From Neelides folsomi (Eukaryota; Arthropoda; Collembola; Neelipleona; Neelidae), in assembly GCA_034687125.1 (NCBI GenBank), contig JAQGBZ010000045.1, positions 1-64,000 of the forward strand: DNA of 64,000 nucleotides, read 5' to 3'. A program made the translations under genes and the position numbers. The notes under the pieces were generated by a model that saw only the letters and a program-made list of their open reading frames with translations, ran no database searches and was not told the DNA's origin. This document shows, piece after piece, positions 1-64,000 of the stretch (position 1 is the stretch's first letter; each line of letters starts with the position of its first letter).

Positions 1-1875
1 TGTGAATAATTTGAGATTGAACCAGGATTGAAAATAAGATTTGTGTATTGTGATAATGTTTTGAATTTCTTAAAACTACTCTTAATAATAATTCATAAAA
101 GCTTTGTATTTTAACGAGGAATGGATATTTTAATAAAATGGCAATAAGGATGCTGATTGAAATTACTATATTACATTATTTGTAAATACACAGTCAATAT
201 CGCCTAAAAATTGTATGATAGTTCAATCTCATTATTGTAAAATTGCAAATAATACAAAATAAGGAAAATATTAATGTAAAGAATTGTGCAATAAGACTAA
301 TTTCTATAATTTTATGCAATTGTTTTGTTATGTAACTTGAACTGTATTTTAATTGTGCTTCAATTTTGTCTCAAAAGTAATAATTCATCATAACATAAGG
401 CTCCATTTTAAAAAGTCAATTATTTGACCCCACAATTAAATTAAAATAGTTGGTTAATAATTCATTTATTAAATTGAATAGTGAAAGGGAGAATTTACCA
501 TTTATAATTGTAATTAACTAGGGATGTTTCATTAACTAAATTACCATCTTGGTTTGTCGAAGAAACCATAATTCAATCATAAGTGAGGCAATAAGAACAA
601 AATAAATCAAAATCTTCATTTCACTCTGCAAATATAAATACAATCATTTTCATTTGAATATTTTATTTGGAACCAGTGAAGGAAGTTTTCATTCCTTTTG
701 ATGAATTGTGTGTCCAAATGCAGGTTGCAATTTATTTTACCTTCATCCATTATTTTTACAGGGAAAAGAAGTTTTCTTTAAATCGGCAAATGATCTGAGC
801 AGGAATTGGGAAATGGAGACACAGCAGGTTCGCGATGACAAGAACTTGTACATAAAGTAAAAGAGGATTCAAGAAACCTCTTTGAATCTTCCCATATATC
901 CATTTGATGCCAATGGAGATATATTTAATGCTCAAGATTCGAATGTGTTCCAATGGAACGAATGGTCGTGAGGGCGTGTGAGTAATGTGATGCCGATGGT
1001 GGAAAAAATGTGCGAGGGAAATAACAGGATGTTGCGTATAAATAAAATGCATTCCAAATGTAAATGCACTGGTGCATTTATTTACATAATAAAATTTCCT
1101 ATCTATTTTCCCTAAGCCTTTTTTATCTAACTTGCAATTCACGACCAGTAAATTTTATTATGGGCTTGCATTGTCATTAACTCATTTTTGTAAGACATTT
1201 AAAGGAAGTTGTTAATTCCCTATGAGAGTCTGTCTACGCAAATTATTATCAGTCAAGTTTAACAATTTATTTGATTTTACATTTCACTGTTTAATAAAGA
1301 ATATTAAAATAACAACCATTATTTAAATTCTTTGGACAAACTTGGAGAAAATCTTTCCTTGTAATTTGTCAACCAAAGACCAACACCAAGCCAAGCCAAT
1401 AATAATAACGATTATTTATTTATAAAATCTCATATGCACTTTAATGTTTATTAAACTATTAATGTTCTTGTTCTGAAAGTAAAGGCAATAACATGTTATT
1501 ACGAGTCATACAACAATTATGCTATTTTGTTTCAAACCATAATATACAGGATATAAATATACTATACATCATTACCTATACGGCTATACCACACAGGTAT
1601 TATGTACCATGTAATACTTATTTATGACATGTGCAATAGACTGACTTATGGTTGAGAATCATCAAAGGTGGTAAGTTATATAAAAAAGGTATAAATATGT
1701 AAGATGAGGCTGTCAATACATTTTTTCATATTAGTTCACGAACATGTTCTTGATGCCTGTGGAGGATCTTTGGTGTTTTGAGGTTGTTGGTTGTGTGAAG
1801 AAGCGCCGAGTGTCCCACGAACAGTTCCACTTTCCATTTCCTTCGGCGGGAGGTGGACGAGGCGGTGGGAGAGAG
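1..1875. other. Intergenic, upstream of the elastomer gene
   Basis: A+T-rich DNA with no coding signal I can support. The one longer open stretch on the minus strand (756-1142) has no recognisable domain and low-complexity composition. The only structure noted is a short segment at 5-52 that recurs inside a SCAMP intron. Confidence 0.6.
5..52. repeat. Dispersed repeat, copy A
   Basis: The 17-mer AATAATTTGAGATTGAA and the 13-mer AAATAAGATTTGT appear here in the same order and nearly the same spacing as at 32955-32996. Two exact words in register argue for a shared ancestor, probably a short dispersed repeat. The window edge hides its left limit. Confidence 0.45.
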
Positions 1876-1913
1876 TATAAAAGACATGGGAATAAACAAT
1901 CTCCTCGTCACTC
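1876..1913 (+). promoter_or_regulatory. TATA box and initiator of the elastomer gene
   Basis: TATAAAAG lies at 1876-1883, and a TCACTCC initiator-like word lies at 1908-1914 with its A at 1910, about 34 bases downstream. The start codon follows at 1961, leaving a short leader of about 50 bases. A strong TATA promoter fits a highly expressed structural protein gene. Placement is by inspection only. Confidence 0.7.
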
Positions 1914-1960
1914 CGCCCTTCTTCTTCTTCAGGGCTCCTCCACATCCCAACGACATCACC

Positions 1961-4900
1961 ATGATTAAACTGGTAAGACACTATTTTGAAACTTTTTCAC
2001 CTTAAAAAACCATCCCAGAATTTAAAACCAAACTTATCACCATTTTCTTAATCAAATCCTCAACCGAGAGATTTAAACCTTTATGTCCCCATCCCTAATC
2101 TTTTATTATCTTGACACTCAACCTTCCCCACTTTACCACTTAAGAAAATCGAAACTTTAGAAGTTAAAAATTTAACGACTCCAACCACAATTTGGAAAAG
2201 GCGTTAAAAGAAATTCGAAAATGAAAATGATAATTTACATGTAAAATTCTACTTTTGATTGAGAGTTCATTTTTCATTTTTTTCTCATTTACATTGTAAT
2301 TAACTGAATTACATGTATAAGTTAGTATACCAGTTGGATTAGGATTCTTCCACTTTCCTCCTTTAATTTATAATATGTATTCATTATCCTGACCCGTCAC
2401 ATCAGATCACAACACATCAGCAATGATGGCAAAAATTTCGCATATTAGAAACTTTTCATTGACTTTTGGCGTCACCATAACCTGAGTGAGATTTATATGA
2501 AAAACAGAAGTTTGTATGAGTCGAGTGATTGACGTGTGTTGAGTGTCGTCTGGCCCTCATCAAATTTTCCTAATTGAATGGCGGTTGGTGTGTTTTGATA
2601 AAGAGATTTGAGGTCTCTGAGGAAGAAAGTGGAAGTTGGCAGGAGTCGCATAACTTTTAATAATATTCGTGAGGGATTCTTGGAGAAGAAATCTGGTGAA
2701 GAATCGAAAGGGAGAAGGTATTGTATTTGCCTTGTAGTTCAATAGTGCACGAATTCTCGCCAATTGAATACGGAATGAGACGAATAGCGTGAATAGTTTA
2801 GCGTGTAGCTCTGGCAGCTCTTTGTTGTAAATGAACCAGCTTGAATTAATTGAATCTCCGAGTTGATCTAATGAGATTTTGGTGTTCCGCAGTGCCTCCT
2901 CGCCCTGGTCGTGGGGGTAACATTTGCAGAACCTCCGTCGTCGTACGGAGCTCCTTCGGGATTCTCTGGAGGTAACAATATTAACAATAATGAGGGGGGA
3001 TTAGAGTCTGGTATACTCGACGCTGAGCTCCTTGAGAAGATTCGGTCCATCATCACATCATCAACAGGATCTTCGGGAACGAGTGGGAGCTATGGGGCTC
3101 CGAGTGCAGCTTACGGAGGCCCAGTTGGACCTTCCTCTGGATCCAATTCTGGTTACTCGGCTCCTTCCACTGGGTCGAGTGCTGGAGGATATTCAAACTC
3201 TGGTAGCCAACAAGGAGGATACTCTGGAGGAAATCAAGGGGGGAACCAAGGAGGTTACTCCGGAGGAAACCAAAGAGGAAATCAAGGAGGATATTCCGGA
3301 GGAAACCAGGGAGGAAACCAGGGAGGAAACCAAGGAGGTTACTCAGGCGGAAACCAAGGTGAAAACCAAGGAGGAAATCAAGGAGGATATTCCGGAGGAA
3401 ACCAAGGTGGAAATCAGGGAGGTTATTCTGGTGGAAATTCAAGTGGCTCAAGAGGAAACCAAGGAGGGTATTCATCTGCAGGCTCTAACAACAACCAAGG
3501 ATACTCTGCTCCTTCTGCAAACCAGGGAGGATATAGTGGAGCTCAACAAGGAGGATCAAGCTCAAACCAAGGGGGTTACAGTGGTGGTTCAAGCCAAGGG
3601 GGTTACAGTGGGGCTCAACAAGGCGGTTCAAGCCAAGGTGGATATTCTGGAAATCGAGGAAGAAATCAAGGTGGATATTCCGCTCCAGCCACCAACCAAG
3701 GATATTCCGCACCAGCTGCAAACCAAGGATATTCTGCTCCAGCCACCAACCAAGGATATTCTGCACCAGCCACCAACCAAGGATATTCTGCACCAGCCAC
3801 AAACCAAGGATATTCCGCACCAGCCACAAACCAAGGATATTCCGCACCAGCCACCAACCAAGGATATTCCGCACCAGCCACAAACCAAGGATATTCCGCA
3901 CCAGCCACAAACCAAGGATATTCCGCACCAGCCACAAATCAAGGATATTCCGCACCAGCCACAAACCAAGGATATTCGGCGCCTTCAACCAACCAAGGTG
4001 GATACAGTTCCGGTGGATCCGGATCTTCCCAAGGTGGTTATTCTGGAGCAAGTGCCAATCAAGGTGGAAACCAAGGTGGATATTCGAGTGGTCAAAGTTC
4101 AAACCAAGGAGGATACTCTGGTGGTTCAAGTTCTAACCAAGGAGGATACTCTGGAGCATCGAGCAGTCGTGCACCAAGCGCAAATCAAGGTGGATATTCT
4201 GGTGGTCAATCAAGTGGTGGACAAGGGGGATACTCCGGTGGTTCAAACGGTGGGTATTCGGGTGGAAACCAAGGAGGATATTCTGGAAGTCAATCAAGCG
4301 GTGGACAAGGAGGATATTCCGGAGGTCAATCAAGTGGTGGACAAGGAGGATATTCCGGAGGTCAATCAAGTGGTGGACAAGGAGGATACTCGGGAGGTTC
4401 AAGCTCAAACCAAGGAGGTTATTCTGGTTCAGGATCCGGAAACCGTGGATCAAGTGGAGGACAAGGTGGTTATTCGGGTGGTTCAAGCGGAGGACAACAA
4501 GGAGGATATTCCGGTGGTTCATCAGGAGGAAACCAGGGTGGGTATTCTGGTGGATCAAGCTCGAACCAAGGAGGATATTCGGGTGGTGGAAACCGTGGAT
4601 CAAGTGGAAGCCAAGGTGGTTACTCCGGTGGTTCAAGTGGTGGACAAGGTGGATATTCGGGTGGATCAAGCTCAAACCAGGGTGGATATTCTGGTGGGTC
4701 CAGTTCTAACCAAGGAGGATATTCAAGTGGAGGAAACAGAAATCAAGAATCAAGGCAGCCAAGCTCCTCTTATGGTTCTCCATCAAACAGTAAATTTTTT
4801 ATCATTATTCATTCATAACCCTTTAAGCTTTTAAAACATTAATCCCCTATTAATTTTTTAATTTATTGATAATATGCCAAATCATTTCTTCACATTACGA

Positions 4901-7890
4901 TTACTACTATTAAAACATTTTTTCTTATAAATACCAATTATATGATAACTGCTTTACATTATCCTTAGATCATTATCATAATTATCTGTATTACATAAGT
5001 ATTTAAGATTCATACTTAAGTACTTGTATCTGCATGTATGTATGAGAAAAATTCTATTGTACAGTAGTTATTAATTTAAATAATTTCAACAGGTCCATCA
5101 TCAAACTATGGTACCCCAAGTCGAGCTCCTGCCACAGCCACAGTCAGCAGTTTCACTAATGGAGCCGCAGTTGGTTCAGGCTATTCAACTGTTCCTTCTT
5201 CCGGAGCAACTGGAGGTTATTCGGGTGGAAACACCGGCGGTTCATCTTCAGGTGGTTATTCTTCTCCATCTACTTCTTATGGTTCCCCAAGTGGGTCTTC
5301 TGCCCCGAGCACATCATACGGATCCCCATCTTCTTCATCTGCCCCGAGTTCTTCTTATGGGGCTCCTTCCGGTTTAAGTTCCTCAACTCGAGCTCCCTCA
5401 GCAGCTCCACAAACAGGTTACCCATCAGGGCAATCTTCCGCCGCCCCACAACAATCTTACGGAGCTCCTTCAAGTTCCTCAGCTCCGCAATCTTCCTATG
5501 GAGCCCCAGCAGCTTCCTCTGCCCCACAATCTTCCTATGGAGCCCCAGTCGCTTCATCCGCCCCGCAATCTTCCTATGGAGCTCCATCAAGCTCATCTGC
5601 CCCACAATCTTCCTATGGAGCCCCATCAGGTGCTTCAAGTGGAGGGTACTCAGGAAGTTCTTCTGGAACAGCTTCGGGTTATTCATCCCCTCAATCTTCC
5701 TATGGAGCCCCAGCAGCTTCATCAGCCCCACAATCTTCCTATGGAGCTCCTTCAAGTTCCTCAGCCCCACAATCATCATACGGAGCACCATCAAGCTCCT
5801 CTGCTCCCCAATCTTCTTATGGAGCCCCATCGGCCTCATCAGCCCCACAATCTTCCTACGGAGCTCCAGCCGTTTCAAGCGGTGGATATTCAGGGAGTTC
5901 TTCTGGATCAACTGGAGGTTATTCGGGAGCTTCCTCCTCTGCTGCCCCACAGAGTTCATATGGCGCTCCATCATCAAGCGGTGTCTCAGGTGGCTATTCA
6001 ACAACAGTCGGAACATTCACAGCCCCATCGTCTGGTTACGGAGCCCCAAGCAGCTCTTATGGAGCTCCCGCTTCCTCATCAGCTCCTTCATCCAACTACG
6101 GAGCTCCAGCAGCTTCATCAGCTCCTTCGGCTAACTACGGAGCCCCAAGTTCTTCATCAGCTCCAAGCTCCAGCTACGGGGCTCCTTCTTCCTCTGCCCC
6201 GCAATCTTCCTATGGAGCTCCTTCATCTGCAGCTCCAGCTTCCTCATATGGAGCTCCATCATCAGCTCCACAGAGCTCATATGGAGCGCCTTCTTCCTCA
6301 GCTCCAGCTTCATCATACGGAGCTCCAACGGCTTCTTCGGTGAACTCTGCTTCAACTGGAGGATATTCAGGAGGTTCAAACGGAGCTTCAACAGGAGGTT
6401 ACTCAGGAGCTCCAGCAGCTTCTTCAGGAGGATATTCGGGTGGTAATAACGGAGGATCCTCAAGTGGAGGATATTCAGGAGCTCCAGCAGCTTCTTCAAC
6501 CGGAGGATATTCGGGAGCTCAGGCTTCATCAACCGGAGGATATTCGGGAGCTCAAGCTTCCTCAACTGGAGGATATTCGGGTGGAAATAACGGAGGTTCC
6601 TCAAGCGGAGGATATTCAGGTGGAAACAATGAAGCTTCATCATCGTCAGCTCCACAATCATCTTATGGAGCTCCTGCAGCTTCATCCGCTCCACAATCTT
6701 CATACGGAGCACCAGCAGCTTCCTCTGCCCCACAGTCTTCTTATGGGGCACCAGGAGGTTCGTCAGCTTCGCAATCTTACGGAACTCCCGCCGCCACACC
6801 ATCAGCAAGTTACGGAGGGTCATCAAGCAATTCAGGCTCTTCCTTCTCAAGCCCTGCTCAATCTCAATCTTATGGAGCTCCTTCGGGAGGATCTCCAGGA
6901 ACCTTAGGTGGATATTCATCACCTTCCCAACCATCGTCCAGTAAGTTCAATTCCTTTTATTTTCTTACTTATTATCATATTTTGATTAAATCACCTTATA
7001 GGTACATATGGTACTTAGGCCCATACGCATATGCAAATATGTAATGATTATTGTTGAGTATCGCTATATGGGAGGTTCATGTAGGTAAACATAGTAAGCA
7101 TAACTTACATAGAGGACGATGGCATACATATGATAAGCACTATCATTATTATTATGATTGATGTTTAGTAAACATCTCAATGTAGAATTCAGTTGAGATC
7201 TTGTTCCAATGTATAATTTATATGTTTTACATTTTTTTCATTCAATTGGATCAAGTTTAAATAGGAAGTTAAAGAAAAATAAAAGTTAAAAAAACCGGAA
7301 ATTTCAACCTACATTGAACTCACGAGGTGAAGTGCATCCTTTTAGTTCATATTGAATTGTTGATGTTTTGATGATTATAATGTCAGCTGCATTGGTTTAA
7401 TGCCAATATATTCATAAATAAAAAATTTTAGCATCTAAAAACTAAAAACTGCAATTAATAACTCGCTCTCAAGTGAGATGGAAATCAAACAATGTCCATT
7501 TTAAAGGTTGAACTGGTCAGTTTCACTAAAAAATATATTCACTCTCTATTTGGTTTACAAAAAAACTTGCCATATTTGAATTAATCAATATGAGAAGATC
7601 ATCCCATGAATTAATTTTTATTGATTAAATTATTTTAATGCTTAGAAAGTACATTTACAATTTGTTTTGTAGGTTACGGAGTTCCCCTTGCAGCTCCACT
7701 CGGATTGAACGAGATTCGCGGTAGCAGCAGCAGCCCAAGCTCAAGCTACGGAGCCCCATCAGGTCAACAGCAATCTTTCTCGGCCCGCGGGGGTGGCGGA
7801 GTCCAAATCGAAGGAATTCAAAGAGCAACTCTTTTAGCCAACTTCCAACAACAAGGAACTTCATCAAGGACATCCGGAGGATATGTCTAA
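1961..7890 (+). CDS. Secreted resilin-like elastomeric structural protein
   Basis: Four exons: 1961-1972, 2893-4789, 5093-6940 and 7673-7890, all GT-AG, giving 1,324 aa. Exon 1 encodes only MIKL. Exon 2 completes a signal peptide (MIKLCLLALVVGVTFA, cleavage expected before EPP). An intron inside the signal peptide after about four residues is typical of arthropod cuticular protein genes. A short non-repetitive helical patch (LDAELLEKIRSII) follows. Exon 2 then carries NQGGYSGG-type repeats and twelve NQGYSAPAT units (residues 262-370). Exon 3 carries SSYGAP-type repeats. Exon 4 is a non-repetitive tail of about 70 residues ending in GGYV. The protein is rich in Gly, Ser, Tyr, Gln and Pro, and almost lacks charge and Cys. 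Tyr-rich YGAP and GYSGG motifs are those of resilin, where tyrosines form dityrosine cross-links. No Rebers-Riddiford chitin-binding domain is visible. The role inferred is an elastic cuticle, adhesive or silk-like matrix protein. Confidence 0.9.
3190..4740 (+). repeat. Coding GGYSGG/NQGG repeat block
   Basis: Exon 2 is built of degenerate units such as NQGGYSGG, SSNQGGYSGG and SSGGQGGYSGG, read in one frame. Unit length varies from about 8 to 12 residues. The block is interrupted by the uniform 27-bp array at 3664-3990. GYSGG is the second elastic motif of insect resilin. Confidence 0.85.
3664..3990 (+). repeat. 27-bp coding minisatellite, 12 units
   Basis: Twelve in-frame units encode NQGYSAPAT. 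The first unit is 30 bp because of an extra Gly codon, and eleven units of 27 bp follow. Inner units are almost identical, differing mostly at TCT/TCC and ACC/ACA third positions. The second unit reads APAA and the last reads APST with different codons, so variation is concentrated at the edges, as expected for recent internal expansion. Confidence 0.95.
5269..6900 (+). repeat. Coding SSYGAP repeat block
   Basis: Exon 3 consists of units such as APQSSYGAPSSS and APAASSAPQSSYGAP, interspersed with GGYSGG units in its second half. YGAP is the first elastic motif of insect resilin (typically within PSDSYGAPGGG). Units are degenerate at DNA level, unlike the uniform array in exon 2, so this block looks older. 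Confidence 0.85.
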
Positions 7891-8457
7891 ACATTTTCAT
7901 ATAAACCCAACATTGCAATTAAATCAATTATTTTTTGACAAAGAGTGATCACAGTTTTAGTTATGAGAAGTGAGAGAAAGCGAATGAGTGAAAAAAACTT
8001 TTTGTTTTTTATTTTAGAGAAAATTAATTTTTGTAAAGATGTGAGTTTTCATAAAATTTTGAATTTTTTCGTTTTTCTTCTTTACACTTTTTAATCTTTT
8101 TTAATTGGTCATTTTGTGTCCTTTTGTAAGAGTTTTAAAATGTTTTTTACTTGTTTAAAATTCGACCAAGAATCTCATAAATGTGAATGAACCGAAAATG
8201 TAATTTATATTTAAAATATTCATTTTGTTCGTGATTAATAAGTAATTACTCCCTTAATTACCTATTTCTATTTGCAGTGTACTTTAATTACATAAACGAA
8301 AGTATGAAGTAATTTACTCATTCTTGAGAGGCTTAGAGAGACTTAAAAAAATATCTTTGTATATAACTTACACATATGTAATTATCAATTTCCTTCTTAT
8401 TTCACTCTCAAAAGTCTCAATGTGCAATTTAACATGTAAGATGCAAATTTTATTTTG

Positions 8458-8463
8458 AATAAA
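8458..8463 (+). terminator. Candidate poly(A) signal of the elastomer gene
   Basis: A canonical AATAAA lies about 570 bases after the stop codon. A weaker ATTAAA sits at 7918-7923, only about 28 bases after the stop. Which one is used cannot be told from the sequence. Confidence 0.35.
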
Positions 8464-9823
8464 AACCATTATTTTTTATATCCAAACGAACCAAATGCCC
8501 TGTTTGTAATCTTGTCTTCTTAATGTGGTTTAATAGAATTATAATGATCTGATGAATCATGCCCAAGGAACATCATTCATCCCATGATTCCTCCTATCTT
8601 TCCTGCAGAGGGCCATTAAGTGAAAGACGAGCTGATTGTCGTCAAATAACAAAGTGAGGTGAAGGGTAATAAAAGATGGGAAATTGACTCATCCTCCGCA
8701 CAACAGAGGAATTCTCGGCATATAAATGAGTTAGAATGAGAAAAAGAGAAACTTTGTGGTTAAAACATACAAAGATGAGGCGGAGGAAACTCGTATTTAT
8801 ACATAAACAAGTACTTATAATATTATACTTTGAACGTAAGCTTTTAACGTAGTACATCATTCCCTATCTGTATACAATATGCATGGTATATCTCTGCTAA
8901 TTGTGAGGAAATGAACCTTCCTTTCCTTTGATGAAGAGATTTCCAAAATGTTATAAGGAAAGAGACACCAAATCCCACGAAATGCTTTCTGAGGGTAATC
9001 AATAAATAATTACAGTCCCACAAACAACCAAGTACTTTTCTAAATATTACCAATCTCTGCATCTCATATGATTAAAGAAGATTCACAACTTTTTGACTCA
9101 TTTTACCAAAACGAGTGAATTAAACAACATCCTTCTTTTGTATACTTATAACTTATACCTGATCTACCTATGTATTTTACAATATTGCATACGTATTAGC
9201 TTATTACATATTCTGAGATTCGCACTCCTATCACAGTTAGCACTAAACTTCAACTTCCTTATGGCAGCTCAATTTAATATCAAAAACAAGATTTTCCTAT
9301 ATTTTACGTTCCTTATCAATTTACTCTCATGCATAATTTCCTATGTACTAAAATGCTTAAAATGCATAAACAGATTTTGAAGCTTCATGTTGAGATTTGT
9401 TTCCTTTGCACACATCTTAAAAAATCTCTTTTGCCTACATCGTGTATCACGTCGCACACTTTCATTTCTCTTTGTGTCTTCCTTGGAAAGGGTAAAAAAG
9501 GATTGTTTAAAATATTACGATATCTTCCAAATTAAACCCCCCTAAAAGCATGAAGCCGAAATGTATAGCAAGTATTTAACACCATTTACGCAGATTTTAA
9601 ATTTCAATGCAAAGAGGTTTAAAAAAGTACGTAAGAGTTCGCACGCAAACACAAAAGAACATATAAATATTTAGATCAGAAAATGTGTAAAATAATGTCG
9701 AATTGTGATTGTGTGAGGGGGAGATTTGTACAATTCTCTTTTGTTCTCAGCTTCGTCTTTTTTGAGGCTGAAAATGAAGTGTTTGGGAGAGAAAAGGATC
9801 GCCGTCGTGAGTTCGTGCACCGA

Positions 9824-9833
9824 TGCACGTGCA
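9824..9833. promoter_or_regulatory. TGCACGTGCA palindromic E-box
   Basis: A perfect 10-bp palindrome centred on CACGTG, the canonical bHLH E-box. The same 10-mer recurs at 48068, 55924 and 63727. No transcription start is evident next to it. Confidence 0.4.
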
Positions 9834-10718
9834 TTGATGGAGAGATTAATTTATGTATGTAAGCTTATACTTATTTTACTTATGTGATTCCTGTACTTAC
9901 ACTTTTACTTAAAAGGGAAAAAAGTGTGTCATCGAATTCATTCCTTGTACTACAAAAGTAAGAATTGTTTTTATCTGTTAAGAAATGGTTCAAAGGTTAA
10001 GTTGGCTGCATACGTAATATGAGAAGGAGAAAAAGAAGAGACGTTCAGTTCGCATACGAATCGGAATTTGAATAATTAAACCAAATGCGCTCGATGATGC
10101 ATGAAATAAACTCAAGTTCATATACAAAGTCTTGGGAAGAAAAAGAGATTTTAACACTACGGAACGATCAATTAGAAAATAAGATAAGGAGAATCGAATA
10201 GTAAAAATGGAAAATAGCACAATTGAATACAATTCAAGATACATTGCATTGGATGCCCATTTTAATTGCATTGAATATTTTTATTATGTTAAGGGGGAAT
10301 TCTGGTCGCCATGTCAGTACTGTCTTTTCAACCAACTGTCCATGTGCGAGTCGAATTATTAAAAAATATTCTAAAATGCTCATGTTGGGCGAGATGTGGT
10401 TTAATATTCAAATGTGCATAAATTGGCAATTTCCCTTACAGAGCATTTTTCAACATTTTTATTAATAATTAATAATTCAACTATGGATCCTTGGACACGA
10501 GAAATGGAATACACAATAATTAAAGACTTAATAATTGACTCAACTTTGTTAATTATTCTAAAATATAATTAACAGGGAGTTTAATCAATCTTTAATATCC
10601 GAAATGTTATTCAATAGGTAATTTTCTATTTAATGAGTATATAAACTTATATAAACAATTCATTAATTAACGAGTTATTGATTCCGAAAAGAAAACCGTC
10701 CATCAGGTTTGTAAAGTC

Positions 10719-10724
10719 TTTATT
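10719..10724 (-). terminator. Candidate poly(A) signal of the chondroitin synthase gene
   Basis: AATAAA on the minus strand, about 275 bases past the stop codon at 10999. It is a reasonable end for the 3' UTR but has no other support. Confidence 0.3.
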
Positions 10725-10998
10725 GGTGAATTAAGCAACATTAAAAAAAAGAATCAGCCGAAATGTATTATAAGAAAGGTTAATTAATAAAAAATGTATT
10801 TGAAGTTTTTTGATAACTTTAGTGTAAAAGCCTCAGTCGATTCCGTAAGATACATTTAGAGGGATAGGGCTTGTCCTAATTCAACCTTAACTTTGATTTT
10901 TTACAACATAAAAACTCATAAATCACTTTTACTGACACAGGTAAGGAATGAACCGGAATTTACCAGAGATTATTTTTTGTACTTTGAAGTTCATTGAA

Positions 10999-13900
10999 TT
11001 AATTTGTTAATGTTTGTTTTGAAAGGAACTCTGCAAGGTTTTTGGAACTCCCCATTGTATTCAACATTGTTCCATAGCACATCTCTAGCTGTGGTTTGGG
11101 GAGCTTTGGATCGCAAGTGATCTCATGGAACAAATGGACAAGGTGAACATCAACGGCCCGGAAAATCGTTAAGTTTGTCTTTGAAATGAATTTGTCAAAG
11201 AGAGCGACGTCTTCTTTTCCCCAGCCTTTGATCCACGTGTCAAATCCTCCTGGGACGGAGCGAAAATCGGATTTGTAGAAACTCCCAATGCCGAACCCGT
11301 AGCTACGAAAATAACCGAATTCAGCATTTATTGGTCCCCGACTCCCGTTCATTGTGACATTTGTTCCTGACGCTTTGATGAACTTTGGGTCATACTCGCT
11401 GAACACGATCGGGAAATACGCTTGGGATCCTCTGACTGTATTAAACAAAACTCGAACCAAGGCCTCAGACGTGAAAGAAATGTCAATGTCGATTAGGAAT
11501 AATAAATCCGATTCTTTGCATTGGGAAATCCCCGTTTCGAGCCCAACGCCACGAGAAAAATCTCCGCTAACTTGAACGACTTTAATTACACATTGAGACG
11601 GAAGCTGGGCTTTAATTTGAGCCAATAGGGAGATAAACATTGCGGACTTTTCTTCCACTCCGAAATACACAAGGACAAGATGAAGCTCGTGGTTTTCCAA
11701 CCCGGGATTCTTTTCCAAACACACTGATAGAAAATTGGAGAGGAATCGTTTGAGTGGGCCGAATTTGCCATATAAAGGGACAATCAATGATAAGTTTTCT
11801 TCCGATTTATTGACATCATCCGATTTGAGTGTTTTTTCAGGGGATCGGAACAAGCGGAGCTGAAGTGGAGAAAATGGCCTTTGTACGTAAATGTGCCGTC
11901 GGACGGGAACGGTGATTTTTCTCCCTCTGTATCGTTTGTATGTGAGAAGGAGGTCGAGGACGAGATCTTCTCCGAATAATGGAATAACACGTGAGTAGCC
12001 GTATAAAACTTGTTTGAAATCTACGACACGTCCGCGACTCCGAGAGAATCCATTTATTATTTCCATTACCTAAGAAAATTACAAATAGGGATTTTTTGTT
12101 CTTCAATCATTCTCTGCAAATATTTCATTTACTTCTCTCACGACATCCTGAATCCCCTCTTTAGCCCCAGCGTCAATCTTCTGCCTCGGATTGGTAAATT
12201 TTAGCGAATTGAGTCCTTTCCTACCAATGTAGTCAAAAACGTGAAGTCCTGACCATTTTTGGAGACTTGGTGGAAGTCCTGTGATTTAAAAAAATCTTTT
12301 TATATTCTTTCAATTCGTTTCACTCTGACGGATCGGAAAAGCAATAAAAATTCCAAAGACTGATTTCATTCCTTTCAATCGGTTTTTTCGTCACCGATGA
12401 CCAGCTTTACGACTTTACTTTGGGAGAATAAGAAAAATGCATATTATGGATTGGGGTTCTTTTCAAACTCTCAGGAAGAAAAATTATCTTGGTTTTATCT
12501 CCTTTCTTTTGAAAGAATGAAAAATGATCTGAAGTGCACAGGTTTATAAATAAGTCCCAAGTAAGTTTAATATTTAATAGGTTGAGGAATACCCGGGTAA
12601 AAATAACTGGAAGTTGAGTAAAAATGCGGTTTTTTTCATCTTAAGGATAATGAATTATGAAATGAAGAATCATTTATTTCCCTCACCAACGAATTCATCA
12701 GGGACGTTTGTGTGTAAAGGCGATAGAAAAATCCCACTGACTTCATCATTCTTTCTCAATTGATTTTTCACCATTAAAATATCTCGATTAAGAAGAATTT
12801 CTTCGTATAAATTGTCTTCAATTTCCAAGCCCTAAAAATTACCAAATGTGAATACAGGTATATATGTAAGATACATATATATGGTAAGGCTTACATACAG
12901 GTAAGTAGTATACCTAGATAGTAGATACATGAAATATACCAAATACTAATATTTTAGAAATTGAAATTGCTCAATTATTTTTTTCTTTGATCTCGATTTT
13001 AAAAGGAACGAGAGAATTTAATTGAAAGGAGTTTTACTTTAATGTACGCATGAAGTCTATAAAGATTTTTGAAGTTCTTAATCGGATGGAGTGTGATTGC
13101 TTTATGAACTTCTCTTTTCTTCAAATTGCCCGTAAATGCGTTTCTCCCACTCGAATTATGATAAAAGATTGACTGCATCTGTACAAAAGAAATTTAATTT
13201 TACTTTAAGGAAATCGACCATTAATGAGAATATAAGTAAGGGTTAATGACATTCGCCATAATCGACAATAATGACATTACAAAAATTGTAAATTGGCCAA
13301 TTACATAAAATACTCATAATATGTACATACTTCATAAGCCCAAGTGCAAGAAACGTTCGCGAAGCGATGAACGCATCTTCCGACCTCCACGTCCTCGTGT
13401 GTTGATAACAACGAATTGAGACATGATTCCACATTGGGACCAAAGAGGCGGAGCGCAGATTGACTGAATAAAATACCAGGACCTCCCATACAAAAGTTTT
13501 CATCATTTTGGAGATTCAAAGTTCCTCGTTCGGCTCGACTTCCTCGTCCAGCTTGTCCAATGAAATGAACACTTTTGGAATTGAGTCCTCGTAGAAATCG
13601 GGCAAGTTTTGACCCACGGACATAAACATCATCATCGGCTCTCATAAACCATTCATATTTGTCACCATATTCTTCATACATATGTCTGTATAAATAATAT
13701 TTATTGTATAATTGAACTCATACCTAATTAAATATTTACATTTATATTTTAATCTATATTAAATGTACTTTTAAATTATTTTTAATTACTTGAGCATCAT
13801 GAATGATTTCTTCTGAGGTGGATAAGAATCATCAACATTTTGTAAATGTACAAGTTCCATTCCATTAACTTTGGTTTTCTCTTCAGCCGGTAAAGTAACA

Positions 13901-14247
13901 TTTTGACCGGTGAAAAACACAACTTTACCGGGAATATCTTTTGCCCAAGTTTCCAACACGGATCTTGCCCTCGTTGTGAGGAATTTATTAGCCGTCATAA
14001 CTCCAACAAACAGGAAACCACCGGCTTTTGTTTCAATCTCTTTCTTCTCAAAATCTTCATTAATATTGTGAGGGCCGAACACACCATTACTACTAGATGT
14101 TGATTGGAAAGAATCAATTTGAGGAATCTGATTAATCTTACAATGAGATCCTAAAAATTTCAAAATTATCGACAGGGAAAGTCCAATTAAGAATCCAAGT
14201 AGAAGTGGGAGAGAAGATGAATATCGTCTCCATAATCTTCTCCCCAT
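10999..14247 (-). CDS. CHSY1: Chondroitin sulfate synthase (CHSY1 type)
   Basis: Six exons in transcript order: 14247-13790, 13685-13331, 13178-13038, 12831-12687, 12278-12133 and 12069-10999. All are GT-AG and in phase, giving 771 aa against about 802 in human CHSY1. It is a type II Golgi enzyme with a short basic N-terminus and a membrane anchor at about residues 13-33. The first, beta-1,3-glucuronosyltransferase-like domain carries FLFVGVMTA, DDSYPPQKKSFMMLK and WFMRADDDVYV, with the metal-binding DDD at residues 170-172. The second, GalNAc-transferase-like domain carries DID at residues 609-611 and GWGKEDVALF from residue 697. Family knowledge: it alternately adds GlcUA and GalNAc to the chondroitin chain. 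An in-frame GTG lies 12 bases upstream, but the ATG at 14247 gives the usual MGRR-type N-terminus. The 3' end faces the elastomer gene. Confidence 0.96.
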
Positions 14248-17200
14248 TAAATAATACACGTGGAATGAAACGATGATTTTTATAGGATTTGCTATAAACT
14301 GTACACTGTCACTTTCATTATTGTATATCTACAAATATCAATACACGCAATACAAATACAAAATTCTTTTATTTGCTTATTTAATGGTTCTAATGTCAAA
14401 AGAAGAAAATGAATGTGAAGAAGTGTGAAAAATTAAGAGTCTCAAGAGGATCCGCCTTTCTTCTCATTGAGCCTTTAGAATCATTAAATCTTTTTCTTCC
14501 AAGGGGCAAAGGGACGTGGGTAGGCATAAGATAACAACTCATGTTATTGAATATGCTATATATGAGAGTATATGGTACTTGTTGTATCTGTATGTACATT
14601 TACAGTTTACATTGTGCATTAAGAGTTCAATATGTGACAATACACTATTGATACTTTTGACTTTGGGGAACTTATCATCTTAGAATGACAATATATTTTG
14701 TTCATACAAATAAGTATGTATGGTTATTTAGTTATAGTTATAAAATAGTTGTATGTATTTACTTTATATCAGTACATAAGAAGTCCATATGACCAAATTC
14801 ATAAGAATGTGTAAATAAATAGAAAGGAATTTAATGAATCGAAAACTTTATTAATTTCAACCGTTCTTTTCATCTAACTACATACAATTAACAACTACAC
14901 CATCAAGACTCGTCCATCTTAACTTTTAAACATCATAAGAAGTAACCCGAAAAGGAGAAAAAATATTTTCGCCTTTAACATTTCAATTTTTCGATCTAAA
15001 AAGACGACAAGTCCTAAGACAAGTTCGACTACTAATTAGTATTCCTCAACGCTAAAATATTTAAAATTCCACGCAGAGATTATGCTTGAGGAAAATTCTA
15101 ATTATCGAAATCGCTCAATCTATCATTATGCAGTTAATAATTCAATTTTAATTAATAAAACACTCAACGAGACACGGAACAAGTTTATATAAAAAACGAG
15201 GTAGATATCGGTTTACATACACATCTGCATTTCTGCTATGTTTAAATAGCGGATATTACTTTATGCATATTAAATATTTTATAATATTATTTTAAACGAT
15301 AGTTAACAAAGTAAAGAACATTAATTTAATAATCTATTGAATATTCTTGATTCTAATTAAAAAACCATATTAAAAGCCTAGTGTATAAAACTGAGTTATT
15401 TCATGTGATTGTACTGGTAATAATTAAATGGATGTGTATGAAATTGGTTTAAGTATTTAAAGGTTGTTTAATCTTATGTTGTACATTTAAATGTGTGTGT
15501 GTTGATTCTTAACTTTAATGTTCATGAGACGATTAATAGCAAAATGGAGAAGTTGAAGGTAATATGGAAAAAAATCTAATACAGTTTATCATTTGATTTC
15601 TCTTTTGTCAATCTAATACTTTCAAAATCTCTAAAATACGTTACAAATTAATAATGATAACGAGTTGTACATATTTTAAAAACATTCTCGCATGTACCAT
15701 AATTAATATAGTAAATATTTTAAATACCCTTAAATATAAATATTTATTTATTTATGAATAAAGCACTACTTTAGTTCTAATAATAAACTCCGAAACGTTA
15801 CAAATATCTCTCGTAGTTTTCAATCCCAATTTCTCATTTAACTCTCTATGTCTCTATAAATGTAAGTAGTACGTAGCGGTTTTATAATTACTTTTATGTA
15901 ATAAATGGTGAGCAAAGTTGTAAAAATGCAATAAGGCTATTAAATTAGTTTGTAATTCATTACGAACCACATCCATTTCGCATATAGAACGTGCATGTGA
16001 AATTCATAGTAGAGTAAATCCTGAGTTTTGAAGAATCAGCCGTATGATAATCGATTACAAACGCTTATTTCATCATAAGTCGATTATAAATTAAATAACA
16101 ATTAATAATAAAATTAATAATATTATTAAATATAGGAGATAAGTAAAATTAATAATAATATGATTTTATGCTCATTTCAAGAGACATATTAGGATTCAAT
16201 GAATGTGATAATTAACATTAGACTTGCTCATGAATAAATATTACATTATAGCTAGTAGTTAAACTTGTAAATACATAAATACAATACGACAGTGCAATTG
16301 TAATATTAAAATTTAAATATTGATTTTCATAGACCAATTCTATAGCTAATATTGTATTGTATGGTATATAGTTTGTATTATATAAAACTTTAACCCTTTA
16401 ATTCCATTCTAAAAAGAAATGGAAAATAAAAGTAAAATCAAAAGCATAATTAATTTCTGATACTAAATTTAACATCAAATAATTCAATAATTTTTTAATT
16501 TTGAATAAAAACAAATCATTAAATTTTATAATTAAAAATCCAAATCGAAAATTTAATTTAAACAAAAAAATTACAATTTATAACAAAATTTTTCATTCAT
16601 TTAATCCAATTAAAACAATTTCAGAAAATAATTTTTAAAAACAGAGGAAATCTCGTTGAAAATTTTATGTAAAAATTATGTAAAAACTATTAATTTGAAT
16701 AAAACAGTTAAATTCAATAACCAAAAGCTTATAATGTTAATAGTGAATATGTGTCAAAATATTATACGAAACAAATGGAGAATCACAAGTCAAATCCACT
16801 CAAGTGAATAAAAATGAACCAAAATTTTCCAAACTTGTTGAATATATAAATAATCTACTATTTATATTAGATGATATAATTGTACAATTATAATGTATTC
16901 GTATTTATCTAAATGTATTACATAATGCATAATAGTAATGCTTTTAATGTTTGTAAAAGCTTCAGTTTGTACTTTTGAGTAAAATCTTCGTTTTGTCCTC
17001 GAAACCTACAGTGAAGACTGCAATCGTTAAATTTAAAATATTATTTTAGTTTAAATCTTTTAATTCCTATTCATGTACATGTAGATGTATAGATATTTTA
17101 TCAATTCTTAAATATATGTAAATCGTATAATAATAATAATAATAATAGTTGGTTATTTAATAATAATGCTAATTAGTACGCGTTTAAACTAGAGTCATTT

Positions 17201-17270
17201 AGTTACGAGTTTTGTACAACAGAAGAAGGCACACATTCATGACTTCCTTTTGAACACACATACCTACATA

Positions 17271-17381
17271 CAGCGTGTTTACTTTGTACCTTTCTTTTTT
17301 TAAATTCCTTATAACTAAGGAAGTAGTATTATGTATTATTATTAGGAATATAAAAAAGAAAGGTACAAAGTAAAAAACCTG
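17271..17381. mobile_element. Short fold-back element (Tc1/mariner-like MITE)
   Basis: A 111-bp element begins CAG and ends CTG, and is flanked on both sides by TA, the Tc1/mariner target duplication. Its arms of about 38 bp are imperfectly inverted: ACTTTGTACCTTTCTTTTTT on the left matches its exact complement on the right, and AATTCCT pairs with AGGAAT further in. The spacer is about 35 bp. It has no coding capacity, so it would depend on a transposase elsewhere. Confidence 0.7.
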
Positions 17382-18239
17382 TATAGTTCATTTAGAATAT
17401 TTCCTCAAAAAACTCTTGGAGCTGTTACACTTTTAGCTTGAAAACTCTTTCTTGCTTTTTAAATATTAATTGTAGGTACATTTAGATAATGTATTATAAA
17501 CTTTTATCCTACCATTCAAGATTATGATATACAATATTTTTATATAATATAAAGTATGACACATCTAGAAAATACATTCAATATATATATTTTATATTAA
17601 TCTTTACTTGTATTATTTTGTAACATTCAGTGAGCCTCACGTTGCAGGAAATGTCTATTATATGCGGATTCATATATTCGTACCATATATTTAACATTTT
17701 AACTATAATCTAAATAACAAGGTTTACAATATAGAAATTAATTACCTAATGATCGAAAGAAAAAAAATCTGCTTCATTATGATCCGCCATTGTTTTTAAA
17801 ATAAAGTGCGTTGTACGTGAAAATTAATATTTAAAATTCAATTACTCTTATTGAATCTACAAATTCCAGCGTTAAAAATTGAATAGAAAATTCCGAGATT
17901 AAATATTAACGAGTTTTGTTCTTCTACACGTTTAGTAATTATATAAATTAATAAAGTTTAGAATAAAAAGGCAAAAAATGTGTAATGTTATATTCTAAAT
18001 CAGGTACATATTTCATTTTGCCTTCATTTATTTCAGACGAAGGTTGTAAGAGCAGAGCGACTTTTGTAAAAAATAAAATAAAAGACATTTTCCTTATTTA
18101 GTGTTAAAGATACTTTTTGTTTCCTAATTTTTCTCAAGGCTTCTTCGTTTCATCTGTCTTTGAATTTCAATATATTATTTAATTAGTTAAATCCTTATTT
18201 AATTTGTATTTAAAACGAGAAAAAGAACGTTTCCAAACC

Positions 18240-18279
18240 CAGAATTAAAATAAGTAAAACAGAATTAAAATAAGTACGC
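18240..18279. repeat. 20-bp tandem duplication
   Basis: Two adjacent 20-bp units start with the same 17 bases, CAGAATTAAAATAAGTA, and differ only in the last three positions. It is a simple local duplication in intergenic DNA. Confidence 0.8.
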
Positions 18280-18876
18280 AGGTTCTATTTTAACATTATT
18301 AACCATATCCTTTTGCTCATAAACTCATAACAAAATATTTGGCCCACGGAAAACATTTATCTTCCAATTTACGTAGGTATGTATTGCCATGTTGTGTCAT
18401 ATTTTAAAAATATAAAGAAATACATGTGAAATGTACCATGTAAAACATGCGTATAAGAAGTAGTAATTCTCATTTTTTTAAGTTGATTATATTCAATATA
18501 ATTAGTTTTATATAGTGAAACAATAATAAACCTTTTTAACCTAATTTATAGCTTACATACCTTTTACATAACATGTATGTAGTTGGCGAATAATGTTATG
18601 CCTTCATACTCGTAACAAATGATCCGAAATGTAGTAAAAGCAATATAGTAATTATATAAATTATAAATACAAATTAAGTCATTATACCCCCTTATACCCC
18701 CTTAATATTTTATGTACTTTGTTCAACATTGTCCCCTTTTTAAGAAAAGAAACGTCTGTATGTGTGTGATTCATTTTTGTGGCGCGAGGGTTTCTTTTTT
18801 GTATTTTTAAATTCCCCCGGAGCGTTTCATTTACCCGTACTCGATTTTCCTTAATCTTGTAATTAGTTTATAGATG

Positions 18877-18912
18877 TATAAAAAGGCTCAAGCCTTGACT
18901 ACACTTTCAACA
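18877..18912 (+). promoter_or_regulatory. Orphan TATA/initiator promoter candidate
   Basis: TATAAAAAGG at 18877-18886 is followed by TCAACATT with its A at 18909, a normal TATA-to-initiator spacing. A short G+C-richer patch lies upstream near 18780-18840. About 60 bases downstream the sequence GTG|GTAACC could be a donor closing a noncoding first exon at about 18968. No plus-strand coding exon follows before SCAMP at 31545, so the product is unknown. Confidence 0.35.
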
Positions 18913-19283
18913 TTGTTTCTATCTACCTGAAGGAGGAAAAGATCTACAGAGAGCGGAACTGCCCGTGGTAACCTCTTCATTTCCTCCCTGTTTAAATATT
19001 AGTAATTATGTATGTGTACTCAAATTCACGCCAGAACAACGATTCAGTCAAATTGTACTTTTTTCCCTCTCAAACATCCTCCAATACAATTGAAGGAACC
19101 TGCAAGAAACACCAAACAAACAATTACAACTTATACAAATAGTATTTAAATAAATTTCCAAAATAATAAAAATACTTATAAAAATACAAAATAGATTTCT
19201 GCATTTCTAAATTTCTTATTAACATAAAAGCATGATTAATTTAGGTTGTTTGTATAATTCATAAAATACTAACTTTTTGTTTT

Positions 19284-22200
19284 TCATCGTCTTATGAAAT
19301 TAGGAGGATCATGACGATGATTTTCTGCTTGGTGATCAATTGGGTTTCTTACAAGCCGCATGAGCAGAGGATCTTCAACGCCATCATCTCCTGGGCCACC
19401 AATTCCTCCATTACTCATCGGATGACCACCCTAAATTAAGTTCAGTAATTTCATTATTCCCACATCAAAAGAATTAAAATGAGAGTGGATCTACTAATAA
19501 ATGTATGTAGCAAACATACCTTCGTGTCCAAGTGCGTGTCAGTGAGCGAGTCGAGGGCTTTCATCTCAACACAATTCAGAGATTCAAGAGATCTTTTGTT
19601 CCTCGGCCCATGACCGTTACCATTTACGTATACTAAAATAAAATAAAATATTGAAAAATTGAAAAATAAAAATTGCCAAAAATGGTGAATCAAAAGATTA
19701 TATTACTTGATGGATCCTGGCGCGTGATGAGTGAGAAGCACCGATGGCGACACATGATAATCGTCCCACAGATCAATACGCAAAAGACACTTATAGACAC
19801 TCCGAGGATAATCCCTTCAAATGGAATAATTACAAATTAGCATTATACACAAAATACATTTAAATTTTTATTTTTCAAGATTTGCAAACATTTCGAACTG
19901 ATGAATTTATTACCTAAATGCTTTTGTTGATGAGCAAAGAAGCCGTCGTTGGTTGCAGGATCATCTTTCATTTCTGGTTCTCCTCTAGTGCTTTGTTCTG
20001 ATGTGTTCGGAGGCTTCCTCAAGAAAATAGTCACTTTGACTGGATCTCCAAATGGTCCAAGACCTGCTGAATTCTCAGCAGAAACTCGAACTTCATAATC
20101 AACATTTGGAGGAATGCCTTCCAGAGTTCCTTTCGTCTCGTTAAAAACAAGACGTTCCCAAACGGTTTTGTTGTATTCACGATATTCAAGAACGTAACTC
20201 GTTATTACACCGTTGGGGTCTGAAGGTTCTACCCAAGTCACTTCAATACTCCTATTATTCGTGCTATAAGAAACGCTCAAAGGAATTCCAGGTTCTGAAA
20301 TCAAACGATAATTTAAAATACTGTCAAATTATTCAATATTTTAATATTTATCTTTTAGAAATTGGTGTTTTTACGAAAATCATTATTTATTTTTTAAAAT
20401 TCTTACTTGCAGGCAGAGTTCGAGATTCGACTTTCAGTGAGAAAGGTGCCGTTGGTGGTGAATTATTCCCGAATGCAACGGCGAATTCATAGAGTGTGAA
20501 TGGCGCCAGGCCATTAACATCAACGGAACCACTTGTACTAATTTAATAAAATAACATTAAGTAATGCTCCGGTTAATATTAAAAATCTAGATTTTACCTA
20601 GTAATGAATTTGTGTTCATTTGAGTCAGCTTGATTGTACTTAACGGTGTAGGAAGATGCGGCATTGTTGGTTAATTCAATCCATGTCACATGAATTGCAC
20701 TTGAACTGATAATACAAAAAGAGTTATCAAACAAATCATAAGACCTTATTGACTTGTTCTAATAAATATAACATGATATGCTATACTACATTTCAAATCA
20801 TTCCTAATTGTATACAATATACCTTATTGGAGTTGCTGTTATTCCTAGAATATTTACAGCTTGACCGTCATCGTCGTAGTGCCCATTGGAGCTAAGAGTA
20901 CGAATTGTTTTTTCAACAACAATAGATTCCCAACCATCTCCAAAGATTTGAGCAAAAACTTCATACGACGTGCCTTCTTCTAAAATAATACCAAAAATAT
21001 TTAATTAATTATGAATCAAACCTTTCAAAAATGATAAGGCAAAAATATTAAATAAATTGATGTTCTTACGTAGATTGAGGATGCTCATGTTTCTTTGAGC
21101 ATGGTCCAAGATATAGAAAGGACCAAAGGAAACTTGTTCTCCAATTTCATTTATATAAGTGGAGTAAGAGATCCGGACTCCCTTGGCAGTCTTCGACATA
21201 ATTTCATCCCAAGAAACTCGGATTCCTTTATTCATCCCTTCCAAGAAGAGATTCGGAGGAGAAAAGTCAATTCCTTCCATGCTCTCATTTCTCTTAGGGA
21301 TCCTCGTCCAAGGAAATAATTCTTTACGCAAAGGCCATCCAATCGGAGTTGAAGGCAAAACCCGAACTTCATATGATGCTTCTTCATCTAACCCTATTTC
21401 ATGAATTTTTATTATTTATAATAAATTCAATGTTCTCCAACAGAATAAAATTGAATAAATAAAGCGTAAAATTAAATTCACTATCATAAAAATCCTGGTA
21501 ATAAATTAAATGCTAACATTAAGTAAACAAAATATTTACGTTAAATATTCTTACTTAATAAAAAATAAAAGTATTAAATTACCAGTGAGAAGCGTTTCAG
21601 TCGAAGATCCATTAAGGTACAAAACATTGTTGAAATTCCCATCCGTCCTCCTCCAAGAGACTTTGTAAAGAGTGATTGGCCCTCGTGCTTCTGTTTTCTT
21701 CAAAGGAGCCCAACGAACCCTTGCTGTCCCAATCGGGCCAACCAACTCAAACTCAAGTGGACGAGGGACATTTAAAGGAACTGAAAACGCATTCAATTAT
21801 TAATTAAATTGCCAAATTAGGTATACCTATAAAAATTACTCAATTATTTAGCTTAGAGAATTATTTTAATTTACCATCAGCAAGGGTTGAACAAGTGAGA
21901 GTTGGGGATTGGGGTGAAGCAGCAGTTCCTGAATATCCTCTTATATAAATGGCATAGTTGGTAAAAGATTTGAGGTCTCGAAGAATATAGAAAGGGCTTT
22001 TCGACACCGACTGCCTTTCTTCGCCTCCATCAACTTCTGTCCAATGGATAGTAAATCCAAGATCCGCCGTCCCAACCCATGATAAGTTCAAGGAACGAGA
22101 AGAATCAGGGATGCATGTGATGCCACTCGGAGCTTCGGGTTCATTGGGACGATTTTCAATTAAAAGCCTTGCAGTTCCAATACCATAAACATTCCCTCCT

Positions 22201-25200
22201 AAAAATTTAGTAAAATTATAAAGGACTGTTTAATAAATTTAATATTAATTTAATATTAAATATATTTCTAAAATAAAAAAGAGTAGTTGACCGTTGGATA
22301 CTAATGAAAAAATATTTACCATGCATAACTTCGCATTGATAGAATCCAGAGTCATTTCTGATCGTATTCGACAATACAAGTTCATTTTGTTTCGTTTTAA
22401 TTCTTCCTTTCCCAGTTTCTAAAACTTGACCATCCTTCAACCATGATAAAGAAAATGGTTGTGGAACGGAACATTCAAATCTAACTGTTTTAGCAGCTGG
22501 ATGATTAACCGAAACAGGGCCTTTAATCAACACCGGACTTCGATACACCAACAGGCTCTGTGAGAATAAAAGCAATAATTATTTCATTGTTACAAATAAA
22601 TAAAAATCGTGTTGCATACCATGTAATTTGAATGAAGGCCGTTGGAAGCTTTGCATGTAAAATTGCCACTCATTCCAGGTGCAATTACAATACGAGCATA
22701 TCTGACCCGGTGTTGTCCTACAAGCGCCCCTTCGCCAATTATAGTTTCACCTGCTTCAATAGGAGTATCTATAATAAAAAAATCCTTTAAAATCCAACTA
22801 TCATGTTATGCATTTAACATTGGGCCATTGATTAAGATTATTTAAAATACCAATGAAATTAAGCCAAGAAATTGTTGGGGGTTGTTTGGATTGAGCTGCA
22901 CAGTCCAAGACTGTTTCTTCATCAGATGCGAGGACGAGAACCGGCGGTAAATTATTAAGAAAAGTTGGGGTTTCACCCAATTCTTCTCTTCTTCCTTCAA
23001 CCACCAAACTTAAAGATCCACGTCGTTCCTTCTTCAAGATCTCATTATGAACGATGCAGCTAAAGAATCATTAATCAAAAGATGGTCAGTTATGAAATAG
23101 TAATTAGAAAATAACACATAAAGTTTAACTTGCTCAGCAGGTTTAAATTGTGCAATTTACCAATTTAGTAAACAAAAAACGTTACCTATAATTCCCGCCA
23201 TCGGTCTCTTCGACGTTAGAAATAAACAAAGTCCCTGAGTAGAGAATATTGTACCTAATAAAAAAGAGAGCCAAGATTAATTACAGCCATTTGTATTTGC
23301 ATAAATAAAAAAGCAATTCCATACCGAGAGTTAAATTCCTGAGAAATATTCTTTTGGCCTTTGAGCCAAGTGAGTTCCGTCGCAAGTACCGGAGAAGAAG
23401 TGATGGGACAGGACAGCAAAGCTGAACTACCCGGAGTAACAATTACATCTTCACCGATTTCTCCTCCAAAAACACCTAAATTAAACAAAAAAATATAAAA
23501 AAAATTAGCAGATTTTTTAATACAGTTTTTAACTCAATCCCTCAATTGCGCACAATAAGACTTCAATTATCCTTCTACGTAGTTTTAGCTTTCTTTGTCG
23601 CATACGTCTTTTTATTTAAAACATTTCCTCAGACTATTCCTTATATAACACAAGTTTCATGTACTAACATTAAGTACTAAAGTCCATCAATGTGTATTAA
23701 ATTGATATCACTGGGTTGTAATAATAGTATTTTATCATTGTCATAAACATTCCATTCCAGTTTGTATATTATTCGTAGTTTTAAGAGCATAAACTCGTAT
23801 AAAAAACTTTTTCTATCTTAAATGAGAATTGACGTAGTGCGAATAAATCTCTTTTGTATTGCTGTTGAATTGGGCGGAATGCGTCCCCAGAGTTCATCGT
23901 TTTACTACGACGACGTAAAGTTTACTACTTTACTATACTACAAGAGCTATACACAACCTTCGTTCTTCCAACTACTTTGATGACTAAAGAAAAATAGTTT
24001 TTTTCATTAAAATGACACTCTTTATTCTCCTTTATCATGCAAATATCATTCAACAAATTCTACTGCTCTTTAACCCATTAAAAATGTAAAAATAATGGAA
24101 CAATTAAATTTTAAGACCAAAGACCTAATTAAATTTTAAGACCAAAGACCTAATTAAATTTTAAGACCAAAGACCTAATTAAAAAAATAAGACAAAATTA
24201 TGATTCTAGAACAAATAAAAAAAACTTATTACTTTAAGACTTTTATTACACAAAATACCTACAATTAGTGAATTAATCGCATATGAATATTTTATTTGTA
24301 TGATTAGATGATAAAAATACCTTTTGAGGTCAATTATCTAAAAGTTATTAAGTTATAACGATCCAAGTCAGCAGAATAGCTAGGAGTAAACGTCATAAAT
24401 ATAAAAATAACGTACCGATGACGAATAGTTGGATGGTTGACGAGGCGACGACTCCATCATGGAACTTTAAAAAGCACCGGTAGGCTCCTTCGTCACTGGA
24501 GTTGTTTCGATGCCGACTTGGTCCCGCCTTGTGTTGGATCTTCTCAAAATGGAGGGATCCATCGGGGTTGATGGAAATTCGGTCATTAAGGCCGACCCGG
24601 ACGCCGTCCTTCGTCCACCATAGGTCGAGGACTCGGAGCCGATCGCTCCTCAGTCTCACAGGACATCGGACATTAAAAGGGCGTCCGCGGAGGGCGTAAA
24701 GGGGGGATCTGACCGAAGAATTTACGCTCACTCCTACATCCTCTGAATTATTTCCTGGAAAAAAAGATTCATTTTAATATTATGATATTTAGTTTAAAAA
24801 AGTTAAATATAACATTTTAAAAATATATTTAATGATATTTAAATTAAATTCATTAATTTTAAATTGACATTCATTGGCGTTAATAAAGCATATATTTATA
24901 TTATTTAAATCGACACTGGTAAGCATATATTGACATTTGGTTCGTTTTTCAAAATTTGCAATTAGGAATGAAATTCCTACAATTACACATTATTAAACAT
25001 TAATTGGCTTCTGCACGTCAAGTTTTTAGATATTTTAATTTATAATTGGACAACATGAACAACATCCACTTTCCCCATTTTAGTACTCGTGTACTTTCCT
25101 TAGTCAAGTCAGTTTGACTTTCTCAAATTCCTATAAATACTGTAAGTATAAATAATACATATAGCAATCTCCAAGCTATAGAATGTATTAACTCTACGAC

Positions 25201-28200
25201 AGAGTTATATACATTTCTCTTATTCTCTTGTAATATGATACCCGGGAGTTGCGTGTGCTTGTGAGAGGAGATGGATCAATGAATTGCGCCGCATCCAATA
25301 TTCTACTCTCCTTTATAACACCCACTCTTTCCTTCCCAAACGACTCCCATATAAATCATATGAAAACGGAAGGGAATGAATTAACTTATTGAACATCATC
25401 CCTAATGCTCTTTAATAAGTTCCTTCACTTTGCATGAGTTTCTCTCATTTCAATAATATTGGAAATTATTTCCTTTAATAATAACCAAACTTTTGGATCC
25501 CTCTTAATAATTTCCTATTTAATAAAGAGAAGAACATCACCCAACATGTAAAATTTAAATTAGAAATGGAAAGGAAAGGGAAATGGGAATAAAGTGACAA
25601 ATAGATCGATGTATTTATGAGAAGAGTAAAGTTAGTAGTTGAATTCATTGTTTTGGTTCGTTGTGTCAATGAAGGCAAAGGAGGGAGTTTGGGCAAAGTA
25701 GGTCAAAATGAATCGAAATGCGTAGTAGAAGACTCCCTCAATAAAAGGGAATGGAACTCGGGAACTTCTTGGAATAGGTCACTTCCCTTCCTAATTCCCT
25801 ATATTTATAATACGCCCCTTCCTTTCCATATAAACTGAGGCTTCAAATGATTATTCTTATTACCAATTGATTACAAATTAAGAAAATAATGATCCAGTTG
25901 ATGGAATCTCTCACCTCTTCAAAAAACTCTTCAAAAACAGTGTTCTGTAATAGCTGTACGTGGGAGGAAGGAACCATGTCATATTTAAGAAAATGATGGA
26001 ATCTCATTTAATATTGATTTCTTCTGATTGTGCCTCGACAAAGGACAACATGAAGAAGTTATAAAAATCGATTTCATTTTTTTCTCTCGACAACTCCCTT
26101 AATCCCCTCTTTATTCTTGAGTTAAGAAATGGTGTGAAAAAGTGAGTAGTACTACGCATTGAGCCCATTAACGTCACACAATACATCGATTCTGAAGGAG
26201 ATAAGAATTGTTCGGAACTAATAACATTTATTCACCCTCCTCCCTTTTCCACACTCGGCAAGAGAGGAAGGAAATATTCAAATACTATTTTCTATTTATT
26301 CAAATGAGCTCCGGAGTTTAACGTAGTTTAATTTTCACAATAAAAGGAATAATACTAACATAAATACACCAACTTTACATGTTCATAATGGCTTCTCCTT
26401 CAAAAATGAAGAGGTCAAACTTTGAACTAACAACTAAATACGCAATTCCTTCGTGATTCATAACATTCATAAATCCATATGAATACCCGTCCAATTACCC
26501 ATATAAAATATACAAATACAGGGTCGTTAGTACAGTTAGAGTCACAGAGCTCATCCAGAATAAAATACAAAGGAGATGAATAGTTTTGAGAGGAACAAAT
26601 GATTCAATTTATCAAATAAAAATTGTCTTTTATGTTCAAGCTCGAGTTTAGATTTGAAAAAAAGAAAAGTTTATAGGAATGAGCTTATCATCTGAAGCCT
26701 TTTGACACTCATGACATCGTGGCATTTGACTCCTAATCATTTCCAACCCTTTTACACAATTTTACACATGCAGAGTGTATGGAAAGATAGTAAAAATAAA
26801 ATGCTCGTATAAGTACATTTATCATCATTGCTATATTAATTTAATTGAATATAACATACTTATACTTTGTATTAACATTAGTATATTTACAATTAAATCA
26901 ATATAATGATGATTTAACAATGAATAAAATAAATAGGATCAGCCGATCAGATGATGCAGTACATTAAAACAAGACATAAAGAATAACATATATTACGATG
27001 CGATGTCATACAATTAGATTTAATTATAGTGACATTATCGTTTTATGGTTAATTAAAAGTTATAAACAAGTTATATAAAAGCTGAGACACATATTATGAA
27101 TACTACGAAAATGCAAATGAGTAAGCCATTTGTCATATGTATGAGATTAAGAAGCCTCGTCACCAATTAAGTCGCTGGTTCATCATTCCACTCTAAAACA
27201 TATGACCGAATGATCATGTATTTAGTAAGTCGTAAACAAAACAAGATTATTCTCATTAGGACAATTTAAATTCCAAATCCTCCCATCTAAATTAATGAAA
27301 AAGGGTATTAATGGACGTGGAGAAGCAATATAAAAGATTAATTGTTATATATCTAAAATGCATATTTAGAAGAGAGACAAATGCAGAGTTAATTAACACA
27401 ATCACCACATTTGTGAATGAATGAAATGGAGACAATTACAACAGGAGGTTTTTTAATACTTTAAATCTGTTTGTCTATTTTTTAAAATTTCATACTTTTT
27501 CTATACTATTTTTTATCTAATTTTCTATTTGTTTGTATAACTGATATAAATTGGTACGTAAGCAGTAAAGCATGTGATCAATCGAACAATTGAAAATCAA
27601 ATTACCTGTATAATCAGAATCTATTTAGCTATGTAGAATAGATACCTAAAATACCTAAGCTGATGACAGTCGTCAAAAAGTCGGAAAATGTGAATTGCAA
27701 AGCAATTTAATAAATAAATAATAATTTTAGGCTCAACCCTTTAACCCAATAAAAGAATAAAACTGATAAAGTTGGTATAATTTAACTAGTGTATTTTTGA
27801 TTGTTCTTTCTCTCTAAATTATAGATTAATATAGGAGTCAAATCTAAATATGAAATATATAAACATGATATTTATGATTTAGGAATACTAGAATTGTATA
27901 GCATGAATGTATAGGTATATTATTATAGTTAAATATCTATAATTTCAATTTAGGAATATTTTTTGTCAAATGCGTGACTCTTGTTTAGTGTTTGTAAAAT
28001 TATATTAAATGTAAATGAAATGAAAATTCGTATCTAATCTCAATTTGAATTATTAGCATATTGAATTATTAATATTTTGGAATGAGTGTTAAAAGAATAA
28101 CGGAGGGCTTCTGAGGCCTTTTTTATCTTCTCCCCCTATCACAAAATTTTTTTTCGAGGCGTCTGCAGAGTGAATGGTTTCACCAGTTTCATTCAATTCG

Positions 28201-28723
28201 CCAAAACTTTTACATTTCAAATATTCAAGGACAGGGAAAAACTTATAAATTCAATTGTCGAATCTCACTAGCTAGCTAGACGACTGCGACTTTAAAGAAA
28301 GTGGAAAGTAAGGAAGCGACTGGAAAATGTAAAATCCTCCATGCATATTTGGGATTCGACTCAATTTGAGCCAAAATAGGAATCTCAATTTTTGCTAAAT
28401 ATGTAAAACCCTCCAATGTATGCATACGAAAACATTGATAAGTTTCCTCAAAACTTACCAAATTCTAAATAATTCTAGGATTATCATATTAAGGTCAAAG
28501 TGCAAATTTTGGTTTCTCAGACAATCTTATTGTCATGTCCAAATACATTCCAATGGCGGTAGTTCAAATATAGAGAAGTTAGTAAATTATTAATTAAAAT
28601 GAATAAAAATTGGATTGTTCACGTACCTGCGAGGTTGAGCGAAAAGAGGAGCAATAGGAGGAAGAGAACTTCCTCAGCGATGACCAAAATCCGTAACGGA
28701 GAGGATGAAGTTGGTAGGGCCAT
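19284..28723 (-). CDS. Protogenin-like Ig/FN3 transmembrane receptor
   Basis: Seventeen exons in transcript order: 28723-28627, 24754-24416, 23475-23325, 23254-23186, 23059-22851, 22768-22620, 22557-22320, 22198-21875, 21780-21583, 21393-21070, 20979-20823, 20705-20598, 20537-20407, 20294-19914, 19814-19707, 19632-19520 and 19430-19284. All are GT-AG, phases close, and the product is 1,080 aa. It has a signal peptide (residues 1-32), four Ig domains (about 34-145, 146-232, 240-338 and 339-430), five FN3 domains (about 437-525, 526-620, 625-730, 735-830 and 832-935), a membrane helix at about 959-980 (GIILGVSISVFCVLICGTII), then a tail of about 100 aa rich in His, Gly and Asn. Four Ig plus five FN3 is the protogenin/IGDCC4 layout; DCC, neogenin and frazzled have six FN3. 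Inferred role: cell-surface adhesion or guidance receptor. The first coding exon is 3.9 kb from the second. The subfamily name rests on architecture only. Confidence 0.93.
24102..24183. repeat. 25-bp tandem repeat, 3.3 copies
   Basis: Three exact copies of a 25-bp unit (AATTAAATTTTAAGACC followed by AAAGACCT) occupy 24102-24176, with a partial fourth start. The array lies in the second intron of the protogenin-like gene, between exons 2 and 3. Perfect identity indicates a recent expansion. Confidence 0.9.
24755..28626 (-). other. Long first intron of the protogenin-like gene
   Basis: The intron is bounded by GTACGT (donor side, 28626) and TTTTTTTCCAG (acceptor side, 24755). At 3.9 kb it is by far the longest intron in this gene. 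No hidden coding exon is recognisable, and the open stretches near 25475-25838 and 26004-26186 lack domain features. Large first introns often hold enhancers, but nothing specific is supported here. Confidence 0.8.
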
Positions 28724-30305
28724 AAAAAGACATTTGGATTAAAGAGCCCTCCAAAGTCCTCGAACATGTACAATGAAGATTTCTTGAAGATTCTTCCCGA
28801 TCTCCCCTGAGTAAAATAGAACTTTATAAACAACTTGTTACAAGAGTTTTAATTCTTTAGCACAAATAGTTTCCTCTGCGATCAGCTTATTAAATGACTA
28901 ATTAGGAATCATGGAGCGAGGGAGGATAATGAATTTATCAAATTGTATTCTATGGAATTCGATATTCAAATCTTATCTCATCTCATCCCTCACTGCAAGG
29001 GAAGAAGGAGAAATGTAAAAAGTTCATTAATGTTATTTCATAAATGCACACACACATAACATAAATTCATGTCCTTGTGATAAGAGAAATGTGTAAACAA
29101 TTATTGAAGAGTCAAATAGATAAATAATAAATATTATACACTCCCAATACATTTCATATCTATGAACAGTCACTACATTTTCTAACCTCATATCATATAT
29201 AAATATAATAAAACGGGATAGTTCACTAGTTCAATATAATTCAAATAAAATAATTTATGATTAAATAAAATTGAAAATCAAAGTTCAAAAGTAGTAATGT
29301 AAATGTTTACTATGATCATTTAATTTGACGTTTTTCTAAAATGGAATAATCAAAGTGAGTAACAATAAATTAACAGCTAATTAATAAATATCAGGTCCAA
29401 TTGACTCACCAAACAAAAGAGCAAAAGAGAGGCAATTATACTTTCGCGACATGGAATAACTTTACAATAATGGTCCTATTATGTTCCACCACTCCACGCC
29501 GAATAATTAAAAAATAAAATGGAACGGACGGGATCATATTTAATTTAAACTCTCTTTGTAAATATTGAGAATGAAGGAGTTTGACACTAAAGTTAAAAAT
29601 ATATAAAAATCCACTCGATTCGGGTAATTGCAGAGGGGATTAAGGACACGTAATTGAATCCCCCGCTCGAAGAAAATACGCAGTACAAGAAGTAAAAATG
29701 TCAAAAAACAAATTCGCAAGGATTCAATGACCCGATTTCCTCCTCTTCACCTTCACCAAAAATCCCAATTAAAACTAACCAAGAAGGAAGAATTTAAATG
29801 AATGGGAGCCTGGTTGGAAAAAAATGATGATTGAAAATAAAGTCAATGGCCTCACGAAAACCCAATTTGAACGGCGAGAGTAATTTACTAAACTTGTACA
29901 CAATTAATAAATTTTTGGTTAATTGGCCCAATCGTTCCAATCCGAGGCCTTTCACCCCCCACTTCCTTGGAACGAGTGGCACAGGAGATAAAAAAGATAT
30001 GAGGGGATGAGTGGAGAACCAAGGAATGAAATAATGGGGCCATTAAGTTTAAATAATAATTGTCCTCACGCGTGAGTGTCTTTGACGAGTCGCGTTCTCC
30101 ACTTGTATTGGAACAATGACGAGATTCCTTCAACTTGCCTTCGCCTCTTCGCCTTCCTCCTTAAATAATTGAGTGGTAAATGGGGAAAAGGGCACTGGAG
30201 GATCGACGTGAACTGCGTGAATTCCGGGCGGGTGGTGTTGGGTGCCGGGAGAGATGCGAGTCAAGTGAGAAGTTGAAGCCGCTTACGCGACTCCCACAAC
30301 ACTCA

Positions 30306-30317
30306 CATTACGTAATG
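30306..30317. promoter_or_regulatory. CATTACGTAATG palindrome (PAR-bZIP-like site)
   Basis: A perfect 12-bp palindrome contains TTACGTAA, the known consensus core for PAR-bZIP factors such as Pdp1 and Vrille and for C/EBP-like proteins. It lies in the G+C-richer patch about 1.6 kb upstream of the receptor start codon and 1.2 kb upstream of SCAMP. Function is inferred from the motif alone. Confidence 0.35.
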
Positions 30318-31496
30318 AGAAGACGCAATATGTGGGTCCTTGCTTTCAGCGAACCTAACCCCTCCTTCTTCCTATCCTCCCTAACACATCCGGAGCTTAC
30401 CTTAACACGCACCCACTCAACGTAAACAAACCAAGGCGAAAGATTAGATTATGAATGAAGTTTCAATTAACTCTCTACAATTAATTCAAAGACACCAAGA
30501 TTAAACTATTCTCAATTCCGCCGTTCAATTTTAAATATTTTTGGTCGAGTCCTCGAAGTCGAGTTTTTGATTCTTGTAAACTTGTTCTAAAAGAGTCGGA
30601 TGCTAAGATGCTATGATCAGTTCAATGAATGAATTTAGGATTCTTTGGATATAAATTCATTCATTCATGAGGGCAATGACTCGTTAACTTTAATGACATG
30701 TTGCATCACATTTATTAAATTACATCGTTTCTCCGAAATGAATGAGAATTAGAGTGTGTGAGAGAGCGGGGAATAATAAGCCAAATAAGGATATTTATCT
30801 TTTGGCCCAGCGTCATCTGTGGAGATGAGGAGGAAGAGATGAATAGGAATTGAATCCATCTGGAGATCAACTTTTTCGCAAGCAGTGTTGGTAGGGACCT
30901 TTAAAACACCTCTGTCATTCACCGTCACATGATTACTAATTTGCCGATTTGTCTCCCTTCGATTATAACATTGGAGTTAACGGACAAAGTTAGTGTACTT
31001 CAAACATTGTCATATAACAGATAAGATACGATTAATCATTCACCTCCCCCATTTAATTTACTCTGCCAATTTCCGATTCAACCGAGTCGATTGAACCATC
31101 AGGCTCTTCAGAAAAGGTGAAAGTTTAACTTTATTTATAGTTTACTATTTAAATTCCCACCAATCCACCAATTAAGGAAAAACATCAACAATGTAGTTTC
31201 ATTTGTAATTAGTTTAAAGGGATAATCAAGCTGTTTAAATTAAAATTTATATAACATTGTTGATTACTTGATTACCTTTGATTATTGCAATTTGTTATAA
31301 GATTTAGAGAAATTACATTCAAAAATATGCTAATGTCGGATTAATGTTTATACATTCAGTAATGATTACATAAATTAGGAGTTTAGAGTTAATTATAAGC
31401 TCGAGTTTAAAACGAAATTAGTCAAATTAAAGGGAAGTTAATTATTCATTTATTTGGTTCTTTATCTTGTTTTTAGCCTCTGCGTCATATCAATTC

Positions 31497-31504
31497 TACG
31501 TCAC
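31497..31504. promoter_or_regulatory. CRE-like TACGTCAC near the SCAMP start
   Basis: TACGTCAC (complement GTGACGTA) lies about 45 bases upstream of the SCAMP start codon, and a second half-site, GCGTCAT, lies at 31482-31488. Paired ATF/CREB half-sites just upstream of a housekeeping gene are common. No TATA box is seen, as expected for such a gene. Confidence 0.3.
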
Positions 31505-31544
31505 TTCTTCTTGCGTGTCAGATTCACTCGACCTTTGATTCGAA

Positions 31545-33381
31545 ATGTCGGGATTTGACGACAATCCGTTTGATGATTCTCCTTTTCAAGTAAAAATTAT
31601 TCATTGGAACATTTATTATTGTAATTTACATAATGTAAACAAAACTATTAGAATAGTCACTTCGTTTTTTAAAACTACTTAAACTAACAACATGGATTAT
31701 TTTCTTAGGATCCCGCAATCAAACAAGCTACGGGACAACAGAAAGCTGCTGGAGATGGATTCCTTGAAGATTATAATCCTTTTGAAGATGCTCCACAAAA
31801 CGCTCGGCCCACAACGGTAGACATCAACAAATCCGACAGTGTAACTTCCGCCAACTAACATTAATATTTACATACAACATTAATCTTCTTTTTCTTCTTT
31901 AAATTGTGAAACTTATTGAACTTCGCAAAATTATCATTTCAATCTGATAATTAATTAACGGCGGATTTCCTAATTTTAAATTGTAGATTGGTTAATTTAC
32001 ATTTACCACATTTTTAGATGGTTCGAGGAGCAGCTAATCCTCCAAATTACGGGGGTTTCGGCGAGAGTTCGGTTTCTCCAGCGGTAATGTCACCAGTTAG
32101 TCAGGAGATGCCTCCGCCATATAAAACTCCTCAATCAACTGGCCCACCGCCGCAAATTTCAACTGAGGAACTCCACAGACGACAAGAAGAACTCGAGAGG
32201 AAAACAAGAGAACTTGAACGGCGAGAGGAAGAAATAAGGAATACTCCTTTTAATGGTAATTTAACCACACTATTAATCTTTAATTTTATTTTTAATTTCT
32301 ACTTTAATATTATTTTTAATCTCTACTTTAATATTTAATATTGTGCTTAATGATAATTGGAATTTTTTTTTTGCATTAGCCCGAAAGAATAATTGGCCTC
32401 CACTTCCGCAAAGTTTTCCAGTTCAACCATGCTTTTACCAAGATATCAATGTTGACATTCCTGTTGAATTTCAACGCATTGTTCGTTGGTTGTATTATCT
32501 ATGGGCTCTTCACACATTCGTTCTCCTTTTCAATATCATTATGATGATTCTCCGGGTAATTTTTATTCATACAAAAGATGACTTCCTTGGACTCGGTCTC
32601 TCAATCATCTACGTTTTCATCTTTTCTCCGACCGCTTATCTTTGCTGGTTTAGACCTGCTTACAAGGCATTCAGGTAAGAATCTTTATAATCTAAAAAAT
32701 TAGAATATTTTTATTCAAAGTATTTTTCAGTATTAAATTACTAATAAATAATTAATCACATTTTGGTCATGGGATTGATGTTCATTATTTATTTTATTTT
32801 AGGAACGACTCTTCGTTTAACTTCATGGTTTTCTTTTTTGTTTTCTTTTTCCAATTTATCATGAGCATCGTTCTGGCAATATTCATGTCGGGAGCTTGGT
32901 AAGATTCGATATTGATAATAAATGTACACATTGAGTTTTATGTCTTTTCATATCAATAATTTGAGATTGAATTAGATGGAAATAAGATTTGTATTGATCA
33001 TTTCAGTGGAATCGTTGATGGTATCGGCATGTTAACTGATGGCGGAGTGGCAAAAGTCATCATTGGAATTCTTGTCCTCTTGACTGGGATTTCATTTGCC
33101 TGTCTTGCTGCTCTCGACTTCTACATGCTAGTCAAAGTATGTAAATAAATATTACATTCATTCATTCTACTTATCACCATCAATTTTATCATGTTTATTT
33201 ATTTAAATTTTATTAAAAGGTACATGGAATTTACAAGAACTCTGGAGCCAGTTTCGCAAAGGCCCAAGCTGAATTTGCATCAGGAGTCATGAGGAATGAG
33301 CATGTTCAAGGTGCAGCACAAAATATGGCTTCTGAAGCACTCCGAGCCCAAATGAACAACGCCACTTCACCACGCTATTAA
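31545..33381 (+). CDS. SCAMP: Secretory carrier-associated membrane protein
   Basis: Seven exons: 31545-31589, 31709-31816, 32018-32255, 32380-32674, 32803-32898, 33007-33136 and 33220-33381, all GT-AG and in phase, giving 357 aa, close to vertebrate SCAMP1 (338). The cytosolic N-terminus has two NPF motifs (DDNPFDDSPF and YNPFED) that bind EH-domain endocytic proteins, a Pro-rich stretch at residues 81-97, and a charged coiled coil at about 99-126 (EELHRRQEELERKTRELERR). The SCAMP core begins with KNNWPPLPQ and CFYQDI. Four membrane helices follow, at about 168-192, 199-222, 235-260 and 277-300, with the linkers characteristic of the family. The C-terminal tail reads VHGIYKNSGASFAKAQAEF, a very conserved SCAMP signature. 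The role is recycling of vesicle membrane between trans-Golgi, endosome and plasma membrane. RpS6 follows 1.2 kb downstream on the same strand with its own promoter. Confidence 0.97.
32288..32335 (+). repeat. 24-bp tandem duplication in SCAMP intron 3
   Basis: Two 24-bp units (ATTTTTAATTTCTACTTTAA plus TATT) differ at one position. They lie in the short intron between exons 3 and 4, upstream of its pyrimidine-rich acceptor. Confidence 0.85.
32955..32996. repeat. Dispersed repeat, copy B, in SCAMP intron 5
   Basis: This copy shares AATAATTTGAGATTGAA and AAATAAGATTTGT with 5-52. It ends about ten bases before the TTTCAG acceptor of exon 6, so the repeat provides most of the 3' part of this short intron. 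Confidence 0.45.
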
Positions 33382-34435
33382 AATATTTTCCACAAAACCA
33401 AATTCTCCTTGGATTGGAAGAAATCAATTGTATGTGTACTTACTGATATATTTCAAAGATTGAATGATGATACTGATTAATTTAAATTCTGACCTAATTA
33501 CCTTAATGCTTAGGACAATAATTCTAATTATTATATGAACAATTTCATGAATTTTGAAATGATTGTTAATCAAGTCTATACATTCTAAAATATGATTTAA
33601 GCTACTAATATTATCATTATTTATACTTATATAAATATACAAAATGTTATAAATTAGTATAAAACAACAATTCCATACACAGACAAATCTGTGCACTTTA
33701 GAATTAGATAATACCTAATCATTGAATTAATTAATTTTGGCATTTTAATTAATAAATGAGAAAATATTATGTATTAAGTATTATTAGCTTATTAGTATTA
33801 AACTACTCACGTATACACTAAGATGTATAAAATATAGTCCTTGTATCTTACTTTATATCTCGCTAACGTTATTTGATATTAATTTAACTGATCGCGAGAA
33901 TAATAAGTGTATAGGTAATATAAATAATAAGCATCACATACTCTAAATAACAGACGCCTCTACTCTACCATATTTATTTAAGTGTTGATAAGTTGTAAAT
34001 TGAATTATTGAGGATGGGATGAGTTTATGTATGAATAACATGCTGATTTGATGTATATGATCTATGAATAAATTCAAAACAAATGTTTATGATTAAAAGT
34101 GATTATTGTTGTAATAAATCGGGATACAATGTAATATAAAATAATTTGCTTACATCTTTTATATTTTCATAAATTCCTAAAATGGATTTATCAAGGTTAA
34201 TTAATTCCATTTCATCTTTAAAGTTTATAGTTTTAAAACATGTACCGACAAACAATAAATAATAATAAAGTTAAATTCAATTAATAATAATTTTTATATG
34301 ATAGAATGAAGGTGGAAATTTGAATTGTCATATATTTTAAGGCAAATACATAACATGGGAGATATAGGAGCTATATATTCACAATGTAAATGAAATGCAT
34401 TGGGAGAATAGGATAATTTGTATCGAGCGGCAAAG
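33382..34435. other. SCAMP 3' UTR and spacer to RpS6
   Basis: A+T-rich sequence with no coding signal. Several AATAAA words (for example at 33751) could end the SCAMP transcript, but none stands out. The minus-strand open stretch at 33424-33696 is made of Ile, Asn and Tyr codons from A+T-rich DNA and is not a gene. Confidence 0.55.
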
Positions 34436-34443
34436 TCACGTGA
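34436..34443. promoter_or_regulatory. TCACGTGA E-box in the RpS6 promoter
   Basis: A palindromic CACGTG E-box sits about 100 bases upstream of the RpS6 start codon, in a locally G+C-richer stretch. Myc/Max and MiT/TFE-type factors bind this core, and ribosomal protein genes are known Myc targets. Between it and the ATG the leader is pyrimidine-rich (TTTTCCCATTCTC, then CTCTCCCGGCTTC), compatible with a 5' TOP transcript start. The site is visible; its use is inferred. Confidence 0.5.
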
Positions 34444-34542
34444 ATCCCATGGTTGAGCCTGCGTAGTCCCCATTCACGTCCGGCGTGCAGACATCCATTT
34501 TCCCATTCTCATACACGACTCTCCCGGCTTCAACCTCTCGCC

Positions 34543-35896
<1,354 letters not shown>

Positions 35897-35911
35897 ATGG
35901 TTATGTTGAAT

Positions 35912-35917
35912 AATAAA
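35912..35917 (+). terminator. Poly(A) signal of RpS6
   Basis: AATAAA starts 16 bases after the RpS6 stop codon. A very short 3' UTR is typical of ribosomal protein genes, so this is a good candidate. Confidence 0.65.
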
Positions 35918-38900
35918 AGGACATTTTGAGAAACTCTTAATTATTTTAATTATTCTTCCTATATTAATGGAATCATAAAATCAAATTATTAGGTCCTAGC
36001 TAGACCGGTTGTAATTTAAGTCCGTGTTGAATGTTGGTGTTTGCATTAAAAGCAGAAGCAATGATATTTATTACATAATTGTGAAGGATATATCCATCAT
36101 GAAGTCTTGATACAAAAGGGATTTTGGCCAAGAACTAGGGAAGTAAAAGGTATTCGGGGTATATGTGAAGGAATTTACTTTTCACCATTACTCAGGGAGT
36201 CAGGAGAGTGGGAGAACATATGAGCTTCCCTAGTTTCATAAAAACGATTCGGCGAGGAAAAAAATTATATAAAAATTCAGTAGGGGAAAGATTCTAGATG
36301 GAAAAAAGGAGGAGCGGTAGTGAGCAGTAGGGGATGATAAAAGGAAGAGTGCGGACGAGTATTCCGCTCTGGACATTATATACTCATTGATAAGGAACTT
36401 GGAGAGGGGATGGGGAATTTATGGGGATGAAGGAAAGCGTGACGATGTCGAGATCGCCTTTCCTCCACCAAAAGAATCCCTTATTGAAATTTCTAAACAC
36501 AGCCGATGAGAGAAGAAAATCAATGGGGCTCTAAGAGCCGTTAAATATTCAATGGAACAAATTCTTTTTTCGCGATTCTTTTAAAAACAAAGTTAAACAT
36601 TCTCGTACAAATGTTTAATTTAAATGTTTAATCTGATGGTAAAAAATCATATCTATTATAATTCTTGGCAAATATGGTATTAAAGAATCTTTATATTTTA
36701 TTTTAAAAGACTTTGTAGAATAAAGAAAAAAATAAATGACAATATGATGAGGAAAAAGATCAATTTCTCTTGAACGTTGAACTTGAAAGAAAATTGAAAT
36801 TGGTGTGACATATGGAAATGAAGGGAAGTGGAATATTAAATATTACTACATAACCCAAAAGATCTTCAGTTTCATAAATCCTTTTCCCTTTCTTCCAACT
36901 CACAATTGAAGTGTCAATAGGGATTTGTAAGTTTGAGTAAATTCCTTCTCTTTAACTCCTTTAAAGGGAAAGTTATGGTTTTATTTTATATGTTTAGAAA
37001 TATCCCTTATAATTTAATCTCTTAAAGTTTGGCCCAAACGGCGGTCTTTTGATCTAATGTTATTTTCATTGCCGGTGACATTTGATCGTTATTGACCATT
37101 TGAACTTTGAATTGGATTGAAAGCGTTCGTTCCATCATCTTTTACGTTCTATTAGGACTTTCCGGGAGAATCCAAACTTTTTGAGAATCTCTCTTCATCT
37201 TAATTTCTCAATCTCCTGATTCAATAAAAGTGATAAAATCTTTGATCTTCAATGAGAAAACCAGTCCTTTAATAATATTACATTATTATATAGCAAAATC
37301 GGAGTGACACACGTACCCAGCTAAAACAGTTAGCTAAAAGACTTCAAGCATATTCCCACATGACATGAATTAGATTCGGCATGGAAATATTTTGAAGATC
37401 TGAAGGGCTGTAGGTAATTTGCGTACGCAGATAAATGACCTCTTGGTATAATTGATTTTGACTCCTCGACGGGGATTTCGTGTTGGAATAAGGGGGAGTT
37501 AAAGGGGGCATGTAAGGAGTCAACGTGATTTTGTTGGAAGATGATTTTGGGAGTTATGGGTAAAGTTGTAGTCGATGTAATAGGAGGGGTACGGCCGTCG
37601 TAAAAATGTCATCGGGGAACTCGCGGGAAGAATGGGGAATGAGATGATGATTCTCTTTCTCTCCATCACTCCAAACTTGGGACATAAATCCAGAAAAAGG
37701 AGACGGGGTTTTAAAGTTGATATCTTCCCCCTCCCTCCCTCAATTCCTCAACTTCTTAAATGATCCCTTCATTCTCCTCAACGACTCCCTTTCTTCCTCC
37801 AACACACACTCTCCCTATTCATCATGCACTTTTTTAAACTCCTCGACCTCTTTCTCCCCTTTCATGACGAGAAATTTAAATTCAATTTTAATGTCCACCC
37901 TTCCAACCGCCCACATATTGCTTTTTTCAAACCAGAAACCACCTCAATTACATTATTCAATAATTCAATATCGTTAAATATTTACATTCCTTATGTTTTC
38001 ATTGCCTAACTAAATCCTATACAAATATTTTGAAATTGATTTAATATTGTATTGTAGGGATAGGAAATTATCAAGGGAATTAAAGATACGGATAATTACA
38101 TAATGGTGCTTAATGTTAGTTTAGGAGTTTAGACATAACTTGTTGGAATATGAATTTTTCGAAGAAACTTTAAAAATCGAAAAAATGTCTAAAGCGGACA
38201 TTGTATTTATGGATAAAGTTTGTAATAAAAGGAAGTTTATGGGAGGAACGAGGAATGAAGATATTTAAGCGATTGAGTCAATTCAATGCATTTTGAGTTC
38301 CTCCTCTTCCACACATTATTCTGGGATTAAGAGTAAACGTGTGTGGGTGATGTGTTCGTTAAGGACGTTTTCCCCTCATCTCCATTCATCTCGTGGAGAG
38401 ATTCGGAGATTTTACCCGCCCTGGGAAGACTCTCATCTCTCTACTAAAAGTTAATGAGAGGAGTTTGGATAGAAGATTCCGGAATTGGAACCTTCCTTCC
38501 AACCAGTTTTAAATCCTCGTCTCGAAGGGTAAAAGCGAGAAATGGCGGCTCTTCATTTTCACTTCTCACGGCCATTTCAGGTTCGGCAAATGTGCTTTCT
38601 TTTATCCTCCAACTTCCTTCACACTCCTACGCGATCTTCAGACACGTTTCAAATAACCTAAGACCAACTTATCTTACACTCCTGTATCTCTAAGTAGTTC
38701 CAGTAAATGAAATGAAGAAGAAATAGGAAGCAAGATCAACTTACATAAAATACATAGGACCAGCATTGGATTGAGTGAAAATAGTTTGAGCTTTTTTGTA
38801 TCTTGACCAACTTTGGCATTATTTTACATCAGACACTATTTTTAACCATATGATAAATAGCACGCACCAAAGTGTACATAAAGTAATAGATTTAACTAAC

Positions 38901-40169
38901 TTTAAATACATATGTAATAAGTATGAGAAACGAAATAAGATTAGATTTTACCTTAATAAAGGGTTTAAAATAGAAAAACAAAGTGCTTTTTATTTAACTC
39001 AATTTCGGGCAATTCTTGGTACTTTTATTTGGTTCACATAAAAATGCTCTAAAGTAAAAATTAAGTTAATTTCTTTTTTGTGGAGAATAGGAAAAGGACT
39101 AGTAAAGAAACATGTTATGTATTTATATCTGTACAGTGTATGTATAGTATATTATGCATAGTATATTATGTATAATAAAAATGTATTTGATGCAAATTGG
39201 AGCTTGAGAGCCGGAAGCTGCTGTTAATAATAAAGTTCCATTATTGATCTATTTAAAGAACTCTTTAAAGAATGAAATCTCATGCTCGAATCGCTTTCTT
39301 TGGAGTTTCATGTTCAAGTACAAAGAGAAGGCAAAAGAGCAAAGAAATGCTCATTTTAATTCAAAGCTCACAAAGCTAAATATTGAAGTTTATTCTTCCA
39401 TCATTATTTACATATTATCATTAGTTTCATTAAAAGAACAAGCGCATTGTTGAAACGAGAAAATCATCATGTGGAATAAAAAAAAATTTTATTAATGTTC
39501 TGTTTGTCGTATAAAAAAATTATGATTAACTTTTCTGAAATTGGTACAAGTGTGTAGAAACAAAAGGCTCCTTCAGAATGAATAACATAGAGCATCTCCA
39601 TAAATAATAAAGTATTATGCAAACATTATAAATGTCAATACCACTTATAAATATTCTAAATGTTTAAACTTGACTTTCTTGACCAAAATGTGCATTTTTT
39701 GTTAAAATTGTACAAAATTGTAAAATTAAATATTTGGAGAGTCTAATGCCCGAAGTCACAATTTAAATTTTTTGCAGAATTTTCATAAATGCTAAATAAT
39801 AGTAAAGGGAATAATTAAATAGTAGAGTTTTGGAATGAAAAATTTTTGATACGTTTTAAAATTATATAATTATATAAATATGAAAATTAAAACACAATAA
39901 AAATTCACTTGTGTAATACTTTTAAAATCCGTCTACCAAATTAGAGTATATTTTAGCAACCTTAAATTTCAAGTTTAATTAAGCTTAACTTGAAAAATTA
40001 TGTGTAGGCGTGTAGGTAAAAACAATTTCGGACTAATCAAAATTTAACACGTTCGTTTAAATTCAGTTAATCTAAATATCATACAATAGTTCAAGCGAAT
40101 CAACCGATACTCACATCTCATCATCTCATATGAATAAACGCCTACTACTATTTCATTGATTAATCCAAA
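35918..40169. other. Convergent spacer, RpS6 and glucosylceramidase
   Basis: About 4.2 kb with no supportable gene. The part to about 38700 is mixed, with purine- or pyrimidine-rich runs (for example 37725-37860), which explains the Ser/Pro/Leu/Phe-rich open stretches there. From 38700 to 40169 it is plain A+T-rich DNA. No repeat or RNA gene stands out. Confidence 0.55.
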
Positions 40170-43100
40170 TTAACTATATAAAATTGTTTGCATAGATTTG
40201 GCAGGTATTGTTAATTGAATTGAGCCTCTATCTCTGTCAGTTAAAGACACCTTTGCTCCATATGACATCCTGAAAATAAAATAAAAAATAGTCAATTTAC
40301 AACTTACAAGATTAAAAAGTTAAATAACAAAAGTTCCCAGATTTAATTTTCCTCTTTGAATGTAGCTAAATAGATTTTCTATTGTCTTATCCAAGAAATA
40401 AGAGAATTGAAGTTATTAACAATGAAATGTATCGGATTGTCTCATGTAAAGTAACCAGGATTCTCTGGCATTCGAATTCGTAAATAAATAATTCATGACT
40501 TTGGCTCGAAAGAGAACCAAAGTTCAGACTCGATTTTTTACATTACATGACTCCGACGTTCTCAAACGAGTAGAATCGAAGGATAAAAGAGCATTCAGAT
40601 CTTGTTTTAATGCCCATTCGATTCATAAAATCAATTGTGACCTTCGACCCAAGAGCATTAAATCAGATAGGAAATAATATTAAAATTCAAATTGAAACCT
40701 GAAAATCCAAAATTGTTTATTGAGTGTCAAATTAAAATAATTTATAATATTGAATTATAAAATATAATGTACATATTTTCAATAGGTACAGACCGTATAT
40801 GATTCATTTATAAAGTAACATTTATATTTATTGCATTAATTATATTTTGATAGAAATCATTGAATAGAGAAAAAATAGAATTCAATTAATCCAACCGTGA
40901 CTGAATCTTACTTGTTGAGAAAGATGAGAACCGTTGAGTTGTTTGGAGTTTGAAATGCAATGTAATGAAGACCTCTCGGGACCCGAACTCCCGTCATTTC
41001 TATCCTTACGGAATCCGCCGGAACAAATTTGCTCACATGGCCAAACCCATAATAAATTGGCTGTTTGAAGAACTCATCTTTCTTTGGATTGACGATGATC
41101 GCAGCGTCGGCCGCCAACCTCGCCCAATTTGGTCCTCCTTTCATGTCAAGGGCCAAGTTCCAGTCGATCCATCCACTGACCCAATTTTTCATATCCTAAA
41201 TATTCAATTTTATATAATTAATTTTTACATGGAAAATTATATCAGGTATGCATTAATAAATAATCTACATAAGTAATATGATGTAATATGTTATTTTATG
41301 TAATTACATGAATATTGCTGGAAGCAATATTCCATTATACTTAAGTAATATTATTATTCACTTTATAAATTATTTTATTGGAAAAATTGTTAGAAAACAT
41401 TACCCTAATTATTGCTTCAAGATAGGATTCTCCTCTTCCCCAATTTCCGAGACTTACTTTCTCCAACTCCCACGGAAGGAATCCTGAAGGCATATTTAAA
41501 AAGCTATTGCAATATTTGTACAATTTATACTATTTAAAATATAATGCTTTTTATTCATGAAACTCAATACTAATAAGTATGTGAATAATTAAACAAATTC
41601 ACATAATAAAGCTAATTGAATAAACATTCTTTACCTTACTTAATATCTATGTAGTTAATACATAATACATTTGCATGTTAAATACGTAATTAACTTTAAG
41701 GGCAAATATATGTATCTGTTATTTCTAACAATAAGTAGGTAAGTAGAACATTCATATACCATATGTAGGTATATTAAATTGTACAATAATATTGATCTGG
41801 AGTTCATGCAATAAATCTTGAAATTAATGTAGGTCGGTGTGTGCTTGTAATGTATTAGATTAATTGAAGGTACGTGGAGAGTGAATTAAGGGATTTATGG
41901 TCGTTACGCGACTTTCTCTGTTTCCTCCTCATGTCTGTTTTGGACACTTCCACGTGTGGATGAGTTATGAAAGAAAGATGTGTATTTATGTATTTACCAA
42001 GGCACGCTTCCGTCTGCACGATGAAGACGTCTGGAAACTTTGCATGGGTTCGGGACAAAACTTCTGAGCCAGTGAGAAAGTCCAAGTACCAATGGGTTCC
42101 TATGCCGGAGACGTATTTTGACGAATCTTCGTTTCCTAAAATCTGCAGTCCCCGCAATGTCAATAGATTATATAGGAAAGTTTTGATTCAAACTTTTTAC
42201 TCGTAGTCAGTCACAGACGAAGAAGCATTGATTAAAAACACAAGTAGGTCTTTTATGACAAATTGACCTCAATTTTATGCAAAAGTTAGCTAACCAAGCT
42301 GAACGATATGAGAGAAAGAAATTAATTTGGATTTGAGAGTAAATAAAGTTCTCGTCTTTTCTAAAGCTTGACCTTGCAAGTTCTTAAAAACTTTCCTTAC
42401 CATGCTTCAGGGCTAATAAAAAAAGGTAGAGATTGAAAATTTTCTTTCATTCTAGTTATAATATTAAAAGAGTGAAGAGTTTTATTAATTCACCACTAAA
42501 GACCCATTAAAAATCAAAGCGAGGAAATTAGCATTGAAAAGTTTCTTTTAAATGTAATGGGAGTATTAAATTCTTTTAAAAAGTTTGAAATTCATACAAA
42601 ATTATTGTATAAAAATTTTAAGATGCCTCAGGCTGTAAAGAAAGAATTCCGATTGCATGTTTTACTTTCCCCTTTTTTCACCCGCTTTTCCCGTTTTCAC
42701 CCGCTTTTACCCGCTTTTACTTCTAATAGGTATGTTAAAGCATGAGAAAATTCTTTTTTAACAATGCGCTTTCTTTCAAGTTCACTCATTCCTAAAAAGT
42801 AATTTTTAATTAATTTAAAAAAATAATTAATAACGAACCTCTTTCGCCCATGTTGGAAGTGCCCCCTTGGAACGACCATGTAACAATAAAAGTTTAAATC
42901 CAGACAATAATTAATTTATGTTATTTTGCTCTACCTTATTATCGTCGAAAATAAGGATTTTAACGTCTTTTTCAGACTTGTAGTTTTGAATTGCCGGTCC
43001 AAGATGATTTGCAATCCAATTCCTCATATCGTTTGCCTTCCACCCCATGCAATTGAATGGGAATCCAACTACGAAGCCATTAAAAGGCTCGTTCCCTGTC

Positions 43101-46100
43101 GTGACACCCCAAATGTCCACACCAGATGAATCATAGTCTTTAAGGAACCTAAACATCATTCCATTAAGGGCGACCAGAAGAAAAAAACCTTCAAAACGAA
43201 CCTAACAAAATAGTCGGCCCAACTTTGGTAAAATTCCCGCCTGAGAGACCCGGCCCCGAAAAGTTTTTGGTTCGTTTTCATCCAAACAGGAGCAGACCAA
43301 GGCGATGCAACTAAACGAATCTTCCGACTGCCGGCCAACTTTTGAGCCATTCGAATAAACGGAATCTATTCAATTAATTCAAAGTGTTTTTTATACTCTC
43401 AAAATTGACAAAATTAGATTTTAAATTAAAATTATTTAGAAAATTTTACTTTAAGTTGATGATCTTCAGGTTGAAGAGCAAAACGTGTCAAATTGAGATC
43501 AGGTGTGAGTGCGTCGTCGTAGGTATACGGATGGGTGGAGAAATCAGTTCCGCCGATTGGAACTCTGCCCATTGAATACTCAATTCCTCCTTCACCAAAA
43601 TATGATCTAAAATAATATAAAAAATTAAGAAAATATTTCCTACATACCTTAGTATACCATTTATAATTATCTACTACTAAATAATACATTAATTTGAAGA
43701 TCACCATTTTAACTAAATTAAACATTTCGTTAATAGGTAATTAGCGGTAATTTAATACAGGAGTCATTGTTTACTTCATTAGGTGAAACTGTGCAGCTTT
43801 TGATAAAGTTCTAATGTTAATCCCCGCTGCATCAGTGAAGGCTCCACCGAATCCGAGTATTTTCTGGAACGTCCTTTCCCTCCGGACTTGGAAAGAAGAG
43901 GTTCGGGCGGGACGAGGAAAATCCCCAACTGAAATCAAACAAACCACCCGTCTTATCAAATTCCTAAACTAAATCAACTCCCTCAACTATTCCAAACATC
44001 TAACCATCTCCGGTATACAAGATCGGTATAAAATCTATTTCAGACCTTGAAAATACGTGCGTAATAAAGTAATAGTAAATCTTTACTCAAAGTCGATTTT
44101 TATACTTTTATTATATTTAGCCATACACTACAGCCATACATGTACTTTGTAATACAAGGAATCAACGTTCGAGAATCGTACAGATATATTTAGGAATTGG
44201 GATTGGGATGTTTTAAGAGAAATCCAATCATATAGGGAAAAAGTGTACATGATATGTACCATATGTATCGGTAAATACATTAAATGTATAAATAAGGATA
44301 TATTGGATCGGAATAAAAGCAGAGGTTCACTTGTCCATGTTGAGGTATATGAGCTATCAATACGCTTCAGATGTTTATTTGCTTTCCCCACGCGGTTATA
44401 GGGATTGATAGACAGATGAACATCTCTCTTTCTTTCCTCTGCAATCTCTCCTCTCACGATTACATTCGAATCTCATTATCCATAGTATAAAGTTTCACGG
44501 GAAGAATTCCATGAATTTCTCTCCGCAAGTTATAAAAACACAAAATACGAGATTCTCCTTTGATTCTTGGAACTTAACTCTGAAGCTTTATATTTTGATT
44601 AAAATCTTCCTTCGGGTTTTATAAAACCAAACTCCAAAAGTTTCAATCTCAATAGATACTTTTATGAACATTATGAATACACAAAAGCCCCTATCTTGTG
44701 ACAATACTTCTCTCCTTTAATTTTCTCTATTCTTGAACATATTTACAGATTTTTATCATTTTTGGAATATTTTGAGAAATTCTCAATCTGTTAAAAGAAA
44801 TGTATGCAGTAAATGTTAAAGAATCTAAATGAATGCAGTAAAGTGAATAATAAAATATGAATAGAAAGTATCTTAAAACAATAGAAAGTTTAACAATTTA
44901 ACTCTTAATATAAAATGGAGCTCTATAAGATAAATGAATTGAATCTTAAGTTTTTCAACTGGAAGAATGTGAAATTGCAAAATTTGCGTGAGCCAAGAAC
45001 CATTCTGATACTCGGATTAAATAATTTGTTATGTGTTGAATGGGAAATTGATTATACGACTGTTGTTGAACTGAACCTCCATGTAGAGTTTGAATTGTGT
45101 GGAGAAACCTCAATGAAAATAAATTATTTGAACCATGAGATTTAAATCACGTTGATTTGATGGGAGGAGAAGATTCTTCCCAAATCGTTTCAGATTCCTA
45201 TCAAGAAGGAGATTGCCTCTTACTCTCCTCTTAACAACTTTTCAAATTCACTCTTTCCTCATTCCTCCCCATCTGGCCCATCTCTTTCCTCCAGCCTCCA
45301 GATTTTCCTAAAATGAGGCTTTTGAGCCCATTAAGACACATTCATTCATATACGTGGTTTAAAGTTTTTGTGCCGCGGAATGGAAAATTTTTCCCAATTT
45401 GACAAATTGACTTGTAAGTGGGAGGGTCGAGGCCTTACGTTCGTTGAAGAATTCACTCAGGAAGAGTCGGCCTTCTCTTTGGGTCCTTCCGTCAATGGCA
45501 TTTTCCCTCTTCTTCTTCCTCTCCCCGAGTTCTCCATCAATTTCATTCTCTTCGTTGAATCTCCTCTCCGACTTTTCAAATCTTCCTCCTCTTTCGGATG
45601 AAGTGAAGAGGTAGAGGAGTCCAGGTTTAAGCTTCTTCGGAACCGAACTTTCATCGCAGTAGGTTGAGTTGCAAACACAGACAAAACTCCCGCGCCCAAA
45701 GTCCCTCCGGACACAAGGGTAATCTCCGCCACTGGTCACATCAACCCACCCTGGAAGGAAACAAAGAAGAGGGTTGTTGAGAACAATAAAATATACTTTA
45801 ACTCCCCACTTTCCGCCTCACAAAAAAACGGGAGGATCGATGGGAAGAAAGCGTGGGAGAGATAACAACGGCCTTGTTTTTGGAGGATCCTTTAAACCTC
45901 CCCAAAACTTCATCTTCCTCTGCCTTCAACTGCATTTCGATTTCGGCGGGAGTGAGGAATTCCAATAGGAATTGAACTACAATTATAACAACTCCCCTGC
46001 ACGATCCGTTCTCCTGAGAAGGAAACTTGGAGAAGATAAAAGAAAGTGATTTCCTTTCTTTAAATCACATTTTCCATCTTAAATTATGGATTTTCACTCT

Positions 46101-46691
46101 CATTGGCAAAAAACAACTTTTTGCATTTCCCTTAAAGTTCTTTATGGGCTAATATTTTTAATATTGAGTCATTTTACTACCATCAAATGGTCAATTTATG
46201 ACCCAACAACACAGTTTAAACTCACAATCAAAACTTAAAAGCTTTTGGTTGTTTGCATAGCTTGTAAATATTTTAAGGACATGTTTTATACATTATGTTT
46301 AAAAGTTTAAAAAATCAACAATATTGCATAAAAGCTACTGTACTAGAATATAGGATACATGTCAAAAATCACTAATGTCTATTATAGCACAAATCTATAC
46401 ACTTGCGAAAAATCAAATACATACTGATATAAAGGTTTATATAAATCTTGCTCAGTCAGTAAATAAACAGATATAGGTAAATTATAGGGTGAATTGAATA
46501 TTCTCTTATGCAATAAACTATTAGCATTTTTATGACTTATTAGTTGTTGATTTCAAATCCCCCAATCAATGTCAATTACAATGTAATAGATCATAATTCA
46601 TAGCATTAATTTTCATTTCTAAAATTGTAATAATGAAATAATTCTTACCATAAACAACAGCGAAGAACAATCCAAAATAGTGGAATTTCAT
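40170..46691 (-). CDS. GBA: Lysosomal acid glucosylceramidase (GH30)
   Basis: Eleven exons in transcript order: 46691-46649, 45750-45439, 43928-43775, 43606-43450, 43365-43202, 43148-42935, 42865-42839, 42142-41998, 41483-41404, 41195-40912 and 40269-40170. Phases close to 559 aa (human precursor 536). It hydrolyses glucosylceramide in lysosomes. Visible marks: a signal peptide starting MKFHYFGLFFAVVY; four N-terminal cysteines spaced as in the human enzyme (residues 27, 39, 41, 46, with CNSTYCD); FQKILGFGGAFTDAAG; acid/base Glu297 in TTGNEPFNG; nucleophile Glu402 in QTEACLG; HWYLDFL and GWIDWNLALDMKGGPNW. A charged insertion of roughly 30-40 residues lies between the ERGGRF segment and FQKILGFGG, at the end of exon 2. 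The exon 2 donor (GAAC|GTAAGG) is my choice; CTGA|GTGAAT, ten codons earlier and in the same phase, is possible. The other joins are supported by alignment with human GBA recalled from memory. Confidence 0.95.
42680..42718. repeat. 10-bp tandem repeat in a glucosylceramidase intron
   Basis: ACCCGCTTTT occurs three times exactly and once with changes in a four-unit run. On the transcribed strand it is a purine-rich AAAAGCGGGT array, about 120 bases downstream of the microexon donor. Confidence 0.85.
42839..42865 (-). other. GBA: 27-nt microexon of the glucosylceramidase
   Basis: CCAAG|GGGGCACTTCC opens the exon and AAAGAG|GTTCGT closes it. It encodes GALPTWAKE (residues 349-357), phase 0 on both sides. 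Human GBA has LLLPHWAKV at this place, between DDQR and VLTDPEAAKY. Without the exon the protein would lack exactly these nine residues, so the exon is well supported despite its weak pyrimidine tract and unusual donor. Confidence 0.88.
43929..45438 (-). other. Second intron of the glucosylceramidase gene
   Basis: About 1.5 kb between exons 2 and 3. I see no coding exon in it. The open stretches at 44128-44457 (-) and 44915-45145 (+) have no recognisable features. A missed small exon here could change the charged insertion at the end of exon 2. Confidence 0.7.
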
Positions 46692-48067
46692 GATGTTTAC
46701 CAGTCTTGTTTTGGTGCTTGCTTTAATAGAGTTTATATAATTGCTTATAATTTGTTCACTTTTATACAATTTGGTTATAATTTGGTTACTTTAAATATTA
46801 TACTTGATCCACTTTTAAAAGTAATATTCTTATCTTGTATCTTTCAACACTGAAGCATTTATGCCTATAAGTTCACAGTCTCCACAATTTAATTATTCGA
46901 ATAATTGTTTACATAAATATAAATAAAGGCACACGGGTTGTTTAAAAAGACCTAACCTTTAACTTGTAGACTTAACCAAAATAAATATAATTAAACTATT
47001 TTTATCAATACCCCTCAAATGTCAGGTCATGTAAAGAAAACTCAATAAAACCAAATAGGATTAAAATCTAATTAAAAAACGAATCAAAAATAAAATAATG
47101 TATAATAAATATTCAAATGAACGAAGCCACTTTGTGGAACGTGGTGAGTCCACGACGCGACTTGTCTTGTCTGCTGCCTCTCGCTTCATTGTCATTCTCT
47201 CTCGTGGGTTCATGTGGTGCAATTTTTGAAGGGGATTTGGCCATCGTACCTTGATATTGAAAACGAGAGCTTTTCGTCCCCTCTTCGAGGACGTCTTATG
47301 TCATTTACACATCTGCACACACACCCATATCATACATCCATACATAAGATAATAAGAAGCATTCATCCATATTCGCCCCACATTCGCCAGTTCGTGTACA
47401 CACGTTCTTCTCTCGCCGACCTCAGAAACAGGTTCCCTAATAATTGCAAATTCCCTCTCCCTATCTCAAATAACGTGGACTCAACAGAGAGTAAATCAAC
47501 GTAAATCTAAACATTCCAATATCATTTACTTATACCATACATCATACGGTGGATTTTACAACATGTACAGCTGCCGAATTGAGTTATCAGCTCAGCTATA
47601 ATGCTCCCAAGCCGATTATTGACTCGTCTTTTCTATGGATCAACTTTAAAGTTAATCGCAGTGGATCTCATTAATTAATTGCATTCTATTATGCACTCAA
47701 CGGGTGCAATTATCTTAACGCAGATATTTTCGGCCATCACGTAATATTCTTTAGAAGTATTCCACAATAATATATTGTAAATTAAATTCTTTAGTATTTC
47801 GTTTTATTATGCAATGGCGTGCAGGATCAAATGAACCAAAATTAAGCAATTGCCTTTATAATTCTTATTGGGATTCAATTTATAAAAAATTAAATAACAA
47901 GTTGTTTTTAGAAAAGATTTATTTGCGATTTATTATTTGTGAAGGAACAACATAGCGGTAATTTAATTTTCCTAATGATGGTTGATCATGAAATATAATT
48001 TTATTAATATTAAGCATTTATACAAGGTTCATTTTCCAATTGTATTGTTATTTTGAGGATAAACCAG

Positions 48068-48081
48068 TGCACGTGCACGTG
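48068..48081. promoter_or_regulatory. Double overlapping CACGTG E-box
   Basis: Two CACGTG cores abut at 48070-48075 and 48076-48081, the first inside a perfect TGCACGTGCA. Adjacent E-boxes could bind two bHLH dimers side by side. No nearby gene explains it. Confidence 0.4.
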
Positions 48082-49244
48082 TTCCTTTGTAGCCGACATT
48101 GAATTCATGAAGATAAAGATCAAACCTCTTTAAGTCATGGTTCGATTCTTTGATTTCCCTATTTAACGTGATATTACATTTTCTATTATTCCTCTTCCCG
48201 CATATCTTAAGCCTTGTTCGCACAAGCCGAACGAATTCCAATCCAACTAAAAGGGAAATAAAAAAAAGTGTTAATTATTACTTTGCAAATTATACCTCAT
48301 GTCCATTCAGCTGTGATCTCGTGAGCGTGCATACCTCAACCTATCTAAAAATGTACTTTAATGGAATGTTATGAAAAAAATACAAAGGGTGCAACGAAGG
48401 ACATTGGCTCCATCCATGAAAATGCAAACATTTTAAGATGCGGTGAAGAGACAAACTTAGCGCTTGAGAGATTTTAATTAATCACAACACTATTGAAAAA
48501 TATGAGATGTTGTGAGAATAGCGACTCGTAATATCAAATATCATTGACTTCATTGGTATACTACAGATAAAAGGTACGTGATGATAAGGTAAACAATAAG
48601 TTGAAAAAAATGTTGTGAAGAGCGTGTGCAAAGAAAATGAGGATAATGATGAGGTGAAGATTCACTGTAGTGAGTTTTACACAAGAGTGAAGGAATCGTA
48701 ATAAAAAATTGGAATTTTTTACTTTTACTGCTGGTTGATTAGTTTTTATTATCTATAGCTCTCACTTTCGTATAGTAATAATTTATGGTAATTGAAAATA
48801 AATCTCATTGATTTTGCAACTGTATTATCATTCTTGTTGGAATTTTTCTTAAAACTGCTTAAAACAATATTTCGCAAATCTAAGCATTACTTACAAATAT
48901 ATTATAAAACCATTAAATACGTATACCTATTACACAAGAGTTTTATGAACATTATGCTTTTAGCCTATTCAATACAAAGAGCCAAATACAATTCTAAAGC
49001 ATTCATAAAATCTAACCTCTAATAAAAACATGGGTCTTTCTTTCAATGTATGTATGTATGTGGTAAGAATTGAAGTTCAAGGGAAAATAAAACCAATGAT
49101 AATGTGTAACTATTTATGCATTACTGTAAATAGGATTTTTGAACTCATGAATTTTAGGATATGTTTCAAATAATATCAACTTGTATGTATTTTTTACAAT
49201 TTTTTATAAAAAAACCACCATACTAAATTAATTATTTAATACTA

Positions 49245-49396
49245 GGAATATTCAATTCAAAGTGAGCTTGGTTTCTATAGTGATGCGCTCCACACTATAT
49301 AGATTTTTATATAAAATCTATTTTTTACTTTCAAACAAACTATAGGCATTTTGTATAGCGCTATAAGAATTAAGTTCACTTTGAGTTGAATATTCC
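49245..49396. mobile_element. Fold-back element with TA flanks (MITE-like)
   Basis: The ends GGAATATTCAA and TTGAATATTCC are inverted and flanked by TA at 49243-49244 and 49397-49398. Arms of about 45 bp pair with a few mismatches, including CAAAGTGAGCTT against AAGTTCACTTTG and a TATAG/CTATA pair near an inner GCGCT. The loop contains its own near-palindrome around 49302-49322. It has no coding capacity. It is a non-autonomous DNA transposon-like element of undetermined family. Confidence 0.65.
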
Positions 49397-51015
49397 TAGA
49401 CATAAATTAAATTAGGTATAAAAACTTAAAAAAATGTCTACAGATGATTTAATGAGTAAGAAGTAATTAAGAAAACACGATATGTGTGACTTACACACTG
49501 CATTAAATATTTGGGTCGCTTCTTTCTAGTCAAGGTTAGTCGTAATAAATGAAGTTCATTGTATCGCTAGTTAAATGCTTATAATTTATAATGCTCAGGA
49601 CATTCATGTAAACTCATTATTATGTTCATAAGTAAGAACAAAATGTACGTACAGATAGTTTTAAATGAATAGAATGAAGAATGATAGAGAAGAAAAAGAT
49701 CTCATTAAACTTTGATGTTCTTGCTAAGATGAATGAGACGAATAAAAAATTTATAACGTCACTACACTCACGTTGGTTCTGGATAATTATTAGAAGAAAT
49801 TAATTGTCTGGTGTCAAAAAAAGAACAATCGAATTCAAAGAATTAACACACATACGTAACTAAAGTGTGATTATAAAAAATGTATAATTATTCAGAATAA
49901 TTTCACGGAACGACACATTGTATTTTACTCAATTTAAATAATCGAGACTTACGCATTCAAATCCAATAAAGAGTTAATCCGAAGCATATAGAATTTAATT
50001 AAAGCTCTTTGATAAAAGTTGTATTATGACACTTACTATACAAGATACGTTTAACCTTAAAAATAATATCACTTTTAAGAAAGTCAATATTTGCAATGAT
50101 TTGGGTAAGAATTTGTCAAGATTCTAATGACAGGTGAAATGTTTGTTTGACAAGGGAAAAAAATTCACGCCATGTGATGTGCAACCTTTGCGCTTTGGTT
50201 GTGTGTGGTAAGTTTACGTTCCTTTAATGTAAATTAAATTTTCCTCCAGGCAAATTCGATTCCTGTAATGACAATTCTCATTATCAATTTTACTTTCTTG
50301 GGGGCTCAAATATTTATTTCCTCATTACATTTAATAAATCAATTAAGAGAATGTCCATTGCATTGTTACAAAGGATTGGTAAATATTTGAGCTATATAAA
50401 AATGCTAGTATTTATATTCCAAGGTGGCTCTTCCTCGCTCTTGTCCACGATATTTATTCAACCAACTCCTGCCATTCCCACTTCACTCTTTGTGTACATT
50501 TAAAAAAGGCAAAGGTTGAAATCGTCAAATGAGAAGAGCAAACATAGAGGGAATCGACAATCTGCTTTTATCGAGTAGAACCATTAACAAAATTAAGCAA
50601 TATATTTGTTCAATTTTCTCATTCTCCAATGCAATGATCTATTTTATAACATTAATTCTTCTTCTCCTCGTGTTATTGTTATTGAACTTTTTTGCATTAC
50701 AAGTGTCTGTATCATATGCACTGATACATACATAGTTATTTGCATTTATGTAGGTAAATTGGATAATTGAGTGTTAGGTGGATTTTTTGTAGTAGAGATT
50801 AAACTTTGTGGGAGAATTTAAATGTTGAAAAAGAATGGTCGGTTGTTCGAAACAAAGTAATTAAATAGTAATTAGGCAAGTGAAAAGACATTGAACCATT
50901 CCCTAACAATCTGCATCTCTCAGCGTCAGTCAGCAACACCGGTTAAATGAACCTTAAGGCTTATTATCTTTTACCATCTTGTTTTCCTTCATCGTCATTT
51001 ACCATAAGGTATGAA

Positions 51016-51033
51016 AAGTATGAATTCATACTT
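51016..51033. repeat. 18-bp perfect palindrome
   Basis: AAGTATGAATTCATACTT reads the same on both strands, with no spacer. It lies in the gene-poor tract, and no function is evident. Confidence 0.8.
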
Positions 51034-54000
51034 ATGTACATGCACTTTTCAAATTTATACAAACATGTACGGTTCCAATTCACGAATACTTACATAAGTA
51101 AATTTATGTATAGCACATAGTATATGGTAGTTGGTAGTACTATCTTAGTACCCATATAATTTATTTATTAATTCGTTGTAGCATTTATTTAGTATTTATA
51201 TATGCGAAATTCAACAGTTAAAAGTTGATATTATAAGGTAAGCATTCTGAGTTGCAATTTTGGAATTATCGTTCACTCTAACTGACTGAAGATAACATTC
51301 ATAGTTTACGTCATTTACAGCATTAAAACTTTGGCCAATTGTTCAAATTAAATTAAAGAGGTGCAAAAAGCGAGTGGATGAACTGAGAATTCAAATGAAC
51401 AGCACATTTTTGGTTTGTCGTTTAATTAAAAAGCTATATAAGTTTGCAACGGAAATCATTCAAATGCTCATATATAGACAAATTGTTATTCAACACGACT
51501 CTTGATTAAATGGAGAATCAATACACGAGTTGTAATTCTTGTATTGTTTTCATATTCAATGTGCTCCAGACTAGAAAAAGTTTGCCTTCGATTTGGTTCA
51601 TTTCCGACTTCATGTCACGTAATTCAACTATTTGTTTCTCATTATGAAAATATAATAATTGAAATTACATTGTTCAATTTCTATTTGAATTGCTCGTACT
51701 AATGTTAAATAAATAGTAACGAGCTTTACATCGTGTTTCTATTTATTATGCAAACAATAATAATTAATTATGAACCAAACTTAGGGCTCAACAAACTCAA
51801 TGACTTTTTCACTATGATCTACTGTATTAAGCTAGTGTTTATTTGCATGTACTTAAAGTAAAAATGTTACATAGTGAGACAATAATTATATAACTCTTGG
51901 TAAACAGCACATAAATTCCCATTTGTTAAAACACCAATTATCTGTGCCCTTTAATAAATTTATTACAACTCAATTAACCGCCAAATTGTTATTAATTTAT
52001 GGATTTTACGTCAATTTTGACTACAAATTAGTAAATCTGTTTATGTGGTGTTTGATAATTTTAGTTAATTCAGTAATTACACATGTTTAATAAAGTTTAA
52101 GGCTGGATACTAGCAGAAATATAAATTGGATATATTATTACTAATCAGTAGTACAAGTATTATATGAAAATACTTCAAACGTGTTTGCTTAAGTTGTATC
52201 GAATGTTAATTAAAGTTTGAAGTTTCGTTTATAAAGAAGAATGGGAAGATTTCGACATTTATATAACAATGTGTTATAGGCATTAAAATAGTATAATAAA
52301 GTAATTGAAGTAATTTGTATTTATTTGGCTCCGCCGTTCCTCCCTTTTTATGATTTATCGCCTTTCTTTATCCTCTTTGAAAAAAACGAAGTAAGATGCC
52401 GATGGTAGCTATAATAGCTAAACTATAGTCTCGACCAATTTCTTCTATCAGTCATACAACAACGTGTTCAAATATTAGCTCTGTCCATAACCATATCTTC
52501 ATGAGTGAGAGAAGCACACAGTGCAATGGCATAGCAAATACCAGTAGAGTCTAATAATTGCGGCAGTTCTATCTACAATAGATCAAGTGGAGAACCTCCA
52601 ATGCCAAGACGGCTACCTTTTTATTCCTAATATTGGAATCATAACCAGAAGCGTAAACGCACAATCGAAGAATAAGTCATTGAAAAGATTTGTGATGAAC
52701 TCTATAGCAAGACAATTTACTAGTTATAATATCTCTAAACTATAGCCGATACGCAATACGCACAACCATTCAGTTAAATCACAAAAAAAGCTAAAAATTG
52801 AAATGATTAAAACTAATTACATAATATTATACCTATAAATAAATAAAAAAGTGTTCTGAGTAATTATATTCTTAATATTTTATTTATAATATAATTATAA
52901 ATAAAAAATTCGACTCATAGATCTTTAAGATTGATTGTCGAACCAATTACAATTACCAACAGTGCTCCGTTAATTATTTACATTCGTTAGTGAAGCTCGG
53001 GGGAAGGAAAAGTTTAGAAAGTGTTCAATACTTTATTTTCTCTTTCTCTGAACCAAAGGGGAAATTTTCTAGTTGGATCGTCTTCCATTTCCCAATTTAT
53101 AACAAAATAGGAAAAGACCAATTGGATCTTTGTGTTCAATCTCCCCATGGTTCACGAATCATAATGAAGGCGAGATTCAGATTTAAAATGTAGAAAATTG
53201 AATATTTCATTTACAGCTTGTTGGAAATATTAACCTATTTTACCAATTGCTCCTCCACAACTTGAAAAGAGAATTGATAGAAAAAGGGGCAAAGAAGTGA
53301 AGATAGGACAAAATACATATCAACTTAAGTATGAAACAAAAAGAGAGTTTATATACTTAATATATGTCTTCTGTATATATGAGATTGTTATTGAGTCGAT
53401 TGAATGTGTATACGAAAACGGTGGATGGGAATCCCCAGCAATCTTCTCCAACTCCAATTGAATCTTATTGAATGAGAGAAAGGAACGTCGTCCAGGTGAG
53501 GAATCCTCATCGATTCTCTACAAAGTCTGCCAATTACACCTCTTCCTACATTTCCTCAACAGTTCCGCACTTTCCTCTTTCCTCCAAACATTTCCTCTAT
53601 ATGTGTTATATTTGGTGGATCAACTGAGATTTCCTTTTATTCCGCTGAATTCTTCTTCAATTGAGAATCAATAAAATTATATAATATACAGATACTATCC
53701 TTTTTTTATAATATTACATACCTAATACCCATTTCATATACTATAGTATTAACTTACTTCATTTGAACAATAGAATTTCTGCAAATGTAGACAGTATGTA
53801 TACTATAGTACATAGAACACTACTCTGCTATAAAAGGTAGATTTTATATTAAATAAATAGTCTAGAGATAATATTACTACATCATGTAAGGCATAAAGAC
53901 TGTACTGATACTTATAATTAAATGATAAAATATAGCATGCATATATTTTATGTATTTTCATAAAATCTAAATTATGTGTAGTGTTATGGTGCATGTGTGT

Positions 54001-55923
54001 TGTTGTAAAATGGTCAATAAAGTCATATTACAACGCGCATAATAAGAAGTTAATTGGAATAGATGAGGAGAAAGAGAAGTGGAAGAGAGAATTCGTTAAA
54101 TCGGCTCTTGTCAAATTGGATCAGAAGGATTTCCTCATTAATTAAATTACAAAGAGGAACGTCACTTAACTTCATTTAATTTCCTAATTCAACTCAACTT
54201 TGTATAATTCACATTACAAATAAACTCCAACATGGAGACTTTCATTCCAAACAACGTTAGGAAACGAGATTTCCTACTTGTCTTGTAAATTGTACGTTAA
54301 ATGCCACTCACGATTCACGCACATGGGCAAAACCCCAAGAATTAATTTTTCATTCTTACTTACTAAACATTATAAATACACTTCTACTTTTACATGATGT
54401 ACAAATATCTTATGTTAACAAACTGTTAACCATCAATAATATTGGTATTATAACCTTCAAGTATTAATTAAATTCATTTCCTCAACGCACACAAATACAT
54501 TTATTATGTAAAGTTATTACTAATGCCAAAGTCACACTCAATGTCTTTAATTACAATGTTAATGTCTAGTTAATATGCGAGTTTAAACATCTTGTAATCA
54601 AGCCATTGTTAATATTTAAGTCTTGGTTAGTTTAATGTATTCGTCTACTCTAAATACTTCGACATTTGAACACTTGAAGTGAATTTTCCTTTGTTATCTT
54701 CCAATGTTAATGTTCCAATATTGGTCAAATTGATATTAAGAGAAGGTGAAGGCGAGGTTTTGAGTGAAATTCATTTGAGTGGAATGACATTAAGGAAATT
54801 GGGAGTGAGTGAGGGCCGGAACAGAAAAGGGGACTTTCACACCAAAACTCCCCAAATCGATTTTTACATAAAAGGTCCACACGGAATTAAAGGGAGTCTC
54901 TGCATGTATGATTTCCCTTTCTCTACTTACAACACCCATCCTCATGTGGCAGGCCCAAAGTCCCGGCCATAAATCCCTTTTCTTTATCATAAATCAAGGG
55001 CACTTCTTATACAACTTTCCATATCCCCTTATTACTCACATTTCCTTTATCAACTTCGCTCATCTTACAAAGTCAAAACCGAATATCATTACATAAACTA
55101 TCCATTCACCAGATTATGCAAGTAAAGACTTGGGCTGGCATGGAGGATGTATTATTCTGTAGTTAGCATATGCTCGTTTTACTTTTTCAGGACATTTTGG
55201 TAAAGATCTCCAGTTTCTCAAAAAAGAGAAAAAATTGAGTCCATATTGGATATGGGCTATGACACATACACCTAGTCTGTATGATACAGACCATTTATAT
55301 ATTAATATAAGTATTAAGTACCATACTGTATAGGACATAATTTAGAAAGTATTTTGTATAAAAAGGATATTGAATTTTCCAAAATGAGGAAAAAAAGAAT
55401 TTTAGTGTAAAGAGAGTGAGGTGGCATTGTACGTGAAGTTGAAAATCTTGAGAGAGAAAAGCATTTAAAAAGCGGGAGTTGAGATAATAAGATTTGGAAG
55501 ATAAGAGTTCTTCGTCTTACGGAACTTTCTCAAATCATTTTCTCTTCCTCATTTCAAACAATGTACTTTACTTAACTTTTTAAAAATGTTCTCAAAGTAT
55601 ATTTTACTTTTGACTCTAATGGATCCACTAAACTTTTGTATTTTATATATAACAAGCTTTTTTAAACTAAACATTTTTCATATAAATTATATATACCTGA
55701 CTAATTTTGATCCTATTTCGCCCACCCAACGCCGGCTCTTAAAAAGAGTAAAAATTATAAAAAAAAGTCTCGGGAAATGAAAACAATGTTTAATGTGATT
55801 AAAATCGAGACAAAGTGTTTCCAATTTTAGAATTGACTAATGTCTGGAGATAAAAGCAATACTTGGAAATTAAAATGCATGTGTAATAAGTTAAGTAAGC
55901 TTATCTATCACTCAACCCCCTCG

Positions 55924-55933
55924 TGCACGTGCA
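55924..55933. promoter_or_regulatory. TGCACGTGCA palindromic E-box
   Basis: The third exact copy of this 10-mer in the window, within the gene-poor tract. Confidence 0.4.
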
Positions 55934-58900
55934 AAATGAAAACCGAGAGTTCAAAGGAGGCGTCTGAAGAAGTTATGAAGTTATAAAAAAATGTACGGGG
56001 AGTATAGGCACCATGAGATGAATCTGAGCGCCGTATTTCCACTTTTAAACCCTAATGCTTTCCCTTAAACGCATTTCTCAAGATTGCACGCCCTCATAAA
56101 TTTTTTTATTCTTCCTCAAAAATCTTTTCCCCTCTTTGAGAGTCGGAGTTGAAGAGAAGAATGGGATTTTTTCGAACCCTTTCAACCCCTACATATTTCT
56201 ATTTAAAAATTATTTTATTCAAACTATCTTGTATATTTTATCTAGTTTGATCGTTCTCTTCGCTTAAAAGTACTGATACAAAATATAAGCTTCTAAAGTA
56301 CATCAGATAAATATTACATTTACTCCATGTTTGTTTTTATTATTACCAATATATCTAAAAATATAGCATAGAACTTAAATTATTGCAATATTATCGAATC
56401 ATAAATGCAATATTTCTTCTCACATAATAAAATATCTGTAAATACATTAGAATCAGATTGAAATATTTTGAATCTCCGAACATTAAAATTCGGTTAATTA
56501 TGAACCAATTCAAATTTCAAACTCGGAGAACTGGAATTCACAGTTCTGATGAAGAAACTTGTATGTTTTAATAGAGTCGTAAATAATCCCCCCCACCCAC
56601 ACTCCATATCCAGTTCCCGCAGTATTAAGCAAGGGCATTACATTCAAAATGAATAATTGCTCCAGGATTTGGAATTCATAAATGAGCATTCTAAATTACT
56701 AAATACTCCTTTTAATGTGCCTTCAGTCTCTTTTGCACATAATTAACCGTTGGCGTAAAATATTGTAAATACTTTTGTTATGTAACATTGAGCCAATCTC
56801 TCACTCAAACGCCCCTTTGTGAATCAAAATGTGTTGTTGTACAAAACGGGCGGAATTGGGGAAAAAGAGGAACTTGTGATCCTTGTGAGTTGAATGAATG
56901 TCGCCGTGTCTTGGTCCGTCTCTAATACAGAGAAGTCTATAAGTAATAGTGTGTATGGGATAATTCATTGGAGGGTGTTAGGGAGGTAATTTAGGAAGAT
57001 ATATGATCCTGTACGAGCAAAGACTTCCCAAACCCTTCCGACAACATAAATCCACCAAACAGAGAAAACTCCCAATACGTATTTACAACCTCGACGTGAT
57101 TCCTTTTCCTTACAAAACTCTTTTCAACTTCCTTCCTTTCTTTTTTAAATACTTGGGATAAATCTTCATACTCAAAATCCTAATATTTAATTAAGAAAAA
57201 ATAATTGAGGAAACAAAGTGCGTTAATTTATACAATTCTCAATATTCGCATATAAATAGTAGGAATATTCAAATCAAGATCAACTACTACAAATAATATT
57301 TTGCATAAGCTAAGTATGAGTTGTTTGTTTCGCATAAAAATAGTTGTTTATTTTGCATAAAATTATGAATTGTTTACAAGTTTTAATTAACGAGGATCTT
57401 TTGTTGTTTTGAATAATTTATCAAAGAATTGTAAAAAGAGTCGGCTTGTATTTACGCAATTACGTTTTGAGATGGTTTTAAGCATGTTTGTTTTTCTTAT
57501 TTGCTCCTTTTACACTTACCTTTAAATTCGCAAAGTTGGGAAAACTCGTTGTGTAGAGAATGATGTTCGAATTGGAAAAAAAGTTTTGTGATAATGGAGA
57601 AAGCCGAAAAGTGTTTGAATGTGAGTGATTCGAATCTCCCCCTCTTCATCCCCATTATTCCCTCCCTGGCTGGTGCTGTTGTAAAAGAGTGGAACTTTTC
57701 AATTCCCACACGGCCACCTCTAAAATCGCTGTTAAGAGTAGTCTTCTTCTTCCTTCTCAGATTCTAAGATATAATTTTAATTAAGAGGACCCCGCCTGCA
57801 CTTAATTGCCCAACTCAGCGAGAGATGAGAAAATGTCTTTTTCCCGCCCTACCCAAATCCCACAAATACTACTGAAGTGAAAAGAGAAGAGCCAGGGGGA
57901 GAATCAACGACCATTTAAGATTCGCAAACAATCTTTGACTAGGAGGTTTAGAATAATATTGATTTAAGCGTGAGTTAAAACCTTCTCAAGTAATCATCTG
58001 GGAAAGATGAAAAAATAAAAGCTCAATTACCCGCTCACTCACAATTAACTCAATTGAAGGGAGGAGATTTGGGGGAGATCGAGAGGAAGTTTGAGGGAGG
58101 AACTCGGAGGGGAGATTAAGGAGCAATAAAACGATTTGAGATCTTCGTTGAAAAATGCATAAGAGGTGAGAAAGTGTTGAGCGGACCGGGGATCGCAATT
58201 CATCATTTTTTATACGTGGAAGTTTGTAATGGGTGGCGAGGGTTGGTGGGGAATACAAAGGGATTCATTATGCTTTTGCCGTTCACACACTCCCTTAATT
58301 GAGTTTATTAAACACGGCGGGTGTAATTAGAACCGAGGTTATTAATTAGAAACAGGGAGCCTATTATTCTCCCTTGCTAATAAATCACTCAACGTCACTT
58401 CACCACCCGACGAATCTCCCTCATTTTTTCTCGTTAAATACCAAAGTTTTGAATATTTAGTTTCCCGCGTGTTGGGTTTCATGATGAGGGCGAGAGGGAT
58501 AATTAAATGATTTGTCAACCAGAATTACTTTCCTAATATTCTAACTGGGGAAGGCCCAATTCCTCATTTTTCAATTCATTTATTCGAGATGAAGGCCGTA
58601 AATCATTTTTATTCTCTCTCAATTCTCTCAAGAGGGTTCGGGTTTAATGAGAAGAACCTCACCTAAAATCCAAAAGGAAAACTTCCTTCATTTCCTTTCT
58701 ATATGTCCCAAGTCCCACGTCCAGGAGTTAGTGGGGAAAAAAATAAAAATCCAGTTTCCTTTCATTCAGTTGCCGAAAGGAATTGAAGGAGTGTGAATTG
58801 AAGAAGGAGAAGGAAAGAAGAATTTAGGAATTAAGTTAAGGTTCATGGGTCATGATAGGAGGCATTGAATTTGATTGATTAAATACTTCAATGCGGAAGA

Positions 58901-60408
58901 ACTTGGCCGTTAAAGAGATATAGCTTTCTATTTAATGCATACTTATAATATTAAAGTACATAATAGAGTACATATCTTTATAATATGTACTGATATTATA
59001 ATACTGATATCTAAAATAATATACTGTATCTACTGTATATGTATTTGTATTATTTTGTATACACATTCATTGTATTTAGGATGAAAGAGGTTCTTGTATT
59101 TTGTATGTATTGTATCGTATCCACATTATTGTATTTGATTATACTCGAAGAAGTCGTCGAGATTCACTGGAGGAGTTTCCCCATACTCTCCCAGTCCTTT
59201 CCATTTCCCTCAATACACATTTCTCCGCCCATAACATTCAAAGAGACATTTATGAACATGCACATTCAAATGAAATAAATAGCAAAAGGACAATCGGCCT
59301 TTCCTCTCTGTAGACTTCCCATAAGGAAGCTGAACAAAGAACGGTTAACTCCTAAGTCTATTTTCTATTACAAACGCTTTTCCTAATAAAACTTATCTTT
59401 TTCTTCCTAAACTTTGCAATTTTTTTTCATGGCTAAACTACCAATATGTAAAGCACACTTGACTCTAAAGACTCCAAAGTTCAACTTACATTTTACTTAT
59501 GGTTAATATATTGGTAGATATCATATACTTACTTAGATATCATATAGTACTTATTGGTATACTTATGAATTTGTTCGTAATTGGAACGTAACTTAATAGG
59601 AGTTAAGATACTGATATGGAGTTTTGGATAAAGTTGAACGATACTTGTTCTCCTTATAACTACCAACATGTTCTCATTTATTCCCTGTACATTCTATTCA
59701 AGAAAAAAGTATTTCAATTACAAAATACTTTTTGGCTCTTTCTTCTTCAGAATTGAATTAGATTTGGTTCAACTTTCAACTATTCGCGTATGCTCTCATT
59801 ATACTCAAATAGACTTTCAAGTCTTGAGAGCATTATGCTTCATGGGGAGAGAAAATTCTCGAGCCCTGGGAGCTAAAAATTAAAAATGGATAGTTAATTG
59901 CATCAAATCTTAAGTCTTCGTGAGAAAAAGTTTTATATTAAGTTTAATCATTAATCACCCTTTGAAACTTGTACTTGAGCATGAATACTACTAATGGATT
60001 CTTATTCAAAGACCAGTGAATTAAAACCTCGTACCTTACCAAAATGATCCCTACTACTTATACCTACAAAACTAATGTCTGTGAGTATAAGCAAATATTT
60101 TAACAGTGTTATTGATAGTATAAGAAAAATACAATTTTATACAAAAATATTTGATATTTATTCTGCATAGTATATTCAATATTTATTCAGTATATTTAAA
60201 TTATTGAGTTGAGCATAAAATATTCTAGGTAATGCAGATAGTGAAAATAATGAAAATTCAAACAGAGGAAATGTTTAACAAAAAGTCTCAAGTTTGCCAA
60301 TTTTGTCACCCGAGCAAATATTCTTTGATGTGATTGTTTGGCAGGTGGAGTAAAGTTGATTTTTTGGATTTAGAAACTCCGTTCATAAAATGGAGAAAGA
60401 GGGGAAGA

Positions 60409-60442
60409 TATAAAAGTAGATTGGATGCATCTTCTCAATTCG
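60409..60442 (+). promoter_or_regulatory. TATA/initiator promoter candidate
   Basis: TATAAAAG at 60409-60416 is followed by TCAATTC with its A at 60437, a normal core promoter spacing. No exon can be identified downstream within the window, so this may be a chance match. Confidence 0.22.
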
Positions 60443-63400
60443 GGGGGTGGATATGGGTCGTATATTCATAGTAATTTAAATAGATAGAGAACTTCCTCCC
60501 TTATTTGCATCATGATCAGACCCGAAGTTTTCTTGGGAGATGATGAAAGATTGGCGCGGTTCCGCAATTATTGATTAAAGTATTCCAATTCAATTATTAA
60601 GCTCTGAAGGAAGTTGGCATTTGTGCAAAAGTATTCCCGCGCTTCCTCTCTGTTGTTTCAACTTTCCTTAATTAATATTTATAATTAATAATTACTCATA
60701 TCTTACAATATGTATTAGAAACCACCATTTTCATTTATATCTTCCAAGGAATAATAAGCCAATGAATCTAAAACGTGTGGGAGTTTAAACTGTATTTACA
60801 AACTTTCCACGGGGTTATATGCTTACAATACTCTTTAAATCATCTTTAGTTTATCTTAATAACTACTACCACTTAACATACACACACAGTAATTATTATT
60901 TTATTCATAGTACTATAAATGCATACGCGTAAGATAAGATATATGTAATAGCTACTACATTGATGCTCTTTAATAATAAATTCAATATCTTTATTAATAT
61001 TTGTATATGAAAATAATATAATTGACTTCATAAAACTATTTGGTATTTCCGTTTATTGAAATTATCATTTAATGAACTTCATATTTTATTTAATTATATT
61101 CAAGGAACGTTTTCTAGTAATTTCATGGCTCATCATTTAGGTATATTTTATTAAAAGGTTTTTAAAATGATAATATCGATCAAGGCTAAAAATATAAAGT
61201 TTTGAAAGATGAGCAGAATTGTTGATTTTCCGAATTTTCTCTTATTTTCAATGTGAATGCAAAACGGATTCGGGTTGTTGATGAGGATATTGAAAATGTT
61301 CTTTCTCATCCTTTTGACTTTTCACGCTGACTTTGAATGTTAAATAAGGGCCATTGTGAACCAAATATCATATTTTATTTTCCTATGCACTGTGCACAAA
61401 CTCTTTTATCTGCGGCGTATTTTATCCTAACCAAAATTCGCCCACGACTTTTTATGGTTCATTCAGTTTCAATATAAATACTTTTATATGTTCAAAATAC
61501 AGATGGTCAACATTTATTTACAAATAAATGAACAATTCAAGAATTAAAAGCATTTAAAATAAGAATATTCATAAATCCCAGTATAATTAGCTAAATATCA
61601 ACATGTTTTAAAAAGAGAATTCAAAGATAATCAATATCACTAAAAATGTTATCAAGAGCACAAATGAATTGATTAAAATAAAATAATAAGTAATTATTAT
61701 CTTTACTATGAAGCAATCTATATGGTAGACATATTACAAAATTACAACGTTTAAACAAGTATAATGCACATGTCTTTTAGCACGAGAGAAATATTGCGTA
61801 AAGAAACTATTTAATTAATATAACGATTGTGTATTGAGTAAGAAAAACAAAAACCATACCATTTATGATAATTGTTAATATGAGAATGATAGAAAAACAC
61901 ATGAATATTTTTCCACTGTCTTGTTTTTATTTTGGTTGTTAGAATAAGGGTATGCTTATTATAGAAGTACAAAAGGAGAGATGAACTTTGACGTGTAGTT
62001 GCATATTGTTAGTCCCGGGTTCCGTAATTCGGTGTAATGAGGAGATTGTGCCAAGGGGCCGGTTCCTTCTGCGCAAGGGGGATTTTTCTCTCTCCGGCAG
62101 TTCTCCCGCATCCTCCGGACCGAGCGGAGCCAAAATTTCTCCCTTACGCAACCACGGACTTAATATATATAAAATTGGAAGAGACATTACTACGAAGAAG
62201 ACGGGAAAGGTTGGATTAAGGAAAGATCGGCAAGTGAAGGAAGAGCCAAAATATTCAATTTCCCCCGGAGATCAACAACCAACCCGAATTTCCTTCAAAG
62301 ACATTCTCCACCATCATCTTCAGTTTGCCCATACCACGCGAGCGGCAACAGACTTATTCCCATTTGTTCAATCCGCGGCTCAGGTCCTTTATCATCACAT
62401 TTCCCCCATTTGAACCTTGCCCTATCCCCTCATTTTCCCTTTAAAGTGACTCGGTCTTTTACGTAAGTGCGTCTGTCAAAGGTACTTTTAACTCTCATCC
62501 ATAATAAATCTTATATTAACAACCTTCCTGACCATATGCCATAAATACATGTGTACCGGTGTACCCAAGTATATTGATAATTAATTAATCTTGAGTTTAA
62601 AAACTTTTTGACTTGAGTGAATAAGAAACAATATTAGACAGGAAGAACATAAATTACTGAAAGGATAGTTATAAGCTTATGTCAAATGTGGAAAAAGAAT
62701 TAGGAGGAGATAAGAAATAATAGATCTTTGCCGTAGGAGGGAAAAGGGCGTAAGTGGAAGTGAAAGAATTTTGGGTTCGAAAGAATCCAGAGACATGTGA
62801 TTGGGAGTAGGTACGAATTCTTTTTATGTGGGCATAATAGACACATTCCAATCCCTTCCGTTCAAATCCTTTCCCCTTCGAGACTTTTAAACCAATTATA
62901 AGTAAAGTATAAGGAGTGAGGAAGTGAAAGAACATTTCCAATTAAAACCCGAGCCGGTATATCAAAACGACCCACTCCCGGGTCTCGGCCAGGAGAGAAA
63001 AGGTGGACGTGGAGAGAATTTGCGAAAAGAAAACATTGAATGAGAGTCCGGAAGGAAGTTTGAAGCGAATCCCGCACTCATAAATCACTCTGCTCCGAAA
63101 ACAACCATTTTCCTCTGTAAGTACATTGAGAGTAATTAGTCAAATTAAGTGAAGTGTAAAGGACGGAAAGGTTCTTTTACAAAAGTTACAAATAAGTTTT
63201 CCCCAGAAAAAACTTTGACTTCAAAACACTTGAAACTGGGAAAAATTCCTTCTTTTAAATAGTGTTGAAAGAGAGGAGGACATTGGTGAATCTCTTCGAC
63301 CTAAATTCATTTCAAGAATTTCTCCACGAAGAGTGAAAAGACTCGAATTCGAATCGAGAAAGAAGAAAAAGTGTGAGATCGAAAGTGAATAGAAATAAAA

Positions 63401-63724
63401 GAGAAGAACCCTTCCTCTCAATATACGACTACAAAAGTATGTCTCAACTTGAACTCTCTTAAATATATAAACCATACACAAATACAACATTTATTATACG
63501 TTTAAAACTATACTATATAAAATAGCATTAAATTCCAAAATTTATGGTATTGTAATATCAGTAATAATCTAAACATAAATATTACAAGAAAATCACGGTT
63601 CTAATAAATACATATATTATATTCAATACTACCGATATGTATCTAAATGTAAAGATAAAGTGAATATATGAGGTTATACTTACCCATTTGTATCTGTATT
63701 TATATTACATTGTGCCCACATCGA

Positions 63725-63738
63725 TGTGCACGTGCACA
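63725..63738. promoter_or_regulatory. 14-bp palindromic E-box TGTGCACGTGCACA
   Basis: The fourth TGCACGTGCA copy, extended here to a perfect 14-bp palindrome and followed closely by TATAAATG. It could belong to a promoter continuing beyond the window. Confidence 0.4.
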
Positions 63739-64000
63739 TATAAATGCACAGGTGATAGTTTAATTGTGTATGATGGCATCATGCATTTGATACTTATCCT
63801 TTTAATAGGTTTATAACACTTATATGGGTATTCTTTGCTGTAGGTTTGTATGATTGTTATATAAATTGTACATTGGTCTTCCACAACTCACCCACACACT
63901 TTTACACTCGATTCCAACTCAATTGTTTTAAATCAACCATTCTAAATTCTAATTTCCCCAACTTTCACTCCATCCTTGAACATCAATCGAGGGAAAGAAA

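Follow-up and report, generated by a model that had tools for sequence, protein, structure and literature searches.

In pro-resilin of the Drosophila CG15920 type a Rebers-Riddiford (RR) chitin-binding domain stands between two repeat blocks, the order being YGAP, RR and GYS-type, and the criteria for pro-resilin given by Andersen in 2010, as quoted in the part of PMC10743668 cited here, are a signal peptide, short Gly/Pro-containing repeats and the R&R consensus (PF00379). The links formed in resilin are reported to be dityrosine and trityrosine (PMC5082342). Resilin-like proteins lacking the RR domain have also been described. In the sections cited here, PMC10063229 describes Muc91C (CG7709 of Drosophila and AGAP002367 of Anopheles) as a resilin-like mucin of Monochamus alternatus having N-terminal PSSSYGAPA/S repeats, C-terminal GGYSSGGN repeats and no RR domain. 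The Monochamus protein is located in the tracheal apical matrix, where knockdown leads to a thinner matrix and an increased Young's modulus, and polymers made from the A repeat of Anopheles behave like rubber (PMC10063229). The legend of the Muc91C tree in the same report names Myzus persicae, so the known range of RR-less forms may already extend beyond Holometabola. Group IV proteins of holometabolous insects are likewise described, in the cited part of PMC10743668, as RR-less proteins with a PSS[S/Q]YGAP core and a common N terminus, that of resilin (xxEPPVNSYLPPS), and removal of the RR part was proposed as their origin. Domain loss that yields a low-complexity gene lineage had been proposed in 2010 (PMC2932725).

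The gene described here lies in the window, which is the opening 64 kb of contig C45 (274 kb); the genome comprises 75.1 Mb in 840 contigs. Its product shares with pro-resilin, both that of the Drosophila CG15920 type and that of the same genome (C81), the two repeat types, a high tyrosine content and an EPP-type mature start, and differs in having no detectable RR domain between the blocks and in the order of these blocks. Muc91C, as described in the cited sections of PMC10063229, resembles it in lacking the RR domain, in being secreted, as is predicted for the window protein, and in having two long blocks, one of PSSSYGAP type and (in Monochamus) one of GGYSSGGN type; the order in Monochamus, YGAP N-terminal and GYS C-terminal, which is a reported layout rather than a stated criterion, is reversed in the window gene. 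Group IV, within the cited part of PMC10743668, shares the lack of an RR domain, the PSS[S/Q]YGAP core (four exact matches in the window protein), an EPP-type start and more Ser and Ala than pro-resilin. The feature common to Group IV and Muc91C, resilin-type repeats without the R&R consensus, was found together with their repeat core. By eye the N-terminal match to Group IV is partial (EPPSSYGAPS versus EPPVNSYLPPS, with EPP, Tyr and PS kept), and in contrast to Group IV the main unit of the window protein is SAPQSSYGAP and a large GYSGG block comes first.

An earlier note on this DNA had offered two readings, a separate elastomer family or a rearranged relative of resilin. As the literature already describes RR-less insect proteins with both repeat types, a separate family would not be new in kind; the element that appears to be new is the reversed block order, GYSGG first and YGAP second. 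A search of the open-access literature (titles and abstract openings) gave no description of a GYSGG-first RR-less resilin-like protein. The second reading is the closer one, although this gene does not stand alone in its arrangement: another gene of the genome (C704b) has the same arrangement and a third (C61) has a similar one with an RR domain.

Gene structure and repeat content

The coordinates and the 1,324-aa product given earlier held up: the four exons (Table 1) join through GT-AG borders into a single frame of 1,324 codons plus a stop codon. The introns of 920, 303 and 732 bp have phases 0, 1 and 1, as calculated from the exon lengths, and the transcript is predicted to be spliced as modelled. 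The N terminus reads MIKL, then, after the phase-0 intron that cuts the leader, CLLALVVGVTFA, followed by EPPSSYGAPS, which is the mature start at an assumed cleavage site. From the hydrophobic leader MIKLCLLALVVGVTFA (mean Kyte-Doolittle value of 2.8 across residues 4-15) we infer that the protein is secreted. A short patch has a helical moment of 0.86 at 100 degrees versus 0.38 at 160 and is by this measure amphipathic in prediction. The patch with its flanks is present as a single copy in the genome, and the C-terminal tail of about 70 aa has one match in the whole genome, namely itself. The patch and tail were earlier said to cap the repeats, which is true of the tail; the patch is close to the N terminus and comes before the repeats.

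Table 1. Features of the window gene and the modelled sister genes of the same genome
Feature	Position	Strand	Remarks
Candidate TATA box, TATAAA	1876..1881	+	85 bp 5' of the start codon; pattern position alone
Exon 1	1961..1972	+	MIKL, leader start; a phase-0 intron (920 bp) follows
Exon 2	2893..4789	+	Leader remainder, mature start EPPSSYGAPS, patch and GYSGG block; 21 GYSGG, 14 GYSAP, 2 YGAP
Patch GILDAELLEKIRSIITSS, residues 44-61	3058..3111 (approximate, codon range within about 40 bp)	+	
27-bp tandem array	3673..3998	+	12.1 copies, NQGYSAPAT-type units
Intron 2	4790..5092	+	Phase 1, 303 bp; contains ATTAAA 4909 and TATAAA 4926
Exon 3	5093..6940	+	Phase 1-1, YGAP block: SAPQSSYGAP units and some GYSG
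Pfam Mucin-like match (PF16058)	6112..6348	+	29.1 bits versus cut-off 28.7
Exon 4	7673..7890	+	Unique tail YGVPLAAPLGLNEIRG...TSGGYV and stop codon
C81, pro-resilin	L060 1044-3294, contig C81:135600-139600		First coding exon not located
C61, RR protein	L041 6221-7552, contig C61		328 aa as modelled
C704a	L039 4284-5228, contig C704		RR-less; 286 aa as modelled
C704b	L040 705-2097, contig C704		RR-less; 420 aa as modelled

The claim that both resilin repeat types are present in an order swapped relative to insect resilin, with GYSGG filling exon 2 and YGAP exon 3, was borne out by the motif counts. Exon 2 contains 21 of the 26 GYSGG copies and exons 3-4 contain 26 of the 28 YGAP copies (Fisher p = 3e-8), although the segregation of the blocks is strong rather than absolute, exons 3-4 carrying an additional 12 GYSG. 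Most YGAP units (22 of 28) read SSYGAP, the commonest context being APQSSYGAP. When the mature protein was shuffled 1,000 times with its composition preserved, GYSGG occurred on average 0.41 times (maximum 4) and YGAP 0.21 times (maximum 3). At the DNA level the 26 GYSGG copies are spelled in 22 ways and the 28 YGAP copies in 14, which argues that much of the repeat pattern has been kept at the protein level. Chance or a plain DNA repeat was thus excluded as the source of the pattern by the shuffles and the synonymous variety, with the exception of the 27-bp array, which has 92% matches and is far more uniform than the other repeats. The NQGYSAPAT-type unit of this array, absent from the earlier note, is in sequence a hybrid of both repeat types.

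The mature protein is composed of 28% Ser, 24% Gly, 11% Ala and 3.4% Thr, and the 1,324 residues of the full-length protein include 102 Tyr, no His and no Trp. Its sole Cys is residue 5, in the leader, and Lys is found only at residues 3 and 53, so that Cys is absent from the mature chain and a single Lys, located in the patch, remains. Given this composition, tyrosine cross-linking should dominate.

The four exons most likely constitute a single gene. The only Met of the protein is the start codon (residue 1), and as exons 2-4 lack Met, no ATG is available within exon 3 to start a separate product. The frame of exon 3 opens at 5080, directly after a stop codon, all borders are GT-AG with the frame maintained, and no AATAAA is present between 1891 and 7278. 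We therefore consider it very unlikely that the locus holds two separate genes or that its gene model is artefactual, although the model was drawn from the DNA sequence only, intron 2 contains the ATTAAA and TATAAA elements of Table 1 and AATAAA occurs at 7278 and 7417, both in intron 3. These elements leave room for possible shorter forms. Skipping of exon 3, which is symmetric (phase 1-1), keeps the frame into the tail, and hence a form of the gene product lacking the YGAP block is possible.

Searches for the RR domain

No match to the RR family (PF00379) was obtained in a Pfam scan of the window product. Taken alone this null result could be a false negative, because the ordinary hmmscan found no Pfam family in the C61 protein whereas the C61 RR exon by itself scored 53.9 bits with PF00379. 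Presumably Gly-rich proteins such as C61 lose their hits to the HMMER composition filter, and for low-complexity proteins the absence of a domain calls for a filter-free search. A model built from 29 RR stretches of the same genome and run without the HMMER filters gave 80.7 and 48.0 bits on the RR exons of C61 and C81, respectively, versus -2.4 bits on the window product. The six frames of the window (pieces of at least 8 aa) gave at most 4.8 bits, and the two best-scoring pieces were far from the gene. Across the genome PF00379 had at least 39 matches from 43 scored candidates, and contig C45 carries none of those listed. A limit of this test is seen in C81, where an intron splits the RR domain and its second part on its own scored only 11.9 bits; an RR domain split over several very small exons could escape the search. 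The Pfam, contig and filter-free six-frame searches thus revealed no missed RR exon. Hence the earlier statement that there is no chitin-binding domain agrees with the results for the product, the six window frames and contig C45, and the chitin_bind_4 HMM search of the product that had been suggested gave no hit, nor was an RR exon found in the window.

With short Gly/Pro-containing repeats present and the R&R consensus (PF00379) absent, the predicted protein is not a pro-resilin by the Andersen criteria, in the form in which the cited part of PMC10743668 quotes them. Simple loss of a C61-like RR exon is not supported as the origin of the gene since the intron phases do not fit: the C61 RR exon is phase 0 on both sides whereas intron 2 of the window gene is phase 1.

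Sister genes in the same genome

The models of C81, C61, C704a and C704b (Table 1) were drawn by eye from the genome sequence. In C81 the leader is followed by EPPVPPSFRGSGGNYGPP, a YG[AP]P block, the RR domain (61.1 bits for the spliced stretch in Pfam), a few YGPP/YGAP/YGSP units and a final block that is mostly GGYSQGG with two GYSGG, which by sequence is the canonical pro-resilin layout (YGAP, RR, GYS-type). The C61 protein has a GYGG block, an RR domain in its own phase 0-0 exon and then eight YG[AS]P. As this exon is symmetric, an RR-less form of C61 is possible. C61 and the window gene have in common a Gly-Tyr block placed first and a YGAP/YGSP block placed last, but C61 retains the RR exon between the blocks and its units are GYGG, not GYSGG.

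C704a and C704b lie about 4 kb apart. Neither protein matched PF00379 in a Pfam scan, and with the filter-free RR model C704a scored -0.4 bits and C704b was unlisted at E up to 10. C704a has 12 GYSGG and two YGAP at its end, and its C-terminal SGGYGR is also that of C61. C704b consists of EPPPPPGGGYSGG, 14 GYSGG and then 14 YG[AS]P (12 YGSP and 2 YGAP), and matches PF16058 with 58.4 bits. Like the window gene it is RR-less with GYSGG followed by YG[AS]P, but it is shorter, has both blocks in one exon, has YGSP in 12 of the 14 units of its second block and lacks a patch or tail resembling those of the window gene. The mature starts compared were EPPSSYGAPS (window gene), EPPAQGQYGAPS (C704a) and EPPVPPSFRGSGGNYGPP (C81). 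Intron 1 as modelled interrupts the leader, in phase 0, in C61, C704a, C704b and the window gene alike. About 2.5 kb upstream of C704a there is a frame (L039 977-1780) that by eye resembles a piece of reverse transcriptase.

Weaker matches to the YGAP block of the window gene were found on contigs C63 and C325, and C704b used as the query gave further matches on C63 and C527. The C63 frame (L057 1015-2550) has 17 YGAP and no GYSGG; the C527 frame (L043 5929-7038) has SAP repeats and no GYSGG. On contig C123 (L044 4711-8957, minus strand) long open frames, one with PF00379, run into GCSGGGCGG repeats and would encode an unusual RR-type protein with cysteine-rich repeats.

An RR tree (30 rows, minus 8 rows of less than 50 aa) placed C81 and C61 in one five-row branch (99/96) together with L011, L013 and L016. 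The two are not sisters: a single origin was recovered in 9% of bootstrap trees, and 500 of 500 shuffles gave a value as low. The sequences are compatible with a common resilin origin of C81 and C61. By its sequence the window gene belongs to a small group of resilin-related genes that exists beside an intact resilin.

Probable function and alternatives

The window gene probably encodes a resilin-like structural protein, secreted and RR-less, that is of the Muc91C/Group IV kind but has its repeat blocks reversed. The protein is most likely a tyrosine-cross-linked disordered elastomer of the cuticle or an apical matrix, its elasticity, cross-linking and tissue being predictions. In the mechanism we propose, the disordered chain would be released by ectodermal cells and its 102 tyrosines joined into a dityrosine network through peroxidase-type oxidation, with the intervening Gly/Pro/Ser repeats serving as entropic springs. 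As the RR domain is lacking, retention of the protein would depend on cross-links with itself or with resilin partners that carry the domain (perhaps C81 and C61), not on direct chitin binding. This assignment is supported by the open frame through four GT-AG exons, a hydrophobic leader with an intron of phase 0 as in C61, C704a and C704b, the EPP mature start, the four copies of the Group IV core, the SSYGAP form of most YGAP units, the content of Tyr, Cys and Lys, the precedent of Monochamus Muc91C and the PF16058 match of 29.1 bits, although over the full-length protein PF16058 scored 22 bits and missed the cut-off. Arguing against it are the block order opposite to that of Muc91C, the ease with which low-complexity repeats converge, a Ser content such as a glycosylated mucin might have, the lack of any other genome match to the patch and tail, and the room for shorter forms left by the ATTAAA, TATAAA and AATAAA elements of introns 2 and 3.

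Gly/Ser/Tyr-rich repeats are also typical of adhesive, cement and silk-like secretions. A gland product of this sort, resilin-like in composition only, would accord with the failure to find a chitin anchor, but it is made improbable by the presence of the two resilin motifs, by a mature start with EPP and by a leader intron resembling that of the RR-bearing C61. The main rival to the elastomer is a mucin-like role, in which a heavily O-glycosylated Ser-rich chain would form a hydrated lining of the gut, trachea or another surface rather than a rubber. The 28% Ser of the mature chain and the PF16058 matches of this gene and of C704b (29.1 and 58.4 bits) point in that direction, as do the classification of Muc91C itself as a mucin (in the cited sections of PMC10063229) and the caveat of Andersen that mucins with the same repeats differ from resilin by glycosylation (in the part of PMC2932725 cited here). 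However, Thr amounts to only 3.4%, Tyr accounts for 102 of the 1,324 residues and PF16058 falls under its cut-off for the whole protein, and we regard a mucin in place of an elastomer as a tentative alternative; the two roles may coexist, as has been argued for Muc91C.

It is also conceivable, if doubtful, that this is a low-complexity cuticle protein whose repeats arose by convergence, with no descent from resilin. The shortness and biased composition of the repeats fit this reading, a published warning on concerted evolution of repeats (in the cited part of PMC2932725) applies, and intron 2 is phase 1 in contrast to the phase-0 introns flanking the C61 RR exon. Convergence would nevertheless have to account for two distinct resilin motifs in separate blocks and for the EPP...Y...PS mature start.

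Four arrangements are found in one genome: YGAP-RR-GYS (C81), GYGG-RR-YGAP (C61), RR-less GYSGG-YGAP (the window gene and C704b) and GYSGG with short YGAP ends (C704a). A speculative reading is that the resilin repeat blocks are separable modules that were recombined around and without the RR domain, and that a second, Gly-Tyr-first line exists in parallel to canonical resilin, the order having been inverted, and the direct anchor to chitin given up, at least once. In that scheme, and as tentatively, C61 would be the member with an RR domain, the window gene and C704b would be the members without one, and C81 would represent the canonical line. The coexisting arrangements allow one to ask how block order and a chitin anchor each affect an elastomer, and they bear on the age of RR-less resilin-like proteins. 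For materials work, the protein is a natural long block copolymer with a mature chain that has no Cys and one Lys.

Neighboring genes and other observations

Downstream in the window, 11002-14328 (minus strand) contains a chondroitin N-acetylgalactosaminyltransferase-type gene, with PF05679 at 331.4 bits on 11002-12069 and PF05679 plus Fringe on 13304-13717. At 19846-24773 (minus strand) fn3 domains were found in two of three tested frames and Ig-like exons were seen by eye; this gene possibly encodes a cell-adhesion protein. The segment 32018-35893 (plus strand) contains a SCAMP gene (PF04144) and then ribosomal protein S6, the best PDB hits of the latter being 40S ribosomal protein S6 (E 1.7e-33), and 40911-43968 (minus strand) contains a glycosyl hydrolase family 30 gene of glucosylceramidase type (PF02055, PF17189). 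Rfam gave no match in the 64-kb window.

Elsewhere in the genome, odorant receptors (PF02949) gave three matches of 25 to 36.3 bits, and so few and weak matches are, we presume, unlike a winged insect. The mitochondrial tRNA order around cox1 is I-Q-M-W-C-Y-L(UUR)-K-D (ARAGORN, with cox1 identified by PF00115 and nad2 and cox2 by eye); cox1 and cox2 flank Leu(UUR), as is typical of Pancrustacea.
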